From the NCBI RefSeq assembly GCF_007741535.1, contig NZ_CP036525.1, forward strand, positions 6,696,001 to 6,760,000: a stretch of 64,000 nucleotides of DNA, given 5' to 3'. A model generated the notes under the pieces. That model saw nothing but the letters and a program-made list of their open reading frames with translations, was not told where the DNA came from and did not search any database. Shown piece after piece: positions 1-64,000 of this stretch. A program made the position numbers and the translations under genes. This DNA comes from Rubripirellula lacrimiformis (GTDB lineage: Bacteria; Planctomycetota; Planctomycetia; Pirellulales; Pirellulaceae). Each line of letters starts with the position of its first letter. The first letter of the stretch is position 1.

Positions 1-800
1 ACGTACTTGTACGGCGGGTCGTTCGGGTTCTTGGTACCGGTGCTGGCGAAGATCAGTTCCTGGGATAGCGGCAGATTCTTGTCAGCCCAGAAATTTTGGT
101 TGTCCTGCCAAACTCGTTTTGCATTCAAGATGCCGACCATTCCCTGGGCATCGTCGGACAGATCGGGAAGTTGCTGTTGGGTGTAAACATCGATCCGCGA
201 GATGAAGATGCTGTAGACCGATTTGAATTGGTCGCGATTGGCAAGTTGCTTGGCCCCGGCCCAAACGGCGTCGCGTGCTGCGCGGTACTGATCCAAAGTA
301 AAGATCAGGGTCACGTTCAAGGTCACGCCGGCGGCGGCCAATGGCGTCAGTGCTTGCAGCCCGGCTGACGTGGCTGGCACTTTGATCATTCGGTTGGTGT
401 GCCCGGCGGCCCACTTCTTTCCAAGTTCAACGTACTTCGCGACCACATCGCTTTCGTCGAGGCCCAAGCTAGGATCTTCCAGCAACGGGTCCAATTCGAA
501 ACTGACCCAGCCAGCGTCCCCATTGGATTGCTCGCGAATCGCAGCAAACTTGGACTGGGCATCTTGGACCAACGAATCGGTGATCGCCCAAGCAATCGCG
601 TCGTCGTCATGGCCTTCGCCCAACAGGGATTCGATCTGAGCGTCAAATCCGCCTGCCTTCACGATTCCAGAGATGATCGCCGGGTTGCTGGTGGCCCCAA
701 CGGCGCCCCAGGCAAGATTCTGGTCCACTTCGGCTGGTTCGACGGAATCGAGATACAGCTTGGTTCCGGTATCGATCAATGATTGGATGGAGTTGGCCAA
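1..800 (-). CDS. tal: Transaldolase, 5' part (gene runs off the left edge)
   Basis: Transaldolase moves a dihydroxyacetone unit between sugar phosphates in the cytoplasmic non-oxidative pentose phosphate pathway. Translating the minus strand gives 266 residues with LYLDSV and GATSNPAI near the N-terminus, RMIKVPAT (the lysine forms the Schiff base) around residue 138 and FASTGTKNP near the window edge. This spacing suits the longer transaldolases of the mycobacterial/plant type rather than the short TalC form. The frame has a TGA shortly upstream and no ATG or GTG in between; the best start is TTG at 800, giving [10 protein letters not shown], although a second TTG lies upstream. The C-terminus, and any fused domain such as a glucose-6-phosphate isomerase, lies outside the window. 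Family assignment is secure; the exact start is inferred. Confidence 0.9.
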
Positions 801-1133
801 CGTTTTAGTTCCGTAGTGACGAGGGTGTTGGGGGACTTTCAGCTGACAGTCTATCGGCTCTCGCAAGGCTCACCCACCAGTGCAGAGGGGGACAAAGGCC
901 ACGCTGGGGCATCTGGTCGCACCGAGTCATCTCGTCGCACCAGCCCATCTGGACGATCTCGGCCTGGGCAATATCCGCTGCGGCGATCACAATAAGTCGA
1001 GCCCAGCAATGAAGTTGGGTACATTGATGGGGACCTGACCCTGGTTGCGGAAAACGGCGGACGATCCTCAACCGCGGTCATTTCCCCCCCGGTTAACCTC
1101 GCGACAATTCGTTTCCCCCCGAAGAGAAAACTG
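801..1133. other. Intergenic region between tal and a small membrane protein gene
   Basis: No convincing reading frame. It must hold the leftward tal promoter and the rightward promoter of the next gene. It contains an 18-bp imperfect tandem repeat (910-952, listed separately), two short C-tracts preceded by TTT (1081 and 1111 areas) and the palindrome GGTTAACC at 1091-1098. No promoter could be assigned with confidence. Confidence 0.5.
910..952. repeat. 18-bp imperfect tandem repeat, about 2.4 copies
   Basis: Units start at 910, 928 and 946 and share the pattern CATCTsGTCGCACC followed by four variable bases. The array lies outside any supported gene, upstream of the tal start. It may be a simple slippage product or a set of protein-binding sites; nothing decides between them. 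Confidence 0.5.
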
Positions 1134-1328
1134 ATGAAGCAACTGATTGGACTTGGACGCGACACATGGTGGCTGTGGCTGGGATTTTTTGTGTTGACGA
1201 TCGCATTCTCGTTGGTCGTCGGCAAATTTTTCTTGCTGCTGTTACCTTGCCTGCCGATCCCATTCATCTATTTCGCGTTCAACCGATACGACGAAGACGG
1301 AAACGAAAAAGCCGATTTGGGCGATTAA
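1134..1328 (+). CDS. Small two-span membrane protein, unknown function
   Basis: A 64-residue protein with two closely spaced hydrophobic stretches, roughly residues 12-27 and 31-48, and a short acidic C-terminus (YDEDGNEKADLGD). The ATG at 1134 is preceded by a purine-rich GAAGAG, a weak ribosome-binding site. Its TAA stop at 1326-1328 overlaps the stop of the convergent gene on the other strand through a shared TTAA. I do not recognise the family. The charge pattern and hydrophobic segments suggest a real small inner-membrane protein, but short size limits certainty. Confidence 0.6.
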   Translation: MKQLIGLGRDTWWLWLGFFVLTIAFSLVVGKFFLLLLPCLPIPFIYFAFNRYDEDGNEKADLGD

Positions 1329-2161
1329 GGTTCGAATCGCAGTGCCGCTCGCCCGTCGGTCGACCGGTTCGGAAACGACCGACCACCGACGGATTCGGCC
1401 AGCCACTGAACAGCCAACCCGATCATGGGGTGTCGACCATCGGTCAATTCGGGATGGACACTAAAACACAGCACGCGGCCGTCCCCGAATTGGCCGCGAA
1501 CTGCCGCCGAAGTCCCCGCCATCACTCCCCGTGGCGATCCGTTCTTGGAAATTTCCGAGTCATAGATGGCTAGGCTCTCGTAGTCCGGGACCTCGGGATC
1601 GTCCCATTCCCGCCGCGCCAGCAGCGGCCCTTGCGCGTAATAGATCGACATGTCGCGGCGATCGTGCCCGAACAAGGCAGCCCCATCGGGTGATAGCCGG
1701 ATCGACACCGTGCCATTTCCGCGATTCCAATGCCGTCGATCAACGACCTTGGCATCGATCAAATTCAGCGACCAGGAATAGTCATTGGTTGCTAGATAGG
1801 CGCCGGCGCAAACGCCAAGGTACCCGCCCCCACCGCGGACGAATTCTCGCACTGCCTGTGATCCTTCGGGACCAAGCGTCTTGCCCTGCTTGCTACCGCT
1901 GCCGCCCGGGTGCACCAAGACATCGACCTGCATCAGTCCGCCGCTGCGAATCTGTTCAGCCGCAATCCGAGTGACCTGAAACCTGTCGTCCTTGGCGGAC
2001 TGCAAAGCAGCGATCAACTTCTCGCTGCTCTTGCCCACCCCGGGTCCCTCGAAAACGGCAACCCGAACCGGCGGTTCTTCTGCCCATCCCTCCGGCCACC
2101 CCAAGACGGGGAAGAGCAACCACAAAACCAGGGCTCGCAAAATCATCAACATCTCGCTCAC
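1325..2161 (-). CDS. Secreted glutamine-amidotransferase-like protein (biotin-protein-ligase N-terminal domain type)
   Basis: A 278-residue protein with an N-terminal hydrophobic segment ending near GWAEE, consistent with a signal peptide. The body has the class I glutamine amidotransferase-like fold: VLVHPGGSGS around residue 80, then GGYLGVCAGAYLA around residues 112-124, whose cysteine sits at the nucleophile elbow. This arrangement is that of the BPL_N family, seen as stand-alone secreted proteins in planctomycetes. A late FSVHPE segment could supply the histidine. No biotin-ligase catalytic domain is present, so the substrate is unknown. The gene is divergent from the Tad-like cluster and convergent with the small membrane protein gene, sharing stop-codon bases with it. 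Confidence 0.75.
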   Translation of the reverse strand: MSEMLMILRALVLWLLFPVLGWPEGWAEEPPVRVAVFEGPGVGKSSEKLIAALQSAKDDRFQVTRIAAEQIRSGGLMQVDVLVHPGGSGSKQGKTLGPEGSQAVREFVRGGGGYLGVCAGAYLATNDYSWSLNLIDAKVVDRRHWNRGNGTVSIRLSPDGAALFGHDRRDMSIYYAQGPLLARREWDDPEVPDYESLAIYDSEISKNGSPRGVMAGTSAAVRGQFGDGRVLCFSVHPELTDGRHPMIGLAVQWLAESVGGRSFPNRSTDGRAALRFEP

Positions 2162-2497
2162 GTTGGATCGAATCGGCCGCTAGCAGAAGCCCCGCTAACA
2201 AAAGCCCGCGACTGAAACATCGTGTTTGCCAGCGCCACGTCGACGTCCCAGTTCATGATGCCCGACCATTCTAGTCCGCCACTCCCCACCCAGCACAACC
2301 GCGGGGGGGGCAGTCGCTGCCGGACGCCGAATCGCGAAACACGGGGAATTCGCCGCGAATTGTCGGGTCTGTAGCCCGCGTTTCGGCGTCGGGAGAGCAG
2401 GGCGGGCCCGGATCTTGGAAAATTTCCGCACCAAGGACTTTTGTGACCTAGGTTTCTAATAGACCAGAAAGTCCCCTCTGTCCCGAACCCAAAATCC
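2162..2497. other. Divergent intergenic region before the Tad-like cluster
   Basis: Must contain promoters for the leftward amidotransferase-like gene and the rightward TadE-like gene. Features seen are a G-run near 2304-2312 and a GTAG at 2371 leading into an inverted repeat (GCCCGC at 2374-2379 and GCGGGC at 2402-2407) with a 22-nt spacer. No gene is supported in this stretch. Confidence 0.5.
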
Positions 2498-2953
2498 ATG
2501 ACTCCTTCGCCAGCCTCGAACCGACGACGCTTCCGTCGCGACTCCAATCGCAGCGGCATTGCGACGGTTGAATTCGCCATCGTGTTGCCCGTTCTGTTCG
2601 TGCTGACCCTCGGCACCATCGACGTCTGTTCGGTGATGTTCTTGAAAGAGTCGGCCGTGCTAGCAGCCTACGAAGGTGCTCGCCAGGGCGTCGCCCGCGG
2701 CCGAACCAACGCCAACGTCACCACACGAGTTCGCGAGTTCTTGGATGAACGGAACATCCAATACCAATCGGGCAGTGTCTGCACCTTCAGTTCGCCGGGA
2801 TTCGAGTCCGCCGAAACGTTGGAAAACGTCACGGTCACGGTCAACATCCCCGCGGCCGGGAACCTACTGATTCCCACCGAGCGATTCGCTGAACTGATTG
2901 TCACCGCAAGCGTCACGATGCGAAAAGAGTACGAGAACTTAACCAACAACTAG
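2498..2953 (+). CDS. TadE-family pseudopilin-like protein (first copy)
   Basis: A 151-residue protein with an arginine-rich N-terminus followed by GIATVEFAIVLPVLFVLTLG, the hallmark TadE/TadG N-terminal helix with a glutamate (VEFA) after the hydrophobic start. Such proteins are minor pseudopilins of Tad-type (Flp) pilus systems, processed by a prepilin peptidase and held in the inner membrane. The remainder is a predicted periplasmic beta-rich domain with one Cys. It is followed 28 bp later by a second TadE-like gene and then a TadG-like VWA gene, so the three very likely form an operon. No Shine-Dalgarno is apparent before the ATG. No Tad ATPase, secretin or Flp pilin gene lies in the window. 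Confidence 0.85.
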   Translation: MTPSPASNRRRFRRDSNRSGIATVEFAIVLPVLFVLTLGTIDVCSVMFLKESAVLAAYEGARQGVARGRTNANVTTRVREFLDERNIQYQSGSVCTFSSPGFESAETLENVTVTVNIPAAGNLLIPTERFAELIVTASVTMRKEYENLTNN

Positions 2954-2981
2954 TCGTTGTCGTCACGCCCTTAAATTCACT

Positions 2982-3425
2982 ATGAAAAGACACAACCAAT
3001 CACGACCGATTCGCCGACGACGCCGATGTGGGCAGTCACGTCTAGGCGCATCAGCCGTTGAATTCGCAATCATCGCCAACATTCTGTTGTTGATCATCCT
3101 GACGTGCATGGAATTTGCGCGGATGAACATGGTCCGCAACTTGGCACAGGATGCGGCTTACTATGCCGCTCGCCATGCGATTGTTCCGGGAGCAACTTCG
3201 GCCGAAGCCGAAGGCGAAGCCAACCGCATCATGGGGTCGCTGTTAACGAACGGTTACAGCGTGGCGGTATCCGAGCTGGATTCCGAATCGACCAACGTGA
3301 CGGTCACCGTCACGGTCGACTTGGGCGAAGTTGCAATGTTCGCACCGTTCTTCCTGCCAGAGTCGGACATTTCATCCACCGTACGGATGCGAACCGAACG
3401 TTACGACGGATTCTACGAACAGTGA
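2982..3425 (+). CDS. TadE-family pseudopilin-like protein (second copy)
   Basis: A 147-residue protein with a basic N-terminus (RRRRCGQSR) and the TadE-type helix GASAVEFAIIANILLLIIL, again carrying the VEFA glutamate. The region after the helix (MEFARMNMVRNLAQDAAYYAARHA) resembles its upstream neighbour, so the pair probably arose by duplication and may form a heterodimer as TadE/TadF do. It lies 28 bp after the first TadE-like gene and 87 bp before the TadG-like VWA gene. Role in a Tad pilus or secretion apparatus is inferred from family knowledge and gene order. Confidence 0.85.
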   Translation: MKRHNQSRPIRRRRRCGQSRLGASAVEFAIIANILLLIILTCMEFARMNMVRNLAQDAAYYAARHAIVPGATSAEAEGEANRIMGSLLTNGYSVAVSELDSESTNVTVTVTVDLGEVAMFAPFFLPESDISSTVRMRTERYDGFYEQ

Positions 3426-3512
3426 TCCCCGGTCAGACCGTGCAGCGTCCGCGCATTTGTGCGCAGCGGGCGTTTGGCATCGCCTGATTGCCCCCATCGA
3501 TTGAAAAACACC

Positions 3513-4859
3513 ATGTCCGGAAACAAGATCATGAACACCGACCGAAAGTCCGTCGCATCGACAGTGACCAACCGTTGTGCAGACCACGCGGCAACGAATC
3601 CATTGACAACGCGTTCCGCCATCGCTGGACGGAACCGCCGAGGCGCGGTCTTGGGCTTGTTGGCGGTACTGCTTCCGGTGCTGGCAATCCTATCGGCGTT
3701 CTGTATCAACACCGCGCAAATGCAATTGACGCGTACCGAGCTGATGGTAGCGACCGACGCTGCTGCCCGTGCCGGCGGACGCGCACTGAGCGAAACGCAA
3801 GAAGTGTCGGCGGCCAAAACCGCTGCTGCGACCACAGCCGCCATGAACTTGGTCAACGGCGAACCGCTGCAACTTCGGACCGATGATGCTGCGAACGAAA
3901 TCGAATTCGGTATCACCACCCAACCCAACGGTTTGAATGGACGATACGTCTTCCAGAAGATCCCCACCGCGCAAGTGGCCAGCGGCAACGAAGTGGCTAG
4001 CGCGATGCGAGTCCTAGGCCGGCGTGACAGCGGGTCATTGTCGGGACGCGTCCCCTTGGTCATTCCGGGCGTGTTGAACGCCAGCGACTTTGAATCCACC
4101 CAGGACGCGGTCGCGATGCAAGTCGACCGTGACATCTCGATCGTGTTGGACCGATCCGGTTCCATGAGCTGGATCACCTTCGATTGGCCAAACGGAACAT
4201 CGCCTTGGAACAATACCGTTCGCAACGCAGCGATTGACGCCGGAGTGATGTACTACCATTGGCGGTACGGCTACCAATACACCTACGGCAACGATAGCGA
4301 CAGCTACCAGCAATGGGCTTGGGAAAACTACTTCAATCTGGGGCCGGCGCCCCAACGTCCTTGGGACGACTTGGTTGCCGCCGTGAACGCTTTTCTGAAT
4401 GTGTTGGACAACACCAGCCAGGAAGAACAGGTATCCGTTGCTAGTTATTCGTCCAATTCGACCTTGGACACATGGCTAGAGAAAGACTTTCAGGTGGTTC
4501 GCGATACCGTCGACGACCTGTATGTCGGCGGTAACACGGCGATCGGAAAGGGAATGGAATCCGGCATCACCGCTCTGTTGGCAAGTGCCGCGCGACCTTA
4601 CGCATCCAAAACGATGGTGGTCATGACCGACGGCATGCATAACAGCGGCATCGATCCCGAAACCGTTACCACCAATCTGGTCGGTCAGTACAACCTTACG
4701 ATCCATACCGTCACGTTTGGCTCGGGTGCCGATCAAGCCAAGATGAAGCGTGTCGCCAATAAAGGCGGTGGCAAGCACTACCACGCTTCGTCAGGTGCCG
4801 AGCTAGTCGCAATCTTTGAAGAGATTGCCAACAACCTACCAACCATCATTACTGAATAA
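3513..4859 (+). CDS. TadG-like protein with von Willebrand factor A domain
   Basis: Read from ATG 3513 this is 448 residues; the frame is open upstream to 3459 and another ATG follows at 3531. The N-terminal hydrophobic segment (GAVLGLLAVLLPVLAILSAF) and the following TDAAARAGGRAL match the TadG/TadE-like Flp assembly family. A VWA domain begins near residue 208, with the metal-ion-dependent adhesion site DRSGSMS at about 213-219, a later NTAIG threonine and MTDGMHNSG. A stretch rich in Tyr and Trp (about residues 248-290) is inserted soon after the first MIDAS strand. The protein is probably anchored in the inner membrane with the VWA domain outside the cytoplasm, acting in pilus assembly or adhesion. 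It is the third gene of the Tad-like operon. Confidence 0.85.
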   Translation: MSGNKIMNTDRKSVASTVTNRCADHAATNPLTTRSAIAGRNRRGAVLGLLAVLLPVLAILSAFCINTAQMQLTRTELMVATDAAARAGGRALSETQEVSAAKTAAATTAAMNLVNGEPLQLRTDDAANEIEFGITTQPNGLNGRYVFQKIPTAQVASGNEVASAMRVLGRRDSGSLSGRVPLVIPGVLNASDFESTQDAVAMQVDRDISIVLDRSGSMSWITFDWPNGTSPWNNTVRNAAIDAGVMYYHWRYGYQYTYGNDSDSYQQWAWENYFNLGPAPQRPWDDLVAAVNAFLNVLDNTSQEEQVSVASYSSNSTLDTWLEKDFQVVRDTVDDLYVGGNTAIGKGMESGITALLASAARPYASKTMVVMTDGMHNSGIDPETVTTNLVGQYNLTIHTVTFGSGADQAKMKRVANKGGGKHYHASSGAELVAIFEEIANNLPTIITE

Positions 4860-4864
4860 TCGAA

Positions 4865-5374
4865 ATGTCAACCGCCATCGACCTTGCCGATCAACAATCG
4901 GTTTCTGCACCGTCGCCACGGCAGCACGAAAAACACGCTCCACGCGATGTCCCTCGCGCAGCCCCGAAGAAGGCAAACGCGCTGAAGATCCTTTCCATCG
5001 TTTGCTCGATCGGAATGCTCGTTTGGACGTTCGCGTCTGTATTGTCCGGCGGCGTGACATCGAAACCTGTGGAAATCGAAACCGCTGCGCCGATCGATCC
5101 CGTGACGCAGGTGACCCATCAACAATCCAACTCGTCCGCTTTCTATAGCGCCGCAGTTGCTTTGGATGCTGAATTCATGCGAAACCTGCGAACCGGCCAG
5201 GAAGATTACGACTCCGCAGTGATGCCCGGGATTGAACAGTCTCGCCAACACTGGGAACAGTACCGCAATCATATCCAACGGGAAATCGATGCTCTTGCAG
5301 AGGCTCCCGTCGGATCGCTGGAATGGCAATATCGCGAGCAACTGATCGCCAACAGCAGCGATGGCCCGCTGTAG
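4865..5374 (+). CDS. Single-span membrane protein of the Tad-like operon, unknown function
   Basis: A 169-residue protein starting 5 bp after the VWA gene, so almost certainly co-transcribed. It has a hydrophilic basic N-terminus of about 40 residues, one membrane-spanning segment (ILSIVCSIGMLVWTFASVL, residues 44-62) and a soluble, presumably periplasmic, C-terminal part with helical, Glu/Gln/Arg-rich sequence (residues 95-160). I do not recognise a named family. Position suggests an accessory role for the TadG-like protein. Confidence 0.7.
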   Translation: MSTAIDLADQQSVSAPSPRQHEKHAPRDVPRAAPKKANALKILSIVCSIGMLVWTFASVLSGGVTSKPVEIETAAPIDPVTQVTHQQSNSSAFYSAAVALDAEFMRNLRTGQEDYDSAVMPGIEQSRQHWEQYRNHIQREIDALAEAPVGSLEWQYREQLIANSSDGPL

Positions 5375-5593
5375 AATCAAACGACCAGCGGTTAAGCGGC
5401 TGCCGAAGAATCGGGGAAAGAACGTTGTAAAAAAACGTTGGCGACTAGGTTTTCTGGCAAAATCCTCGACACCACCCCCGGAAATTCGAACCGAGCCGGA
5501 GCACTCGGAAGAGGGTGCGCTTTCAAGACAGGTGCCGTCAATTATGATAGGTCCAACCTTGTCCTCCACCCCATTTCCATCAAGTGCGTGCGA

Positions 5594-7666
5594 ATGTCGA
5601 TCAAGATCCTGGATCGCCGAAATCTTCCTGTGCATCGCACCGCCCGCGTGAACAGTTTGTGGTCACGTCCCGGCTTGGCTCGCACGGTGTGCTTGCTGGC
5701 AATCGGGATCGGATGCGTCGGTGGAATCGGAGCCACCCCAGGCGTCGCCCAGCAGGATCCGTTTGGTTCACCGGCGATGGATGGTGGCGGGCTGTTTGCG
5801 GATCCTGGCAACGCGGCCAAGCCTAGCGACGACGACGACATCCTGGCCGAGGATCCCGTTAAGAAACAGCTGCTGGAACAGGCTCGGCGGGGGGACGAAC
5901 AGCTTGCCGCGTCGATCGCCAGCCTTGCCAGAACCGGCCGCTGGGCCGAGGTCGACGAACTGCTGAAGAGCATTTCCAATCGCAAGTACTCGCAGGCCGC
6001 AGCAGCATCCATGGCCACCCAAATTGGACCGGCCGTCTTCTTCCAAATCAAACAGCAGGCGGATGTTAGCGACGAAGCCAAGGCCAGCCTGGATCGGTTG
6101 GGGGCGGCACTGATCGCCCAAAATACCGGGGCGGACCGGCTGGTGCAGGCAATCAAGCGTCTGGATAGCCCGTCGAAAGATCAGCGTCTGGCCGCTGCCC
6201 GCGTCTTGCTTCATGGTGGCGAAGCGGCCATCGGACAGTTAGCCGCCGCCGCGGTTGCCGAACGATCCGCTGAATCACGCAGCCGAATTTTGCAAACGAT
6301 GTCGCGGTTGGGCGACGGCGGAATGGATGCGTTGCAGCAGTTGGCAGCCTACGGGACCGCGGACGTACGATCCCGAGCGATCGAATCGCTAAGCCAGTGG
6401 GATGCCGACGCAAACATTGTGTTCTTTGCCGTCGCGCTGCACGCGATCGATTCCACCGATCAGGAACGACAGGCTGCGACCGCGGCTTTCGCGAAACTGA
6501 ATTCGGGAATCCCCAGCGTCGACCTGGCGATCCAGATCGCTTATCGCGACTTGCAGGACCAAGCAGCCTCCGCAACCGCCACCGACAATGACGATGCAAC
6601 GACGACCATCTGGACGATCAAACCGGAACGCACCGGCGTAACCGCTCAAACCTCTCGCACCATGCTGGCGGCCTACCGCGACGCCGCCGACGCGGCTCTG
6701 CGACTGCGTCGAATGGACATTGCCAGTGCTGCAAACGCACCCTGGATCCAAGCTGACATACTATCTAGCAGTTTGGCCTATCGGGTTTTGATCGACCCGG
6801 ATTGGGGTGACCCTGAACAGATCGAAGAGGTCCTGCAGTTGGTCGGCGGGGTCGACGAATCCATCATCCTGACCGCGATTCAGCGTGCCGCCGGTCAGGA
6901 ATTGGCGGCGACCGGTGGCACCGATCCGCACGCCCCCAACGCTAGAAAGGGCATTGAAACCGCAGCCATGATCGGACTGATCCGGTTGGCCGGATCGCCG
7001 CATTCGCAACTGCAGCCCGACCGTCTGCTTCGATCCAACGGCGGGCGACCAAGCATTTTGGTCCAGCAGGCTTCGTCATCGACGCCTCTGATTCGTTACG
7101 AAGCGGCTCAATTGGTCTCTGAATTGGCCGACGGATCAGCCTATCCAGGCAGCAGCCGCGTCCAACGCACCTTGGTCGAAATGACTCGCTTGGGCGACCG
7201 CCCCTCGGCAATCATCGTCGAAACTCGGCCGAACTATATCGCTCACTTCGAGCGGCTAATCGACAGCATGGGTTGGACACCGGTCACGGTCGGCAGTGTC
7301 GGCGCCCTCCAGCGCGCGATCGATCAGGGCGGCGACCTGCGAATGATTTTGTCGAAAACGCTCTTGTCGGACATGTCGCCGATCGAAATGGTCGACGTCG
7401 TCCGCCGCGCCAGCAATGGCGGCGAAGTGCCTTTGCTGTTCTTTGACGATCAAGGGTCCTCGGTTCAAGACATGGGTGTGACGCTGGGCCAATCCCGATG
7501 GTCAGCCCCTATGGCGTTGATCGACGCACCAGTATCGGTTCAGGCGTTCGATGGCATCCTTACCGACGTCCAAATGAAGCGGCGATTGCCGGCTTTGTCC
7601 GTGCTGGACCGCCAACGATTTCGCGTGGTCGCACAGAAACGACTGGCCAGCGGCGAGAACGAATGA
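5594..7666 (+). CDS. Secreted HEAT-repeat-like protein with receiver-like C-terminal domain
   Basis: From ATG 5594 the product has 690 residues; the frame is open further upstream to 5438. A signal peptide is visible (CLLAIGIGCVGGIGATPGVAQQ). Residues about 70-520 are alpha-helical with repeated segments such as QRLAAARVLLHGGEAAIGQL and ALQQLAAYGTADVRSRAIES, typical of HEAT/ARM-like scaffolds. From about residue 535 to 665 the pattern SAIIVETRPNYIAHFERLID, then LRMILSKTLLSDMSPIEMVD, then VPLLFFDD resembles a response-regulator receiver fold. The acidic pocket and phospho-acceptor aspartate are replaced (ETRP, SKTLL), so it would be a pseudo-receiver. It lies upstream of a receiverless sigma-54 activator. 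The fold assignment is inference. Confidence 0.7.
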   Translation: MSIKILDRRNLPVHRTARVNSLWSRPGLARTVCLLAIGIGCVGGIGATPGVAQQDPFGSPAMDGGGLFADPGNAAKPSDDDDILAEDPVKKQLLEQARRGDEQLAASIASLARTGRWAEVDELLKSISNRKYSQAAAASMATQIGPAVFFQIKQQADVSDEAKASLDRLGAALIAQNTGADRLVQAIKRLDSPSKDQRLAAARVLLHGGEAAIGQLAAAAVAERSAESRSRILQTMSRLGDGGMDALQQLAAYGTADVRSRAIESLSQWDADANIVFFAVALHAIDSTDQERQAATAAFAKLNSGIPSVDLAIQIAYRDLQDQAASATATDNDDATTTIWTIKPERTGVTAQTSRTMLAAYRDAADAALRLRRMDIASAANAPWIQADILSSSLAYRVLIDPDWGDPEQIEEVLQLVGGVDESIILTAIQRAAGQELAATGGTDPHAPNARKGIETAAMIGLIRLAGSPHSQLQPDRLLRSNGGRPSILVQQASSSTPLIRYEAAQLVSELADGSAYPGSSRVQRTLVEMTRLGDRPSAIIVETRPNYIAHFERLIDSMGWTPVTVGSVGALQRAIDQGGDLRMILSKTLLSDMSPIEMVDVVRRASNGGEVPLLFFDDQGSSVQDMGVTLGQSRWSAPMALIDAPVSVQAFDGILTDVQMKRRLPALSVLDRQRFRVVAQKRLASGENE

Positions 7667-7727
7667 GCCCCTGATCGACCCTGCGATCGACGAATCGAGT
7701 TCCCTACCGCAGCGACGCTGATACCGC

Positions 7728-7742
7728 TATCGTTTAACGATA
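7728..7742. promoter_or_regulatory. Perfect 15-bp palindrome upstream of the sigma-54 activator, possible operator
   Basis: TATCGTT and AACGATA flank a central T in the 251-bp gap between the HEAT protein gene and the activator gene. Its size, AT-rich centre and position suggest an operator half-site pair rather than a terminator, since no T-tract follows. No recognisable -24/-12 element was found in the same gap. Confidence 0.3.
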
Positions 7743-7917
7743 ACTTGATGTTGAAAAAGCGTCGGCCGGGGGATGGAAACCAAGCGAAGCCAGGTGGTGA
7801 TTCGTCTGACACCGTTTGCCTGCCCCGATCAACGCCTATCATCGATCCGAACGGATCACCCAAACCTCGGCGTGATCCAAGACAAGCTCCCCATCGATAC
7901 CAATTCCCGCAATCTTC

Positions 7918-9000
7918 ATGGCGATCCTTGGCATTTCCTCCGGCGGTTCGGGATCAGGCAAATCCCAGAGCCCTCCGATTTCTGGAATCATCGGCACATC
8001 GCCGGCGATGCAGGAGGTGTACCGAATCACTCGTCGGGTGGCGGCCAGCAATGCGTCGGTATTGATTCTGGGCGAAACCGGCGTGGGCAAGGAACTGATC
8101 GCCAGCGCGGTCCATCGACTTAGCCGCCGCAGCGGCGGCCCATTCGTCCGCGTGAATTGTGGTGCCCTGAGCGAAAGTTTGCTGGAAAGCGAACTGTTCG
8201 GGCACGTTCGCGGTGCGTTCACCGGCGCCGTTGCCAACCGAACCGGCCGATTCGAAGCCGCCCACGGCGGCACCGTGTTCCTGGACGAAATCAACAGCAC
8301 GTCGCTGACCCTGCAAGTCAAACTGTTAAGGGTTCTGCAAGAAAAAGAATTCGAACGCGTAGGTGACACCAGCACCCTTAGCACCGATGCGAGGATCGTC
8401 GCGGCCAGCAACCGTAACCTGATGACCGAGGTTCGTGCGGAACGTTTTCGCGAAGACTTGTATTGGCGTCTGAACGTGGTGCCGATCGAGATCCCCTCGC
8501 TGCGTCAACGCCGCGAGGATATTCCCGCGCTGGTATCGTTTTTCTTAGAACACTACAACGAGGTCAACGACCGTTACGTCGTCCACATGGGGCCCGGCGT
8601 GATCGAAGCGATGCAAAGCTATCACTGGCCCGGCAACGTGCGCGAGTTACAAAACTACATCGAACGCGCCGTCGTGATGGCCGAGACCGACGAACTGACG
8701 TTGGATGTGTTGCCCGCCTGCGTCCGCGGCGAAACTGAATCCGAAGCGGGAGGCCCCGAAGTCGCCGAGGATTTTGATTCGCTGGCCAAAGCACTAGTCA
8801 CTCGCGGCCTGACCGAAGTCGGGCCGGCTGCCGGTGAAGTTCACGTCACCATCGTCGAACACATCGAAAGAGAACTGATCGCGCAAGTGTTGACGCAGTG
8901 CGCCGGCGTGCAAACCAAAGCGGCAACCCGATTGGGGATCAACCGCAACACGTTGCATAAAAAGATCAAAGACTACGGACTTGGCGACGACGCTGGCTAG
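7918..9000 (+). CDS. Sigma-54-dependent transcriptional activator without receiver domain
   Basis: A 360-residue enhancer-binding protein: an AAA+ domain from about residue 20 with Walker A GETGVGKE, the sigma-54 contact loop GAFTGA, Walker [10 protein letters not shown] and the arginine-finger region [15 protein letters not shown], then a Fis-type helix-turn-helix at the C-terminus ([19 protein letters not shown]). It would drive open-complex formation by RNA polymerase carrying sigma-54. There is almost no N-terminal extension before the AAA+ domain, so no receiver, GAF or PAS sensor; control must come from a partner or from expression level. The nearest candidate partner is the upstream receiver-like HEAT protein. 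Convergent with the O-antigen-ligase-like gene (5 bp between stops). Confidence 0.93.
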
Positions 9001-9005
9001 ACCTG

Positions 9006-10388
9006 CTAGACCGCGATCGCGGCGCCCCGATCGGAACGATTCAGTAACCGCCGATTCAACTGGCCGATCCCGATCCCAGCCAATGTGAAAAACACGACCG
9101 ATTCAGGCCGAATCGGCCCCATGAACGATACGCCCAACTGGGCCCAGCCCAGAAACCAGACGGCGACGACCGCCACGATCGCAAAGATGCGGCGCTGGAA
9201 CGTGGATCCGGATCGCAGCGGCAGCATCGCGAAAAACAGATGGCAAAGGGCGAATAGGAAAATCATCAGCCCGATCGCACCGGTCGACACCAAGATCTGC
9301 AACAACAAATTGTGCGCCGTGTAGTTGTGGGTTTGATGCCAAACGTACAGCGAACCGGTTTCGCTGGTCACAAAGTACCCGTGACCAACCAACATCGCTT
9401 TTTCGTATTCTTGCCAAATCGCGGTCCACAGTTCGGCGCGTCCCGACATCCCTCGGATCTGATCGCCCGACTGGCCCCGCGATACATATTGGGTTCCCAC
9501 ATCGGCGGTTGCTGAAATCAGTTTGAACCCTGGATCCATCGCCAACATCAACACCGCGATCATCGCTGCGGCCAATAGCGTCATCGCTCGACCACGATTG
9601 CTGCTGTACCAAAACAACACTGCACCGATGGTCACAATCGCCATACCGATCGCAGTCCGGCTGTTGGAAAGCAGCAACACGCTGCCATGCACTACGAGGC
9701 TTGGCAGGATCAACCGGGAAGCCCAGGGAATACGTCCGATCCGTTGGCACAAGACCGGCAGCAGCAACCCCAACGATGCGGTCGCACCGGCCGCCGTCGG
9801 GTGAATCAGACCATCGCCCCCGGTATGAATCCGACCGCGGTCCAAACCGGACACCTCGGGGCTGATCGCATAAGCGACCAACACCACAGCGTTGGAAATC
9901 AACAGCACCCAGTTCAGGTGTTTCAAAATCGAAAGCGCGCGTTTGTTGTCTGCCGAAACGATAGCGACCAAGGTGGCATAGAACAGCATCGCGACCAGAC
10001 TTCCCGATTGCGCAATCGTGACCGATCGAAGCGGCGACCAAATCACACTGACCAACGTCCAAACCAAAAAGGCGTAGAACGGCATCAACGGATCGATTGA
10101 CCGACGCAGGGCAGTCCAGGAACCGGCAGAGATGATCAGCCAAGCACCGCCAAAACAAGCCCAGGCCAGAATCAGCAGTTTTGCGCTGTCCAACGGTTCC
10201 CAGTGCGTCGCCTGAGACGTGGTCGGCATGGTGAATGCCATGGCCGCCAGCAGCCACATCGAAATCTTGATGAAGCCAAAGATTCGCCGCTGCAACGTCG
10301 GGTCATCGATCCCGTTGTCGACAATCAAAGCGGATCGCATGTGCGGTGGCGTCGCCGCGGCGTTGCCGGAAAACCAACGAGAGGACAT
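9006..10388 (-). CDS. O-antigen ligase/polymerase-like (Wzy/WaaL family) membrane protein
   Basis: A 460-residue polytopic protein with about ten to twelve hydrophobic segments. A large loop around residues 290-345 contains RGMSGRAELW and VGHGYFV, then HQTHNYTAHNLLLQILVSTG; this is the signature region of the O-antigen ligase (Wzy_C) family, in which an extracytoplasmic loop arginine and histidine contact the polyprenyl-linked glycan. It polymerises or ligates surface polysaccharide in the inner membrane. The gene begins 10 bp after the stop of the Wzz-like chain-length gene, so the two form a leftward operon for exopolysaccharide assembly. Which activity (polymerase or ligase) it has cannot be decided from sequence. 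Confidence 0.85.
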   Translation of the reverse strand: MSSRWFSGNAAATPPHMRSALIVDNGIDDPTLQRRIFGFIKISMWLLAAMAFTMPTTSQATHWEPLDSAKLLILAWACFGGAWLIISAGSWTALRRSIDPLMPFYAFLVWTLVSVIWSPLRSVTIAQSGSLVAMLFYATLVAIVSADNKRALSILKHLNWVLLISNAVVLVAYAISPEVSGLDRGRIHTGGDGLIHPTAAGATASLGLLLPVLCQRIGRIPWASRLILPSLVVHGSVLLLSNSRTAIGMAIVTIGAVLFWYSSNRGRAMTLLAAAMIAVLMLAMDPGFKLISATADVGTQYVSRGQSGDQIRGMSGRAELWTAIWQEYEKAMLVGHGYFVTSETGSLYVWHQTHNYTAHNLLLQILVSTGAIGLMIFLFALCHLFFAMLPLRSGSTFQRRIFAIVAVVAVWFLGWAQLGVSFMGPIRPESVVFFTLAGIGIGQLNRRLLNRSDRGAAIAV

Positions 10389-10398
10389 GAGTGGTCGC

Positions 10399-11997
10399 CT
10401 ACGAATCCGACGACGTCATCGACGCGACGGTCGCGATGTCATCGGGTTCATAATGCGGCGATACCGGGGCACCCACGTCAGGGCCGTCGCTGCGTTTTTC
10501 GAACTTCCAGTCTCGATGGGTCCGTCGTGCAGACCGGGTATCCCGATGACCAGAGGAACGCACCTCTGCCAGCACAGGCAGGCTAATCGCTGCGGCACAG
10601 GCTGCGAACAGTCCAGCAATCGCACACAATGCCTTGTTCGGCGTGACCGGTCGGTGTTCCAGCGAAGCCGGTTGGACCACATTGACGCTGGTCAGTTTCT
10701 GATCCGATAGGACTTCGTCCAACCGAGCCTGTTCTAGTTTCTCGGCATGTCGGAGATAGCGTTCTTCTAGAATCTGGACATCGTTGGACACCGCTAAAAT
10801 GGATTGTTCGTTGCGATTCAGTTCGATCGCTTCCTGCTGCAATGCGTCACGCTTTTGCTGCAGTGCTTTTTGTTTTTCCTGCAGACCACTCAGCGTCGCA
10901 ATGTCCAGCATCTTGTATTCCACCAATTGCTGATGCGCGGGGTTCACCGACCGCGTGACTTCTTTGCGTTCGCCGGTCAATTCAGCCACGATTTTGGCGG
11001 CGTCGGCCAACTGCCCTTCGATGGCAACCAACTTGGGATGCCCCGGTCGATATTTGCTTCGCAGATCCTTTTCCAAGACTTCCAATTCGAACAACTGTGT
11101 CCGCATCTGATCACGGCCCTCGTTGGCGATCCCGGTGACCTCTTCGGTGATCGTTTCGTCAAAGTTGCGAAGCAGATCGTCGTAGGAACCCAAGCGAGAC
11201 TTGGTCGATGCGATTTCACCCTCGGTATCAATCAGATTGTCGCGGACTTTGGAAAGTTGAGCCTCCAACAATTTCTGTTGCCCTTCGATCGTGACCAGGT
11301 TCGAATCGTTTTTCGCGTCCAACAATTCGACGCGAGCGAGATCCAACTGATCACGCAGCATTTCGCCCTGTTGTTCAAAGAAGGCATAGGTGCCGGCCGA
11401 GTGATTCACTTTGGCGTGGTGGGCGACATAGCTGTCGACCCATGCTGCGACGACCTGTTGTGCCACATCGGGCGAATCGGTTTCGTAGTGGACCGAAACC
11501 ACACTGGATTCAGTGGCCGAACCGATTTCGACACCACGTTGCAGTTTGGTCAACGCAGCCTCGCGTGCCGGCACAGGATCGATCGATGCAATGCGTCCGC
11601 GAATTTGTTCGGCAGAACCACGGACCCATTGGGGCATCCAGGACGGTGGTGCCGCGTCGACTTCATCGCCGCTTTCACCGCTTAGGACAGTGTCCACGCC
11701 GACTTTGTCGATCACATGTTCCAGGACCTCGCGACTATGCATCACGCCGATCGCCGACTGAATTTCGTTCGCTCGCGTGTGGTGCAAACTGATCGTTTCA
11801 CCAACGGCGCCGGCGGTAGGATCCAACGACACGCTTTCGCGCCCGATGCGTAGCATCAATTTGGATTCCGACCGGTAGGCTCGCGGAGCAAACAGAATCA
11901 CCAACACGGTCAGTCCCATGACCGATGCGAATGCAGCTAGCGACAGAAACCAGTGGCGTTTGATCGCATAGGTCCACTGATCAAGAGAATTTGGCAT
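10399..11997 (-). CDS. Wzz/GumC-type polysaccharide chain-length or export protein
   Basis: Read from ATG 11997 the protein has 532 residues; the frame stays open to an ATG at 12060. Layout is that of polysaccharide co-polymerases: N-terminal Wzz domain with transmembrane segment (WFLSLAAFASVMGLTVLVIL) followed by APRAYRSESKLMLR, a long coiled-coil periplasmic region (about residues 180-400, rich in Glu, Leu, Gln) and a second transmembrane segment after VVQPASLEHRPVTPNKAL, the usual proline-rich motif. No C-terminal tyrosine kinase domain follows, only a short charged tail. It would set chain length or support export of the polysaccharide made with the adjacent Wzy-like protein. Confidence 0.88.
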   Translation of the reverse strand: MPNSLDQWTYAIKRHWFLSLAAFASVMGLTVLVILFAPRAYRSESKLMLRIGRESVSLDPTAGAVGETISLHHTRANEIQSAIGVMHSREVLEHVIDKVGVDTVLSGESGDEVDAAPPSWMPQWVRGSAEQIRGRIASIDPVPAREAALTKLQRGVEIGSATESSVVSVHYETDSPDVAQQVVAAWVDSYVAHHAKVNHSAGTYAFFEQQGEMLRDQLDLARVELLDAKNDSNLVTIEGQQKLLEAQLSKVRDNLIDTEGEIASTKSRLGSYDDLLRNFDETITEEVTGIANEGRDQMRTQLFELEVLEKDLRSKYRPGHPKLVAIEGQLADAAKIVAELTGERKEVTRSVNPAHQQLVEYKMLDIATLSGLQEKQKALQQKRDALQQEAIELNRNEQSILAVSNDVQILEERYLRHAEKLEQARLDEVLSDQKLTSVNVVQPASLEHRPVTPNKALCAIAGLFAACAAAISLPVLAEVRSSGHRDTRSARRTHRDWKFEKRSDGPDVGAPVSPHYEPDDIATVASMTSSDS

Positions 11998-12060
11998 CGA
12001 GGCAACTGGCTTATGGGGGGAAATCGTTGTGCCGACCGAATTTCGGTGGCGCCAATGCAT

Positions 12061-12374
12061 CCCACTTTAACAAGCCTCCCAATAGATAAAACCTTTCAAT
12101 TCGTCATTCTCCGCCGCGGAATCGTGACGGGCCACCCTTTCAACCCCCAAAATCGCTACCACCCGGATGATCGGAATGGGCTTCGTCCGGGCACCGGCGG
12201 CCCTACAAAACCCGCCATCCAGCGGTGCCAAAACCGGCAAGACGACGAATTTTCCGCCCCTGGCGTGACGAGCCATACCGGTTCAGTAGATGATGGTGGA
12301 CAGTGCCTGGTCGGAGACTTATTTTCTGCTCAGTCATAAATCGTCGTTCCCGTTGATTGAGGTGTCGAAAAGCT
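12061..12374. other. Divergent intergenic region, exopolysaccharide genes versus kinase/NtrC pair
   Basis: About 310 bases between the leftward Wzz-like gene and the rightward kinase gene. I looked for a -24/-12 promoter on both strands, as might be expected if the NtrC-type regulator controls the polysaccharide genes, and saw none that I would defend. No gene is supported here. Confidence 0.4.
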
Positions 12375-13802
12375 GTGCCGGCTTGGTTCCAATCCCTCCG
12401 ATTCCGATTGCTGTTGCCAATCGTCGTGGTCTCGCTGATTGCGTCCATCGCCGTGGCTGCCGCCTCGTACGCATTGGGGGATCGCTGGACCGCGGACCAA
12501 TTGGATTCGCGTTACGAAGCGATCGAAGCCACGTTGTCCGAAGGCAGCTTCCCGGTGAATCGGCAAATCCTGCGTTCACTGGCTCAACTGACCGATACCG
12601 ACTTGATCGCCGCGCGCAACGACGGCCAGGTGGTCCAGTCATCGCTGGATGATTCGGCATCGCTGAGTGCCAGCCATCTGGCCGACATCATGGACCAGGG
12701 ACCTCAACCACCCACCCGGCGAGTGATCACGATCGGCGACCATCGATTTCGATACGGATGGTTCCGGCGAAAATCCAACGTCAGCCGTTACGGCGATGAT
12801 GGCCCCGTGGTGGTCGTGCTGTTTAACGACGAAAAAGTTCGCTCGGCTAGCCTGCGTGCCGCTGGACTTCCCTTGGCGACCGGGCTGTCGACGGTCGTCC
12901 TATTGGGGTCGATCATGCTAGGACTGACCGGTCGGTTGGTGCGACGACTTTCGATGTTACGCCGACAGGTGGACCGCGTCGCCGAAGGGCACTTTGACGC
13001 CAAAGTCCCGTTGGGCGAACAGGACGAAATTGCGATGCTGGGGATCGCGGTTTCGCGAATGGCCCATCAGTTGTCACAGATGTGGCAATCCATCCATCGA
13101 CAACAGGGACAAAAACTGCTGCACCAAGTCGCCGGAGGATTGGCCCACCAACTGCGCAACAGTTTGACGGGAGCGACGATGGCCATACAAATCCACCAAC
13201 GCGAATGCCCGGCTGCTAAAAACGCAGCGCCCGACGAAAGTTTGAACGTGGCGTTGAATCAGTTGGCCCAGACCGAAGCTCACGTGCGACGACTGTTGCA
13301 AGTCGCCTCCGGAAAACAAGAAGCCGACCAACGGCAAAGCGTCGCAGACTGCTTGGACGATATCCGTCCCACGTTGGACGCCACGGCTAGCCACTGGCGA
13401 AAAAAACTAGACTGGCAAATCACCGGTGATGTTGCCGGGTCTTGGGTGGCGGACGGACCATCCCTAGCATCCGCGATCGCCAACCTAGTACTCAACGCCA
13501 TCGAAGCCGCCGAGTCGGTCCAGGTTCGTGTGACCTGCGGGGACACCATCCAAGTGGATGTGATCGACGACGGACCGGGGCCAACCCCACAGGTCGCCGA
13601 CAACGTATTCGAACCTTTCGTGACATCCAAACCAGAAGGCTTGGGACTCGGTCTGCCACTGGTCGCCCGGTCCGCTCGTCGATTGGGCGGCAGCGTAGAA
13701 TGGACGCGAGAAAACGATCGCACTCGATTCACCCTGGTCGCCGAGATAACACCCCCATCCGAATCTGCCCCGCCCTCTTCTAGCTCGACCCCATCGCCGT
13801 GA
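12375..13802 (+). CDS. Membrane sensor histidine kinase of an NtrC-type two-component pair
   Basis: A 475-residue protein if started at GTG 12375; TTG 12357 is an alternative, and GAGGTG at 12359-12364 favours the GTG. Two transmembrane segments (about residues 8-32 and 163-183) flank a periplasmic sensor region. A HAMP linker follows (LRRQVDRVAEGHFDAKVPL). The H-box is GGLAHQLRNSLTGA, with the phospho-accepting histidine, and the ATP-binding region shows NLVLNAIEAAE, DDGPGP and GLGLGLPLVARSARRLGG. The family resembles NtrB-like kinases that pair with sigma-54 activators. Its TGA overlaps the GTG start of the next gene by 4 bp, so translation is coupled. Confidence 0.9.
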   Translation: MPAWFQSLRFRLLLPIVVVSLIASIAVAAASYALGDRWTADQLDSRYEAIEATLSEGSFPVNRQILRSLAQLTDTDLIAARNDGQVVQSSLDDSASLSASHLADIMDQGPQPPTRRVITIGDHRFRYGWFRRKSNVSRYGDDGPVVVVLFNDEKVRSASLRAAGLPLATGLSTVVLLGSIMLGLTGRLVRRLSMLRRQVDRVAEGHFDAKVPLGEQDEIAMLGIAVSRMAHQLSQMWQSIHRQQGQKLLHQVAGGLAHQLRNSLTGATMAIQIHQRECPAAKNAAPDESLNVALNQLAQTEAHVRRLLQVASGKQEADQRQSVADCLDDIRPTLDATASHWRKKLDWQITGDVAGSWVADGPSLASAIANLVLNAIEAAESVQVRVTCGDTIQVDVIDDGPGPTPQVADNVFEPFVTSKPEGLGLGLPLVARSARRLGGSVEWTRENDRTRFTLVAEITPPSESAPPSSSSTPSP

Positions 13803-15403
13803 ATTCCAAACGTGATTCTGCCGTACCCGTGATTCTGGTCGTTGATGATGAACCATCGATTTGCTGGGGACTGGAAAAACTGCTGACCGGATCGGCAATG
13901 CCGACGAAGACCAAGTTTGATGTGGTTACAGCATCGTCGGCCGAAGAAGGTTTGGCCAAGGCGGCCGAGCGGAACGTGGCATTGGTCGTATTGGACGTTC
14001 GTTTGCCGGGCGAAGATGGAATTTCGGCGCTGCCGAAGTTTCGCGCCGCGACCGATGATGCCCCAATCATCGTGATGACCGCATTCGGTGATCTGCAAAC
14101 AGCGGTGTCCGCGATCCAGGGCGGTGCGACGGACTATCTGACCAAACCGTTCTCGCTGGACGCCGCACTGGTAGCCTGCAAACAAGCACTGCGTCGACAC
14201 TTTCGTGACGATGCCGATGATTCGTCCACGTCGGACGATGCCAGCGGTACAGAGTCGCAGGTGTCGGCGGAAGATGACCAAGCACTGCAAACCGCCGCCG
14301 CGATGCTGGTCGGCCGATCACCGGCGATGCAGCAGGTTTTTCGGCAAATCGCGTTGGTAGCCGACAGCGATCTTTCGGTGCTGATCACCGGCGAAACCGG
14401 CACAGGAAAGGAACTGGTGGCCGCCGCCATCCATCGCCACAGCCGACGTTGCGATCGCCCCTACCTAGCGGTGGCGCCCGCAACGTTCAGCGAAACCGTC
14501 GTGGAAAGCGAACTGTTCGGGCACGTCAAAGGGGCCTTCACCGGTGCCAATGAAGACCGCAAAGGATTGTTCGAATTGGCCGATGGTGGCACCGTGCTAT
14601 TGGACGAAATCGGCGACCTGAATCGATCCACCCAAGTCAAACTGCTGCGAGTGATCGAACAGGGGGAATTCACGGCAGTGGGCGATGTCCGACCTCGCCG
14701 CTGCGATGTCCGGATCATCGCAGCAACCAACCGTGACCTGCAGACGGCGATCGACGATGGATCGTTTCGCGAAGATTTGATGTATCGGTTGGCTGCGGTT
14801 TCCATTCGCCTGCCCCCGCTGCGACAACGTCACGGCGACCTGCCACTGCTATGCGAATACTTCCTTCGGCGACTGGGGTATCCGGATGCCGGCAAAGCGA
14901 TCGATGCAGGCCTGCAACGTCAACTCGAGCTCCGCCCCTGGGATGGCAACGTACGCGAACTTCGCAATGCGGTCGAACATGCTTCGGTGATCGCCCGCGG
15001 ACGACCGTTGACGTTGGACGATTTTCCTCCGCCGCAAACAGCGCGAAACGCACCCTGGGCAGTGCAATCCGATCCCTATGGATCCGGCGGCCCGGGCTAT
15101 GACGTAGCCGATGGGACGCATGAATCTTCTCCACTGGATTCGCCACTAGCGCAAGCGGCCGAAACCTGGACTCGCCAACAACTGGACAGTTCCGGACAGG
15201 ACAACATCGACGATCTACACGAACGACTGTTGGCTGCCACCGAACCGGCCGTCCTGAAGGTCGTGCTAGAACACACCGACGGGAATCGTGCTGCGGCCGC
15301 CAAGATTCTGGGAATCCATCGCGGCACACTGCGGGATCGGATCAAACGCTATGGCGAAGACACCGCCGATGACGATGGGAACGAACCAGGTCGACAGGAA
15401 TGA
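13799..15403 (+). CDS. NtrC-family response regulator
   Basis: A 534-residue three-domain regulator. The N-terminal receiver (residues about 8-125) has VDDEPS, the phospho-acceptor in LVVLDVRLPGEDG, MTAFG and TKPF. A linker rich in Asp and Ser precedes the AAA+ domain (about 165-400) with GETGTGKE, GAFTGA, GGTVLLDEIGD and FREDLMYRLAAVSIRLPPLR. The C-terminus is a Fis-type helix-turn-helix (NRAAAAKILGIHRGTLRDRI). It starts with GTG inside the end of the kinase gene (GTGA overlap), a textbook cognate pair. It activates sigma-54 promoters; the divergent polysaccharide genes are plausible targets but no promoter was identified. Confidence 0.95.
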   Translation: MNSKRDSAVPVILVVDDEPSICWGLEKLLTGSAMPTKTKFDVVTASSAEEGLAKAAERNVALVVLDVRLPGEDGISALPKFRAATDDAPIIVMTAFGDLQTAVSAIQGGATDYLTKPFSLDAALVACKQALRRHFRDDADDSSTSDDASGTESQVSAEDDQALQTAAAMLVGRSPAMQQVFRQIALVADSDLSVLITGETGTGKELVAAAIHRHSRRCDRPYLAVAPATFSETVVESELFGHVKGAFTGANEDRKGLFELADGGTVLLDEIGDLNRSTQVKLLRVIEQGEFTAVGDVRPRRCDVRIIAATNRDLQTAIDDGSFREDLMYRLAAVSIRLPPLRQRHGDLPLLCEYFLRRLGYPDAGKAIDAGLQRQLELRPWDGNVRELRNAVEHASVIARGRPLTLDDFPPPQTARNAPWAVQSDPYGSGGPGYDVADGTHESSPLDSPLAQAAETWTRQQLDSSGQDNIDDLHERLLAATEPAVLKVVLEHTDGNRAAAAKILGIHRGTLRDRIKRYGEDTADDDGNEPGRQE

Positions 15404-15422
15404 TGGGGGATCGACCGATTAG

Positions 15423-15516
15423 CCGTTTAGCATTTCGTAGCGGAAGTCGTCAAGACTTTCGGCGTCCCCACCTGCTAGGCCGAAAGTCTTGACGACTTCC
15501 GCTACGAAAAACGGCC
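15423..15516. repeat. REP-doublet (REPIN-like) palindrome, copy A
   Basis: Two perfect 31-bp inverted arms at 15433-15463 and 15479-15509 with a 15-base spacer; short outer CCGTTT/AACGG arms extend the stem with a bulge. Each arm is GTAG plus a 21-nt imperfect palindrome (CGGAAGTC, loop GTCAA, GACTTTCG), the composition described for bacterial REP sequences mobilised by RAYT (TnpA-REP) proteins. It sits between the convergent NtrC-type gene and a secreted-protein gene, so it could also act as a bidirectional transcript end. Confidence 0.8.
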
Positions 15517-15548
15517 CCAAGCGGCGAACATGAAAATTTGCTACTGGG

Positions 15549-16502
15549 TTACAGCGAAGTGGTGGGGCGTGGCAGCGGCACTTCTTCGATCCCTGCTTCC
15601 TCGGTTTGGGTGTCTGCTTCATCCGTCGCCGCTTCAACAGCCACCGGTTCAACGGGCGGTGCGACCGCTGGATCGTCGGTCATCACCGCACTTTCGACCC
15701 ATTGGCGAAGCAATGAATGGGTCTGGCGGAATCCGTCAGTCAACCACATCCCCGAAAGCTGGGCGTTGCCCGAGAGGCCTTCGTAGTTCATCAACAGCTT
15801 TTCCAGGTCTTGCGGATTTCCATCACGATCGATCGTTTCGATGATCACGTCGGGACCGAGAAAGTTCATCCAAATGTCGGCGTCGTCACTGCGCCGTGAA
15901 ATCGCCAGAGACAACCGCTCGGCCGCCGACCGCAGCTGACGTGTCAAAACAGCTGGATCCATCGGCAAGTTTTCGTACTCCGGTACCGCTTGCCGTGCGC
16001 TCCAATAGTCTCGCGCGTCCGTCGCTGTTCCACCGTAGACCGGATCCGCCCCCACCCCGCGGTTTGCGTAGACACCGGGATCGCCATCGATGGGATCCGC
16101 ATACGGTTCGACGTAAACGTAATCGGGCGCCGCCAGCACCGGACGACCGTAAATCGGCACCGGATAGAACGGGTCACCATAGACGGGTACCGGCACAGGA
16201 ATGGGAACCGGGATCACCGCGGCAGGCCCGTAGACGTAGGGCGATGGACCGTAATATCCGCGATCTGCGTATCGATAGTTCCGCTGGATTCCGCGAGCCC
16301 CGACGGCGTAGGCTCGTGTGTCCACAGCGGTGAAGGGTGCGCGCACGCGAGTCCCGCCTCCAAAGGGCAACACATCAACGGCTACAAACGGCGCCCGAAT
16401 GTTCACACCGCCCCAAGGGCCGATGCGAATTTGTGCTTCGGCCTGGCCCACGAATCCCAGCGCACCGGCCAATGCCGTTGCGGCCAGAAATAATCGATTC
16501 AT
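15549..16502 (-). CDS. Secreted protein rich in Tyr/Pro/Val, unknown function
   Basis: From ATG 16502 the protein has 317 residues and opens with a clean signal peptide (MNRLFLAATALAGALGFVG, cleavage after QAEA). The next 150 residues are low in complexity: two related segments containing RAPF.AVD, then tyrosine- and glycine-rich sequence and a Pro-Val run (VIPVPIPVPVPVYGDP). The C-terminal part (about residues 170-270) looks globular and helical, with AERLSLAISRRSDDADIWM. An acidic tail closes the protein. I do not recognise the family; similar Y/P-rich exported proteins are common in Pirellulaceae. The gene is bracketed by two REP doublets. Confidence 0.75.
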   Translation of the reverse strand: MNRLFLAATALAGALGFVGQAEAQIRIGPWGGVNIRAPFVAVDVLPFGGGTRVRAPFTAVDTRAYAVGARGIQRNYRYADRGYYGPSPYVYGPAAVIPVPIPVPVPVYGDPFYPVPIYGRPVLAAPDYVYVEPYADPIDGDPGVYANRGVGADPVYGGTATDARDYWSARQAVPEYENLPMDPAVLTRQLRSAAERLSLAISRRSDDADIWMNFLGPDVIIETIDRDGNPQDLEKLLMNYEGLSGNAQLSGMWLTDGFRQTHSLLRQWVESAVMTDDPAVAPPVEPVAVEAATDEADTQTEEAGIEEVPLPRPTTSL

Positions 16503-16706
16503 CTTTTTGCTCGCGAAAATGAAGGAACGTCGCCCAACGCATCGTCCATTGTAACTGCGAGTCTCTCCCAATCACCAAAATCGTCTTGCCGGCGGCCGAT
16601 TCCCGCGGAATGCCAATCTGGCCCGACAACCTGTCCCAGAATGGGGGGACGGATCCCCAGCAGCCTAGTATCCCATGTCAGCTGGACGCTGGGGGGCAAA
16701 AACATC

Positions 16707-16772
16707 GTAGCGGAAGTCGTCAAGACTTTCGTAAATCATGGCGAGGTCGAAACTCTTGACGAGTTCCGCTAC
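16707..16772. repeat. REP-doublet (REPIN-like) palindrome, copy B
   Basis: Arms 16707-16731 and 16748-16772 repeat the GTAG plus 21-nt unit of copy A in inverted orientation, with a 16-base spacer. The left arm is identical to copy A. The right arm differs at two positions that restore pairing inside its own mini-hairpin (AACTC/GAGTT instead of AAGTC/GACTT). Located downstream of apt and upstream of the start of the secreted-protein gene. Confidence 0.8.
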
Positions 16773-16788
16773 CTGAAAACCAAGGTGC

Positions 16789-16824
16789 AGCGATGTACTA
16801 GGCAGCGATGTACTCGCCAGCGAT
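16789..16824. repeat. 15-bp tandem repeat, 2.4 copies
   Basis: Units AGCGATGTACTAGGC (16789-16803), AGCGATGTACTCGCC (16804-16818) and a partial AGCGAT follow. It lies between REP doublet B and the 3' end of apt, outside coding sequence. Confidence 0.6.
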
Positions 16825-16838
16825 TCGGACCGAGTCGC

Positions 16839-17399
16839 TTAGCTGCGGCCGGACGGGCTGAGTTCGTTTTCGAGGTCGTCCTGGTCATAGGTCAAAACCG
16901 AATGACACTTGTACGGATTCAACCGGTCCTCGCCACCGAGTTGGGCAAGATGGATCAAGAACGAACAACCCACGATTTCGGCATCGCATCTTTCCAGCAG
17001 CCGACAACAGGCTTCCATCGTGCCGCCGGTGGCCAACAGATCGTCGATCAACAACACCCGCTGGCCTGGCTTGACCCCATCGACGTGGATCTGCAGTTCG
17101 TCGGTCCCGTATTCCAATTCGTAGGCAAAGGAATGCAGGTCGAAGGGCAGTTTGCCAGGTTTGCGAATCGGAACAAACCCGGCGCCCAACTGGATCGCCA
17201 ATGGCGCTGCGAAAATAAACCCGCGTGCTTCGGCAGCCGCCACGATGTCGATCTTTTCGCCCACGTACGGTTCCGCCATCGCCTTGGCGGCGGCGGCCAG
17301 CGCTTCGGGGTCCGCCAACATGGGCGTGATGTCACGAAACAAAATTCCGGGCTTGGGATAGTCAGGGATTTCGCGAATGAATTTGGAGAGATCAACCAT
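16839..17399 (-). CDS. apt: Adenine phosphoribosyltransferase
   Basis: Converts adenine and PRPP to AMP and pyrophosphate in cytoplasmic purine salvage. From ATG 17399 the 186-residue product shows the conserved N-terminal FIREIPDYPKPGILFRDITP, AEARGFIFAAPLA, RKPGKLP and the PRPP-binding loop VLLIDDLLATGGT near residue 120. The frame is open for another 25 codons upstream (to 17474), but alignment to the usual family N-terminus favours 17399. It is divergent from xseA. The C-terminal part is slightly longer than the common 170-180 residue enzymes, but no extra domain is seen. Confidence 0.95.
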   Translation of the reverse strand: MVDLSKFIREIPDYPKPGILFRDITPMLADPEALAAAAKAMAEPYVGEKIDIVAAAEARGFIFAAPLAIQLGAGFVPIRKPGKLPFDLHSFAYELEYGTDELQIHVDGVKPGQRVLLIDDLLATGGTMEACCRLLERCDAEIVGCSFLIHLAQLGGEDRLNPYKCHSVLTYDQDDLENELSPSGRS

Positions 17400-17673
17400 A
17401 TCGAATTTGTCGCTTACAAAGTGGTCAGAAAAAGCACAGCGGGCCGAGCCCGATTTTAGCCTACCGCAGACCACCCGAAGGCGGAATGCCGAGACCGTCC
17501 CCGCAATTGCATCCGCACACTCGATCGGCCGACCATGGCCGGGGCGGCACGCCTGAATCGGCGGGGCTTCGAATCAGCCGCCTTCGCCCCCCATCCCCGT
17601 ACCGCTAGGATTGCACCGCGAAGCCACCATGCCCGCCGCGTTTCGTCGCTACCCGTTTGAAGGATTCCCACCG

Positions 17674-18885
17674 ATGAATGCGACCGCAGAAAATGCTGTT
17701 TCGGTCAGTGAACTGACTCACCACATCAAAGCGATCTTAGAGGGAACCTTTCCTTCGATTTGGGTTTCCGGAGAAGTATCCGACCTGTCGCGTCCACGAA
17801 GTGGGCACCTCTACTTCACCCTGAAAGACGACAACGCACACATCCGCGGTGTGATTTGGCGTGGCACCGCCGCTCGGCTGGGCGTCGACATTGCCGACGG
17901 ACAATCGGTGTTCTGCTTTGGCGATGTCGAAGTCTATGCGGCTCGCGGCACCTACCAATTGGTCATCCGCAAGGTCCAAAACCAGGGCGTCGGAGCACTG
18001 CAGCAGGCCTTTGAAAAGCTGCAAGCGAAACTGCATGCCGAAGGACTGTTTGCGGCCGAGCGGAAGCGACCGCTGCCGCGGCATCCGCGCCGAATCGGCG
18101 TGATCACCAGCCCCAGCGGCGCCGCGATCCGCGACTTCCTAGAAGCCGCCTCCGCTCGCTTCAAAGGCGTGGAACTGTTCATCATCCCAGCCATCGTGCA
18201 AGGGCCCACCGCTGCCAAGTCGATCGTCAGCGCGATCGCCAAAGCCCATCGATACCGCCCCACCCTGGACGCGTTGATCCTGACCCGCGGGGGCGGCAGT
18301 CTGGAAGACCTATGGTGCTTTAACGAGGAACCCGTGGTTCGATCGGTCGCCGCCGCAACCATCCCCACCGTGTCGGCGGTGGGTCACGAGATCGACATCA
18401 CGCTGTGCGATCTCGCCGCCGATGTCCGCGCCCTGACACCGACCGACGCCGCGACGCGCATTCTGCCGGACGCCAAGATGTTTGACCGATCCGTCTTGGA
18501 ACTGCAGCGACGGCTACAACGCAGTGCCCAGCACATGATCCAGTCGCGCCGCGAACGATTGGAATACTTGGCCGAACGTCCCGCCATCCGCAAACCGCAT
18601 CAGATCGTCCACCTGCGTTCGCGATCCCTGGACGAATGGGACGCCCGAGCAAGACGGGTCATGTTTTCCAAAATCAAACTGGGGCAGGCAAAACTTGCCG
18701 CCCAAGCCGCAGCGCTGTCGGCACTGTCGCCGCTAAACGTGCTGACACGCGGTTACAGCGTCACCCTGGATGAGCAAGGCAACGCGGTCGAAAACGCCAA
18801 CCAAGTCCAGCCCGGCGACGTTTTGCGAACCAGGGTCCATCAAGGCCAAATCGAATCGGTCGTTCGCACCGTCCACCCCGATTGA
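17674..18885 (+). CDS. xseA: Exodeoxyribonuclease VII large subunit
   Basis: Large subunit of exonuclease VII, which degrades single-stranded DNA bidirectionally with many small XseB subunits. The 403-residue product begins with an OB-fold nucleic-acid-binding domain (ISELTHHIK-like start, FPSIWVSGEVSDLSRPRSGHLYFTLKD), continues with the catalytic domain (RIGVITSPSGAAIRDFLEA, LILTRGGGSLEDLW, PTVSAVGHEID) and ends with helical sequence and LTRGYSVTLDEQGN. The start at 17674 is supported by AAGGA at 17660-17664. The length is shorter than E. coli XseA (about 456) in the coiled-coil part. No xseB is adjacent. Four 14-bp tandem repeats begin 3 bp after the stop. Confidence 0.95.
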   Translation: MNATAENAVSVSELTHHIKAILEGTFPSIWVSGEVSDLSRPRSGHLYFTLKDDNAHIRGVIWRGTAARLGVDIADGQSVFCFGDVEVYAARGTYQLVIRKVQNQGVGALQQAFEKLQAKLHAEGLFAAERKRPLPRHPRRIGVITSPSGAAIRDFLEAASARFKGVELFIIPAIVQGPTAAKSIVSAIAKAHRYRPTLDALILTRGGGSLEDLWCFNEEPVVRSVAAATIPTVSAVGHEIDITLCDLAADVRALTPTDAATRILPDAKMFDRSVLELQRRLQRSAQHMIQSRRERLEYLAERPAIRKPHQIVHLRSRSLDEWDARARRVMFSKIKLGQAKLAAQAAALSALSPLNVLTRGYSVTLDEQGNAVENANQVQPGDVLRTRVHQGQIESVVRTVHPD

Positions 18886-18887
18886 TC

Positions 18888-18943
18888 GGCCCGATCAACG
18901 CGGCCCGATCAACGCGGCCCGATCAACGCGGCCCGATCAACGC
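18888..18943. repeat. Four perfect 14-bp tandem repeats after xseA
   Basis: GGCCCGATCAACGC is repeated four times without mismatch, with GATC in every unit, and is followed by GGGGTGC. Being perfect and not a multiple of three, it is a young or actively slipping array. It lies between the xseA stop and the convergent membrane-protein gene. Confidence 0.9.
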
Positions 18944-18975
18944 GGGGTGCAACCTGTGGGCATCGATCGTCCGAA

Positions 18976-19593
18976 CTAGCCGCCGACCACAGCGAAGCCC
19001 ACCCCCAGAATGATCAACAGCAAAACCAACCCTAGCAAAACCCACACCACGATGGATGTCTTGTATTTGATGTGTGGGGTTTGCTGGATCACATCCTGGT
19101 AGTACGGCGAAAAAACCACTTTGCCTTTCTCGCTAAGCAACAAATACAGGATGTATGCCGAGATCAATGTTCCAATCGGAAATCCGATCAAACCAATCGC
19201 AGAAAAGATAATGGCGGCAATCCGTGTCCAGGGCCGAAGCTTGCGCAACCCCCAACCGATGAACCCATTCAGGACTCCGAATCCTAGGTAGATCGCTCCG
19301 ATCCCGCCCTGCACGGCGGAATCTTGGGGTGGCTGATCACCCACGAACACTCCGAGCATCACAATCGCTCCGATCGGCACCATCACGCAGGCACCCAACA
19401 TGTACAACAATCCGACAGATCGAACCGATGCTTCGTGGTTGAGATGCTTCTTGCGAAACCCTTCGACATCATCCGTCGCCAACATCTCGTCGGAGACGTG
19501 TGTCGTCGGTGCGTACGGGTTGTCAGCAACGGGTTGACCAGCAACCGGCGCCGGCGAATGGACTTCGAATGGATCGGGCGATGACGACATCAA
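18976..19593 (-). CDS. Four-span membrane protein, unknown function
   Basis: A 205-residue protein with a hydrophilic, proline-containing N-terminus of about 55 residues and four hydrophobic segments (about residues 60-82, 98-116, 124-146 and 182-203). A conserved-looking cytoplasmic or periplasmic loop, KGKVVFSPYYQDVIQQTPHI, lies between segments three and four. I have seen this layout in uncharacterised planctomycete proteins but cannot name a function. Convergent with xseA across the 14-bp repeat array; upstream lies the start-distal end of the SHD1/cytochrome gene. Confidence 0.7.
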   Translation of the reverse strand: MMSSSPDPFEVHSPAPVAGQPVADNPYAPTTHVSDEMLATDDVEGFRKKHLNHEASVRSVGLLYMLGACVMVPIGAIVMLGVFVGDQPPQDSAVQGGIGAIYLGFGVLNGFIGWGLRKLRPWTRIAAIIFSAIGLIGFPIGTLISAYILYLLLSEKGKVVFSPYYQDVIQQTPHIKYKTSIVVWVLLGLVLLLIILGVGFAVVGG

Positions 19594-19744
19594 CGGAACC
19601 TTGGCAACGCGAAACAGGAAATAGGTGCCCGCTAAGATAACGCACTTCGATCACGGGGTGGAAAACGATGGTCGCAGATCGGCGAAGTGACGCCGGGTTG
19701 GGTCGGCCGAACGATCCACGCCAAACGGATGGAACCGCCGTCGC

Positions 19745-22657
19745 TTAGTCGTCCAAGCGGATGACTTCCAAATCGCTACCGATGGTGCCGACCGCTGCGA
19801 TGTCCTGACCGTCGGGTGATACATCCAGCACTTGCACATACCCGCTGCCGATCGCGTACTGGAACAATCGAGACTGTCGCTGGAAATCCCACAGTTCCAC
19901 TTTGGCACGGCCGCCGCTGAGCAGGTACTTTCCATCGGGCGAAAATTGCATCGTCCAGCTGATCTCTTTGCCGATCAGTGGAGGCAGTTCACGGAACGTT
20001 TCCAGGTCCCAAATTCGGATGTTGTACGTGTCGCCAACCGCCAACCATGATCCATCCTTCGAAAACGCGGCCGCCTGACCAGACGCCCAGGAACGAGTCA
20101 GCGGCCGCTGGCTGTTCACCTTGCCGCTGCGGATGTCGTATTCAATCAACACACCGCCGTCCGTCGCCAACAGCGTCCTGCCGTCGCGGGAAATGTGGAC
20201 CGCTTTGACGGCGCCTTCAAAACCGGTCACCAATCCAATTTCCTGGCCGGTTCTGATTTCCCAGTAGCGACTCTTTTTCTCGCTACCGCCGGTCATCGCA
20301 TGCCGTCCGTCGGACGAAATGGCCATGCATTTGATTTCTTTGGAATGCCCGGCGAACTGCCCGCTCGGTTCCAACCGCCCATCGCGAGCAACCGAAAAGA
20401 TTGCAATGTGTCCGGTGTTCCCGCCAGCCAGCATCTGGGATCCGTCCGGCGAATAGGCGCAACAGGTAACCGACTGCAGCAGTTCCAACTTTTCAAACTC
20501 CTGGACCACGCTGCCATTGGCGAAATCAAACAGCGTGATCTTTCGATCGGGCCGACCGGCGACCACAAACGAGTGCCGCGGATCGAATGCCAAAGATTTG
20601 ACGCCCCAGCTGAGATCCGAAAACCGAGCCGTTTGCCTCAGTTTGGGAACCGATTGCCGTCCTGGTGAACTGGTGCGACTGCGTGTCCGATTCAACGTCG
20701 CACGCCCGCGGTCGGCCGCAGGCATGCTGTCCGGGCGGAGACTGCGTCTTGCCGTCTCCGGTCGGTTCAGGTACTGCCGCGACGCAGTCAGGTTGTCATC
20801 ATCGCTTAATCGCAGATCGATACAGGCCTCGGCAAACATGTCCTTGAAAACATCCCGTTTGATCGTGCCACCGGCGACCTGCAGCGGACTGAAGATGCGA
20901 GCCACGCGCGTCGCATTTTCCAACCGCTTCAAAAAATCATCCGGTTGCAGCCCAAACTCACAGGCCACTTGCTGTAGATCAATGTCCTGGACGAAGCGGA
21001 CGGACATCGCCGAGATCGATTCGCCGCTACGGCTTAGACTGGTGATTCCCAACCGGTCCAAAACGGCTGAAAACCGGCGTCCGTCCCGCTGGATGATTCG
21101 GTCCAATTCATCCGATTCACGATACAACGCCAAGATGTCGTCCGCGTCCTGAAAGGCCGATCGATTGCCCCGCACGGCCGTTCCAATTTCATCCTTTTTC
21201 GGGATCACGCCGGCGTAGTGACAGGACATACAGGACACACCATTGGTGACCGTTCGATCGGCACGTTTCGGATCGCTGACGATCTGGGTGGGCCCCTGAT
21301 CGATCCGGTTCCCATTCGCATCGGTCAACAGATACCCCTGCAGACCATTGGGCAGCGTAAAGATAATTTCGCCCCCATCGTGGCGAAAAGAATCCGCACC
21401 GTTGTCTGGTCCAAGCGGATACTGAAACAGATTCTGATGTCCTGTGTTGCCGCCGAAATCATAGCTTTTCCAGTACGACCCGTAGGGCGACTTATGCCAT
21501 TCGATCAGCCGATTGTTCTGCGACACGCCGGACCGATTGAAGGCGGCACGTATCGCAGTCTCTTGCTCGATATTCGATTGCACGTTGACGCGCAGCATGT
21601 CTTCCAAATCGGCATCCGTCGTCGGCATGGCCAACACGCTGTGATACAGCGGCGGCTTGGATGCGGCATGGACGAACCAGTCGATGCGCACGTACGGCAT
21701 CTCGGTTTCGGCGCGTTCAAAGCAGGACTTCGCGTTGGCTGACGAGAGTCGTAAAAAGTAGGGATTGGCTTGTTCAATCGTCTCCCAAATCGATTGATCC
21801 CAATGCACCTCTCGCATGTCTAGCCGAAAGATCGTTCGGGCGGGATCGATCGCCTTCGGCATGATCAGATCGGCATTCCATGACAAACTATTCAGAAGCT
21901 TTGCAAACGCGTTTCGATAGGTTTGCAGTTCGTCTTCGCTGACGCCCGCGTTGTACAGATGCGTCAGAGTAAAGTACCGGATGAATCGCTGTGAACGTTC
22001 ATGCTGCTTTTGAATGTCAGCATCGATGAACGCCACCACCTGTTCGTTGGTCAGGAAAGCCCGTTCGGACTCGGTCACGACGGCAGGCGACCCGGCGGCG
22101 AACCATTTCTGAATCGTCGTCATCTCCGCAGCGGTCAAACGCGGATCCTCGCCCACCGGTGGCATCACGCTATCGTCATCGGCGGTGATGCGTTCGATCA
22201 ACAGCGAGTCTTCGCCCGGCTTGGCGATCGTCTTGGCAAGTTTCCCAAGATTGACGACGAAGTTGAAACCGCCTTCGCTGGTTCCGTCTTCACCGTGGCA
22301 ACGGTAGCAGGCTTTGCGAAGGATGCGTTCGGTATCGCTGGCCAACGCGATTTCGTCGTGTCCCACCGATAGCGCCGGGGAAGGTCCAAGGGCCGTGTTG
22401 CCACCGCCGGCGGTCGGCGCTGCAGTGCCGACCGCCTTCGGCCTGGTTTTCAGGAACGCTTGATCCGACTGGCTAAGCTTTGCGACGGGGATGCTGATAA
22501 TCGAACCGTCGATTTTCTCCAGAACGACCTTGGCCCCGTGCAGGACCACCAACTTGGCTTCGATCCGAAACTGTCCCGTCGCATCAACCCATTCCCGTGC
22601 ATTGGCCGCCGAACAGGGCCACATCGCTGCGAACAAAAGTAGCAGTACAGTTCGCAT
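19745..22657 (-). CDS. Secreted SHD1 / planctomycete cytochrome c / WD40-repeat fusion protein
   Basis: From ATG 22657 the product has 970 residues with a signal peptide (MRTVLLLLFAAMWPCSAANA). An SHD1 domain follows (REWVDATGQFRIEAKLV ... ISIPVAKLS). Then comes a planctomycete-type cytochrome c segment with CYRCH and MPPVGEDPRLTAAEM (possible axial Met), a long central region, a second heme site CMSCH near residue 475, and six or so WD40-like repeats in the last 300 residues (VKSLAFDPRHSFVVAGRPDRKITLFD, IKCMAISSDGRHAMTGG and similar). Families of this kind are typical of planctomycetes and are thought to act in the periplasm or on the surface in electron transfer or polysaccharide handling. 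Function here is not established. Confidence 0.85.
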   Translation of the reverse strand: MRTVLLLLFAAMWPCSAANAREWVDATGQFRIEAKLVVLHGAKVVLEKIDGSIISIPVAKLSQSDQAFLKTRPKAVGTAAPTAGGGNTALGPSPALSVGHDEIALASDTERILRKACYRCHGEDGTSEGGFNFVVNLGKLAKTIAKPGEDSLLIERITADDDSVMPPVGEDPRLTAAEMTTIQKWFAAGSPAVVTESERAFLTNEQVVAFIDADIQKQHERSQRFIRYFTLTHLYNAGVSEDELQTYRNAFAKLLNSLSWNADLIMPKAIDPARTIFRLDMREVHWDQSIWETIEQANPYFLRLSSANAKSCFERAETEMPYVRIDWFVHAASKPPLYHSVLAMPTTDADLEDMLRVNVQSNIEQETAIRAAFNRSGVSQNNRLIEWHKSPYGSYWKSYDFGGNTGHQNLFQYPLGPDNGADSFRHDGGEIIFTLPNGLQGYLLTDANGNRIDQGPTQIVSDPKRADRTVTNGVSCMSCHYAGVIPKKDEIGTAVRGNRSAFQDADDILALYRESDELDRIIQRDGRRFSAVLDRLGITSLSRSGESISAMSVRFVQDIDLQQVACEFGLQPDDFLKRLENATRVARIFSPLQVAGGTIKRDVFKDMFAEACIDLRLSDDDNLTASRQYLNRPETARRSLRPDSMPAADRGRATLNRTRSRTSSPGRQSVPKLRQTARFSDLSWGVKSLAFDPRHSFVVAGRPDRKITLFDFANGSVVQEFEKLELLQSVTCCAYSPDGSQMLAGGNTGHIAIFSVARDGRLEPSGQFAGHSKEIKCMAISSDGRHAMTGGSEKKSRYWEIRTGQEIGLVTGFEGAVKAVHISRDGRTLLATDGGVLIEYDIRSGKVNSQRPLTRSWASGQAAAFSKDGSWLAVGDTYNIRIWDLETFRELPPLIGKEISWTMQFSPDGKYLLSGGRAKVELWDFQRQSRLFQYAIGSGYVQVLDVSPDGQDIAAVGTIGSDLEVIRLDD

Positions 22658-22776
22658 GACAGACGATGACCGGGTCAAAGGGCGACGAGAAGTAGCACCT
22701 TAGTGTATCGCATGCCGAGCCCCCCATCGAGCGAATCCTGAGAGCCGCGACTCGCGGAATCCGCCGCAGTGGAACA

Positions 22777-23799
22777 CTAGGAAACGTATTCCTCTTCTTC
22801 TTCGCCGGTTGGACGTGAAATTTCCCCGGTGTCTTCCAGATGCCGGACGATGTCGACGATCTTTTGTTGGACCCCTTCGACTTCGCTGACACGGACACTG
22901 CCCAGGTATTCCATTTCCTCCTTCAGATTCTCCGCCGCCCGCGTGCTCATGTTGCGCATCACCTTCTCTTGCAACTGCTGGCTGGCTCCCTTCAGCGACA
23001 TGGCCCACTGCGCCGTTTCGACGTTCTTCAGCAGCGCCTGGATGTCGCGATCGGCCAACTTGCTAATGTCTTCGAAGACGAACATCAAGCGGCGAATTTC
23101 GTCCGACAGTTCGGGATCTTCGCGCCCTAGCGATTCCATGATCGTGCGTTCGATCGACCGCTCACACACGTTCAAGATCTCGGCGACGCTTTCCACGCCA
23201 CCGGTATTGCTTTGGCTTTGATTGACCATGCTGGACAATCGCATTTCCAAACCAAGTTCCAACTCGGCAACGGCTTCCGGACTGGTTCGACCAATCGATG
23301 CGATGCGGCGGATGACTTCCAATTGCTTGTCCGGTTCCAGACCAGCCAGAACTTCGGCGGCGTAGTTGCCCGGACAATGACTCAGCAGCAGCGCAATGGT
23401 TTGCGGATGTTCATCCCCGATAAATTGCAGCAGCGTTTGCGAATCGACCTTTTTGATAAAGCCGAACGGCATCGCCTCGATTGTCTGCTGCAAGTTGCCG
23501 ATCATCTCGATCGAATCGCGACCGAGCGCTTCGCGGATCAGTTCCTTGGCACGTTCCAGGCCGCCTGGACTGGCATACAGCGAACTCGCTTTGCAGGTCA
23601 AAAACTCGGCAATCACGATTTCCTGATCGTCACCGCCGACCGATTCGGTCTGCGCGATCATGATGCTGATCGCTTCGATGTATCGTGGCGGCAATTGACC
23701 CAGGATCTTGGCGGCCGCTTTGACCGGCATGCTCATCAACAGGATCGCTGCTTTCCGCAGCCCTGTTTCGTCGAACACCCCGATGTTGTTTCCTGCCAT
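22777..23799 (-). CDS. fliG: Flagellar motor switch protein FliG
   Basis: FliG forms the rotor ring that couples MotA/B ion flow to rotation. The 340-residue product (ATG 23799, with AGGTG about 8 nt upstream; the frame is open to GTG 23832) has the N-terminal LRKAAILLMSMPVKAAAKIL, the middle-domain EHPQTIALLLS motif, and the C-terminal torque helix region with EDPELSDEIRRLMFVFEDI and LADRDIQALLKNVE, keeping the charged positions. A Glu-rich tail ends the protein. It stands alone, without other flagellar genes, next to pilus-type genes; scattered flagellar loci are usual in planctomycetes. Confidence 0.95.
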   Translation of the reverse strand: MAGNNIGVFDETGLRKAAILLMSMPVKAAAKILGQLPPRYIEAISIMIAQTESVGGDDQEIVIAEFLTCKASSLYASPGGLERAKELIREALGRDSIEMIGNLQQTIEAMPFGFIKKVDSQTLLQFIGDEHPQTIALLLSHCPGNYAAEVLAGLEPDKQLEVIRRIASIGRTSPEAVAELELGLEMRLSSMVNQSQSNTGGVESVAEILNVCERSIERTIMESLGREDPELSDEIRRLMFVFEDISKLADRDIQALLKNVETAQWAMSLKGASQQLQEKVMRNMSTRAAENLKEEMEYLGSVRVSEVEGVQQKIVDIVRHLEDTGEISRPTGEEEEEYVS

Positions 23800-24014
23800 C
23801 TCCATCGCACCTGTTGCTTTTTTCTGCACCACTAGCTTTACCCCATTACCAATATTGCATTCGTCGTATCAGGCGTTATCGGCATGACCGGGGCACGAAT
23901 CCTCGTGTCGCTCGGAAAGTTCCGGTGGTAACGATCATGCCTGCGGATCAAATGTTTCACAGCCTGCGATTGTGAAACTGGCAGACCCACCGGAGGAAAA
24001 ACGGCAGTGTGGTT

Positions 24015-24497
24015 TTACGGCTGTAACCCAGAGACGTGCACACCGCTTGGGCTGACGCCCATGACGGTACGACCATCGCGGATCGTCGCTCCACTTCGAA
24101 TGATGCCTTGATCGACCAGCGCGGAATGACCAGCGGAGCTTCCGTAGACCGCTTGAACCGCTTGGGTGACGGCGACCGAGGATTGCTGGACCGTGGCTGG
24201 CGAAAACAATGGCTGCTGCTGGATCGTTTCGATGTCGATTCTTGGCAGCACCCGCGTCTCGCTAAATTGATTGACCAGCGAAGTCGCCGGTTCCACCTTG
24301 GTCTGGGCGACCACAGCCATCGGCTTGGGCGATGGGGCCACCACCGCGACGGGTGGTGCAACCGGAGGCGGCGTGCCGGGTTGAGTCACCAACGCGATCA
24401 CCAAACCGATCGACAGCACGGCGACCAGTGCGATCTGTTTTTGTTGACGTTTTTTCGTCAGCTCGGCTTTCGTCAAATCATTGGATCCGGTGCTCAT
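24015..24497 (-). CDS. PilP-like accessory protein of the pilus/secretion operon
   Basis: A 160-residue protein: a basic N-terminus, one transmembrane segment (IALVAVLSIGLVIALV, about residues 22-37), a proline-rich linker (GTPPPVAPPVAVVAPSPKP) and a small C-terminal domain ending with VMGVSPSGVHVSGLQP. This layout and its place after PilM-, PilN- and PilO-like genes match PilP or GspC-type components, which connect the inner-membrane platform to the secretin. Its ATG overlaps the stop of the PilO-like gene by 4 bp (ATGA). Sequence similarity to true PilP is weak, so the name is by context. Confidence 0.6.
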   Translation of the reverse strand: MSTGSNDLTKAELTKKRQQKQIALVAVLSIGLVIALVTQPGTPPPVAPPVAVVAPSPKPMAVVAQTKVEPATSLVNQFSETRVLPRIDIETIQQQPLFSPATVQQSSVAVTQAVQAVYGSSAGHSALVDQGIIRSGATIRDGRTVMGVSPSGVHVSGLQP

Positions 24498-25207
24498 ATC
24501 TGACTCCCACCGATAGCCGGCTGATTGGTCGACGCGGATTTTGTCTTCGTTGATCGGCCTAGCTTTTCTGCTGACGTTCCTGCCGCGGCATAAGGGACGC
24601 GGATTTTCAGGAGCGCCGTGCACTCGTGTCGTCCTTGATCGTCAACCGAATGAATATCGCGAGTGATGTCGATCTCGCTGGCACCGATCATCAGCGGGGG
24701 ACCTGTCGGCGACGCTTCAGAAAGCTGGGACAGAAAGCGACACAAATCGGCATAGACGCCGCGGACTTCACACCGGCCAGTGATCACTCCCACTCGTCCA
24801 CCGACATGCGTTTCACCCTTGATCGCATGGACGAGGAACAACGAATTTTCCTGGGACAGGCGAACCAGCCGTGTTTGAACGTCTTGCCAACCCACCGATT
24901 CGGGGACTTGCAGAATCAAGCTGCTGGCCGCGGACCTGACCTGACGGTGCTGGCCGGCGATCGCTGCGTGACGCTGACGCAACTGGTCGGCGGATCGGAC
25001 CACTTCGGCAGCTTCGATAAGATCAATCTCGGATTGCCCTATCTGTGTCGTAGTCGTCGATCGAAGATCCATTTTGGCCATCCACCAAGTCATGACCACA
25101 AGCACCATGACGATGACGGAGCCCAACAGATGGCATCGCATATTGGTTTGAATCGGAACGGTAATCCAATGGGGGATCGCCGAACGATTTTCGTGTTGAT
25201 CGTTCAT
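24494..25207 (-). CDS. PilO-like inner-membrane platform protein
   Basis: A 237-residue protein with a short cytoplasmic N-terminus, one transmembrane segment (LLGSVIVMVLVVMTWWMA, about residues 27-44), a coiled-coil stretch (about 60-90) and a periplasmic ferredoxin-like domain, as in PilO/GspM proteins. The VRGVYADLCRFLSQLSEA segment resembles the PilO pattern (GsY..l..Fl..l..). Start and stop overlap both neighbours by 4 bp (ATGA), so it is translationally coupled between the PilN- and PilP-like genes. It would form a heterodimer with PilN in a type IV pilus or type II secretion platform. Confidence 0.75.
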   Translation of the reverse strand: MNDQHENRSAIPHWITVPIQTNMRCHLLGSVIVMVLVVMTWWMAKMDLRSTTTTQIGQSEIDLIEAAEVVRSADQLRQRHAAIAGQHRQVRSAASSLILQVPESVGWQDVQTRLVRLSQENSLFLVHAIKGETHVGGRVGVITGRCEVRGVYADLCRFLSQLSEASPTGPPLMIGASEIDITRDIHSVDDQGRHECTALLKIRVPYAAAGTSAEKLGRSTKTKSASTNQPAIGGSQI

Positions 25208-25983
25208 GGCAACATCCTTTCGGCGATCGGTGTCGCATGCACCACCACCATCACAGGCGTATCGGCGACCACATCCGCAGTTCGACTTGATTGCCCCGCC
25301 GGGCGTTGGTTGGGATCGGTGTTTCGGAATTGCCGGGACTCCACACCCAGTTGCACAGGCAGGGACGAGGCACGCAAATCGCTATCGGTCGATGCACCGT
25401 CGATTCGTGGATTCAGGTTAATGTTTTGAACCCAGTTCGAAACGGAACTGGGATTTGCACGAGCCGTGATCTTGATCGTTGGCTTGGCCCAATCAGGCGG
25501 CGACAAGGGACCGCTGGGAACCGTACCATCGGCAGCCGGATCGACCGAGTACTCCACCGGCACCCGAACGTGAAGCGATTCCATCCGGATCGTCGATTGC
25601 AACGGATAGGTTGCCTCGGCCACGGCGGCCATTGCCTGCAACAGATCGTCATTGGGCAACGCAGACTGAACGTGATCGCACCATTGCTGAAGCTGGTCAT
25701 GTTCGGCGCTCAATACCCTGACATCATCGCGCAGTCGGAACAGTGGCATCGATTCAGCAGCCAATTGCTGGTGGCGTCCAAACTGTTGCTGACGACGTAC
25801 GAAGGTTGTGATTGTGACAGCCACAAAGATCACTGCCATCGCCAAGATGACCGTCATCCAACCGTACTGGACGCTTTGCAATCTGCGTTGTTGCCGATAG
25901 GCGGGCGGCAACAATTCGAACCCGCGCAGCGGCGACGCAGAATGCGAAGCTCGAAGACCGGCGTGGCCAATTTGGATCGACAT
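25204..25983 (-). CDS. PilN-like inner-membrane platform protein
   Basis: A 259-residue protein with a short cytoplasmic N-terminal segment containing FELLPPAYRQQRR, comparable to the PilN motif that binds PilM (INLLP), one transmembrane helix (TVILAMAVIFVAVTITTFV), a coiled coil and a periplasmic domain. The ATG at 25983 overlaps the PilM-like stop by one base (TGATG); GTG 25986 is an alternative. The tail (residues 215-259) is disordered. Family similarity is modest but the motif and gene order PilM-N-O-P make the assignment likely. Confidence 0.75.
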   Translation of the reverse strand: MSIQIGHAGLRASHSASPLRGFELLPPAYRQQRRLQSVQYGWMTVILAMAVIFVAVTITTFVRRQQQFGRHQQLAAESMPLFRLRDDVRVLSAEHDQLQQWCDHVQSALPNDDLLQAMAAVAEATYPLQSTIRMESLHVRVPVEYSVDPAADGTVPSGPLSPPDWAKPTIKITARANPSSVSNWVQNINLNPRIDGASTDSDLRASSLPVQLGVESRQFRNTDPNQRPAGQSSRTADVVADTPVMVVVHATPIAERMLP

Positions 25984-27083
25984 CACTTGCCTCCATTCTT
26001 ATCGGATGCCAATCCGACACTGCAGAATGCTAACGACACGGAAAGAGCCTCGGTCGTATCGGCGTCCCATTGCTGACGCGTAAAGTTTCCGTTGGCGTTT
26101 CGCCGATCGATTTCTTCGCTACCCATTCCGGGTCGAATGCGTCCGGCATAACGCCAAACAGCAACCGGACGTTCAATCAAGCTAGCCAACAATCGGTCCA
26201 CACCTTCCACCGCGGCAAGTTGGCCGCAGATCAATACAGGCAGCGATGCATCACAAGGGTCGCCCATGCGGCCCGCGTATCGACAGGTGGCGGCGTATTC
26301 AGCGGCCACACTGACCAGCCACGATTCCAATTGCCCGACGTGCAGCGATGAACCGGATTCCAATTCACAAGCTGGCAGTGGCCGACAGAGTCCGCACAAC
26401 ACGGACCCCATTGTTTGCCGGGCATCTTCGTTCACCGCCGAAATCAAACCGCCGACGGGGTCCAAAGTCAGGATGGATGATATTTTGATGGCGGTCATCG
26501 TGGACGCATGCAGCAGAGCAGCGCCGGGCGGCAAAATGGATTCGACTTCGTAGCCAACATCGGCCACTGCCTTGGCGATCGCCATCGCAGCGGAGATCGG
26601 TGTCGCAGCCACTTGGTGCGTGTCGCCACCCTGCACCACAGGCCAATGAACCAGGTGCGCGGGGCTACGAAAAATGGACGCGTCGAACATGGCGTCGCAC
26701 TGCGACTGCGTTGCCGCGATCTCGCCGACACCCGTTGTCTGGTAATGGACCCAGGTCGACGGCAACGATAGCGTCGCCACCACAGGACTATCCTCGACAC
26801 AGCGGGGAAGCTGATCGCGAAGTGTATTGGCGACCACGTCCACCCAATCGGGGCAGGGCCCACTACTGGGGTCGATGGGAATGGGAAAACTACTTTGAGT
26901 GAACCAGCGCAATGTGGGTCCGACGGAGGTGTCGGATCGTCGCCGTGGCGCCCATCCCATCGATGCCACCGAAACGCGATCCAAACCAACATCAATGCCG
27001 ACATATCGCGTGCGCTGCTGACGAGTCGTCAACGAGCCAGCCCACGAAGTTGTCGTCGACGTGTATGAATCAGTGCGGTGCAT
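25983..27083 (-). CDS. PilM-like actin-fold protein
   Basis: A 366-residue cytoplasmic protein with the actin-like ATPase pattern of PilM/GspL: YVGIDVGLDRVSVA near residue 28 (phosphate-1 type motif), VVATLSLPSTWVHY, ISAAMAIAKAVADVGYEVE.ILPPGAALLHA, and a later LPVLICGQLAAVEGVDRLLASL. PilM binds the N-terminal tail of PilN and links the platform to the motor ATPase. Start is ATG 27083 (TTG 27086 directly precedes it). It heads the four-gene platform run PilM-N-O-P and is preceded by a 318-base gap that presumably holds its own promoter. Confidence 0.75.
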   Translation of the reverse strand: MHRTDSYTSTTTSWAGSLTTRQQRTRYVGIDVGLDRVSVASMGWAPRRRSDTSVGPTLRWFTQSSFPIPIDPSSGPCPDWVDVVANTLRDQLPRCVEDSPVVATLSLPSTWVHYQTTGVGEIAATQSQCDAMFDASIFRSPAHLVHWPVVQGGDTHQVAATPISAAMAIAKAVADVGYEVESILPPGAALLHASTMTAIKISSILTLDPVGGLISAVNEDARQTMGSVLCGLCRPLPACELESGSSLHVGQLESWLVSVAAEYAATCRYAGRMGDPCDASLPVLICGQLAAVEGVDRLLASLIERPVAVWRYAGRIRPGMGSEEIDRRNANGNFTRQQWDADTTEALSVSLAFCSVGLASDKNGGK

Positions 27084-27401
27084 CAAAATGCCGATCGAAG
27101 TTGAATACGAAACAGGATGAATTCATCCCGAACTCCGACAGGATTTACGTTACACCGAGCGCAGCGGCCAACGATTTGGCTGCGCGAAGCAGCAATTGCA
27201 GCGGCACCAGGATTGCCGAGACGGCACAACCGAGCGAACCGTCATGACCGATCGGCGCGGGATGCCGAATGGTTCCCGAGCGTTTGCATGATGACGAATG
27301 TCGCCCGCCATGATCGCGACCACTTGTGGCAACGACGATGTCACCAAGAAACCGGCGAATCGAAGGCAGGGCCTCTCTCCCCCAAAAAACGCTGGATCCC
27401 C
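27084..27401. other. Intergenic region upstream of the PilM-like gene
   Basis: About 318 bases between the fdhF stop and the PilM-like start, both leftward. Open frames here have no family resemblance and unusual composition, so no gene is called. It likely carries the promoter for the platform operon. A T6 run on the minus strand at 27385-27390 follows the fdhF stop, but only a weak 4-bp stem precedes it. Confidence 0.4.
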
Positions 27402-29768
27402 CTAAGACGTTGGCGACTTCACAATCGAAACCGCGGTGTGCTTGAACGAGGGGCAGTTGCTAGATGCGTCGGTGGCGGCCATCGGAATCAAGGGGTTCGC
27501 CTCGGGATAGTACATCGCGACGCACTGTCGGGGGATCGGATACTCGACCGCTTGGAAGTCATGAAGCGTACGAACTTCGCCCTGGTGGTGGCTGGTGACC
27601 GTGATTCGGTCGCGTGACACCAAACTTAGTTCTCGCATGTCCTGGGCATTCATCATCACGACTCGCCGGGCGTTCAGGATGCCACGATAGCGGTCATGAT
27701 TGCCGTAGATGGTGGTGTTGAATTGATCGTGACTGCGTACGGTTGTCATGGCAAATTGCCCCGGCAAAATCGACTGCTCGGCAACCGGGTTGACGGTAAA
27801 GTTCGCCTTGCCCGTATTGGTTCGAAAGTCTCGGTTGCGAGCCGGGTTGGGCAAATAGAATCCGCCGGGGCGACGTACTTTTTCGTTGTACCCGTCGCAA
27901 CCGTAGATAGTGCTGGCGATGCCGTCCCGGATCAGATCGTAATCGTCAGCCCACGCCTGCCAATCATTCTTGGCGCGCTCGCCGACGGTGGCGGCCGCCA
28001 TTTCGCAGACGATGGCGACCTCGTTGCGCAGCCCATCGGCCGCAGGCTTCAGTTTGCCCTGCGACGATTGAATGACCCCCATCGAATTTTCGGTGCTGGT
28101 GAACTGAGCCCGCGGGCCATCCGAGCCAGCGCTGTTCCGCATGTCCATTTCGGTCCGGCCTAGACAAGGCAAAATCAAAGACTGTTTGCCGGCAACCAGG
28201 TCCGCGCGATTCAGTTTGGTTCCGATGCGGACGTTCAAACGCGTCTTCGCCAGCGCCTCGGCAGCGAACCGGGTATCGGGAAGGGCCATCAAGAAGTTGC
28301 CTCCTAACGAAACGAACACATCGATGTCGCCCCGATGCAGCGCCAAAGCAGTCCGCTGGGAATCGAATCCCGGCTGCCGTGGCGGGTCAAAATCGTAGAC
28401 CGCTTGAATCTGATTGAGCAACGCTTCGGTCGGCTGTTCCCAAACGCCCATCGTGCGATCGCCTTGCACATTGCTGTGACCGCGAACGCAACAGGGCCCA
28501 GCACCAGGTTTACCAATCGCCCCACGCAGCAACAACAGATTCAGCAGCTCGCAAACGTTCTGTGTCCCGTTGGTATGCTGAGTCACGCCAAGACACCAGC
28601 AAATGATGATCTTGGTGCTGGACCGGGTCCAATCCGCGGCGGTACGAATCGATTCACGATCAATGCCGCTGCGGTCAACCAAGGTGTCCCAGTCAGCACT
28701 GCGCAGATCGGCAAGCAGTGCTTCGGCACCGGCCGTATGCTGGTGAATGAACTCGTGATCAACCGCGGAACCTGGGTCTGCGTCATCCCATTCCAGCAAC
28801 TGTTTCATGATGCCTTTCAACAGCGGGATGTCGCCGTTGATTTTCACCTGCAGGAACAGATCACTTAGCTGAGTCGAAAAACCCAACATGCCGCTGACTT
28901 CTTGCGGGTTCATGAACCCCATCAACCCGGCTTCGGGCAGCGGATTGACCGCAATGATCTTGGCTCCATTGCGTTTGGATGCTTGCAGCGCCGTCAATTG
29001 ACGCGGGTGATTGGTACCGGGGTTTTGGCCAATCACGAACACCAATTCCGCTTCGGCAAAGTCATCCAACTTGACGGTCCCCTTGCCGATTCCGATCATC
29101 TTTGTCATCGCACGACCACTTGATTCGTGGCACATGTTCGAGCAATCGGGCAGGTTATTGGTCCCCAATTGGCGTGCAAACAACTGATACGCAAACGCGG
29201 CTTCGTTGGTTGCTTTCCCCGAAGTATAGAAAGCTGCCCGATCAGGCGTGGAGATGGAATGCAGTTCGGATGCAATCAAGGCATACGCGTCTGCCCACGA
29301 AATTGGTTCGTAGTGCGTCGCGCCATCACGCAGCACCACCGGCTCGATCAATCGCCCCTGTTGTTCAAGCCAATAGTCGGTGTGCGTGGACAGTTGGGCG
29401 ACCGAATGCTGACGAAAGAAGTCGGCAGTCACGGTGCGAGTGTCAGCTTCATGCGCTACGGCCTTCGCGCCGTTTTCACAGAAGTCAAAAGAGGACCGTT
29501 TGCCATCGTGATCAGGCCAGGCACAACCGGGGCAATCGGTGCCGGATTTCTGATTCAATTGCAACAGCGGCAACGTCCCACGAACCACCCCCGCTTCGCC
29601 CCAGGCGTACCGAACACTGTTGAGGACGGCCGGCAAACCCGCGGATTTCTGCTTCGGCGACTTCAGTGTCAGATCGTCCCCCGAATTCTCGGGCAGCAGC
29701 CAGATGTCACCGTGATCCGTGACGATGGGTGTTGCGACAACATTCTTGGTGACGGATGCGTTAGCCAT
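27402..29768 (-). CDS. FdhF/YdeP-family molybdopterin oxidoreductase
   Basis: A 788-residue oxidoreductase (ATG 29768; open frame continues to 29831). It has a cysteine cluster early on (GTDCPGCAWPDH and a further Cys in FDFCENG) consistent with an iron-sulfur site of the YdeP-type, the molybdenum-site region NLPDCSNMCHESSGRAM where a cysteine (not selenocysteine) is the expected ligand, FVIGQNPGTNHPR, and a C-terminal molybdopterin-guanine-dinucleotide-binding domain (SLVSRDRITVTSHH ... FQAVEYPIPRQCVAMYYPEANPLIP). The family includes acid-resistance protein YdeP and formate-dehydrogenase-H-like enzymes; substrate is not certain. FdhD lies directly upstream, which supports a sulfurated Mo cofactor. 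Confidence 0.88.
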   Translation of the reverse strand: MANASVTKNVVATPIVTDHGDIWLLPENSGDDLTLKSPKQKSAGLPAVLNSVRYAWGEAGVVRGTLPLLQLNQKSGTDCPGCAWPDHDGKRSSFDFCENGAKAVAHEADTRTVTADFFRQHSVAQLSTHTDYWLEQQGRLIEPVVLRDGATHYEPISWADAYALIASELHSISTPDRAAFYTSGKATNEAAFAYQLFARQLGTNNLPDCSNMCHESSGRAMTKMIGIGKGTVKLDDFAEAELVFVIGQNPGTNHPRQLTALQASKRNGAKIIAVNPLPEAGLMGFMNPQEVSGMLGFSTQLSDLFLQVKINGDIPLLKGIMKQLLEWDDADPGSAVDHEFIHQHTAGAEALLADLRSADWDTLVDRSGIDRESIRTAADWTRSSTKIIICWCLGVTQHTNGTQNVCELLNLLLLRGAIGKPGAGPCCVRGHSNVQGDRTMGVWEQPTEALLNQIQAVYDFDPPRQPGFDSQRTALALHRGDIDVFVSLGGNFLMALPDTRFAAEALAKTRLNVRIGTKLNRADLVAGKQSLILPCLGRTEMDMRNSAGSDGPRAQFTSTENSMGVIQSSQGKLKPAADGLRNEVAIVCEMAAATVGERAKNDWQAWADDYDLIRDGIASTIYGCDGYNEKVRRPGGFYLPNPARNRDFRTNTGKANFTVNPVAEQSILPGQFAMTTVRSHDQFNTTIYGNHDRYRGILNARRVVMMNAQDMRELSLVSRDRITVTSHHQGEVRTLHDFQAVEYPIPRQCVAMYYPEANPLIPMAATDASSNCPSFKHTAVSIVKSPTS

Positions 29769-29848
29769 TCGAGTTCGCTCGTAGACGCGAAAATTGGAAA
29801 CAAGATTTTGGAAAGCCAGCGATGGGACCAAACGAATCGGTTGGCGTC

Positions 29849-30694
29849 CTAAACGATTCGCCCACAGTCATGATAGACGTTGAATCCATCCGGCTTTGCG
29901 AACCCGACCAACGTCATGTCATGCCGCTGTGCCAATTCGATTGCCAAACTGGATGGGGCACCGACGGCGATCACCACTGGGATGCCAACGACAAGTGCTT
30001 TTTGAACCAGTTCAAAACTGATCCGCCCGCTTAGCACCAGCACAGAATCGGCGACCACCGAGATATCGTCCAACCATTGCCCGCCAATCAATTTGTCGAG
30101 CGCGTTGTGTCGACCAACGTCTTCCTCCACAGCCAGCAGACGACCGGTGCGGTCGAACAATCCGCTGGCGTGCAGACCGCCGGTCCGGTCGAACAACGAT
30201 TGCGAATCTCGCAGACGCTGCGGAAGTTGACCAATCAGGTCGGCCGGAATGGTCGGGACGCCGTCGTGCAGCGGTGTTTGGATTTGCACGCTGACAGCTT
30301 CGATCGACGCTTTGCCACAAACGCCACAACTGCTGGTCGTATAGAAATGTCGCTGCAGCCGATCCAGGTCAATCTGCAACCCAGGCCTTAACTTCACTCG
30401 GACAACCGAGCCGCTGCGGCAAACCCGGGTGGCAACCACGTCATCGCGGTCGCGAATGATCCCCTCGGTGACCAGGAAACCCACCGCCAACTTGGAATCA
30501 TCGCCGGGAGTTCGCATGGTGATCGAAATCGAATGATCGACCAGCTTGCCATCGACGCTGATGATGATGCGAATTTCCAACGGTTGTTCGATGGCGACGT
30601 CGTCCGGCTTGGCCGTGATCGTCGTACCGCGAAATCGCCGAACCGTGAATTCGCGGATGCCGGGCGATGCTTCCGGTTTCGTATTGGTAGTCAT
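29849..30694 (-). CDS. fdhD: FdhD, sulfurtransferase for formate-dehydrogenase-type molybdoenzymes
   Basis: FdhD carries sulfur from IscS-type desulfurase to the Mo-bis-MGD cofactor. The 281-residue product shows the conserved YTTSSCGVCGKAS motif, with the two functional cysteines, plus DDSKLAVGFLVTEGII, EDVGRHNALDKLIG and SGRISFELVQKAL. ATG 30694 is preceded at good distance by AGGA and gives a normal family length; in-frame ATGs at 30718 and 30790 are alternatives. It is 80 bp upstream of the FdhF-like gene on the same strand and almost certainly serves it. Confidence 0.93.
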   Translation of the reverse strand: MTTNTKPEASPGIREFTVRRFRGTTITAKPDDVAIEQPLEIRIIISVDGKLVDHSISITMRTPGDDSKLAVGFLVTEGIIRDRDDVVATRVCRSGSVVRVKLRPGLQIDLDRLQRHFYTTSSCGVCGKASIEAVSVQIQTPLHDGVPTIPADLIGQLPQRLRDSQSLFDRTGGLHASGLFDRTGRLLAVEEDVGRHNALDKLIGGQWLDDISVVADSVLVLSGRISFELVQKALVVGIPVVIAVGAPSSLAIELAQRHDMTLVGFAKPDGFNVYHDCGRIV

Positions 30695-30949
30695 CAGATC
30701 CTGGTTCTGGTTAGCCATTTTCGCAGAGATAGCCGTTCCACTCTGACGAAACTGACTGCCAGTTTCAATATCACGTGTCCTCTTCGCCATGGTGCACCGC
30801 TTTGAATCCCACCGCTCGCCCGCTGGTTCTGGGGTGCGTAAAGACGGTGTTTTATCCCCGCATGCAACGGAAACCCGCAATCACGCAGATTAGCAGGATC
30901 ATGCACCGAACCGCCCAGACCGCTCTGCAAGCGTGGGTGTTTCAGCAAA

Positions 30950-32680
30950 TTACCGAATCGGCGTGACGCTGACGCGGTGAAATCGGTACCGACAGTCGTA
31001 GGCGCCGAGGAACAGCTTGGTTTTGTCGGGCGTCGCCCAATAGTCGCCCAGCGACAATCGACTCGATTCGCCTGTCCAATCGATGACCCGTTGGCCGTCC
31101 ACATCGATCTGCACATGCCGATCACGCACCGTGACCACAATCTGTGACAACCGCCCCTGCCGGAAAAGTTGACCACCCAAAGTCGTTTCATTGCCAACAT
31201 TTTGGCCGTCAACATTCTCCAGTGCACTTTGCGCTGCCTCACCCGCACCGTAGCCCAAAAGTGCGGCAAACCGGTGGTCACCCATTTTCTGACCCAGCAA
31301 CAGTCCGGTGGGTGGATCCAGCGGCTCGACGATCACGCACAATCGATAGTGGCGAGGCGGGCTAGCGGGAAGCTGGATCCTAGCACCGTAGGCTTTCGGA
31401 CTGATCAAGCGGCCCTCGGCCATCGTCCATTTCCCATTCTGCCAGGCGGAATCGAGATCCATGGTCGACAGCAAATCGGTTTCGTCACTCAGCTTCGACA
31501 CCGATGGCACAACACCATCCCCGGTCGCATCGGTGCGATCTCTGGACGGGTTCAGATCCATCGACAACTGGGTGGGTTGCGGCGGAACATCGGGATCCGA
31601 TCGCACTTGGAAATACCCCCACAGCTCTGCCTGTTCACCGGAATCCAGTTCGGCATCGATGCGATAGCTGACCGGGGTGGCACGGTCGAAGCTCCCCAGG
31701 TCGGCTGTTGCGGGTGCCGATACCGATTCACTCTGTGGGATTTCGATCCAGGCGGCATCGATCGCGGTTTGAACTCGGACGCGCAGCGATTTCACCTTGG
31801 CGTGCTGTGGCCAAGTCAATTTCAACTGGACCGACTGTCCCGGAACGGGCACCATCGGTTCGGGGATGGCGGTGAATTTCGTAAACAGTTCTAGCTGTGG
31901 ATTGGAAGGTGGTTCCTGCGGCTGCCACTGCAACCGAGACTTCTGTTCCTTGTCCAACCACGACTCGTTGATCCATCCGCGGTACTGTCCCATGCTCATC
32001 ACCGACCCATTGCCGGGCTCGGGATGTGGCAACCCCACAGTATGCCCGCATCCTTCGTGGTACACGACACAGTCGCTGCCACGACAGGGAACCCGCCACC
32101 CATCGCCGCTTACCAATCCCCAACCGATTCCACGATCGGCAAGGTAAACCGCGCGGGATCCACCGGCGGCTGCCCCTGGGAAATGCTGGCCACCATTGAG
32201 GTTCCCATCAAATACGAATTGTCCGCTGGCATCCGGTTTGAGCCGAAAGAAATCGTCCAGTGGTTGCCAATTGATATCGCTAAGCACCAACAGAATCCGA
32301 AAGCGGTCGCTTTCTTTCTGAGCGAACTGCAAGCGGCGGTCGACTTGGCCCAAGGTGCGAAAGAAGATCGCATTGGCATCACCTTGACGCAGCTTTGCGG
32401 TCGCATCTTCGGAAACAAACGGCTGGGAAAGGACCTCCGTTTTCAGCGTCGACTGGACACCGAATTCTCGCTGATGAAACCATTCGATCCGGCGACAGAA
32501 ATAGTCCACTCGCTGGCGCCAATCGGGAAGCGGCGTGCGATCCTGAGGAACAAAGTACACCACCGTGACGTCCACATTGGCCGTTTTGTGCTGGCCGTCC
32601 CAGGTGGTGGTCTGTGCGATCGCCAATGGCGAAAGCAACCAAAACGCGACCAAATAGAGATTGGAAATCACATACTTCAC
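30950..32680 (-). CDS. Secreted zincin-like protein with unusual HEGCGHTVGLPH motif
   Basis: A 576-residue exported protein (GTG 32680 gives a good signal peptide KYVISNLYLVAFWLLSPLAIAQ-type; GTG 32689 is also possible and there is no ATG). Around residue 210 it has VVYHEGCGHTVGLPHP. The HTVGLPH part fits the HxxGxxH end of metzincin active sites, but the first histidine and glutamate are one residue too far away (HExxxH, not HExxH). The C-terminal half looks beta-rich, with a closing domain (about residues 400-575) like a laminin/concanavalin-type sandwich. Cleavage activity is unproven. Neighbours are fdhD downstream and the GspF-like gene upstream. Confidence 0.65.
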   Translation of the reverse strand: MKYVISNLYLVAFWLLSPLAIAQTTTWDGQHKTANVDVTVVYFVPQDRTPLPDWRQRVDYFCRRIEWFHQREFGVQSTLKTEVLSQPFVSEDATAKLRQGDANAIFFRTLGQVDRRLQFAQKESDRFRILLVLSDINWQPLDDFFRLKPDASGQFVFDGNLNGGQHFPGAAAGGSRAVYLADRGIGWGLVSGDGWRVPCRGSDCVVYHEGCGHTVGLPHPEPGNGSVMSMGQYRGWINESWLDKEQKSRLQWQPQEPPSNPQLELFTKFTAIPEPMVPVPGQSVQLKLTWPQHAKVKSLRVRVQTAIDAAWIEIPQSESVSAPATADLGSFDRATPVSYRIDAELDSGEQAELWGYFQVRSDPDVPPQPTQLSMDLNPSRDRTDATGDGVVPSVSKLSDETDLLSTMDLDSAWQNGKWTMAEGRLISPKAYGARIQLPASPPRHYRLCVIVEPLDPPTGLLLGQKMGDHRFAALLGYGAGEAAQSALENVDGQNVGNETTLGGQLFRQGRLSQIVVTVRDRHVQIDVDGQRVIDWTGESSRLSLGDYWATPDKTKLFLGAYDCRYRFHRVSVTPIR

Positions 32681-32794
32681 GGCACACACCCATCTGCGGA
32701 TCTAGAAATACAATCGGCGCGATGGGGTCCATCGCGGTCCGATCTCAGATTCTAGTCAGCGATGTTCCAAGACGTCGACCGACGGCTTCGTACC

Positions 32795-34090
32795 TTATTG
32801 CTTGCTGATCGTCGAAATGTCCAGCATGGGAAGCATGATCGACATCACGATCCCAGCGACGACGACCCCCATGACCAAGATCACGACCGGTTCCAAAGCA
32901 ACGACCAAACGCTTGATTTTCCGTTCGGCTTCTTCTTCGTAGAACATTCCGATGTCTTCCAGGACTTCGGCGACTCGCCCCGTCCGCTCGGCCGTCGCCA
33001 TCATTTGGCCGGCTTCCGGCGGCACGAAGTCACATTCCGATAGCGCGGTACTGGCCGGCAAACCGTCGATCAGGTTGCGTTCGACCTGCCGCAACAGAGC
33101 CTGCCAATAGGGGTCCATCGTGGTCTGCTGAGACAACTGGACCGACTGCAACATCGGCACACCACCGTGCACCATCCCGGCAATCGTCCGCAAAGTGCGT
33201 CCGGCCTGCAGCGGGCGATAGGCATCACGAATCAGGGGACCGTACATCAGAAACCGTCCTAGCGGTCGCACCACGATGGGATGCGTCCGCAACATCCACA
33301 TCGTCACCAGCGTGCCGATGACCGATGGGATGATCAGCAACCACCATTGACGACAAAAGACGCCGAACGACAACAACACTTCGGTGTAGATCGGGACCGG
33401 TTTCCCCATCGATTCGAAAACTTTGCTGAACTGCGGTAAGACCCCCAGGATCAACGCCGCCAAAACCACGACCGACGCGAACACCAAGATAGCGGGATAG
33501 ACAAGCGATCCGACAATCGTCCCCCGCATCTGCAATTCACCACGCATCCGGGCGCATACTCTGCCCAGGGTTCGGGGAACTTCGCCGGAACGTTCCGCTG
33601 CGGCCAACATCGGCGGCAGCGTCGTTGGAAAACAATGACCATGAATGGCCATCGCTTCCGAAAATGCGTGCCCCGAATTGACGCTCTCGTGAATATCCTG
33701 CAAAGCCTTGGCAAGCTTGACGTCGGTACAGTTCTTTGCGACGGCATCGATCGCGTCTGCGATTTCGATCCCGTTCTGGCTCATCACGGCCAACTGATTG
33801 ACGACCAGCAGCACACGACCGGCGGGCACCTTCGCACCACGGCGTTTCGCCAAGACAGGCGTATGGGCATCCGAATCGCGATCGATGGTTTCGATCGACG
33901 TGGCGGATGATGGCTGGTTCGATCGTCCGCCGGACGTACCCTTGGCACCGCCGGACTGGCCGACGGGGCTGGGGCTTGTCGGTTTCTGCCGACCGGCGTT
34001 TTGGTTAACCGCCGGCTGTCCACTCGTCCCCTGCCGCTGGTTTCCCGATGGCGGTGGAGTGAATTGAAACGGGGCGAAGGCGGAAGACAT
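32795..34090 (-). CDS. GspF/PilC-type inner-membrane platform protein
   Basis: A 431-residue protein with a low-complexity N-terminus (about 75 residues, rich in Gly, Ser, Gln) and then two copies of the T2SS F domain: residues about 85-215 (LAVMSQNGIEIADAIDAV ... HCFPTTLPPMLAAAERSGEVP) and about 290-410 (TLRTIAGMVHGGVPMLQSV ... FVPPEAGQMMATAERTGRV). Three transmembrane segments are visible, including VVILVMGVVVAGIVMSIMLPML at the end. It is the platform protein that works with the GspE ATPase encoded just upstream. The gene starts 75 bp after the GspE gene. Confidence 0.93.
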   Translation of the reverse strand: MSSAFAPFQFTPPPSGNQRQGTSGQPAVNQNAGRQKPTSPSPVGQSGGAKGTSGGRSNQPSSATSIETIDRDSDAHTPVLAKRRGAKVPAGRVLLVVNQLAVMSQNGIEIADAIDAVAKNCTDVKLAKALQDIHESVNSGHAFSEAMAIHGHCFPTTLPPMLAAAERSGEVPRTLGRVCARMRGELQMRGTIVGSLVYPAILVFASVVVLAALILGVLPQFSKVFESMGKPVPIYTEVLLSFGVFCRQWWLLIIPSVIGTLVTMWMLRTHPIVVRPLGRFLMYGPLIRDAYRPLQAGRTLRTIAGMVHGGVPMLQSVQLSQQTTMDPYWQALLRQVERNLIDGLPASTALSECDFVPPEAGQMMATAERTGRVAEVLEDIGMFYEEEAERKIKRLVVALEPVVILVMGVVVAGIVMSIMLPMLDISTISKQ

Positions 34091-34165
34091 CGAAAGCCTA
34101 GCAGCAATGCGTTGGGAATGATTAGCGGTGTTGTAAGGTCGTGTTGGTCAAGCGAAGGCGAGACA

Positions 34166-35992
34166 TCAATCCACCAGAGCGACACGAGTGACTTCATCCA
34201 ACGAAGTCACTGAATCGACCGCCAAACGCAACCCTTCGCTCAACAGCGTCGGGCCTCGGTGGGCGGCTCGGATATCGTCCAAATTCGCATCGTCGTTGAT
34301 CATCGTTCGCAGCGAAGAATTGCATTCCAACATTTCATAGATCCCGGTCCGGCCTCGGTACCCAGATTCAAAACACTGGGAACAACCGCGACTTTGGGCA
34401 AAGGGATGTCGCGTGTCACCTTGGAACTGCAGATCCGACAAGATCCGAGCCGACGGATAATAGGTTTCGCGACAGGACGGGCAAAGATTGCGAACCAATC
34501 GCTGTGCGATCACACCGACCAATGCAGCGGAGATTTTGAATCGCTCGATCCCCATATCGACCAACCGGGTGATGGCCGATGCGCTATCGTTGGTGTGCAA
34601 AGTACTCAGCACCAAGTGACCTGTCAGTGCAGCCTGGATCGCGGTCTCGGCCGTTTCGCGGTCACGAATTTCACCGACCATGATCACGTCAGGGTCCTGT
34701 CGCAAAATACTGCGCAGCGCCTTGGCAAAAGACATCCCGGTATCGGACTGAACCTGTACTTGGTTGATCAATTCCAACTGATATTCGACAGGGTTTTCCA
34801 CCGTGATGATATTCCGCTGGACCCCTTTGATCATTTCGATTGCCGAATACAGCGTGGTGGTTTTCCCGCTGCCCGTCGGACCGGTCACCAAGACCAAACC
34901 GTGCGGACGGCGAAGCATCCGGTTGGCAATTGCCAACGATTCGTCGGCCATCCCCAATCGGTTCAAATCGAACGTCACACTTTGGCGATCCAGTACCCGC
35001 ATCACGACTTTCTCGCCCAGCACCGTTGGCAGCGTCGAAACACGAAGATCGACCTCGCGTCGATTCATACGGACATGCAAACGTCCGTCCTGGGGCTGGC
35101 GATGCTCGGCGATGTCAAGCTTTGCCATCACCTTGATCCGAGAGACGATCGCAGAGTGCAGATCTTTGCGTGGCTTCATCACTTCGCGCAGGGCACCATC
35201 GATCCGAAAACGCACCGACGTGCACTTGGCACCCGGTTCGATGTGAATATCGCTGGCGCCCTGGCCGATCGCCTGCACGATCGCATAGTTGACCAGGTTG
35301 ATGACGGGGCTGCCCTCGGCCAACTGAATCGACCCCGACAGGTCCAGGTCGATGGTTTCCGCATCAAAGTCAAGTTGTTCGACATCCAGGTCGGCTGTCA
35401 CCGAGTCAACGGCAAAGTCATCCTCGTAACAACGAGGTAACAATCGGTCGATGCTGGCGGCTAATGTAAAAACGGGCCGGATTCGACATCCACTGATTCG
35501 GGCTAGCGAATCGATCGCCGACAAATCATGCGGGTCCGCCATGGCGACGGTCAGTTCGTCGCGGACTCGCATCAGCGGCAGTGCACGCAGACGTTCGGCT
35601 TCGTCACGAGGCACTAGACCGACCGCCAACGGGTCGATCAAACCTTCGCGCAGCCGCACACCTTCCACACCCAACTGTTCGCCAAGGTGCGGAATCAAGT
35701 CGCCTTCGTCGACCAACCCTAGTTCGGTAATGACTTCGCCAAGACGTTTGAAACGACCGCGTTTGGATCGCTGGGTCCCGTCGGCTTCAGCCTGCAGTCG
35801 CATGCGTTCGGTTTCGACCTTTTGGTGTTCCAAGGCCGATTCCAATTGATCGGGCCGCAGTAGACCGGCTTCGATCAACCGTTCCCCTAACAAGGCTCCC
35901 TGTTTGCGAATGCGCAGGTGGGAACGGGACGCGGGAAGCGCGATCGCGGCGGCGAAGTCATCCGCGGTTTCGATGGCTGGCTGGCAAAGCAT
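34166..35992 (-). CDS. GspE/PilB-type secretion or pilus assembly ATPase
   Basis: A 608-residue cytoplasmic hexameric ATPase. The N-terminal MshEN-like region (about 30-190: LGERLIEAGLLRPDQLESAL, RLGEVITELGLVDEGDL) has an internal spacer of basic residues. The core has GASDIHIEP, Walker A VTGPTGSGKTTTLYS, the Asp box ITVENPVEYQL, Walker B LRQDPDVIMVGEIRD and the His box LSTLHTNDS. A tetracysteine zinc site follows (CPSC ... CSQC). It powers pseudopilus or pilus assembly with the GspF-like protein. The ATG overlaps the STAS gene stop by one base. Confidence 0.95.
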   Translation of the reverse strand: MLCQPAIETADDFAAAIALPASRSHLRIRKQGALLGERLIEAGLLRPDQLESALEHQKVETERMRLQAEADGTQRSKRGRFKRLGEVITELGLVDEGDLIPHLGEQLGVEGVRLREGLIDPLAVGLVPRDEAERLRALPLMRVRDELTVAMADPHDLSAIDSLARISGCRIRPVFTLAASIDRLLPRCYEDDFAVDSVTADLDVEQLDFDAETIDLDLSGSIQLAEGSPVINLVNYAIVQAIGQGASDIHIEPGAKCTSVRFRIDGALREVMKPRKDLHSAIVSRIKVMAKLDIAEHRQPQDGRLHVRMNRREVDLRVSTLPTVLGEKVVMRVLDRQSVTFDLNRLGMADESLAIANRMLRRPHGLVLVTGPTGSGKTTTLYSAIEMIKGVQRNIITVENPVEYQLELINQVQVQSDTGMSFAKALRSILRQDPDVIMVGEIRDRETAETAIQAALTGHLVLSTLHTNDSASAITRLVDMGIERFKISAALVGVIAQRLVRNLCPSCRETYYPSARILSDLQFQGDTRHPFAQSRGCSQCFESGYRGRTGIYEMLECNSSLRTMINDDANLDDIRAAHRGPTLLSEGLRLAVDSVTSLDEVTRVALVD

Positions 35993-36324
35993 CAGGCAAA
36001 GCTCCCAAGAGCAGCGGTTAAATCAGAGAATCGCTGGACCGTCGAACCCACACTGGTGATCCGCAGAATGTCGTTGCTAAGTTCGTTCGCCGAACACAAT
36101 CGAACGCAACCGCCACGCCGGCAACAGTCTTCGTCAAGCGAAAGAATCCATTCCAATCCGGCACCATCGATCAACGGCGTTTCCGACAGGTCAATGATGA
36201 CATCGGGAACACCACCGACCAGCAACGGACGCACCATTTCATTCAAACTGGCGATCGATTCAGCGCGGACCGGGTCCGTCGGGCGAATTGCGATGACCGC
36301 GCCATGTCTTTCGATTCGAGCCAT
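35992..36324 (-). CDS. STAS-domain protein (anti-sigma-factor-antagonist-like)
   Basis: A 110-residue single-domain protein starting at ATG 36324, which has a near-perfect AGGAGG eight bases upstream. The STAS fold shows DVIIDLSETPLIDGAGLEWILSL; the acceptor position usually occupied by Ser in DSSGL is Gly-Ala here (DGAGL), so phosphorylation by an RsbW-type kinase is doubtful. It sits between a histidine kinase and the GspE ATPase and overlaps gspE by one base (TGATG), so its job is likely tied to the secretion operon rather than to a sigma factor. Confidence 0.85.
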   Translation of the reverse strand: MARIERHGAVIAIRPTDPVRAESIASLNEMVRPLLVGGVPDVIIDLSETPLIDGAGLEWILSLDEDCCRRGGCVRLCSANELSNDILRITSVGSTVQRFSDLTAALGSFA

Positions 36325-36511
36325 CGTTTCCACCTCCTGCACTGGGTGACTGATTTGAATTGCGTGAAGTTCGCGACGACGTGTCGCTATCCAAGGTTAG
36401 CATGCGTTTCGCGAACCCGACCGGGTTCTTCGAGAGAGCACGTGGGGCAGCCTCGGCCCAGGACGATTCCGTGCAGAACCGCGATCAAAGATGCCGCTGA
36501 ACACGATCCAA

Positions 36512-38104
36512 CTAGATCGTGATGGCGGACCGATTCATGACGGGCAAACGCAGCGTGAACACACAGCCTTCGCCAACGGAGCTGCGAAGTTCAAGATCGC
36601 CGCCGTGCAGTCGCGCGATTTCACGTGCAAATGCCAATCCCAATCCGTTGCCTTGCTCGACCGCTTCGCGTGTACCGACACATCGATAGAACTTCTCGAA
36701 CACTTTCTCTTGTTCGTCTTCGGGAATTCCAGGTCCGTTGTCCTCGACATCAATTCGAATCCAACGATCATCGGCAGCCAGTCGCAGCACCACTTCGCCA
36801 CCTTCGGGGGTGTACTTCACAGCGTTGCCGACCAGGTTGACCAAGGCCGCTTGCAGTTTGTCGCGATCGGCAAGGCAGATCGGTGACTTGGCAAGGATTC
36901 GGGTCGAGATCGCGATGGACTTCTTGACCGCATGGGCTTCGACTTGTTCGGCTGCCAAATGGATCAGCGGCAACAATTCCAACTCATGACGATTGGCAAC
37001 CATCGAACCGGCTTCCATCTGGCTGACCGTCAACAATTGATCAACCAGTCGGCCCAATCGGTTGGCTTCGCTGTTGATGATATTGCAAAAATCTTTTTGT
37101 TGGTCGACTTCCATTTCCTCAGCGGCCACCAGCATCTCGGCATAGGCCTGCAGATTGCTAAGGGGTGTTCGCAGTTCGTGCGTCGCTGTCATCAGGAACT
37201 GGTCCCGCGCTTCGGTCGCCAGCGACTGCTGGGTGACGTCCGCCAGCACCCAGGCCAGCCCATCGACGTCACCGCTTCGTCCGGTCAAACGCGATCGCGT
37301 GATCCGCAACTGGATAGGTTCGGCAGCCCGTTTTAGCACACGACGACAATGCACCATTCGAATCGGACCAAGCAACCGTTCGATATCGACTTGGTCGGCG
37401 GCCGCATCTTCGGCACTCTGATCACTGGACGTTTCCGGCTCGGATGGGTCATCGGTTCCCGAGGGCCCGCCGCGCAAGGCTAACAAGCCCAGCAAATCGA
37501 CGTCAGTATGATCTTTGCTTTCGTCAAGCTGCAGCAGCCCGCATGCAACGGGCCCCACAAATCGGATCAGACCGTTGATGTCGGTAACCACCCACGCGGT
37601 CGGCAATCCACGCATGGCGCGGGCCAACGTTATCGCTTCGCGGTCAAGCGTCGCAGGTGGACGCGACGATCGATCATCGACCGCAGCCGCATTGGATTTC
37701 AAGGAATCAAGCAATCCGTTCCAACCGTCGGCGATCGGGTCGCTGCCGATCACGGGACGGACCAAACGCACATCCGTCGACCCCACATCGTTTTGACAGC
37801 GGCGCAGTTCCGTTTCGATCGTCCGCAAAGTCCGAATCGATCCCATGGCGACCAAGCCGCCAACGCAGCACGCTGCCAGCGCGGTGATCCACAGCATCGA
37901 ATGGACCGATGTCTGAACCGGAAAGACGCTTGCCGCAAACGTGCAGACCAGCACGCAAATCGAAACAGCCAAAGATGCCAAACCGACTCGCGTCGTCGAC
38001 AACGGATAAGATCCGGCGCGGCGTTTTTTGGATGACACCGCTTGTTCGCCACCGATACTCGTTTCCCCCGATCGCCCCGCGATCATCTGAATCGCATCAG
38101 GCAT
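36512..38104 (-). CDS. Sensor histidine kinase of the pilus/secretion cluster
   Basis: A 530-residue kinase with two transmembrane segments near the N-terminus (about residues 42-63 and 68-88) and almost no periplasmic loop, a PAS-like region (about 165-290, with TAWVVTDINGLIRFVGPVAC), H-box TATHELRTPLSNLQAYAE, and ATPase motifs NLVGNAVKYTPEGG, DNGPGIP and GNGLGLAFAREIARLHGG. The PAS region contains an acidic insert (ETSSDQSAEDAAADQ). The start has GGAG nine bases upstream. It overlaps the response regulator gene by 8 bp, so the two are translationally coupled and presumably cognate. Confidence 0.92.
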   Translation of the reverse strand: MPDAIQMIAGRSGETSIGGEQAVSSKKRRAGSYPLSTTRVGLASLAVSICVLVCTFAASVFPVQTSVHSMLWITALAACCVGGLVAMGSIRTLRTIETELRRCQNDVGSTDVRLVRPVIGSDPIADGWNGLLDSLKSNAAAVDDRSSRPPATLDREAITLARAMRGLPTAWVVTDINGLIRFVGPVACGLLQLDESKDHTDVDLLGLLALRGGPSGTDDPSEPETSSDQSAEDAAADQVDIERLLGPIRMVHCRRVLKRAAEPIQLRITRSRLTGRSGDVDGLAWVLADVTQQSLATEARDQFLMTATHELRTPLSNLQAYAEMLVAAEEMEVDQQKDFCNIINSEANRLGRLVDQLLTVSQMEAGSMVANRHELELLPLIHLAAEQVEAHAVKKSIAISTRILAKSPICLADRDKLQAALVNLVGNAVKYTPEGGEVVLRLAADDRWIRIDVEDNGPGIPEDEQEKVFEKFYRCVGTREAVEQGNGLGLAFAREIARLHGGDLELRSSVGEGCVFTLRLPVMNRSAITI

Positions 38105-38561
38105 TCGTGTGAACTCCGGAGTTGCCGTGCACCGATGCGATGCCCAGCGGGATGTGGGACGATTCTTTCACGTCCTGGCGAATGGCTTCCACCGCAGAGG
38201 TGATCAGATCGCTGAGACGTCGTGGACTGAACGGTTTGTGCATGACTTCGACCAAGTCGAATTTCTTTTTCAGCCCCTGGGTATCCAGTTCCAAACCCTT
38301 GGCTGTGCATAAGACGGTCGGGATTTTGCCGATCGATTTGTCATCGACAATTCGCTGCAACAGTTCCAGTCCGCTGCAAATGGGCATCTGGTGATCGGTG
38401 ATCAGGAAATCGATGCCTCCCTTTTTCAGTCGATCAAACGCCGCAGCGCCATCACAGACGGCCTCGACAGCCAGTCCGGTGCGCGCGATCGTAAAGGTCA
38501 AAACTCGTCGAAAGACGGGATCGTCTTCAGCAATCAGTACGGTCGTTGCAGAGACGTTCAT
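38097..38561 (-). CDS. Single-domain response regulator
   Basis: A 154-residue receiver: LIAEDDPVFRR (acidic pocket), FLITDHQMPICSG with the phospho-acceptor aspartate, LCTAKG and MHKPFSP. After the receiver there are only about 30 residues, with no DNA-binding or enzymatic output domain, so it probably acts by protein contact, as CheY or PilG/PilH-type regulators do. It precedes and overlaps the kinase gene and follows the prepilin gene, placing it in the pilus/secretion cluster. Confidence 0.93.
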   Translation of the reverse strand: MNVSATTVLIAEDDPVFRRVLTFTIARTGLAVEAVCDGAAAFDRLKKGGIDFLITDHQMPICSGLELLQRIVDDKSIGKIPTVLCTAKGLELDTQGLKKKFDLVEVMHKPFSPRRLSDLITSAVEAIRQDVKESSHIPLGIASVHGNSGVHTNA

Positions 38562-38644
38562 AATCTTTAACGTTGGAAGGCGTTGGAAACAGAAATCGTC
38601 ATCAAGAGATAGAGAAGCAAGCAGTCGTCAAAGCGTTGGTTGGT

Positions 38645-39061
38645 CTACCAGTCGGAACCCAACGTGGCGTCGGCGACGTTCAGACGCAGCGATCCGTTGT
38701 GTGCCTTGTAGGCCCAACCGGCATCGACACCGACGTCCACCGCAGCATCGACGTCCGTCGTTGTCGCATCGTAGTGAACCCCTGGTTTGTTTCGAGCGGT
38801 GCCGACCATGGGTACCGGGAACGAACCGTTTAGCATTTCGCTCATGGCAACCGTCAAGTCAGTTGGATACGCTGCATTTCGAGCGCGATACATTTCGATC
38901 GCATTGCGCATCACAGCCAGCTGTTGGCGAGTGGTGTTTTCTTCGGCGGTCGAAGCGGTATCAAACATTCGAGGCGCGGCAACGGCAGCAATGATTCCCA
39001 GAATCAGAACTACGATCACCAGCTCAATAAGCGAAAAGCCTTTGCGGGATTTACGATTCAT
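38645..39061 (-). CDS. Type II secretion / type IV prepilin-like protein (GspG-like)
   Basis: A 138-residue prepilin with a short basic leader and the classical processing site RKGFSLIELVIVVLILGIIAA, glycine before the mature Phe and glutamate at +5. The rest is a small globular head with TTRQQLAVMRNAIEMYRARNAAYPTDL, close to the GspG pattern. Start ATG 39061 gives the normal short leader; the frame is open to 39133. It heads the leftward cluster of regulator, kinase, STAS, GspE and GspF genes. Confidence 0.92.
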   Translation of the reverse strand: MNRKSRKGFSLIELVIVVLILGIIAAVAAPRMFDTASTAEENTTRQQLAVMRNAIEMYRARNAAYPTDLTVAMSEMLNGSFPVPMVGTARNKPGVHYDATTTDVDAAVDVGVDAGWAYKAHNGSLRLNVADATLGSDW

Positions 39062-39776
39062 AACGGATCTATCAGTCTTGTTGGTTAGTGCTACACACCG
39101 CCGCCGGCGGATACCCAGCGGCATCACGAACAACGATGAGGAGGACGAAGGAATGCCCCTGACGAAGCCTTGCAGTTGCTTGGCTCAGCCTTCTCTACGG
39201 AACCCTACGATGCGACTTCTTGCGCACGGCTGCCTAAACGGCTTTTTCCGATACTTTTCCCCACACCATTGGGGGCCCCCTGTCGTGAGATTCAACACAA
39301 CCGGAACTTCCGTTGAGGTTTGCAGCGAGTTGTCGACGTAGTTCGCAACTGACGGCGTCACTTTCGATGGCAGTCAGACCAATCGATGTTGCTCGGACGC
39401 ATCAAGCGATGCCCTACCGAATCGGTCATGTGGCGTGGTTGCGACACGCCGCTGCAAAGGCGATAGCCGGTTCACGAAATTCAAAGCGTGGCCCAGACCG
39501 GCCAGTCGGCGGCAAACATCGACGGTCGATCATTCGATTCGCCGGCCGCCAACCTCACGATATGCCCTGGATCGCGGCAATCCATCGCCGACTGGCCGCG
39601 GACCGCCGCGACATCGTGGCTGATTCGCACAGCAATCCTCGCGATGGCAAACCGAGGAACCAGCAACTTCCCCGGCCGCCACTGGCCTGACCTTTGCGTA
39701 GTTCGACAGGCTGGGTGTCGTCGCCAACGGCACCTGGAATGTCGCCATGCCAGCCAGCCTGAGACCGAGGAATCTG
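39062..39776. other. Large intergenic region, no supported gene
   Basis: About 715 bases upstream of two divergently transcribed genes (prepilin and a secreted protein). Several open frames exist on both strands, the longest about 125-155 codons, but none has recognisable motifs, a signal peptide or plausible composition. It likely contains the prepilin promoter on the left side. No clear hairpin or repeat was seen. Confidence 0.4.
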
Positions 39777-40694
39777 ATGCCAAACGAACAACACCCCCAT
39801 CGGGACAGCAATCCATCCACCGCCCCGACGTCTTCAGCCCGCGCAAGCGGATCGTCATCACAGCCTGGCAAACGTTCCGAACATCGCCCCGTTCTGATCG
39901 TTATCTTTACCGTCGCCATCATCTGGTTCGCCGATCGCGCGTCGGCCGACCATCCGATTGCCGGTTGCAACGAATGCGACGCGTCGACTTTGGCCACCAC
40001 GGTCGCAGGTCCGCAGGCGCCACACGTTCCAATCCAATTGGACGGTGAAACCTATTTTGTGCCCGCAGCCAGATTGCCCCACACCCTGCCGATCCCCAAC
40101 GACGTTTACCGTCCGCAGTACGCAGAATTGTCTGGGGACTTGGCCAACTTCGATGCCGACGCGGGTCCCGACGGTTGGCGAGTTCGCGTTGTGCTGCGAA
40201 ACCGATTCGATGAAGTCGTGGTTGCCGAAGCACGAGCCCAGTTTGAACTGGTCACTCGCGAGACGACATTGAAATGGACAGTGCCACTTCAATTTGATGC
40301 CACCGGCGTTGCCAGTGCTCGCCTGCCAACCAAGAACAGTGAAGAGAATCGTTTGGGATGGCATGCCCCCCAACGGGTCCGAAGATCCGCCTTGACGACG
40401 CGATCGGCATTGCAAGGTTTCGTCACCCCAGCGACGGCTGTTTTCGCATCACCGGCGGCGGTCAGTTTTGTTTCCCCCGCATCGCGATGGTCTGGCTATG
40501 GCCGATTCGATTCATTCACCAACAGCCGCGACCGGACGATCCCGGTCGATGCGTTGGCCAGCCGATTGGCAGGCCCCAACCTGGCTCGACTCAGCGTTCG
40601 CGTGTCTGTTCCTACCGTCGGAGTGCTGTCTGCGGAAACGTTTGTTCGTGCCCGACCGTCGTTCTTAGTTGACACTTGGGACACCGATCGATAG
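39777..40694 (+). CDS. Exported protein, unknown function
   Basis: From ATG 39777 the product has 305 residues (open frame from 39747). A Ser/Pro-rich basic N-terminus of about 38 residues precedes a hydrophobic segment (VLIVIFTVAIIWFADRASA), so it is either anchored or has a long-leader signal peptide. Two cysteines follow (GCNEC). The rest has beta-type sequence with WRVRVVLRNRFDEVVV and many Val/Ala/Ser segments, perhaps an immunoglobulin-like fold. No family was recognised. A good intrinsic terminator follows at 40727-40753. Confidence 0.65.
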   Translation: MPNEQHPHRDSNPSTAPTSSARASGSSSQPGKRSEHRPVLIVIFTVAIIWFADRASADHPIAGCNECDASTLATTVAGPQAPHVPIQLDGETYFVPAARLPHTLPIPNDVYRPQYAELSGDLANFDADAGPDGWRVRVVLRNRFDEVVVAEARAQFELVTRETTLKWTVPLQFDATGVASARLPTKNSEENRLGWHAPQRVRRSALTTRSALQGFVTPATAVFASPAAVSFVSPASRWSGYGRFDSFTNSRDRTIPVDALASRLAGPNLARLSVRVSVPTVGVLSAETFVRARPSFLVDTWDTDR

Positions 40695-40726
40695 TCTTGG
40701 GTGAACGACGAGCAAACGATTGCCCG

Positions 40727-40753
40727 GGCCCAAAAGGTTCGGGCCGTTTTTTT
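40727..40753 (+). terminator. Intrinsic terminator between the exported-protein gene and nusA
   Basis: Stem GGCCC (40727-40731) and GGGCC (40741-40745) with a 9-nt loop, then G and seven T residues (40747-40753). It ends the upstream transcript and separates it from nusA, which starts 52 bases later. Confidence 0.8.
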
Positions 40754-40805
40754 GTAGGGTCGCTATTCGAAGACTTTTTTACACCGATTTTCAGCAGCTT
40801 CGGCC

Positions 40806-42326
40806 ATGAATCCACAAGACATCCTCCGCTACGTCGACTCGCTCCATCGCGAGAAAAACATTGACAAAGAGTTGGTGTTTTTGGCGATCGAATCGGCACT
40901 GCAAACGGCTGCGAAGCGTCAGTACGGCGAAGAAGCGGACATCATTGTTCAGCTGGATCGCGAGAACGGAAAAATCAACGCGACCTTGGAAGGCGAGACG
41001 CTGGGCGATGACCAAATCGGTCGAATCGGTGCCCAGACCGCTAAACAAGTCATCATCCAAAAGGTCAAAGAAGCCGAACGCGACTCGTTGATGATCGAGT
41101 ATCGCGAGCAGATCGGTGAAATTGTCAGCGGCATTATCGGCCGCGCCGACGGCGGCGTCGCGACGGTCAATCTGGGCAACGTCGAAGCCATCCTGCCACG
41201 CAGCGAACAGATCCCTGGCGAAACCCTGCATGCCGGCGAACGCGTCCGAGCCGTCGTGTTCGAAGTCCGGGCAACCGGCAACCGCGTCCGCGTGGTGCTT
41301 AGCCGAACCCGCCCCCAACTCGTCCAACGTTTGTTCGAACAGGAAATCCCCGAGCTGGGCGAAGAGATCATCGCGATCCGATCCATCAGCCGCGAACCTG
41401 GATATCGAAGCAAGGTTGCCGTCAGCAGCGTCGACACCCAAGTCGACCCCATCGCCGTTTGCGTTGGTTACCGCGGCAGCCGAATCAAGGCCGTTCGCGA
41501 AGAACTTGCGGGCGAACACATCGACGTGGTGCGGTACAGCGACGATCCGGAAATCCTGATTCCCAACGCCCTGCAACCCGCCGAAGTCGAACAGGTGTTG
41601 CTGTGCGACATGATCGGCCGCGCGATCGTGCTGGTCCAAGAAGACCAACTTTCGCTCGCCATCGGCCGCCGTGGCCAGAACGTCCGCCTGGGCAGCAAGC
41701 TTTGCGGGTGGGATATCGAAATCATGACCGGCGGCGAACTGGAAGAACAGATCGAACGCGCCGTTGCCGGATTCAGCCAAATCGACGGTGTCACCGAAGA
41801 AATCGCACAAGCATTGGTCGAACAAGGATACCTATCCTATGACGACTTGTCGGTGATCGAACCGGACCAGTTCATGGAAATGAGCGGGCTGACTGCCGAA
41901 CAGGTTGACCATATCGTCGAAGTCGCCGAACAAATGGGGCAGGAAGCCGAACAGGCTGCTGCGGACGAACGACGCAACCGACGCGAACGAGAACAACTGC
42001 AGAAAGAAGCCGAGGCTGCCGGAATCGCGGAACCGAAAACACCTGCACCGGAAACACCTGCACCGGAAGCAGCGGCGACTGAAGAAGCGGCTCCGGAAGC
42101 CGAAGCGGCGGAAGCGGCAGCTGACCCTGAGGCCGAATCTGCAACCGATGCGGTCGCCGAAGCGGCTGAATCAGATCCCGTAGCGGAATCGGCCGAAGCA
42201 GCCACCCCCTCCACCGAGGGCACAGATTCCTCGGAAACCGAACCTCCAACCGCCGACAACCAAGACGCATCAGCAGCCGATTCATCGGACGCTGAAACCG
42301 AGTCCGCGTCGTCCGAAAAGAGCTAA
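40806..42326 (+). CDS. nusA: Transcription termination/antitermination factor NusA
   Basis: A 506-residue NusA that binds RNA polymerase and nascent RNA. The N-terminal domain (MNPQDILRYVDSLHREKNID) is followed by S1 (about 130-200: GEIVSGIIGRADGGVATVNLG), KH1 and KH2 domains (DPIAVCVGYRGSRIKAVREEL; LSLAIGRRGQNVRLGSKL) and a helix-hairpin-helix-like segment (about 335-375). A disordered acidic Ala/Glu/Pro/Ser tail of about 110 residues closes the protein and carries a 15-bp direct duplication (about 42035-42064). rimP, the usual upstream partner, is absent; the order nusA-infB-rbfA is otherwise standard. Confidence 0.97.
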   Translation: MNPQDILRYVDSLHREKNIDKELVFLAIESALQTAAKRQYGEEADIIVQLDRENGKINATLEGETLGDDQIGRIGAQTAKQVIIQKVKEAERDSLMIEYREQIGEIVSGIIGRADGGVATVNLGNVEAILPRSEQIPGETLHAGERVRAVVFEVRATGNRVRVVLSRTRPQLVQRLFEQEIPELGEEIIAIRSISREPGYRSKVAVSSVDTQVDPIAVCVGYRGSRIKAVREELAGEHIDVVRYSDDPEILIPNALQPAEVEQVLLCDMIGRAIVLVQEDQLSLAIGRRGQNVRLGSKLCGWDIEIMTGGELEEQIERAVAGFSQIDGVTEEIAQALVEQGYLSYDDLSVIEPDQFMEMSGLTAEQVDHIVEVAEQMGQEAEQAAADERRNRREREQLQKEAEAAGIAEPKTPAPETPAPEAAATEEAAPEAEAAEAAADPEAESATDAVAEAAESDPVAESAEAATPSTEGTDSSETEPPTADNQDASAADSSDAETESASSEKS

Positions 42327-42715
42327 CGTTCTGCTCAGGCAACCCTCTGGCGATCCCGTCCGAGCGGAAAAGTTGCTACGTTCCGACACAAAGTTGGTTT
42401 CTAGACCTCTTCGTGGACGCACTTTTTCGCTATTGTACTGAGACGTTGAACCCGGCGCGGTTCCGGAGTGTCGTTGTAGGATTCCCGCTGAGGCTGGTTT
42501 TCAAGGCAGATTTGCCTGTAGACTAGTCACTGGCGATGGAGGAATAGGTTTATGTGACCCACCCAAATTTTCTGAACCCGGCCCCGCGCAGCCCGGCCCG
42601 ACCCGATACCACGTGATGGTATGGGGAAGCACGGTCGAGCACCCCCCGCACTCACGCAACAAAACACAACGCAAGCGTGGCGGGTTCCCAATCGAATCGA
42701 CAGGATTTTCACCCC
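42327..42715 (+). promoter_or_regulatory. infB leader with hairpin and start-stop elements
   Basis: 389 bases between nusA and infB. It has GGAGGA at 42538-42543 followed by ATG TGA at 42552-42557, a start codon directly abutting a stop, and an overlapping ATG GAG GAA TAG at 42536. Further down is a strong hairpin: ATACCA (42606-42611) and TGGTAT (42617-42622) over a CGTGA loop, extended by CCC/GGG across one mismatch. Such an arrangement suggests translational or attenuation control, but no known riboswitch class was recognised. Confidence 0.4.
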
Positions 42716-45700
42716 GTGCCCGCACGCATTTACGCGCTCGCAAAAGAACTGAACCTCGACAGCAAAGAGCTGGTTGACATCGTTAAGAAGGTTGGGATTA
42801 CCGGAAAGGGTTCCGCCTTGGCCAGTTTGACCGACGACGAAACAACCCGAGTCCGAGAACACCTCGCAGGTGCCGCTGCCAAGCCGGCTGCGCCGAGAGC
42901 TTCTGCTGCACCGGCACCCATGGGCGCCGTCCGCGACTCTGTTGTCCCAGCGGAACGCAAGCCGGTTGCGATCAACGTCGGACGATCGCGATCGCGGCCC
43001 ACCAGCGCTAAAAGCGACTCGGGGCCCAAGAGCGATCCTGCTCCTGCACCGACCAAGCCAGCGGTCGAAGAAACGCCCCAGGTTCAGCCTGAACCGGTTG
43101 CCAAAGCGCCGGAAGCACCAGCCGCCAAGGCTGACGCTGAACCACCGGTCGCCGAAACTCCGACCGTGGCGAAAACCGAATCCAAACCTGCGCCGCTTGC
43201 CAAGCCTGCGGCACCCCAGCGGCCGGCTCAGCCCATGTCTGCCGAACGTACCGCAGCGGCCATGGCCAAGAAGCCCGATTCGCCGACCCCACAGCGGCCT
43301 GCACCTACCGCGCCGAAAGCTCCTGAAGCACCGGCTGGTAAGAAACCAGGTTTCGCTAGCCGGATCGCAAGTCGCATGGCGGCTCGCAAGGGAACATCGT
43401 CACCCACCGAAGCGGTAGCACCGATTCGGCGCGACCCGACCGTCGGATCCAATAAGGTCCGCTCGTTGGACCGGCCTGCTGCCAGTGGCGATAAAAAGCC
43501 CAACGACGCGGCCAAAGCCAAGCGACGCGAACCACGCATCAACGTCAAGATGGCCTCGCTGCCCGAAGTCAGCGAACAGGCCGTGCCGAAAGCCGCCAGC
43601 GGCGAACCCAAGGCACAAAAGCCGGACGTCAAACTTAGCCCGGACGCGATCGCTGGTCACCGCCAAGGGATGCGTGCCCCGCTAGAACAACTGGCCAAAG
43701 AAGACGACGAAAAGAAGCGAGCAGCCAAACGCGGCAGCGGACTCGCTGGCTTCACCGGCGAAAAGAAACGCGGCACGGTCAAAGAAGAAGAAGAGAAGCC
43801 TCGCAAGAAGGGATTGGCCGGAATGGCCAGCCCGCGAGCCGAACGGGGACGTGGCAAATCACGCGGCCGCGTTTCGATGGACGGTTCTTTTGACCGCTCG
43901 CGACAATACCGATCCAACCGTGGGTCACGCCGCAAAAACATCAACACCGCGGCACCACGTAAAGATGCCGTCGTGCTGGAACTGCCATGCACCATCCGAT
44001 CGTTCTCCGAAGCAGCCGGCGTTTCCGTCGGTAAAGTCCTCGGCACAATGATGCAGATGGGATTGCAAGGTGGTGTGAACATCAACTCGCAGTTGGATCT
44101 GGAGTCGGCCGAAGCGGTCGCCGCCGAGATGGAACTGACGATCGAGCTGAAGGCGACCGAAACGCTTGAAGATTCGCTGATCTCCGAACTCGAAGATCGC
44201 GAAGACGGTGCCGAAACTCTGGTCCCACGTGCCCCGATCGTGACCTTCCTCGGTCACGTCGATCACGGCAAAACAAGTTTGTTGGATTACCTGATCGGCA
44301 TCAACGTCGTCAAAGGCGAAGCCGGCGGGATCACCCAACACATTCGTGCCTACGAAATCGACAAAGACGGTCGAAAGATCACCTTCGTCGATACACCTGG
44401 TCACGAAGCATTTACCGAAATGCGTGCTCGTGGTGCAAACGTCACCGACATCGCCGTTTTGGTGGTCGCTGCCGACGACGGCATCATGCCGCAAACTGCC
44501 GAAGCGATCAGCCATGCCAAGGCGGCCGGAGTGCCGATCGTCGTTGCACTGAACAAGATTGACTTGGAAGGCGTCGACGAGAACCGCATCCTGACTCAAT
44601 TGACCGAACATCAATTGACGCCTAGCGAATGGGGCGGTGACGTCGAAGTTGTCCGAACCAGTGCCACCAAGGGCACCGGGATGGACGAACTGCTGGAAAC
44701 CCTGCTGACGGTTGCCGAGCTGAATGAATACTCGGCCAACCCCAATCGCGAAGCGATGGGCGTCTGTATCGAATCGGAACAACAAGGCGACCGCGGTGTG
44801 GTTGCCAAGTTGGTTGTCCAAAACGGCACACTGCGTGTCGGCGACGTGCTGGTTTGCGGATCGGCCCACGGACGCGTCCGAGCGATGAACAGCACATTGA
44901 ACAACGAACCGATGACCGAAGCGGGCCCCAGCACGCCAGTCAGCGTGATGGGCTTCGACGAAGCACCGGGTGCCGGCGAACGGTTCCACGTTCTTGATGA
45001 CATCACCAAGGCTCGTGAAATCGCCCAAACGCGGGCACACGCCAGCAGCCAAGAATCGCTCTCTGGCATCAGCACGAAGGTTTCGTTCGAAAACTTCCAA
45101 GAGATGCTTCAGGACGGAACCATCGGTGTTCAAGCCGACAAGGTTCGCTTGAACATGATCATCCGTGCCGATGTGAAGGGTTCGCTCGAAGCGATCGAAA
45201 AAGAACTGACCAAGCTGGACCACCCCGAGGTCGAGATCCGAGTGCTGCAGAAGAGCGTCGGTGGCGTTTCGCTAGCCGACGTTACTCTGGCTTCGGCTTC
45301 CGATGCTGTGATCGCCGCCTTCAACGTCGTCCCCGACGAACAAGCACGTGCGATGGCAGACGAACGCGGTGTCGAAATTCGGCGTTACAGCGTGATCTAT
45401 AAGTTGACCGACGAGATTCGGGAAATGATCGAAGGTCGCCTGAAACCGGAAGAACGTGTCGTCGAACTCGGACGTGCGGTCGTCAAACAGGTCTTCAGCA
45501 TCAGCCGTGTCGGCACGATCGCCGGTTGCTATGTGGTCCAAGGTTTGATCCAACGCGGTTGCCGTATTCGCGTCACCCGTGACGGTCGAGTCATCGGCGA
45601 CTATCCACTCGATTCGCTGAAACGGATCAAGGACGACGCCAAGGAAGTTCCTCGCGGCATGGAGTGCGGTATTCGTTTGCAAGGTTTCAACGACATCAAA

Positions 45701-45757
45701 CAAGACGATGTTCTGGAAGCTTATCGAATCGAAGAAGTTGCCCGAACATTGGATTGA
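42716..45757 (+). CDS. infB: Translation initiation factor IF-2
   Basis: A 1013-residue IF-2 if started at GTG 42716 ([26 protein letters not shown] ten bases upstream); GTG 42677 is an alternative. The N-terminal IF2_N helix is followed by a very long low-complexity linker (about residues 60-420, rich in Ala, Pro, Lys, Glu), a second IF2_N region (EKP-type [20 protein letters not shown]), the GTPase domain from about 505 (G1 [13 protein letters not shown]3 DTPGHEAF, G4 NKID), and domains II-IV. It places initiator tRNA on the 30S subunit. Downstream rbfA is 245 bases away. Confidence 0.97.
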
Positions 45758-46002
45758 TCCAGTTGTCGGCTTGAATCGAGTGCCGAAGCGGCACGAAAGC
45801 CGAATCCACCCGCATCGGGTTGATTCGGCCATTTCGTCACCAACGGCACTTCGATCACCCCTGCGGTGTCTGCGTGGATGCCCGATGATGGATCGATCGG
45901 CGTTTCCGCGAGCCCCAAAATCACTGGCGTGACCCTGCTTGGATCGTTGGTGAATTGTTTGTCCAGATAGCAGTTTCCTGATAACCCCGAGTCAACCCTT
46001 CT

Positions 46003-46446
46003 GTGTCCAGTCGCCGTTTGTTGAAAGCCGCCGAGGCGATTCGTGAGGTCGTTGCGTCATCCATCTTGACCGAGATGCGAGACCCACGTGTCCGTGACGT
46101 TACCGTGGTCGGTGTGAAAGTCACTCCGGACATGCGGGAAGCCGTTGTGATGGTCAGCATCATGGGCGACGAAGCGGCCCAGCAGCTGAGTTTGCGCGGA
46201 CTGCAGAATGCAGCCGGATTTTTGCAGAGTAAGATCGCCAATCGGATCGATACTCGATACACGCCACGTTTGCAGTTCAAAGTCGACAAGGGCGTCCAAC
46301 AGTCGATGGCCGTCGTCGAGATCTTGGAAAAGATCAAACGCGAACGCGATGGGATCGAGGAAGACGAATCGGCGCCGGAGACGGACACCGAAATGGATGT
46401 CGAATCCAACGACGATGACGCCTCGTCCAACGAAGACGAATCCTGA
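46003..46446 (+). CDS. rbfA: Ribosome-binding factor A
   Basis: RbfA assists 16S rRNA 5' end maturation on the 30S subunit. The 147-residue product begins at GTG 46003 (MSSRRLLKAAEAIREVV), and has the type-II KH fold pattern ILTEMRDPRVRDVTVVGVKVTPDMREAVVMVSI and the RYTPRLQFKVD segment near residue 85. An acidic, disordered tail of about 35 residues (EEDESAPETDTEMDVESND...) follows. It fits the conserved nusA-infB-rbfA order. The usual downstream truB/rpsO genes are not here. Confidence 0.95.
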   Translation: MSSRRLLKAAEAIREVVASSILTEMRDPRVRDVTVVGVKVTPDMREAVVMVSIMGDEAAQQLSLRGLQNAAGFLQSKIANRIDTRYTPRLQFKVDKGVQQSMAVVEILEKIKRERDGIEEDESAPETDTEMDVESNDDDASSNEDES

Positions 46447-46619
46447 ACATTGGCCAAGCACGGACGTTGCGGCAAATCGATACGAAACTTGATGGACCGA
46501 ACCAACGAACCTTTCCTGGTCCTACCAGAAGAGCTGCCCCCGCGGCGCGCTGACCTAGCCGCACCGCGCAACGCAGCCGCTTCACTAACAGCCACCCTCA
46601 CTCAACGACCTGCACCAAG

Positions 46620-47735
46620 ATGTCTGCAAGCAACCGTGCCAGCCTGATCGGCAAATTGCAAACCGCCCTCAAAAAGCATTACACAGCGTTGCCGGCTCAG
46701 CCGACGCGACCGCTGTTGGAACACTTGCTGTACGCATCACTGCTGCAAGATGCCCCCGCCGACCTGGCCGACGAAGGCATGGCGAAGTGCGAACAAGAGT
46801 TCTTTGATTGGAATGAAGTCCGCGTCACCTCGGTGACCGAACTGACACAGGTGCTTTCGCGTTTGCCCGACGCCCCCAAGGCTGCCGGTCGGCTGAAAAG
46901 CAACCTGCAATCGATCTTCGAAGAGTTCTATACCTTCGACCTGGATCACCTGAAAAAAGAAAACCTGGGCAAAGCCGTTGGCAAATTCGAAAAGATGCCA
47001 GGCATGACCCCGTTCGTGCTGAACTACACCGTCCAACATGGTTTGGCCGGGCATGCGATCCCCATCGATTATTCGGCAATGGTGATCATGCTGGCGACCG
47101 AAATCGCATCCCAACCCGAAGCGATGTCCGGCAAAGTGCCCGGTCTGGAACGCGCCATTCCCAAAAGCAAGGGCATCGAATTCGCTGGACTGCTGCACCA
47201 GTGTGCGGTGGCTCTGAACAAGAACCTGAAAGATAAGACTGCCCGCACCGTGCTGGAATCGGTGTCCAAGGGATCCGGCGATCGGCTGGACGAATGGATG
47301 GCAAGCAAGAAGGCGGCAAAGAAACGGGTTGTCAAACGAAAGACCCAAGAAAAGGCCGAAGCCGTCGAAGCCGCGAAGGTCGCCGAACAAGAAGCACTGA
47401 CGTCGCCGAAAAAAAAGCCCGCCAAGAAAGCGGCTGCTAAGAAACCCGTCGCGCCGCCAACCCCTGCCCCGGCGGAACCCGAAGACGCACAAAAATCGGC
47501 TTCGTCGAAAAAGTCGGTAGCCCCCAAGGCGGCAAAAGAATCGGCCAAACCGGCAAAAAAACCGGTTAGCAAAAAGTCGACGCCCGCCAAGGCCGAGGCC
47601 CCCAAGGACGCGGCAAAAAAAGAAACCAAGAAACCTTCGACCAAAAAGTCGGCCAGCAAGGCGGAACCCGCCAAGGGCAAGACCTCGTCGAAGAAATCTG
47701 ACAATCGCAAGCTGACCAAAAGCAAACCTCGATAA
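46620..47735 (+). CDS. Endonuclease III-fold (HhH-GPD-like) protein with lysine-rich histone-like tail
   Basis: A 371-residue protein in two parts. Residues 1-235 follow the helical layout of endonuclease III: LLEHLLYASLLQDAPADLADEG against the Nth LLSAQATD region, a DNA-binding hairpin MPGMTPFVLNY (about 126-136) against LPGVGRKTANV, and IPIDYSAM (Asp 150) against VDTHIF. The catalytic lysine position is occupied by a non-lysine (Pro/Phe) and the C-terminal iron-sulfur cysteines are missing. Residues about 236-371 are a Lys/Ala/Pro tail with AKK, KKP and SKKS repeats like histone H1 or bacterial H1-like proteins. It is probably a DNA- or RNA-binding architectural protein, not a glycosylase. 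It follows rbfA by 173 bp. Confidence 0.8.
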   Translation: MSASNRASLIGKLQTALKKHYTALPAQPTRPLLEHLLYASLLQDAPADLADEGMAKCEQEFFDWNEVRVTSVTELTQVLSRLPDAPKAAGRLKSNLQSIFEEFYTFDLDHLKKENLGKAVGKFEKMPGMTPFVLNYTVQHGLAGHAIPIDYSAMVIMLATEIASQPEAMSGKVPGLERAIPKSKGIEFAGLLHQCAVALNKNLKDKTARTVLESVSKGSGDRLDEWMASKKAAKKRVVKRKTQEKAEAVEAAKVAEQEALTSPKKKPAKKAAAKKPVAPPTPAPAEPEDAQKSASSKKSVAPKAAKESAKPAKKPVSKKSTPAKAEAPKDAAKKETKKPSTKKSASKAEPAKGKTSSKKSDNRKLTKSKPR

Positions 47736-47882
47736 CCCGGTTGGGCCCGACGTTGCAAATCCGAACAAGATTCGCACACGATCCGGCGCGGAACCCCATC
47801 GACGTCTGCGGCAACGTCAGCCATCCATCATCGATCGATATCTTCATCAGTCACCCCCGTTACCCGTTTAGCGGCAAGCGTC

Positions 47883-48629
47883 ATGGCAGGACATTCAAAG
47901 TGGGCCAACATCCAACACCGAAAAGGTCGTGTGGATGCTGCTCGAGGTAAGTTGTGGAGCAAACTAAGCAAGGCCATCATCGTTGCAGCCAAGAGCGGCG
48001 GCGGTGACCCGGATGCCAATTTGCGACTTCGCAAGGCGATCGACGACGCCAAAGCGGTCAGCATGCCCAAAGACAATATCGAACGGGCCATCAAACGCGG
48101 TACCGGCGAATTGGCTGGCAACGAAGTCGAAGAACTGACCTACGAAGGCTACGGCCCCGGCGGTGTCGCCGTGATGTGCGAAGTCATGACCGACAACCGC
48201 AATCGCACCGGCCCCGAACTGAAAACGATCTTCTCCAAACTCGGTGGCGACCTAGGAAAGACCGGATGCGTGGCCTACCTGTTTGAACGCAAAGGCCTGT
48301 TCGTGCTGCCCGCCGAAGCCGGCGAAGAAAAGGTCACTGAGATTGCCTTGGAAAACGGCGGCGAAGATGTCGAGCCGATCGACGACGGCAAGTTTCAAGT
48401 CACCTGCCCGCCTGAAAACTATCAAGGCTTGGCCGACGCTTTCGAGGCCGCTGAACTGACTCCCGAAATCAGCGAAATCACTCGACTGCCACAGACGAAC
48501 ATCGACCTGGACGCTGCCGATGGCCGCAAGGTTCTGCGGTTGCTGGAACAGCTTGACGATCACGATGACATCCAGAATGTCAGCACGAATCTGAACATCA
48601 CTGACGAAATGATGGCCGACGAGGAGTGA
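47883..48629 (+). CDS. YebC/PmpR-family protein (probable transcription or translation regulator)
   Basis: A 248-residue protein starting MAGHSKWANIQHRKG with KLWSKLSKAIIVAAKSGGGDPDANLRLRKAIDDAKAVSMPKDNIERAIKRG, the invariant YebC N-terminal domain. Later segments include ELTYEGYGPGGVAVMCEVMTDN and the acidic C-terminal domain ending near TNLNI. The family has been described as DNA-binding regulators and more recently linked to ribosome rescue at proline stretches, which would suit its place near infB and rbfA; that link is inference. It follows the EndoIII-like gene by 147 bp. Confidence 0.95.
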   Translation: MAGHSKWANIQHRKGRVDAARGKLWSKLSKAIIVAAKSGGGDPDANLRLRKAIDDAKAVSMPKDNIERAIKRGTGELAGNEVEELTYEGYGPGGVAVMCEVMTDNRNRTGPELKTIFSKLGGDLGKTGCVAYLFERKGLFVLPAEAGEEKVTEIALENGGEDVEPIDDGKFQVTCPPENYQGLADAFEAAELTPEISEITRLPQTNIDLDAADGRKVLRLLEQLDDHDDIQNVSTNLNITDEMMADEE

Positions 48630-48708
48630 TCCAAAAGACGGTGTCCCCGTCCGTGATCTCTACCACGCTGAAATTGAACGTCATTCTCTTCAGCGACGCT
48701 GCAGGGGT

Positions 48709-49446
48709 CTATTTCCCACCAACGGTCGCCATCAGATCGTTGACCGCGTAGGGCTTGGCCGCCGCAAAGGACTCCCCGGCGGCAACCCCGGCCGAAGCCC
48801 CCGTCACCGTAGCGGCCGCACGGACCCGGTCAAAGATCGCCGGTTTGTGATCGAACTGGCTGGCATAGCAACGGATCGATTCGATCTTTCGTTCGATCGT
48901 GTCACTGACGTCAACGACAACGTGATGCGACAACCCTGGGATCAGGTCCGATTCGACCGCCAACCGAAAGTACATGTGCCGCGAAACGCTGTGCACCGGC
49001 AGCTGATCAAAATAGTCATCCCATTTGGTCAACCGACTATAGAAGATCGCGCCATCGGTAATCTGCATCGCTTGCCAGTGATCGGGGGATGCCATCGGCG
49101 TCTTGTCGCCAAACCCGATCACCATCGTTGGACGCCAACGACGAAATTCGCGTGCTAGTGCAACCCGTTGGTCAAAACCGTCAAACAGACGGCGATTGGT
49201 CAATTGCAATTGAATCCGCTGGTGAACTCCCAAGGCGGCCGCCGCGGACTCTGCTTCTTGCAGCCGTGCCTGTGGCCCTGGACTATTGGGTGTGGGCTCT
49301 CCGTCGGTCAGATCGATGATGCCAACCCGGTAACCCTGATCGACCAATTTGGCCAATGTGCCGCCGCAAGCAATTTCGACATCGTCGGGATGAGCCCCGA
49401 CCGCGATCACGTCCAGCGGCTCGGGCAAACTGATGGTTGAATTCAT
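48709..49446 (-). CDS. PIG-L family N-acetylglucosaminyl deacetylase (BshB1-like)
   Basis: A 245-residue zinc deacetylase. From ATG 49446 it reads DVIAVGAHPDDVEIACGGTLAKLVDQGYRVGIIDLTDGE, in which AHPDD supplies His/Asp zinc ligands and the base, and a later GLSHHVVVDVSDTIERK provides another metal histidine. The middle segment RRLFDGFDQRVALAREFRRWRPTMVIGF is typical of bacillithiol-synthesis BshB1 or related enzymes acting on GlcNAc-linked substrates. No other thiol-synthesis genes are near. The frame is open to 49560, but the upstream part matches no family. Confidence 0.9.
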   Translation of the reverse strand: MNSTISLPEPLDVIAVGAHPDDVEIACGGTLAKLVDQGYRVGIIDLTDGEPTPNSPGPQARLQEAESAAAALGVHQRIQLQLTNRRLFDGFDQRVALAREFRRWRPTMVIGFGDKTPMASPDHWQAMQITDGAIFYSRLTKWDDYFDQLPVHSVSRHMYFRLAVESDLIPGLSHHVVVDVSDTIERKIESIRCYASQFDHKPAIFDRVRAAATVTGASAGVAAGESFAAAKPYAVNDLMATVGGK

Positions 49447-49660
49447 GGATCCGTGCGGGCTACGGGAATCGGGAAAGGAGAAACCAAGGTTCAGTGACGC
49501 CACCAAGCGACGCCACCAAGCGACGCCACCGAGTGCCGTCAACCAGCACCGTTTCATCACAACCCGTACGACCGTTACTAGTTAACCGGACGGGGCATTG
49601 GTTCGGCCAAAGCGGTCAATACGAGCCAAGAAGGACGTCCTGGGGACCAACGTCGGACTA
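49447..49660. other. Intergenic region upstream of the PIG-L deacetylase gene
   Basis: Holds the promoter region of the leftward deacetylase gene and a 13-bp tandem repeat (49496-49534). No gene is supported. The next bases to 49771 form a possible small RNA, listed separately. Confidence 0.4.
49496..49534. repeat. 13-bp tandem repeat, three copies
   Basis: GACGCCACCAAGC occurs twice in full (49496-49508, 49509-49521), with a third diverged copy GACGCCACCGAGT (49522-49534). It lies just upstream of the deacetylase start, outside coding sequence in the start chosen here. Confidence 0.7.
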
Positions 49661-49771
49661 GTCTTGTGTGTGTCAGGGAGACGCAAACGACAGCTTGAAC
49701 AACACCCAGATATAAAGCGTCCCCCCGTGCGAGGCGTGGTCGGTCCTTCGGGATCGGCCTCGCCTTTTTTT
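49660..49771 (+). ncRNA. Candidate small RNA with terminator, no associated gene
   Basis: A rightward hairpin 49676-49684/49717-49725 (GGGAGACGC with GCGTCCCCC, one mismatch) is followed directly by an intrinsic terminator. No coding sequence on the plus strand ends here: the deacetylase and cytochrome genes both run leftward. The 5' end is a guess, as no promoter could be assigned. It matches no RNA family I recognise. Confidence 0.35.
49729..49771 (+). terminator. Intrinsic terminator on the plus strand
   Basis: GCGAGGC (49729-49735) pairs with GCCTCGC (49757-49763) around a TTCG-capped inner stem, followed by C and seven T residues (49765-49771). On the minus strand the run would precede the hairpin, so it cannot end the leftward cytochrome gene that stops at 49807. 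Confidence 0.75.
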
Positions 49772-49806
49772 ATGCGCCAACATCACTGGCCGTTTGCACG
49801 CGGTCC

Positions 49807-51900
49807 TCAATCGACACCGTAGTGCTCGACCTCGGGCCAATAGATGTCTTCGAACGCATCGGGTTGGTGAAAGTCGGGGCTGTTGTCCAAATCGTGACAG
49901 GACATGCATTTTTCACGAGCCTTTTCCAAAGGCAATTGCATCGACCGTCGCAGTTCGTCACGCAGCGTCGCCGCCGCGGTCGAACCATCCGCTTCGGCCG
50001 CAGCGTGTGCGGCACCCGGACCGTGACAGTTCTCGCAACCGTTGCCAGTCAGATGCGGTGTTTGGGCCAGCGACAGATACCCCGATTCGTAGGGATAGTA
50101 TTCTTGGGGATTCCACCCGGTCACGTGACAACTGATGCATTCCGGGTCGAAGTGCCTGGAAATATCACTACGTTCGGCAGGCGGATGCACCAAGTGTTCG
50201 GTCGCTTCGGCATGGGCCGAACTTTCCCAAATTTCGTAAGCCGTCGTGTGGCATTTGCCACACGCTTCGCTGCCCACGAACTGTTGATTGGATGAATGTT
50301 TGATCGGCGGCAGCAGCCCCAATTCGCCCAACCCCAAATCACGCAGTTGGTCTTGATAGTCCTTCATCACCGCACGCATCTCGGGTGCGTCGCCGAATTC
50401 ATGAGTCAAAGGGACGCGAGCGTACTTCATGGGCTTGTCGGCGTACAAACCGATTAGCCCGGCGTACATCCCTTTGTCTCCGGTAACAATGATTCGCGTT
50501 TTGGAACCATCAATCGACTCGGCCTGATAGGTCGGTTCACCGTAACCGCCGGCCACGACAATCAGATCGAACCCGCCAACTTTCCGGACCAGTTCTTTCG
50601 CGGATTCTTCTTTGCCAAAGTACAACAGCACGCTGAAATCAGGCGACTTGCCGGCTAGCTCGCTGGCCGCTTCCTTCGCCGATTTTTCGGGATCATTGAC
50701 CAACAAGGAATCGTCGGGCGGAACCTCTAACGATTCGGGATCCAGAATACTGGTCACACCGATTTTCCAACCGTTCTTTTCGATCAGCTTGGTCTTGGGC
50801 ACATATTCGGGGTCGAACAGAACGACATTGGCCGACACAAAGATTTCTTGTTCGGCCGCCAAAACCAACAGATCCCCCACGCCCAATCGAACGTCATCGG
50901 GGCCGAAACCGACCGCTTCGTATCCCATTTCGTTCAAGGCACGAACGGATTGCTGCAGCTTGATCGCAGCCTGACGTCCATAGCGGCGGACTTGATTGCC
51001 GGCATCCATCGGCAGCAACGGCCAACCCTTCTTGGCAAGTGAATCGATGAAGGTATAGCGTCGGGCGACGCCGCCTTTTTGACGATCCAATCCGGTACAT
51101 CCACACGGTTCGATGTAACCATGCTGTTGCCCGCTGAAGACCAGCGTTAGCCCGGGCGTGTCCCAGGTGCGGTAATCTTCCGGGCCACCCGCCATGCCAG
51201 GAAATGCGGGGTCCAAGTCGACACCCGTGGGCTGCGAATCACCGGCGTCGGAAGCCGATCCCGCATCCGGTCCCGCCAAACTTGGCGAACCGTTTTCCAT
51301 TCTTGGTGGACTGTTCTGATCTTCCGTCGAAGGGTCCTGCGGCGAAGGCGAATCCTTGGGATTGGGTTTGCTGGGGTCCAGACTTGGCGGCGTCGATGGA
51401 TCGGCCGGCTTTTTGTCTTTCGAATCCAGCTCTCCCTTGGGCGTTGGAATCAACTCGGGCTGACGCGGTGGTTGCTGAATGACAGTCGCCTGCGCGATCC
51501 GAAAGGAATCGACAGCGGGCGCCGACGATTGGTCGCTCCACTGTACCCGATTGGTCGCTTCCCCCATTCGGATGGAAACCATTTGGGCGGGAGTCCCGGC
51601 AACGCCCAATAGCGGCGGTGGTTGGATTTCGGTGTCCGTCAGCACACCTGGATCGGCGGACTGACCGGTCGGCATCCCAACAGCCAGTTCTTGGTTCCGC
51701 GATGCAGCGGGATCCGCAGGCGCACATCCAACGATGGCCAGACCGGCCATGCCGGTGACGATCATCGACCGCAGGCGCAAGCTGAGCGCGACCGCCACTT
51801 CCCGACGACCGGGCGTGATCGACGGCAGATCCGACTGCGCCGGACGATCCTCCGGCGTTGCAAGAAAGGAGTCGCCAGACCAGAAATTCATTTCAAACAT
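49807..51900 (-). CDS. Tetraheme cytochrome / metallophosphoesterase-like lipoprotein
   Basis: A 697-residue protein. A basic N-terminal stretch leads to a hydrophobic segment ending at a lipobox-like cysteine (GLAIVGCAPADP, about residue 59). A disordered Pro/Ser/Asp-rich linker spans residues about 70-245. A domain like UshA/5'-nucleotidase-type phosphoesterases follows (GLTLVFSGQQHGYIEPCGCTGLDRQKGGVARR; IDAGN-type region; IVVAGGYGEP), then a cytochrome-c554-like C-terminus with four CxxCH sites: CGKCH, CISCH, CENCH and CMSCH. The fusion suggests a periplasmic or outer-surface redox protein; the catalytic status of the phosphoesterase part is unclear. The upstream DUF1573 gene ends 35 bp before its start. 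Confidence 0.88.
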   Translation of the reverse strand: MFEMNFWSGDSFLATPEDRPAQSDLPSITPGRREVAVALSLRLRSMIVTGMAGLAIVGCAPADPAASRNQELAVGMPTGQSADPGVLTDTEIQPPPLLGVAGTPAQMVSIRMGEATNRVQWSDQSSAPAVDSFRIAQATVIQQPPRQPELIPTPKGELDSKDKKPADPSTPPSLDPSKPNPKDSPSPQDPSTEDQNSPPRMENGSPSLAGPDAGSASDAGDSQPTGVDLDPAFPGMAGGPEDYRTWDTPGLTLVFSGQQHGYIEPCGCTGLDRQKGGVARRYTFIDSLAKKGWPLLPMDAGNQVRRYGRQAAIKLQQSVRALNEMGYEAVGFGPDDVRLGVGDLLVLAAEQEIFVSANVVLFDPEYVPKTKLIEKNGWKIGVTSILDPESLEVPPDDSLLVNDPEKSAKEAASELAGKSPDFSVLLYFGKEESAKELVRKVGGFDLIVVAGGYGEPTYQAESIDGSKTRIIVTGDKGMYAGLIGLYADKPMKYARVPLTHEFGDAPEMRAVMKDYQDQLRDLGLGELGLLPPIKHSSNQQFVGSEACGKCHTTAYEIWESSAHAEATEHLVHPPAERSDISRHFDPECISCHVTGWNPQEYYPYESGYLSLAQTPHLTGNGCENCHGPGAAHAAAEADGSTAAATLRDELRRSMQLPLEKAREKCMSCHDLDNSPDFHQPDAFEDIYWPEVEHYGVD

Positions 51901-51935
51901 TGCGACCCAAACCTGTCTTTACGCCCCCCGGATTG

Positions 51936-53237
51936 CTAGCGACCTTCGATAGCAAACTTAAGCACAACCCGCATACGCGATGCTTTCGGATTGTCCGACT
52001 CAATCCATATCGAACCGTAGTCACCCTTATCTTTACCGAGACGTGAAATCGTCTTGTCACTGGGCACTAATTCGATCTTCAGCGGATACAAAACCATCGA
52101 TCCGCGACTCTTCGGTTCGCCCAACTCTGCCCGAACTACCCCTTCGGGCTTAATCTTCCCAACCGTCAAAGTCGTATTGTCACGCTCTTCGCCCTTTAGA
52201 ACAACAAACGTTTTTGCGATCAACGAGTCATCTGGACCAATTCGCCCGAAATCGTAAATGAATTCGGTGCCGACCTGAGTCAGCTTGCTGCTTTCCAGCA
52301 TCCGCAGTGCACCGACGATGCGTCCCTTGACTGGAATCGACGCATACAACTTCGAATCGGTCGCAGACAGCTCCTCATCACCGGCGTCGTCGTCTTTGGT
52401 TTCCTGGCTAGTTTCGGAATCCGATTCGTCATCGGGCTGAGCCATGTTGAACCCGAAGACCAGGTTTTGCGAAATGTTGCCTTGCGGCAGCCCGGCTTGC
52501 ACCTTCGCCGTCACTCGAAACGCCTGAACCGCTTTCTGGTTGCCGGTGCCGAAGTCGGCACGATCGAGTTCTTCGATGTCGAACTCGGAAAGGGCAGTCA
52601 GCTTTTCGTCCGAGAAACGCACATCCACGGGGTCGACCGGCTTGCTCATGAAGTTGTAGACCAGCCCGCTGACCTCGAACGGCTCGCCAGCCGCGATCTC
52701 GCCGAAGGTCCAAACCTCGGGGACCAATTGAAAGTCACTGACGATCTTTCCGGTGATTTTCAACGTGATCGCCACCATGCCTGGATCGTTGGTCAGCAGC
52801 TGAGCGGATTGCCCAAATTCGCTGCTGCCCGGTTTGACGGTCCAGGTCAGGGTGATATCAGTCTGTTCGCCTGGTTCCAGAACCGTCTTATCCAGTTCGC
52901 CAATCGTACATTTACAGGTCGAAGCGCCCACCCGCAGCCGCAACTGTCCCTTGCCGACGTTCCGCACCGTGAACTTCTTCTCGCCCTCATCCCCTGGCGA
53001 CATCACGCCAAAATCGTGCTCGGTCTCTCCGTCGACCTGGACCCGGCCGTAGGTTTCGCTGGCCTCCTGGGACCGCAAATTGATGAATTTGGCCACGTTT
53101 TCGGGAGTCACATCGCCCCCCACACGAAAAGGTCCGAACTCCGAAGGCCGATACCCGTATCGCTGGTAATTGATGGTCCAAGCTGTGCCGGTGCCAATCA
53201 GCGCCGAAACGATGATCCAAACCCAAAGATTCTTCAT
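51936..53237 (-). CDS. DUF1573-domain exported protein
   Basis: A 433-residue protein with an N-terminal transmembrane segment or signal anchor (LWVWIIVSALIGTGTAWTI). The first domain has the DUF1573 pattern HDFGVMSPGDEGEKKFTVRNVGKGQLRLRVGASTCKCTIGEL, an ASPM/Hydin-like immunoglobulin fold with paired cysteines, and a second copy-like region begins at VWTFGEIAAGEPFEVSGLVYN. An acidic spacer (residues about 265-290) precedes a third beta domain. Many such proteins occur in planctomycetes; role unknown. It sits directly upstream of the tetraheme lipoprotein gene on the same strand, suggesting a shared envelope function. Confidence 0.88.
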   Translation of the reverse strand: MKNLWVWIIVSALIGTGTAWTINYQRYGYRPSEFGPFRVGGDVTPENVAKFINLRSQEASETYGRVQVDGETEHDFGVMSPGDEGEKKFTVRNVGKGQLRLRVGASTCKCTIGELDKTVLEPGEQTDITLTWTVKPGSSEFGQSAQLLTNDPGMVAITLKITGKIVSDFQLVPEVWTFGEIAAGEPFEVSGLVYNFMSKPVDPVDVRFSDEKLTALSEFDIEELDRADFGTGNQKAVQAFRVTAKVQAGLPQGNISQNLVFGFNMAQPDDESDSETSQETKDDDAGDEELSATDSKLYASIPVKGRIVGALRMLESSKLTQVGTEFIYDFGRIGPDDSLIAKTFVVLKGEERDNTTLTVGKIKPEGVVRAELGEPKSRGSMVLYPLKIELVPSDKTISRLGKDKGDYGSIWIESDNPKASRMRVVLKFAIEGR

Positions 53238-53419
53238 GGTGATATCCGAATGAACAAAAACAATGCGTGATGGTCTCTACGCAGCGTATCGGGGACCGGT
53301 TCTGTCAGATCGACGACGCTTTTGACGATCCTTTGGCCCCGCGGGAATAAAGAATCCACCGACGGTCGTTTCCGCACCGATTGCCAAGGACGCCGTTGCC
53401 CCCATGCCAGCGACGACCG

Positions 53420-55789
53420 CTATGCCGGGTCCAACAGGCTGGCCAACAACTGGTCCGCCGGGCCACGAATCGGCTGGCTAGCGGCTCGGGGGCCGACGGG
53501 TTCGGCGGCGTAGATGGACTGCAAGTACAACGCCCGTTCCAAGTTCCCGCCGGTTTCCGACAATAGCTTGGCTTGCCGAGCCATCCGACGTGCCTTATCC
53601 ATGTCGCCGGATGCCTGGGCGATGACGGCCAACTGGGCGATCGCCCATTGATCGGCCGGGCTCCACGCCACGACCTGATCGAAAATCTGCTCGGCCGCCG
53701 CAAGATCCTCGGCCTGGGAAAACCGCTGGTAGACATGCAACCGGTTCAGTCCGATCTGGCGGTAAACCGACGGATCCTGGCCCGCCCGATGCTTCGATTC
53801 ATCCAGCCACCGCATCCACGCCTGACGCAGCGCACTGCTGGGGGCGTCGCCCGGTGCCGATGTCTGCTGGCGAACCATTTCCCAGCGGCATAGGTCGGCC
53901 ATCCACATCGGTGGTGTGACGGCCCATGGATCGGCCTCGATCGCCTCGCCCAGCGACACGCCCGCCTTTCCCAATTGACCTGTGGACTGCGCATACTCGG
54001 CCATCGCCATCGCACGCTTCTGTGCCGATACCGGACGCAGCGAAACAAAGTTCAACGTCATGATCAACAGCACGCCAACCGCGGGGCCGGCCCACACAGC
54101 GAACCATTCCCCCTGGCCCGCTGCCTTCGGTACGGAGCCAAGCGTTTCAATTTCGACTCGAGTCAGAATGCCTGCGGCCAACCACACCCAGATCGCGACG
54201 CCGGGAACCGTCCATCCACCGGCCACGCAAAGATGCACCATCAAAGCCAACAACAACGCCGATGCAATCGCATCAATCTGGGACGATCGTAGCGACCGCA
54301 AACTGGACAGACTCCACCACCCAAACGTGATCGCGGCGGGCACTGCCAACAGCCCAACGTCCAGGTCTGGCATGCGACGCCCCACCCATCCCAAGAACCA
54401 AACCAAGATCAACGCTGCGCTTGCGCCACCAATCACCCATCCCCAAATCGGCGATCGGACTTCCCCATCGGTATCCGTCTGTCCGTCATCGGCGAATTCA
54501 CGAACATCGGATCGCCGCCGCAGAGCAAAACGAACCCCTGCTGCCATGATCAACACCAACAGCACGGCCGCCACCCAGCCACCACTGGCCAGCGTTTCGA
54601 AAAAGAAATTGTGTGGATCCGAGATCTGCTCGGTCGTGCTGGATTCGCGGTAACGGGAATACATCAATCGAAAATTCCCTGGGCCAGACCCGAACCAAGG
54701 ATGGTCCATGAACATCCGCCATGTCGCCCGCCAATACTGAAACCGAAATGCCAACGACGCGGGCGCCTGATCAATCCATTCGCGATTCCCGAACAACGCC
54801 AGCGCCGTCCCCATCGCCCCGCCAATCGCAACGATTCCGCCCAACGCGATCGCGATCACAGAACGATTCTTTTTGGGCGCATGCGTTGAAGCAATCCACA
54901 GCCAAGCGATCGCCGGCAACATCGCCAACATCGCCGATCGACTTCGCGCGGCCAACATCGCGGCAACGCAAATCGCCACCACCAATCCCCACCCGATGCG
55001 TTGCCCCCAAGTCAAACCAGCGAATTGGAACCGGAGGACACCGGCCCCGATCACGATGCCCACTAGCAACACGGCGGCCCAAGAATTGGCCAGTGCAAAC
55101 GTCGCCGACGGTCCACCATCGAACAGCCGGTTTTCAAAACGCATCCGCTCGGCCGTTCCCTCGGGCGCTTCGATGCCAGCCAATTTCAGCAAGCGGTCCG
55201 GATCTGCTTGATAGGCCGCTCGGTTTTCCGGCAACGAGATCCATTGTTGATGCAAACCGTGCACCGCCAATCCAGTCGCGACCAGCACTGCCAACCACAG
55301 CACCGACCGCCGCATCGATTCGTCGGCGAACAAACGCCGAAACGCCAAGAACGCTGCGACACCGGCCACCCATACCCAGGCTTCATTGGTCGCCGACCGC
55401 AGGTTGCCAAAATTGGATCCCCAGTGCGTCGACGTTGCGATGGCGGCCAACATGATCCAACCGGCCAAGCCCCATGCCATCCACGGGATCGCCGATGAAT
55501 CAGCGGCCAACGGGCGACGCCGCGATAACGCACCAGCCGCCGAAGTGATCGTTGCGATCACCAGCGCCAAGGTCGAAAACCATAGAGCATCTCCCTGTTC
55601 GACCGCGATACTATCGCTGGGATGGTAGGCCAAGAACACGACTAGCCCGGCCAACAAGCCCATGGCCAACCGAGACAGCAAGACACTGCGTGACACGGCA
55701 ACGGATTCCGCGGTCGGAGCGTCGACGGATCGATCCTGGTTGGCAACCGCCGCGACCGGTTCACGAACTACTCTTCGTCTTTTCGCCAT
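53420..55789 (-). CDS. O-antigen ligase-like membrane protein with TPR-like C-terminal domain
   Basis: A 789-residue polytopic protein from ATG 55789. About ten to twelve transmembrane segments are seen in the first 570 residues. The O-antigen ligase signature lies around FRFQYWRATWRMFMDHPWFGSGPGNF and SDPHNFFFETLASGGWVAAVLL. After the last membrane segment there are about 190 residues of helical repeats (ASGDMDKARRMARQAKLLSETGGNLERAL and similar), resembling TPR units that face the periplasm. The gene overlaps the upstream WecA/MraY-type gene by 22 bp, so both are co-translated parts of a surface-polysaccharide operon. Confidence 0.88.
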   Translation of the reverse strand: MAKRRRVVREPVAAVANQDRSVDAPTAESVAVSRSVLLSRLAMGLLAGLVVFLAYHPSDSIAVEQGDALWFSTLALVIATITSAAGALSRRRPLAADSSAIPWMAWGLAGWIMLAAIATSTHWGSNFGNLRSATNEAWVWVAGVAAFLAFRRLFADESMRRSVLWLAVLVATGLAVHGLHQQWISLPENRAAYQADPDRLLKLAGIEAPEGTAERMRFENRLFDGGPSATFALANSWAAVLLVGIVIGAGVLRFQFAGLTWGQRIGWGLVVAICVAAMLAARSRSAMLAMLPAIAWLWIASTHAPKKNRSVIAIALGGIVAIGGAMGTALALFGNREWIDQAPASLAFRFQYWRATWRMFMDHPWFGSGPGNFRLMYSRYRESSTTEQISDPHNFFFETLASGGWVAAVLLVLIMAAGVRFALRRRSDVREFADDGQTDTDGEVRSPIWGWVIGGASAALILVWFLGWVGRRMPDLDVGLLAVPAAITFGWWSLSSLRSLRSSQIDAIASALLLALMVHLCVAGGWTVPGVAIWVWLAAGILTRVEIETLGSVPKAAGQGEWFAVWAGPAVGVLLIMTLNFVSLRPVSAQKRAMAMAEYAQSTGQLGKAGVSLGEAIEADPWAVTPPMWMADLCRWEMVRQQTSAPGDAPSSALRQAWMRWLDESKHRAGQDPSVYRQIGLNRLHVYQRFSQAEDLAAAEQIFDQVVAWSPADQWAIAQLAVIAQASGDMDKARRMARQAKLLSETGGNLERALYLQSIYAAEPVGPRAASQPIRGPADQLLASLLDPA

Positions 55790-56952
55790 CCGGTGGATTC
55801 CAAAATGACGACCAACAGCAACATGCAGACGACGATGCCAAGCACCATCACAGCCTGAGTCACGGGAACTTGAGTCAATACAATCGCAGCCAATCCACAA
55901 GTTGCGGTGACCAGGTAAATGGTCAACACGGCCTGGGTACGACTCAACCCCAGGTCGACCAAGCGATGCGAAAAGTGACTACGGTCGCCAACGAAAAGAC
56001 TGCGACCTTCGCGAATCCGAATTCCCAATACGGTGATCATGTCGTACAGAGGAACCGCCATCACGCATAGCGGCGCAAACACCGCATGCGGTCTCGGCTC
56101 GCCATCACCAGCAAAGGTCGCCATCAACATCGCAACGGCGACCAGGTACCCGATCAAATAGCTGCCTCCGTCACCCATGAAAATTTTGGCAGGTGGCCGA
56201 TTGTGCCACAGGAATCCCAGCAGAGATCCGAACACCACCAACAACAACGCGGCGACAAAGAACTGTGGCTGTGCCGTTCCCGGGTCCGGTGTCATCAACA
56301 TCACCGTGGCCATCGTGCCGGCAATGATCGCCGCCACACCACCCGACAACCCGTCCATGTTGTCCAACATGTTGAACGAATTGATTAACCCCACGATCCA
56401 GATCACCGACATCAGATTCGTCAACCAAGCCACACCGATGAAGGCGGTCAATCCAAATCCCATTCCGTAAACCACGAACGCAGCGACCGCAAACTCGATC
56501 GCCAACCGCAGGTACTCGTTCACGCCACGGCGGTCGTCTGTCACCCCAAGAACCGTCAACACTGTGCCGCCAGCCAGCACACACCAAAGGTTCCCTGCCT
56601 TGGACCACACACCATCCAACAAGGGCACCATGGCGGATGGCATTCTGGACTGCCACTCCGGTGCATGCCGTGCGAAAAAAACCGCCACGGTTCCGATCGC
56701 GAACGTACCCACGATGCCCAACCAGATTCCGATGCCACCACCAAGCGGGGTGGCGCGAGTGTGTGTGCTGTGGCCGGACATCGGTGCCAACAGCCCCAAT
56801 CGGACGGCAAACCATCGGACCGGGTACAGCGAGAGCGCACAGATCACCATCGGCGGGACCACCGTCACAGCCAACAACCACCCGATCCACTGCGACAGGT
56901 CTGACAAGAGAATTGGTATCCGAAGGTAGAAGCGAGAAAGCGTCGACATCAT
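55768..56952 (-). CDS. WecA/MraY-type undecaprenyl-phosphate sugar-1-phosphate transferase
   Basis: A 394-residue polyprenyl-phosphate glycosyl-1-phosphate transferase with about eleven transmembrane segments. Family motifs are clear: TRATPLGGGIGI, the aspartate pair in LGVTDDRRG, NMLDNMDGLSGG, IFMGDGGSYLIG and the late HFSHRLVDLGLS. The enzyme starts lipid-linked glycan synthesis at the inner membrane; WecA/TagO-type activity (GlcNAc-1-P) is more likely than MraY because the remaining peptidoglycan genes are absent and an O-antigen ligase-like gene follows. Confidence 0.92.
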   Translation of the reverse strand: MMSTLSRFYLRIPILLSDLSQWIGWLLAVTVVPPMVICALSLYPVRWFAVRLGLLAPMSGHSTHTRATPLGGGIGIWLGIVGTFAIGTVAVFFARHAPEWQSRMPSAMVPLLDGVWSKAGNLWCVLAGGTVLTVLGVTDDRRGVNEYLRLAIEFAVAAFVVYGMGFGLTAFIGVAWLTNLMSVIWIVGLINSFNMLDNMDGLSGGVAAIIAGTMATVMLMTPDPGTAQPQFFVAALLLVVFGSLLGFLWHNRPPAKIFMGDGGSYLIGYLVAVAMLMATFAGDGEPRPHAVFAPLCVMAVPLYDMITVLGIRIREGRSLFVGDRSHFSHRLVDLGLSRTQAVLTIYLVTATCGLAAIVLTQVPVTQAVMVLGIVVCMLLLVVILESTGWRKDEE

Positions 56953-57548
56953 AGCCTACGCCCATCCCTCCCCACCAGTTCACCAACAACGCACCCGGCA
57001 ACTCCCCCCGGTCACCGCCTACGTCTTCATCCATCGGTCGATCACCGAATAGATCGCTTCGTATTTCCACCACGGCAAGTCGCCGAGCCAAGCCCGGGTC
57101 AGCAGCCAGAAATCCCGCACCAATGTAGGCCGGATCAAGGAGCCAAGCGACGCAGATCCGGCATCCAACCACCCCACATCCCCCCACCCAAAACACACAA
57201 ACCACCCCGCGACAACACTTCGCTTGGTCCGACCACCGTCGAGGTAACGGCCGCTATCGATTTCGTTTGATCTCCTTCGATTACTCCAGCGCGGGAACAC
57301 GCTTCCGAGGTGAAATGGCGATCCTCGCCTCCTTGGCCCCCATAAACAAACGACAAACCCAAAATCCGAACCGCTGCCGAATCCATACTCCGGGCCAATT
57401 GGAAACCCGCAGGTGCACTCCGGATGCGCGCCGGTCACCTTCACAGGTTGACGCAAACTCTGCTTTGCCCGTACTAAAGAGTCATCTGGTAGCACTGCTT
57501 GGGGCAGCAGGGCCCGAATTCACTGGCAAAGTCGCAACAGAGAGTTGG
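56953..57548. other. Long intergenic region in the polysaccharide locus with possible gene remnant
   Basis: About 596 bases between the WecA/MraY-type start and the GT11-type start. Apart from a minus-strand frame whose last part may be a coding remnant (57019-57141, listed separately), I see no gene. Several G/C runs occur, with no clear terminator or promoter. Confidence 0.4.
57019..57141 (-). pseudogene. Possible C-terminal remnant of a protein gene
   Basis: The last 40 or so codons of a minus-strand open frame read RDFWLLTRAWLGDLPWWKYEAIYSVIDRWMKT before a TAG. Codon use (CTG, ACC, CGG, GAC, ATC) and the aromatic-rich helical sequence look like real protein, while the upstream part of the frame is compositionally poor. 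It could be the tail of a glycosyltransferase-type gene truncated when neighbouring genes changed, or a very small gene. I do not recognise the family. Confidence 0.25.
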
Positions 57549-58442
57549 ATGATCATCATCACGGACAAGTATGGGCAACTTGGAAATCGCCTGATTCGGT
57601 CCGCGCATTTGATCGCGGCGGCCAAGGAGCATGGAACATGCCTGATGGACCCCATGTTCGCACCCTACGCGTCTTACTTTAAGTCAACTCGAAACAGCGT
57701 TTTCTGTCGCTATCCGGTGCGAAAGAGCCTGCGAAGTAGTGAAAAACCTAGCCGGTTATGGCAACGGCGTCTGGCTTATCACCTGACTCGCGAATCAGCC
57801 CGCATGACCCAAAAGCTGACAGGTCCTCGGCTGGCGTCTCGCTTCATTCATCTCCAGGATGGCGAAGTTTACGACCTGAACGGATCGGATTTCCGAACCC
57901 GTCTAGAGTCCTCGGCCCCCCTTTGGCTAAGCGGTTTTTGGTTCCGAAGCGAGACCTTGCTGCAAACCCATCAAAACGAGGTCCGCCGCCACTTCCGCAT
58001 CAGTTCGAAACATCAAGCGCCGGTTGATCGGAGGATCGCGGAAGCCAGACAGAGCGGCGACCGTCTGGTCGGCATCCACATCCGTCACGGTGACTATCAA
58101 ACATGGCAGGGCGGACGATACTTCTTTCCCGTGTCCAAGTATGTTCAATGGATGCGAAGCATTTGTGAACAACTCGGCGGCAAAACTCAGTTCCTGGTGT
58201 GCGGCAACGCCGATTTGGATCCAGATCAATTTGCCGGGCTGAACGTCCACTTCGGCCCCGGGCACATGGTCGAAGACCTCTACGCGCTGGCGGCCACGGA
58301 CTGGTTGGTCGGCCCACCGAGCACGTTTTCGCTCTGGGCGTCGTTTTACGGAAACGTACCGCTGACGATTCTGGAATCGGCCGATCAAACCATTGACGCA
58401 AATTCAGACATCACGTCGACCGAACTGGTCCATGCGGCCTAA
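57549..58442 (+). CDS. GT11-type (alpha-1,2-fucosyltransferase-like) glycosyltransferase
   Basis: A 297-residue protein from ATG 57549 (frame open from 57267). The N-terminal ITDKYGQLGNRLIRSAHL resembles the GGLGNQL start of GT11 enzymes, and residues about 172-178 carry IHIRHGDY, the HxRxGD motif that binds GDP-fucose. A later segment (EDLYALAATDWLVGPPSTFSLWASFYG) matches the GT11 pattern D...M..C...I...STFSWWAA. It would add a sugar, perhaps fucose, to the surface glycan. It is the only rightward gene of this locus and is close to a sulfatase gene. Confidence 0.85.
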   Translation: MIIITDKYGQLGNRLIRSAHLIAAAKEHGTCLMDPMFAPYASYFKSTRNSVFCRYPVRKSLRSSEKPSRLWQRRLAYHLTRESARMTQKLTGPRLASRFIHLQDGEVYDLNGSDFRTRLESSAPLWLSGFWFRSETLLQTHQNEVRRHFRISSKHQAPVDRRIAEARQSGDRLVGIHIRHGDYQTWQGGRYFFPVSKYVQWMRSICEQLGGKTQFLVCGNADLDPDQFAGLNVHFGPGHMVEDLYALAATDWLVGPPSTFSLWASFYGNVPLTILESADQTIDANSDITSTELVHAA

Positions 58443-58535
58443 TTCGGGATTCCCACCCGGGACGATGGTATCGGTTCAGCCCGCCCAAGTCATTCCAAAG
58501 GCGGAAGCTTTTCAATCGCATCCGTCAGGCCCCAG

Positions 58536-60131
58536 CTATTGCTTGGGGCGACGTGCTTCCAGCCAGGGCAGTGCGATGGGCGGATTGCCCTTAGCCCAAT
58601 CAGGCTGTGGGAACCAACGCAGCGGACTGTATCGGGGATAGGTTTCCCAAACCTCCGCAGCTTGCGGATCGGTCTGACGCAGGTCTCCGGTCGCGGTCAG
58701 GTAGGCCGTCAAGCGATCGGCCAAGTTCTGCTTTACAGCAGCGGACTTCGAATCGCTCGCTAAGTTATTCAGACATCCGGGGTCGACACGAATGTCGTAC
58801 AACTCTTCGGCCGGTCGCTTGGCAGTCGCCAACAACAGCTTATTGGCCACCTCCGGTTCATCCACCTGTTCGACAAGCACACTCAGTGTTGGACCTGCAT
58901 CGATGTCGTGATAACCGCCGCGGTCGGGCCCGGACTTGGAATGCACGACGTTCCCTTCGTCATCATAAGCCACCTCTTTGAAAACCGCTGGGGCACCCGC
59001 TGGCCAGCGTTGTGGTTTAAAGTTGCGGATGTACAGGTGCGTCGCTGTGCGGATACATCGGCACGGGTACCCCAACGTATTGAACCGGGATGACGAGTGA
59101 CGTTCTCGCCCACTGAACACGGCCGTTCGGGGCCACTCTTGCTCGGTCGTCTGCCCGTCCATGCGACCTAGCAGACTGTAACCGGGCATCCGATCTGCAT
59201 CCTGTGGCGTGACCTCGGCGGCGGCAAAGATCGTTTTCGTGACATCGATCAAACTGACCAAGTCGTCGCTGACCTGAGCCCCTGAAATGCTGGTCGGCCA
59301 ACTGATGGCCAGCGGCATGTGGATGCCGTACTCGTACAAGTTGGCTTTGGCTGCGGGGAACGGCATCCCGTTATCACTGGTCACGATCACGATCGTGTTG
59401 TCCAGCTGACCGGATTCGGCCAGCCGATCCAGCATGCGTCCCAAATGTTGATCGAACCACTGGATTTCGTACAAGTAGTCAGCGATATCGTTACGAACGA
59501 TTTCGTTGTCGGGCAAGAAAGGCGGCACAACCACTTGATCGGGATCCACTCCGTTCCGTTTGCCGATGCCGGGATCGTAGCTACGATGGGGTTCGTGGCT
59601 TCCGAACCAAAAGCAAAACGGTTGCCCCTCGGCTTGTTCGGCCAAGAAGTCATCGAAGTTGGCGGCATAATCCCGAGTCGACACTCCCTTGGGAGCCTTC
59701 ATTTTCTGCTTCAGGTAAGCCTTGCCCGCCGGGTTATGTTCCCAGCCCGTAGCCTTCCCCGGACTCCATCCTTTCCCCGTCATTCCGACGTGGTATCCCG
59801 CCTCGGACAGTTGGCTGGTGAAGACGGGCAGATCGGTCGGGAACGAACTGGCGTGCGTGCCAGCCTCGCGAATCTGCCAGACTTCTCGCCCGGTCAGAAA
59901 CGCTGCTCGCATCGGACTGCACCCGGGTGCCGGTGTAAACGCCTGGTTGAACAACACACCTGCCCGAGCCACTCGGTCGAACGACGGCGTCTGTACCGCC
60001 GGATCCCCGTAGGCCGACGTGTGTGGATAGGATTGATCGTCCGCGATCGCGATCAAAATATTCGGACGGTCGGCCTGTGCGATGACCACGCAAAGGAAGC
60101 ACCATACGAGTGCAAGAAAGATTCGATTCAT
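58536..60131 (-). CDS. Secreted arylsulfatase-family enzyme (heparan-N-sulfatase-like)
   Basis: A 531-residue sulfatase from ATG 60131 with a signal peptide (MNRIFLALVWCFLCVVIAQA). Metal ligands are in RPNILIAIADDQS, and the active-site signature is PGCSPMRAAFLTGRE, with cysteine in CxPxR to be converted to formylglycine by an FGE-type enzyme. A later IVIVTSDNGMPFPAAKANLYEYG gives the second metal-binding segment. The family hydrolyses sulfate esters, often of algal or host polysaccharide; planctomycetes carry many. It lies 57 bp downstream of a PEP-CTERM subtilase gene on the same strand. Confidence 0.95.
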   Translation of the reverse strand: MNRIFLALVWCFLCVVIAQADRPNILIAIADDQSYPHTSAYGDPAVQTPSFDRVARAGVLFNQAFTPAPGCSPMRAAFLTGREVWQIREAGTHASSFPTDLPVFTSQLSEAGYHVGMTGKGWSPGKATGWEHNPAGKAYLKQKMKAPKGVSTRDYAANFDDFLAEQAEGQPFCFWFGSHEPHRSYDPGIGKRNGVDPDQVVVPPFLPDNEIVRNDIADYLYEIQWFDQHLGRMLDRLAESGQLDNTIVIVTSDNGMPFPAAKANLYEYGIHMPLAISWPTSISGAQVSDDLVSLIDVTKTIFAAAEVTPQDADRMPGYSLLGRMDGQTTEQEWPRTAVFSGRERHSSSRFNTLGYPCRCIRTATHLYIRNFKPQRWPAGAPAVFKEVAYDDEGNVVHSKSGPDRGGYHDIDAGPTLSVLVEQVDEPEVANKLLLATAKRPAEELYDIRVDPGCLNNLASDSKSAAVKQNLADRLTAYLTATGDLRQTDPQAAEVWETYPRYSPLRWFPQPDWAKGNPPIALPWLEARRPKQ

Positions 60132-60200
60132 GTGGATCCGCAAGGCTTCAGAGCAGAGAAACTTAAGCCGCTTAGTTTACCTGAACCCTTGGCCCAGTGT

Positions 60201-61646
60201 TCAGCTTGCTGGTCGACGTTTCGGTGCACGTCTGCGCAACGCCACCCCCGTGATCGCCACAGCCGCCACGAACCAAGTCGTCGGCTCGGGAACAGCGGTC
60301 ACACCCAACGAACCACGCCACGCCAGCCCATAGTCGACAGCGCGGTCACCGCTGACATGCAAGCGATAGTTCCCTTCCGTCAAGCCGGTCAGGTAGATGT
60401 GTTCGAAATTGTCGACGCTACTGATGCTTTGATCGATCAGCGATCCACTGGAATCGAACAAGGCAAGATTCAAGTCGGCCAAGCCACCGCCGAACAACGG
60501 ATCAAGGCTCGGCTGGAATCCATCGTCGCTGAGGTCGGAATCTCCCACGTCAATATTCCACTGCAGGAAAATCGACAGTTCGTCCATCACCTGCCCACTG
60601 GCGACTTCGAAGTCATACAGAAAATCGGACGCAAAGTCCGCGGGGCTATTGAAGTCGTATCCAAACAATCCCACGGAAGTTGTGGGGATGGCGATGCTGC
60701 CTTCGAATTCGCCACCCTGCACGATTCGATAGCTGTTGTAAACGTTCAATTCGCCCGCACCATAAACGTCGTCGATCGGACGCGTGGTTGTTCGATCCCA
60801 GTCGAAAAACTCGTCTTTCGTTGCCCCGGCCATCAAGATCGCTCGCATCGCCTCGACGTTGGTCGCATTGGTACCGGCGGCTGCTTCGTGCAGCAGCGCC
60901 GCGGCCGACGATACCTGCGGCGTTGCCGTGCTGGTCACCGAGGCTGGCGAGACAATGTCGGGGCGTTGTCGGCCGGCGCCGTTGATGACCGTGGTCCCAT
61001 GTGCATGATTCCCGTCGCTGCGTCCCACGATGATGGCGTTGTAACTGCCTGCCAACAGGTGCGGCAAAGTGGTTGAGTTCCCATTGTTGGAACCGGCGAC
61101 CATCAACACGTTGTCGCGATTGACGATGTAGTCCACGCGCTGCGAAAAGTTCTCGGCAAGCGGTATCTCGGCTGCCGTTACATTTCCAATGTAACTGTGG
61201 TTCATCACCGAATATGGATGGGCCACCGGCGCGGTCACAGTGCTTAACCCCGATGCAACATCGATCCAATCATTGGCGTCGTAGGCAGCGATGTTGGTCA
61301 CCCCTGGCGCGATGCTGGTCGTGTTGCCAAAGAAAAAGTTAGCGACACCGGTGGCATGCGTACTGGCTGCCGGATTGGTGCCCGTTAGATCCGTGATCGT
61401 TTTGCCACTGAAATTGGGCGTTCCCGTGTTGGGCAAATAATTGCCACCTACCAGAGCTTCGGCCATCGCCACGTCGACGCCTGCGCCCGTCGGCGTGGCT
61501 GCGCCCAATTCGGTCGCCAACTGGGTGAATCCCACATCGTCACGCCAATCGGCCGACGCGATGGGAATTCCCCCGATCAAAAACCCCGAACTGACGATCA
61601 TCCATTGGAACAGTCGATGCCGAGGGCAAAACGCATGGAACGACAT
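60201..61646 (-). CDS. Subtilase-like protein with PEP-CTERM sorting signal
   Basis: A 481-residue exported protein with a signal peptide (FLIGGIPIASADW). It has remnants of a peptidase S8 triad: GAGVDVAMAEAL (Asp), THATGVANFFFG (His) and TSTATPQVSSAAALLHEA, the counterpart of GTSMATPHVAG (Ser). A beta-sandwich domain like those after S8 domains follows (about residues 330-455). The C-terminus is VPEPTTWFVAAVAITGVAL plus RRRAPKRR, a PEP-CTERM signal processed by an exosortase. The His and Asp regions are degenerate, so proteolysis is uncertain. Upstream it shares a divergent promoter region with the sialate esterase gene. Confidence 0.82.
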   Translation of the reverse strand: MSFHAFCPRHRLFQWMIVSSGFLIGGIPIASADWRDDVGFTQLATELGAATPTGAGVDVAMAEALVGGNYLPNTGTPNFSGKTITDLTGTNPAASTHATGVANFFFGNTTSIAPGVTNIAAYDANDWIDVASGLSTVTAPVAHPYSVMNHSYIGNVTAAEIPLAENFSQRVDYIVNRDNVLMVAGSNNGNSTTLPHLLAGSYNAIIVGRSDGNHAHGTTVINGAGRQRPDIVSPASVTSTATPQVSSAAALLHEAAAGTNATNVEAMRAILMAGATKDEFFDWDRTTTRPIDDVYGAGELNVYNSYRIVQGGEFEGSIAIPTTSVGLFGYDFNSPADFASDFLYDFEVASGQVMDELSIFLQWNIDVGDSDLSDDGFQPSLDPLFGGGLADLNLALFDSSGSLIDQSISSVDNFEHIYLTGLTEGNYRLHVSGDRAVDYGLAWRGSLGVTAVPEPTTWFVAAVAITGVALRRRAPKRRPAS

Positions 61647-61876
61647 GGGCTAAAAGCTCGTTGGACCAAAAGAAAAGAACGAAGTGCATTCGGGGGAAGC
61701 AACGGAATGCTTGATATCGCCGTCCATACTAGGCACCATTGTAGTTACGCGGGAGGTTATATTCCCGCGTTCAGCCCTACCGGTGCGAAGTACGCCAATG
61801 ACTCGGCCGAACCACCCCCTGGCCGAACCAGCCCACACCCCCACCTTCAGCCCCCTCGAAAGTAGAGTCCTCCCTT
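61647..61876. promoter_or_regulatory. Divergent promoter region with GTAG-headed palindrome
   Basis: Separates the leftward subtilase gene from the rightward esterase gene and must hold both promoters. It contains GTAG at 61741 followed by a perfect 8-bp inverted repeat, ACGCGGGA (61747-61754) and TCCCGCGT (61763-61770), with an AT-rich 8-nt spacer. This could be an operator or a REP-like singlet. Confidence 0.5.
61741..61770. repeat. GTAG-headed palindrome (possible REP-like singlet)
   Basis: GTAG, two bases, then 8-bp perfect inverted arms around GGTTATAT. It resembles the architecture of the REP doublets at 15423 and 16707 but not their sequence. No T-tract follows. Confidence 0.45.
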
Positions 61877-63406
61877 ATGCCACACCGATTTTTAGTCATC
61901 GCCGTCTTGTTGCTGACCGCGACGACGGTTCAAGCCGAGTTGAAATTTTCGCCTGTGTTTGGCGATTCGATGGTCGTTCAACGCGATAAGCCCATCCACG
62001 TTTGGGGATGGACGCAGCCCGGCACCAAGGTGGCGGCGGAGATCGCTGGCCACACAGCCAACGCGGTCGCGGATGACCAAGGACGATTCGATTTAAAACT
62101 GGACGCGCTGCCTGCAGGCGGCCCCCACGAACTGGTGGTCCAAGCCGACCAACGACGCGTATTTGAAGATGTGCTGGTTGGCGAAGTCTGGGTCTGTTCG
62201 GGACAATCCAACATGCAGTGGAACGTCGGCAGCGCCAACGACGCCGACCTCGAATCCCTGACCGCCAAATATCCCAACCTGCGTTTGATCACTGTCCCGC
62301 AAGTTGGAACGCAAGAACCGCAAGACGACTTCAAAGGCCAATGGCAATCTTGCACGCCCCAGAGCGTGAAAGACTTTTCCGCAGTCGGCTATTTCTTTGG
62401 CCGCCAACTGCATCAAACCTTGGACGTACCGGTCGGATTGATCGACAACTCATGGGGCGGATCGTCTGCCGAAGCTTGGGTGCCACGCGACGTCTTGAAA
62501 TCCGAAGGTCAATACGACGAACTGCTGGCCAAATGGGATGACCTCGCCAAAACATTTGACTTCGATGCCGAGCTAGCCAAATGGAACGAGAAAACAGAGA
62601 AGTGGAAGGCTGATGGCAAGAAAGGCCGAGCCCCCCAACGTCCTCGCGACGTGTTGTCCGGACAACACCGCCCAGCGAACCTTTACAACGGTGTCCTGCA
62701 TCCCATCCTGGGCTACACCATTCGCGGTGCGATCTGGTACCAGGGCGAATCCAACGCGGGGCGTGCCTATCAGTACCGAGACCTGTTCCCGTTGATGATC
62801 CAAACTTGGCGTGATCATTGGAGCCAAGACGAATTTCCATTCTATTGGGTCCAACTAGCCGATTTCCGAGCCGAGGTCAGTGAACCGTCCGATAGCGATT
62901 GGGCCGAACTTCGCGAAGCTCAAACGATGACCATGTCGCGACTGCCCGCGACTGGCGAAGCCGTCATCACCGACCTCGGTGAAGCATCCGACATCCACCC
63001 CAAAAACAAGCAAGACGTTGGCAAACGGCTGGCACGTTGGGCGCTGGCCAAAGACTACGGCTACAACATTCCATATCGCAGTCCAACCTTTGCGTCGCTG
63101 GAAGTCAAAGGCAACAAGGCTATCGTGAAATTCGACCATGTCGGTGGCGGCCTGGACACCTTTGACGTCAACACCCCGATTGGTCTGACGATCGCTGGCG
63201 ATGACCAAAAGTTTGTCTCGGCTAGCGGCAAGATTGTCGGCAAGGACACGATCGAAGTTTCCGCCGCCGCAGTGAAGAACCCGGTCGCCGTTCGCTACGC
63301 CTGGGCCGACAACCCAGTGGCGAACCTGCAAAGCAGCGAAGGGCTGCCGATGACGCCATTCCGCACCGACCAGTGGCCCGGCATCACCGCCGGAAACGTC
63401 AAGTAG
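61877..63406 (+). CDS. Sialate O-acetylesterase-like SGNH hydrolase
   Basis: A 509-residue exported esterase with a signal peptide ([20 protein letters not shown]). A beta domain (about 25-110) precedes the SASA catalytic domain: nucleophile in [14 protein letters not shown], later [12 protein letters not shown], and [11 protein letters not shown] near residue 375 with the catalytic Asp/His. The middle segment [14 protein letters not shown] is typical of bacterial 9-O-acetyl sialate or xylan acetylesterases. It would remove acetyl groups from glycans in the periplasm or outside. It shares a promoter region with the subtilase gene and is followed by hairpins likely to end transcription. Confidence 0.93.
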
Positions 63407-63434
63407 TCGCCAAATGGCAAGATTCGACCGACCC

Positions 63435-63467
63435 ACCTGCGGCGGGTGAATCCCCCCGCAGGTTTCT
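63435..63467 (+). terminator. Probable terminator after the esterase gene
   Basis: ACCTGCGG (63435-63442) pairs with CCGCAGGT (63456-63463), and GGG/CCC extend the stem inward across one bulged C, giving about eleven pairs, then TTTCT. The T-tract is weak, so termination may be partial. Confidence 0.6.
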
Positions 63468-63500
63468 AAAAAAAGCCGCACGCCCCCCGTGGGCGTGTGG
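63468..63500 (-). terminator. Minus-strand intrinsic terminator with no gene in front of it
   Basis: An 11-bp stem with one wobble, GCCGCACGCCC (63475-63485) and GGGCGTGTGGC (63491-63501), is followed on the minus strand by seven U residues (A-run 63468-63474). No minus-strand gene lies between here and dnaE, so a short antisense or small RNA is possible. Confidence 0.6.
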
Positions 63501-63589
63501 CCCGCATTGAACGGGCAAACGCAGGTGATTGGCCGCCGATTGACGCGACCATCTTCTCTTCTGCGGGCTGACCACTTCCGAGCAATCCG

Positions 63590-63624
63590 GTAGGCTAAAC
63601 AGAGCGTCTTGACGCTCCGTTTGC
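63590..63624. repeat. GTAG-headed palindrome upstream of dnaE (possible REP-like singlet)
   Basis: GTAG at 63590-63593 leads into AAACAGAGCGTC (63597-63608) and GACGCTCCGTTT (63611-63622) separated by TT, with one mismatch and an outer GC/GC pair. It lies 25 bases before the dnaE start, in the likely untranslated leader or promoter. Confidence 0.5.
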
Positions 63625-63648
63625 TTCGCCCAGTGCAAGGATGATCCC

Positions 63649-64000
63649 ATGTCAGATTTGGTCGCCGATCCAGCCGTCCCACAGCCCGCCAAACCCTTCG
63701 TTCACCTTCACTGCCACAGCCACTATTCGCTGTTGGACGGGGCTGGTGACATCAGTCGTTTGGTCAATCGGGCGGTCGACCATGGGATGAATGCGCTTGC
63801 GCTGACCGATCACGGCAACCTGCACGGTGCCCTGGAATTTTATCGGAAAGCCAAGGCAGCCAGCATCAATCCGATCATCGGATACGAAGCCTACATCGCG
63901 CCCGGTTCCCGGTTCGAAAAGGGCGGTGCCAGCAGCAGCAAAGACGCCAGCTATCACTTGACCCTGCTGGCCAAGAACCACGTCGGTTACAAGAACCTGA
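63649..64000 (+). CDS. dnaE: DNA polymerase III alpha subunit, 5' part (gene runs off the right edge)
   Basis: The first 117 codons read FVHLHCHSHYSLLDGAGDISRLVNRAVDHGMNALALTDHGNLHGALEFYRKA and IIGYEAYIAPGSR, the PHP domain at the N-terminus of DnaE. The His residues HCHSHYS and the TDHGNL segment are the PHP metal-site pattern, intact here. ATG 63649 is preceded by AAGGA at 63637-63641 with seven bases of spacing. DnaE is the replicative polymerase subunit; the polymerase and clamp-binding parts lie beyond the window. Confidence 0.95.
   Translation, partial: MSDLVADPAVPQPAKPFVHLHCHSHYSLLDGAGDISRLVNRAVDHGMNALALTDHGNLHGALEFYRKAKAASINPIIGYEAYIAPGSRFEKGGASSSKDASYHLTLLAKNHVGYKNL

Follow-up and report, generated by a model that had tools for sequence, protein, structure and literature searches.

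A widely kept planctomycete relative of endonuclease III that lacks the lyase lysine, carries a basic tail and adjoins genes of transcription and translation initiation

The window analyzed here, a 64,000-nucleotide stretch of the Rubripirellula lacrimiformis genome (contig NZ_CP036525.1), contains an open reading frame of 371 amino acids that starts with the ATG at 46620 and ends with the stop codon at 47733–47735 (Table 1). It is preceded on the same strand by nusA, infB and rbfA and followed by a yebC/TACO1 family gene; the first of these frames we take to be nusA from the look of its sequence and from the tblastn order in other genomes. According to the structural models described below, the product consists of an endonuclease III (EndoIII) fold followed by a disordered Lys/Ala/Pro tail, and we refer to it as pseudo-EndoIII. 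The first-pass annotation of this DNA viewed it as a repair fold turned into an architectural or RNA-binding protein, a reading that, as a whole, is partly supported. The IF2 encoded two genes upstream itself has a long Lys/Ala/Pro-rich N-terminal region (window 42677–43970) that, by eye, resembles the tail of pseudo-EndoIII. Around the gene, one promoter-like site was found against 0.7 expected, and seven terminator-like sites against 4.8 expected, an excess too small to be informative.

Table 1. Coordinates of pseudo-EndoIII, its parts and its neighbors in the window
Feature	Position	Strand	Basis
Whole gene, pseudo-endonuclease III with basic tail	46620..47735	+	ORF and relatives
Core with predicted HhH-GPD fold, residues 1–218	46620..47273	+	AlphaFold2, Foldseek and VIA matches to EndoIII
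Signature D-W-N-E-V-R-V, residues 63–69	46806..46826	+	Family alignment
Phe132, at the position of the EndoIII catalytic Lys	47013..47015	+	Alignment
His145 in the G-G-H-x-I-P motif	47052..47054	+	H in 87/88 Pirellulales relatives
Asp150, at the catalytic Asp position, unconserved in the family	47067..47069	+	Alignment
Predicted long basic helix, residues 219–261, running into the tail	47274..47402	+	Full-length model
Predicted disordered Lys/Ala/Pro tail, residues 262–371	47403..47732	+	Low pLDDT, composition
C-terminal peptide K-L-T-K-S-K-P-R, residues 364–371	47709..47732	+	Pirellulales consensus K-L-T-K-R-K-P-R
nusA, upstream, conserved cluster	40806..42326	+	ORF; same tblastn order in other genomes
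infB (IF2)	42677..45757	+	Pfam
rbfA, directly upstream, conserved neighbor	46003..46446	+	Pfam PF02033 and synteny
yebC/TACO1 family gene, immediate downstream neighbor, as in most near relatives	47883..48629	+	Pfam, synteny

By sequence alone the link to EndoIII is not significant. A Pfam search with the 371-residue protein returned no family over the cut-off, the best E-value in a sequence search of the PDB was 0.2, and NF053634 (MonDNAglycDR2438), the one NCBIfam glycosylase model with any match, scored 18.1 bits over residues 15–130, below its curated cut-off of 400 bits, the other NCBIfam matches being low-complexity ones to the tail. Structural comparison revealed the relationship. The AlphaFold2 model of the core, built from 71 of 98 chosen diverse alignment rows with that of R. 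lacrimiformis placed first, reached a pLDDT of 96.8 and a pTM of 0.92. Its best Foldseek match was the Deinococcus radiodurans enzyme DrEndoIII-1 (8a5f, E 1.9e-6), followed by 4unf and 8a5c, with DrEndoIII-3, ROS1, 1kea and E. coli Nth among the further matches; all 50 PDB matches listed are, by title, glycosylases with the HhH-GPD fold or their homologues. VIA aligned the core with 4uob (Z 17.3, 226 residues, 4.9 Å) and 1orn (Z 15.8, 209 residues, 4.3 Å), scores that carry less weight than the Foldseek E-value and the phylogenetic tree because purely helical models can score a Z of about 14 even when they have no true relative. The two-domain HhH-GPD fold of EndoIII was thus recovered by all three methods in the structure prediction and fold search against Nth/MutY that the first-pass annotation had proposed, and its claim that the N-terminal part tracks EndoIII is borne out. 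In the full-length model, for which 46 of 75 candidate rows were used, a basic helix spans residues 219–261, and from about residue 262, beyond the helix end, pLDDT is about 50–60 or less.

In EndoIII, the catalytic lysine performs the Schiff-base lyase chemistry. We aligned 180 distinct sequences, merging rows that were identical over the first 150 residues (close relatives remain, so the counts are not independent), and scored the lysine, the aspartate and the Fe-S motif in 170 relatives, a set that excludes eight catalytic Nth rows, a different HhH-GPD protein (L167) and a truncated row (L099). The lysine is replaced by Phe132 in the R. lacrimiformis protein and is absent from 169 of the 170 relatives, the lone exception being a divergent row (L148) whose alignment at this point is doubtful; neither this count nor the recovered HhH-GPD fold refutes the first-pass reading. 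Phenylalanine or tyrosine occupies the position in 88/88 Pirellulales rows, 16/16 rows of group f3, 12/15 rows of families f102–f106 and 17/51 rows of other classes. The second glycine of the hairpin hGxG, here Thr130, is present in 9/9 catalytic-type rows (including L167) versus 7/171 others, among which L099 has a gap there. The only cysteines left are Cys57 and Cys195, the four Fe-S cysteines not being present, and the Fe-S motif was detected in 0/88 Pirellulales, 0/16 f3, 13/15 f102–f106 and 22/51 other rows. Some lineages without the lysine thus retain the Fe-S cysteines, and Pirellulales are without both. The loss of lysine and cysteines, as first described for this one protein, is confirmed. 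The claim that Asp150 remains is true of the R. lacrimiformis protein and fails for the family: aspartate is found in 66/88 Pirellulales, 16/16 f3, 15/15 f102–f106 and 16/51 other rows (113/170 overall), with Asn, Ser, Gly or Cys in its place in 22/88 Pirellulales relatives. Since it is kept by this many relatives, monofunctional excision could continue where it persists.

The f102–f106 orthologues (L210–L223 and L069), in which the Fe-S motif outlasts the lysine, could possibly represent a redox or structural intermediate. Besides pseudo-EndoIII, four HhH-GPD genes of the R. lacrimiformis genome exceed the Pfam cut-off. One of them (L003) has the lysine, the aspartate and the Fe-S motif, and another (L001) the lysine, the aspartate and four clustered cysteines with a different spacing, so that base-excision chemistry is available elsewhere in the genome; the fourth (L004, C1:5676220-5676633, Pfam 45.1 bits) lies in a 215-aa open frame. 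The excluded L167 (genome G284, C5:319000-322000) is an open frame of 608 residues that includes an HhH-GPD domain and is distinct from the pseudo-EndoIII family; with tyrosine at the lysine position and with hGxG and the Fe-S cysteines present, it is perhaps a MIG-like glycosylase.

The best conserved residues of the family lie outside the old active site. They are R68, N65, L96, D63, V69, E66, E74 and A50, with R68 found in 171/171 aligned rows (a set with L167 but without L099 and the eight catalytic rows), N65 in 99%, D63 in 97% and W64 in 78%, and on this alignment D-W-N-E-x-R-V is a new motif of the family. The median net charge of the core is −1 in 88 Pirellulales, −5 in 16 f3, −2 in 15 f102–f106 and −3 in 51 other rows, versus +10.5 in catalytic Nth (n = 8 only).

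Residues 236–371 count 37 lysines, 28 alanines and 16 prolines, and the tail has a median net charge of +29.5 in Pirellulales. Lysine makes up 27% of the last 130 residues, more than in any other of 277 ORF-genes called mechanically in a 464-kb sample of this 8.5-Mb genome, where the next highest value is 10% and the median 3%. Across same-class relatives its length ranges from 31 to 294 residues. In Pirellulales, only the last eight residues (consensus K-L-T-K-R-K-P-R) are conserved: in 86 complete rows the entropy of these positions is 0.3–1.8 bits versus a mean of 2.8 bits at positions 31–100 from the end, lysine stands at −3 in 83/86 and proline at −2 in 82/86. An ending of the form K[PS][RK] occurs in 83/86 Pirellulales versus 2/240 background genes, and elsewhere in 8/15 f102–f106, 1/16 f3 and 1/49 other-class rows. 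At least four K/R among the last 12 residues are found in 85/86 Pirellulales, 16/16 f3, 14/15 f102–f106 and 41/49 other complete rows. The last 60 residues contain at least 25% K/R in just 2/15 f102–f106 rows, where tails are therefore mostly short, and a long tail is missing from 13/15 of these rows and from 16/49 complete other-class rows. Neither a tail of histone H1 length nor the K-R-K-P-R end is universal in the family, and because long tails are missing in so many relatives, the function cannot reside wholly in the tail. What survives of the proposed likeness to histone H1 is the composition and the predicted disorder; as the essence of the protein, "histone-like" is weakened by the short tails of f102–f106 and by the conservation, in Pirellulales, of the last eight residues and not of the tail body.

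To explore the descent of the family, 72 rows were placed in a rapid maximum-likelihood tree with MutY as the root (short search, no bootstraps, long branches). It unites the 62 family rows in a single clade (SH-aLRT 98), and the nearest outgroups, L098 and L224, are catalytic enzymes of the DR2438 kind; Pirellulales (SH-aLRT 99) and f3 (100) are each monophyletic and the other groups are not. On this tree the family, traced here within Planctomycetota, is nested inside DR2438-type EndoIII; both this descent and the loss of the lyase residues are well supported. The Fe-S motif changes at least five times, three R. lacrimiformis outgroup rows having been labelled by hand, and the order of loss as reconstructed is lysine at the family base and Fe-S later and several times. 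Comparison of 28 pairs among eight cores gave pN of 0.08–0.17 versus pS of 0.71–0.93, with synonymous sites saturated in 25/28 pairs and hence no single dN/dS ratio; such low pN relative to pS means that the protein is strongly constrained and not decaying.

Co-occurrence across planctomycetes, another check that had been proposed, is broad close to R. lacrimiformis. The protein is present in 144/149 genomes of its own taxonomic family (of the other five, four were empty in a profile search and one gave a 25.6-bit match), and 194/198 genomes of the class have a match at E 0.001. The four class genomes without a match were still empty on re-search, and four low-scoring ones, when re-examined, contained a single orthologue split by an insert. 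Such an insert at about residues 106–126 in L219, L221, L222 and L223 (genera g309 and g296 of family f103) repeats part of the core (KGLKNAAKQ.../KGLKQAAKQ...) and splits the profile matches. Among genomes of the phylum that are at least 90% complete, 285/294 match at E 0.001, catalytic Nth included, and 90/294, by hand count of the listed rows, reach an E-value of at most 1e-40. This corresponds to at least 143 bits, above the 127 bits of the best catalytic row found, L098. Co-occurrence falters in families f44, f46, f63, f75 and f107, whose genomes at least 90% complete gave weak matches or none; by this profile evidence they probably lack the protein, which thus seems dispensable in some planctomycetes. 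Apparent fusions in L157/L091, L159, L136 and L137, seen as long stop-to-stop frames, were rejected, their N-terminal parts being judged by eye to be GC-rich read-through.

Gene order was compared by tblastn with the R. lacrimiformis window proteins as queries, a procedure that a divergent rbfA could escape. In 50/51 same-class loci, rbfA lies immediately upstream, on the same strand and within about 0.35 kb (33/34 in L035–L041 and L043–L069, most of them near relatives, 7/7 in L118–L124 and 10/10 in L236–L245, leaving out L042 and loci with short flanks); in the sole exception, L041, the sequence starts 230 bases before the gene. In a second clade (L125–L130, L133–L136, L254), rbfA is adjacent in 7/11 loci, and the remaining 4/11 have nusA on the same strand 3.5–4.5 kb upstream. 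Among 11 further other-class loci (L131, L132, L137, L246–L253), rbfA was found adjacent in 0/11 and yebC in three (L249, L250, L251). L255, where nusA, rbfA and yebC do occur, was left out because no match to the family reached the threshold there. The location next to translation genes, first noted at this single locus, therefore extends to a transcription-translation neighborhood conserved across the class, which suggests a pathway rather than a ligand.

On the basis of these data, we lean, at slightly less than even confidence, toward a pseudo-glycosylase taken over, without enzymatic function, as a tether between nucleic acid and the NusA/IF2/RbfA machinery, with RNA likelier than DNA. 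A DR2438-type EndoIII paralogue would have lost the AP-lyase lysine, and with it the Schiff-base lyase chemistry, at the base of the planctomycete family, then the Fe-S cluster in several lineages, and would have been kept as a binding protein within the nusA-infB-rbfA cluster. That the hairpin glycine, the Fe-S cysteines and the core charge have gone speaks for a lesion-reading face that has fallen out of use; the variability of the aspartate speaks against excision as the function common to the family, and the glycosylase activity has presumably been lost. The neutral or slightly acidic core, which would not grip DNA through its overall charge any more, may act as a docking module via the conserved D-W-N-E-x-R-V segment, with nucleic acid held by the basic helix, the tail and the C-terminal K-R-K-P-R end. 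A tail rich in lysine would fit DNA and equally rRNA or nascent RNA, and the conserved cluster points to a task early in transcription-translation or in the maturation of the 30S subunit. RNA, be it a nascent transcript, rRNA or that of the 30S subunit, would be a likelier ligand than the DNA of the chromosome, and the protein might tether or chaperone the machinery that starts transcription and translation. IF2 and NusA are described as forming a complex in the available text of PMC12297416. We prefer this tether over the alternatives considered below because of that complex, the residue losses, the variable aspartate, the conserved cluster and the Lys-rich tail.

The strongest alternative is a nucleoid architectural protein whose tail condenses DNA in the manner of histone H1 or mycobacterial MDP1 and whose dead glycosylase core bends or clamps it. 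The packing proteins of the condensed Gemmata obscuriglobus nucleoid are little known. The extreme composition and predicted disorder of the tail fit such a role, as do, in the portions available, a report that this nucleoid is unusually condensed, with unidentified particles along the DNA and with two HU proteins and no histone homologue found (PMC3440768), and the finding that the disordered C-terminal tail of MDP1 compacts DNA (PMC5974015). We nevertheless consider it unlikely, as the core has no net positive charge like that of catalytic Nth, tails are mostly short in f102–f106 (which probably include the Gemmata family), the conserved neighbors are transcription-translation genes and the R. 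lacrimiformis genome already has two HU-family genes. Quite improbable is a transcription-coupled damage sensor, whose core would read lesions or abasic sites without cutting and hand them over to NusA-linked repair or separate glycosylases: it would accord with the EndoIII ancestry in the tree, with the glycosylase homologue Mag2, described in the title of PDB entry 4b21 as sculpting DNA at abasic sites, and with the link between IF2 and genome integrity made in the text available for PMC3334882, but the hairpin glycine, the lysine and, in many relatives, the aspartate are absent, the top conserved residues lie elsewhere and the core charge is near zero or negative. The thymine-DNA glycosylase MIG has tyrosine at the lysine position, and an active monofunctional glycosylase of this kind, with Asp150 still excising the base, would suit the F or Y in 133/170 relatives, the aspartate in 31/31 rows of f3 and f102–f106 and in most Pirellulales, and the thymine-DNA glycosylase 1kea among the Foldseek matches, but is very improbable given the replaced aspartates of Pirellulales, even at the same cluster position (e.g. 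L067), the loss of hGxG and Fe-S and a core charge unlike that of catalytic Nth.

The retention of the protein across much of the phylum, usually beside transcription and translation-start genes, suggests reuse as a non-enzymatic binding protein. Beyond the tether itself, we regard it as conceivable, although on balance doubtful, that Planctomycetota made EndoIII into a dedicated non-enzymatic component of transcription or translation start, perhaps a novel factor of ribosome assembly or one associated with IF2/NusA, which would have D-W-N-E-x-R-V as a new binding surface and, in Pirellulales, a C-terminal K-R-K-P-R anchor. No paper on this family was found in the open-licence literature searched, nor any report there of the HhH-GPD fold being used in transcription or translation start, and the combination of a repair fold without its chemistry, a basic tail, a graded series of losses and a link to this cluster is unreported in it. 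In Rhodopirellula baltica, as far as the available text of PMC2754498 extends, rbfA (RB5503) is upregulated late in cold shock and an HU-like protein is reported, with nothing on a pseudo-EndoIII gene; the main text of a planctomycete proteome paper (PMC8567305) does not mention histones or rbfA. A salt-resistance EndoIII (PMC4602150) was set aside as a different protein, being 217 aa long and, in the part of the paper available, closest to verrucomicrobial EndoIII. This unnamed planctomycete protein, retained in many genomes, appears as a repair enzyme that shed its chemistry (lysine, Fe-S, core charge) and acquired a basic tail together with a stable location among core genes of gene expression. 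The use to which a dead glycosylase is put could be tested directly on it, and it is a candidate for an unrecognized translation or transcription factor, or for the missing packing protein of planctomycete nucleoids.

Among known systems, NusA, IF2 and RbfA resemble pseudo-EndoIII in their shared gene neighborhood only, its own fold being that of a glycosylase. The globular domain of eukaryotic histone H1 is a winged helix, whereas that of pseudo-EndoIII is HhH-GPD. A long Lys-rich C-terminal tail, disordered by prediction in pseudo-EndoIII, is shared with mycobacterial MDP1 (PMC5974015) and with histone H1-like basic tails. Mag2 (4b21), found among the Foldseek matches of the core and judged by its PDB title, is a glycosylase homologue, and AlkD2 has kept a glycosylase fold without alkylpurine excision (PMC4433238, in the part available); AlkD2 has a HEAT-like repeat fold, both belong to subfamilies other than that of pseudo-EndoIII, and in the material compared neither shows a basic tail or a link to translation genes. 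The best structural matches of the core are D. radiodurans EndoIII-1 (DR2438) and EndoIII-3. DrEndoIII-3 is likewise described, in the available text of PMC9268735, as having no detected activity, but it retains the lysine, the aspartate and the Fe-S cluster, whereas pseudo-EndoIII, presumably inactive as well, is without the lysine and Fe-S. From both Deinococcus proteins, pseudo-EndoIII differs in its approximately neutral core, its added basic tail and its location in the nusA-infB-rbfA cluster.
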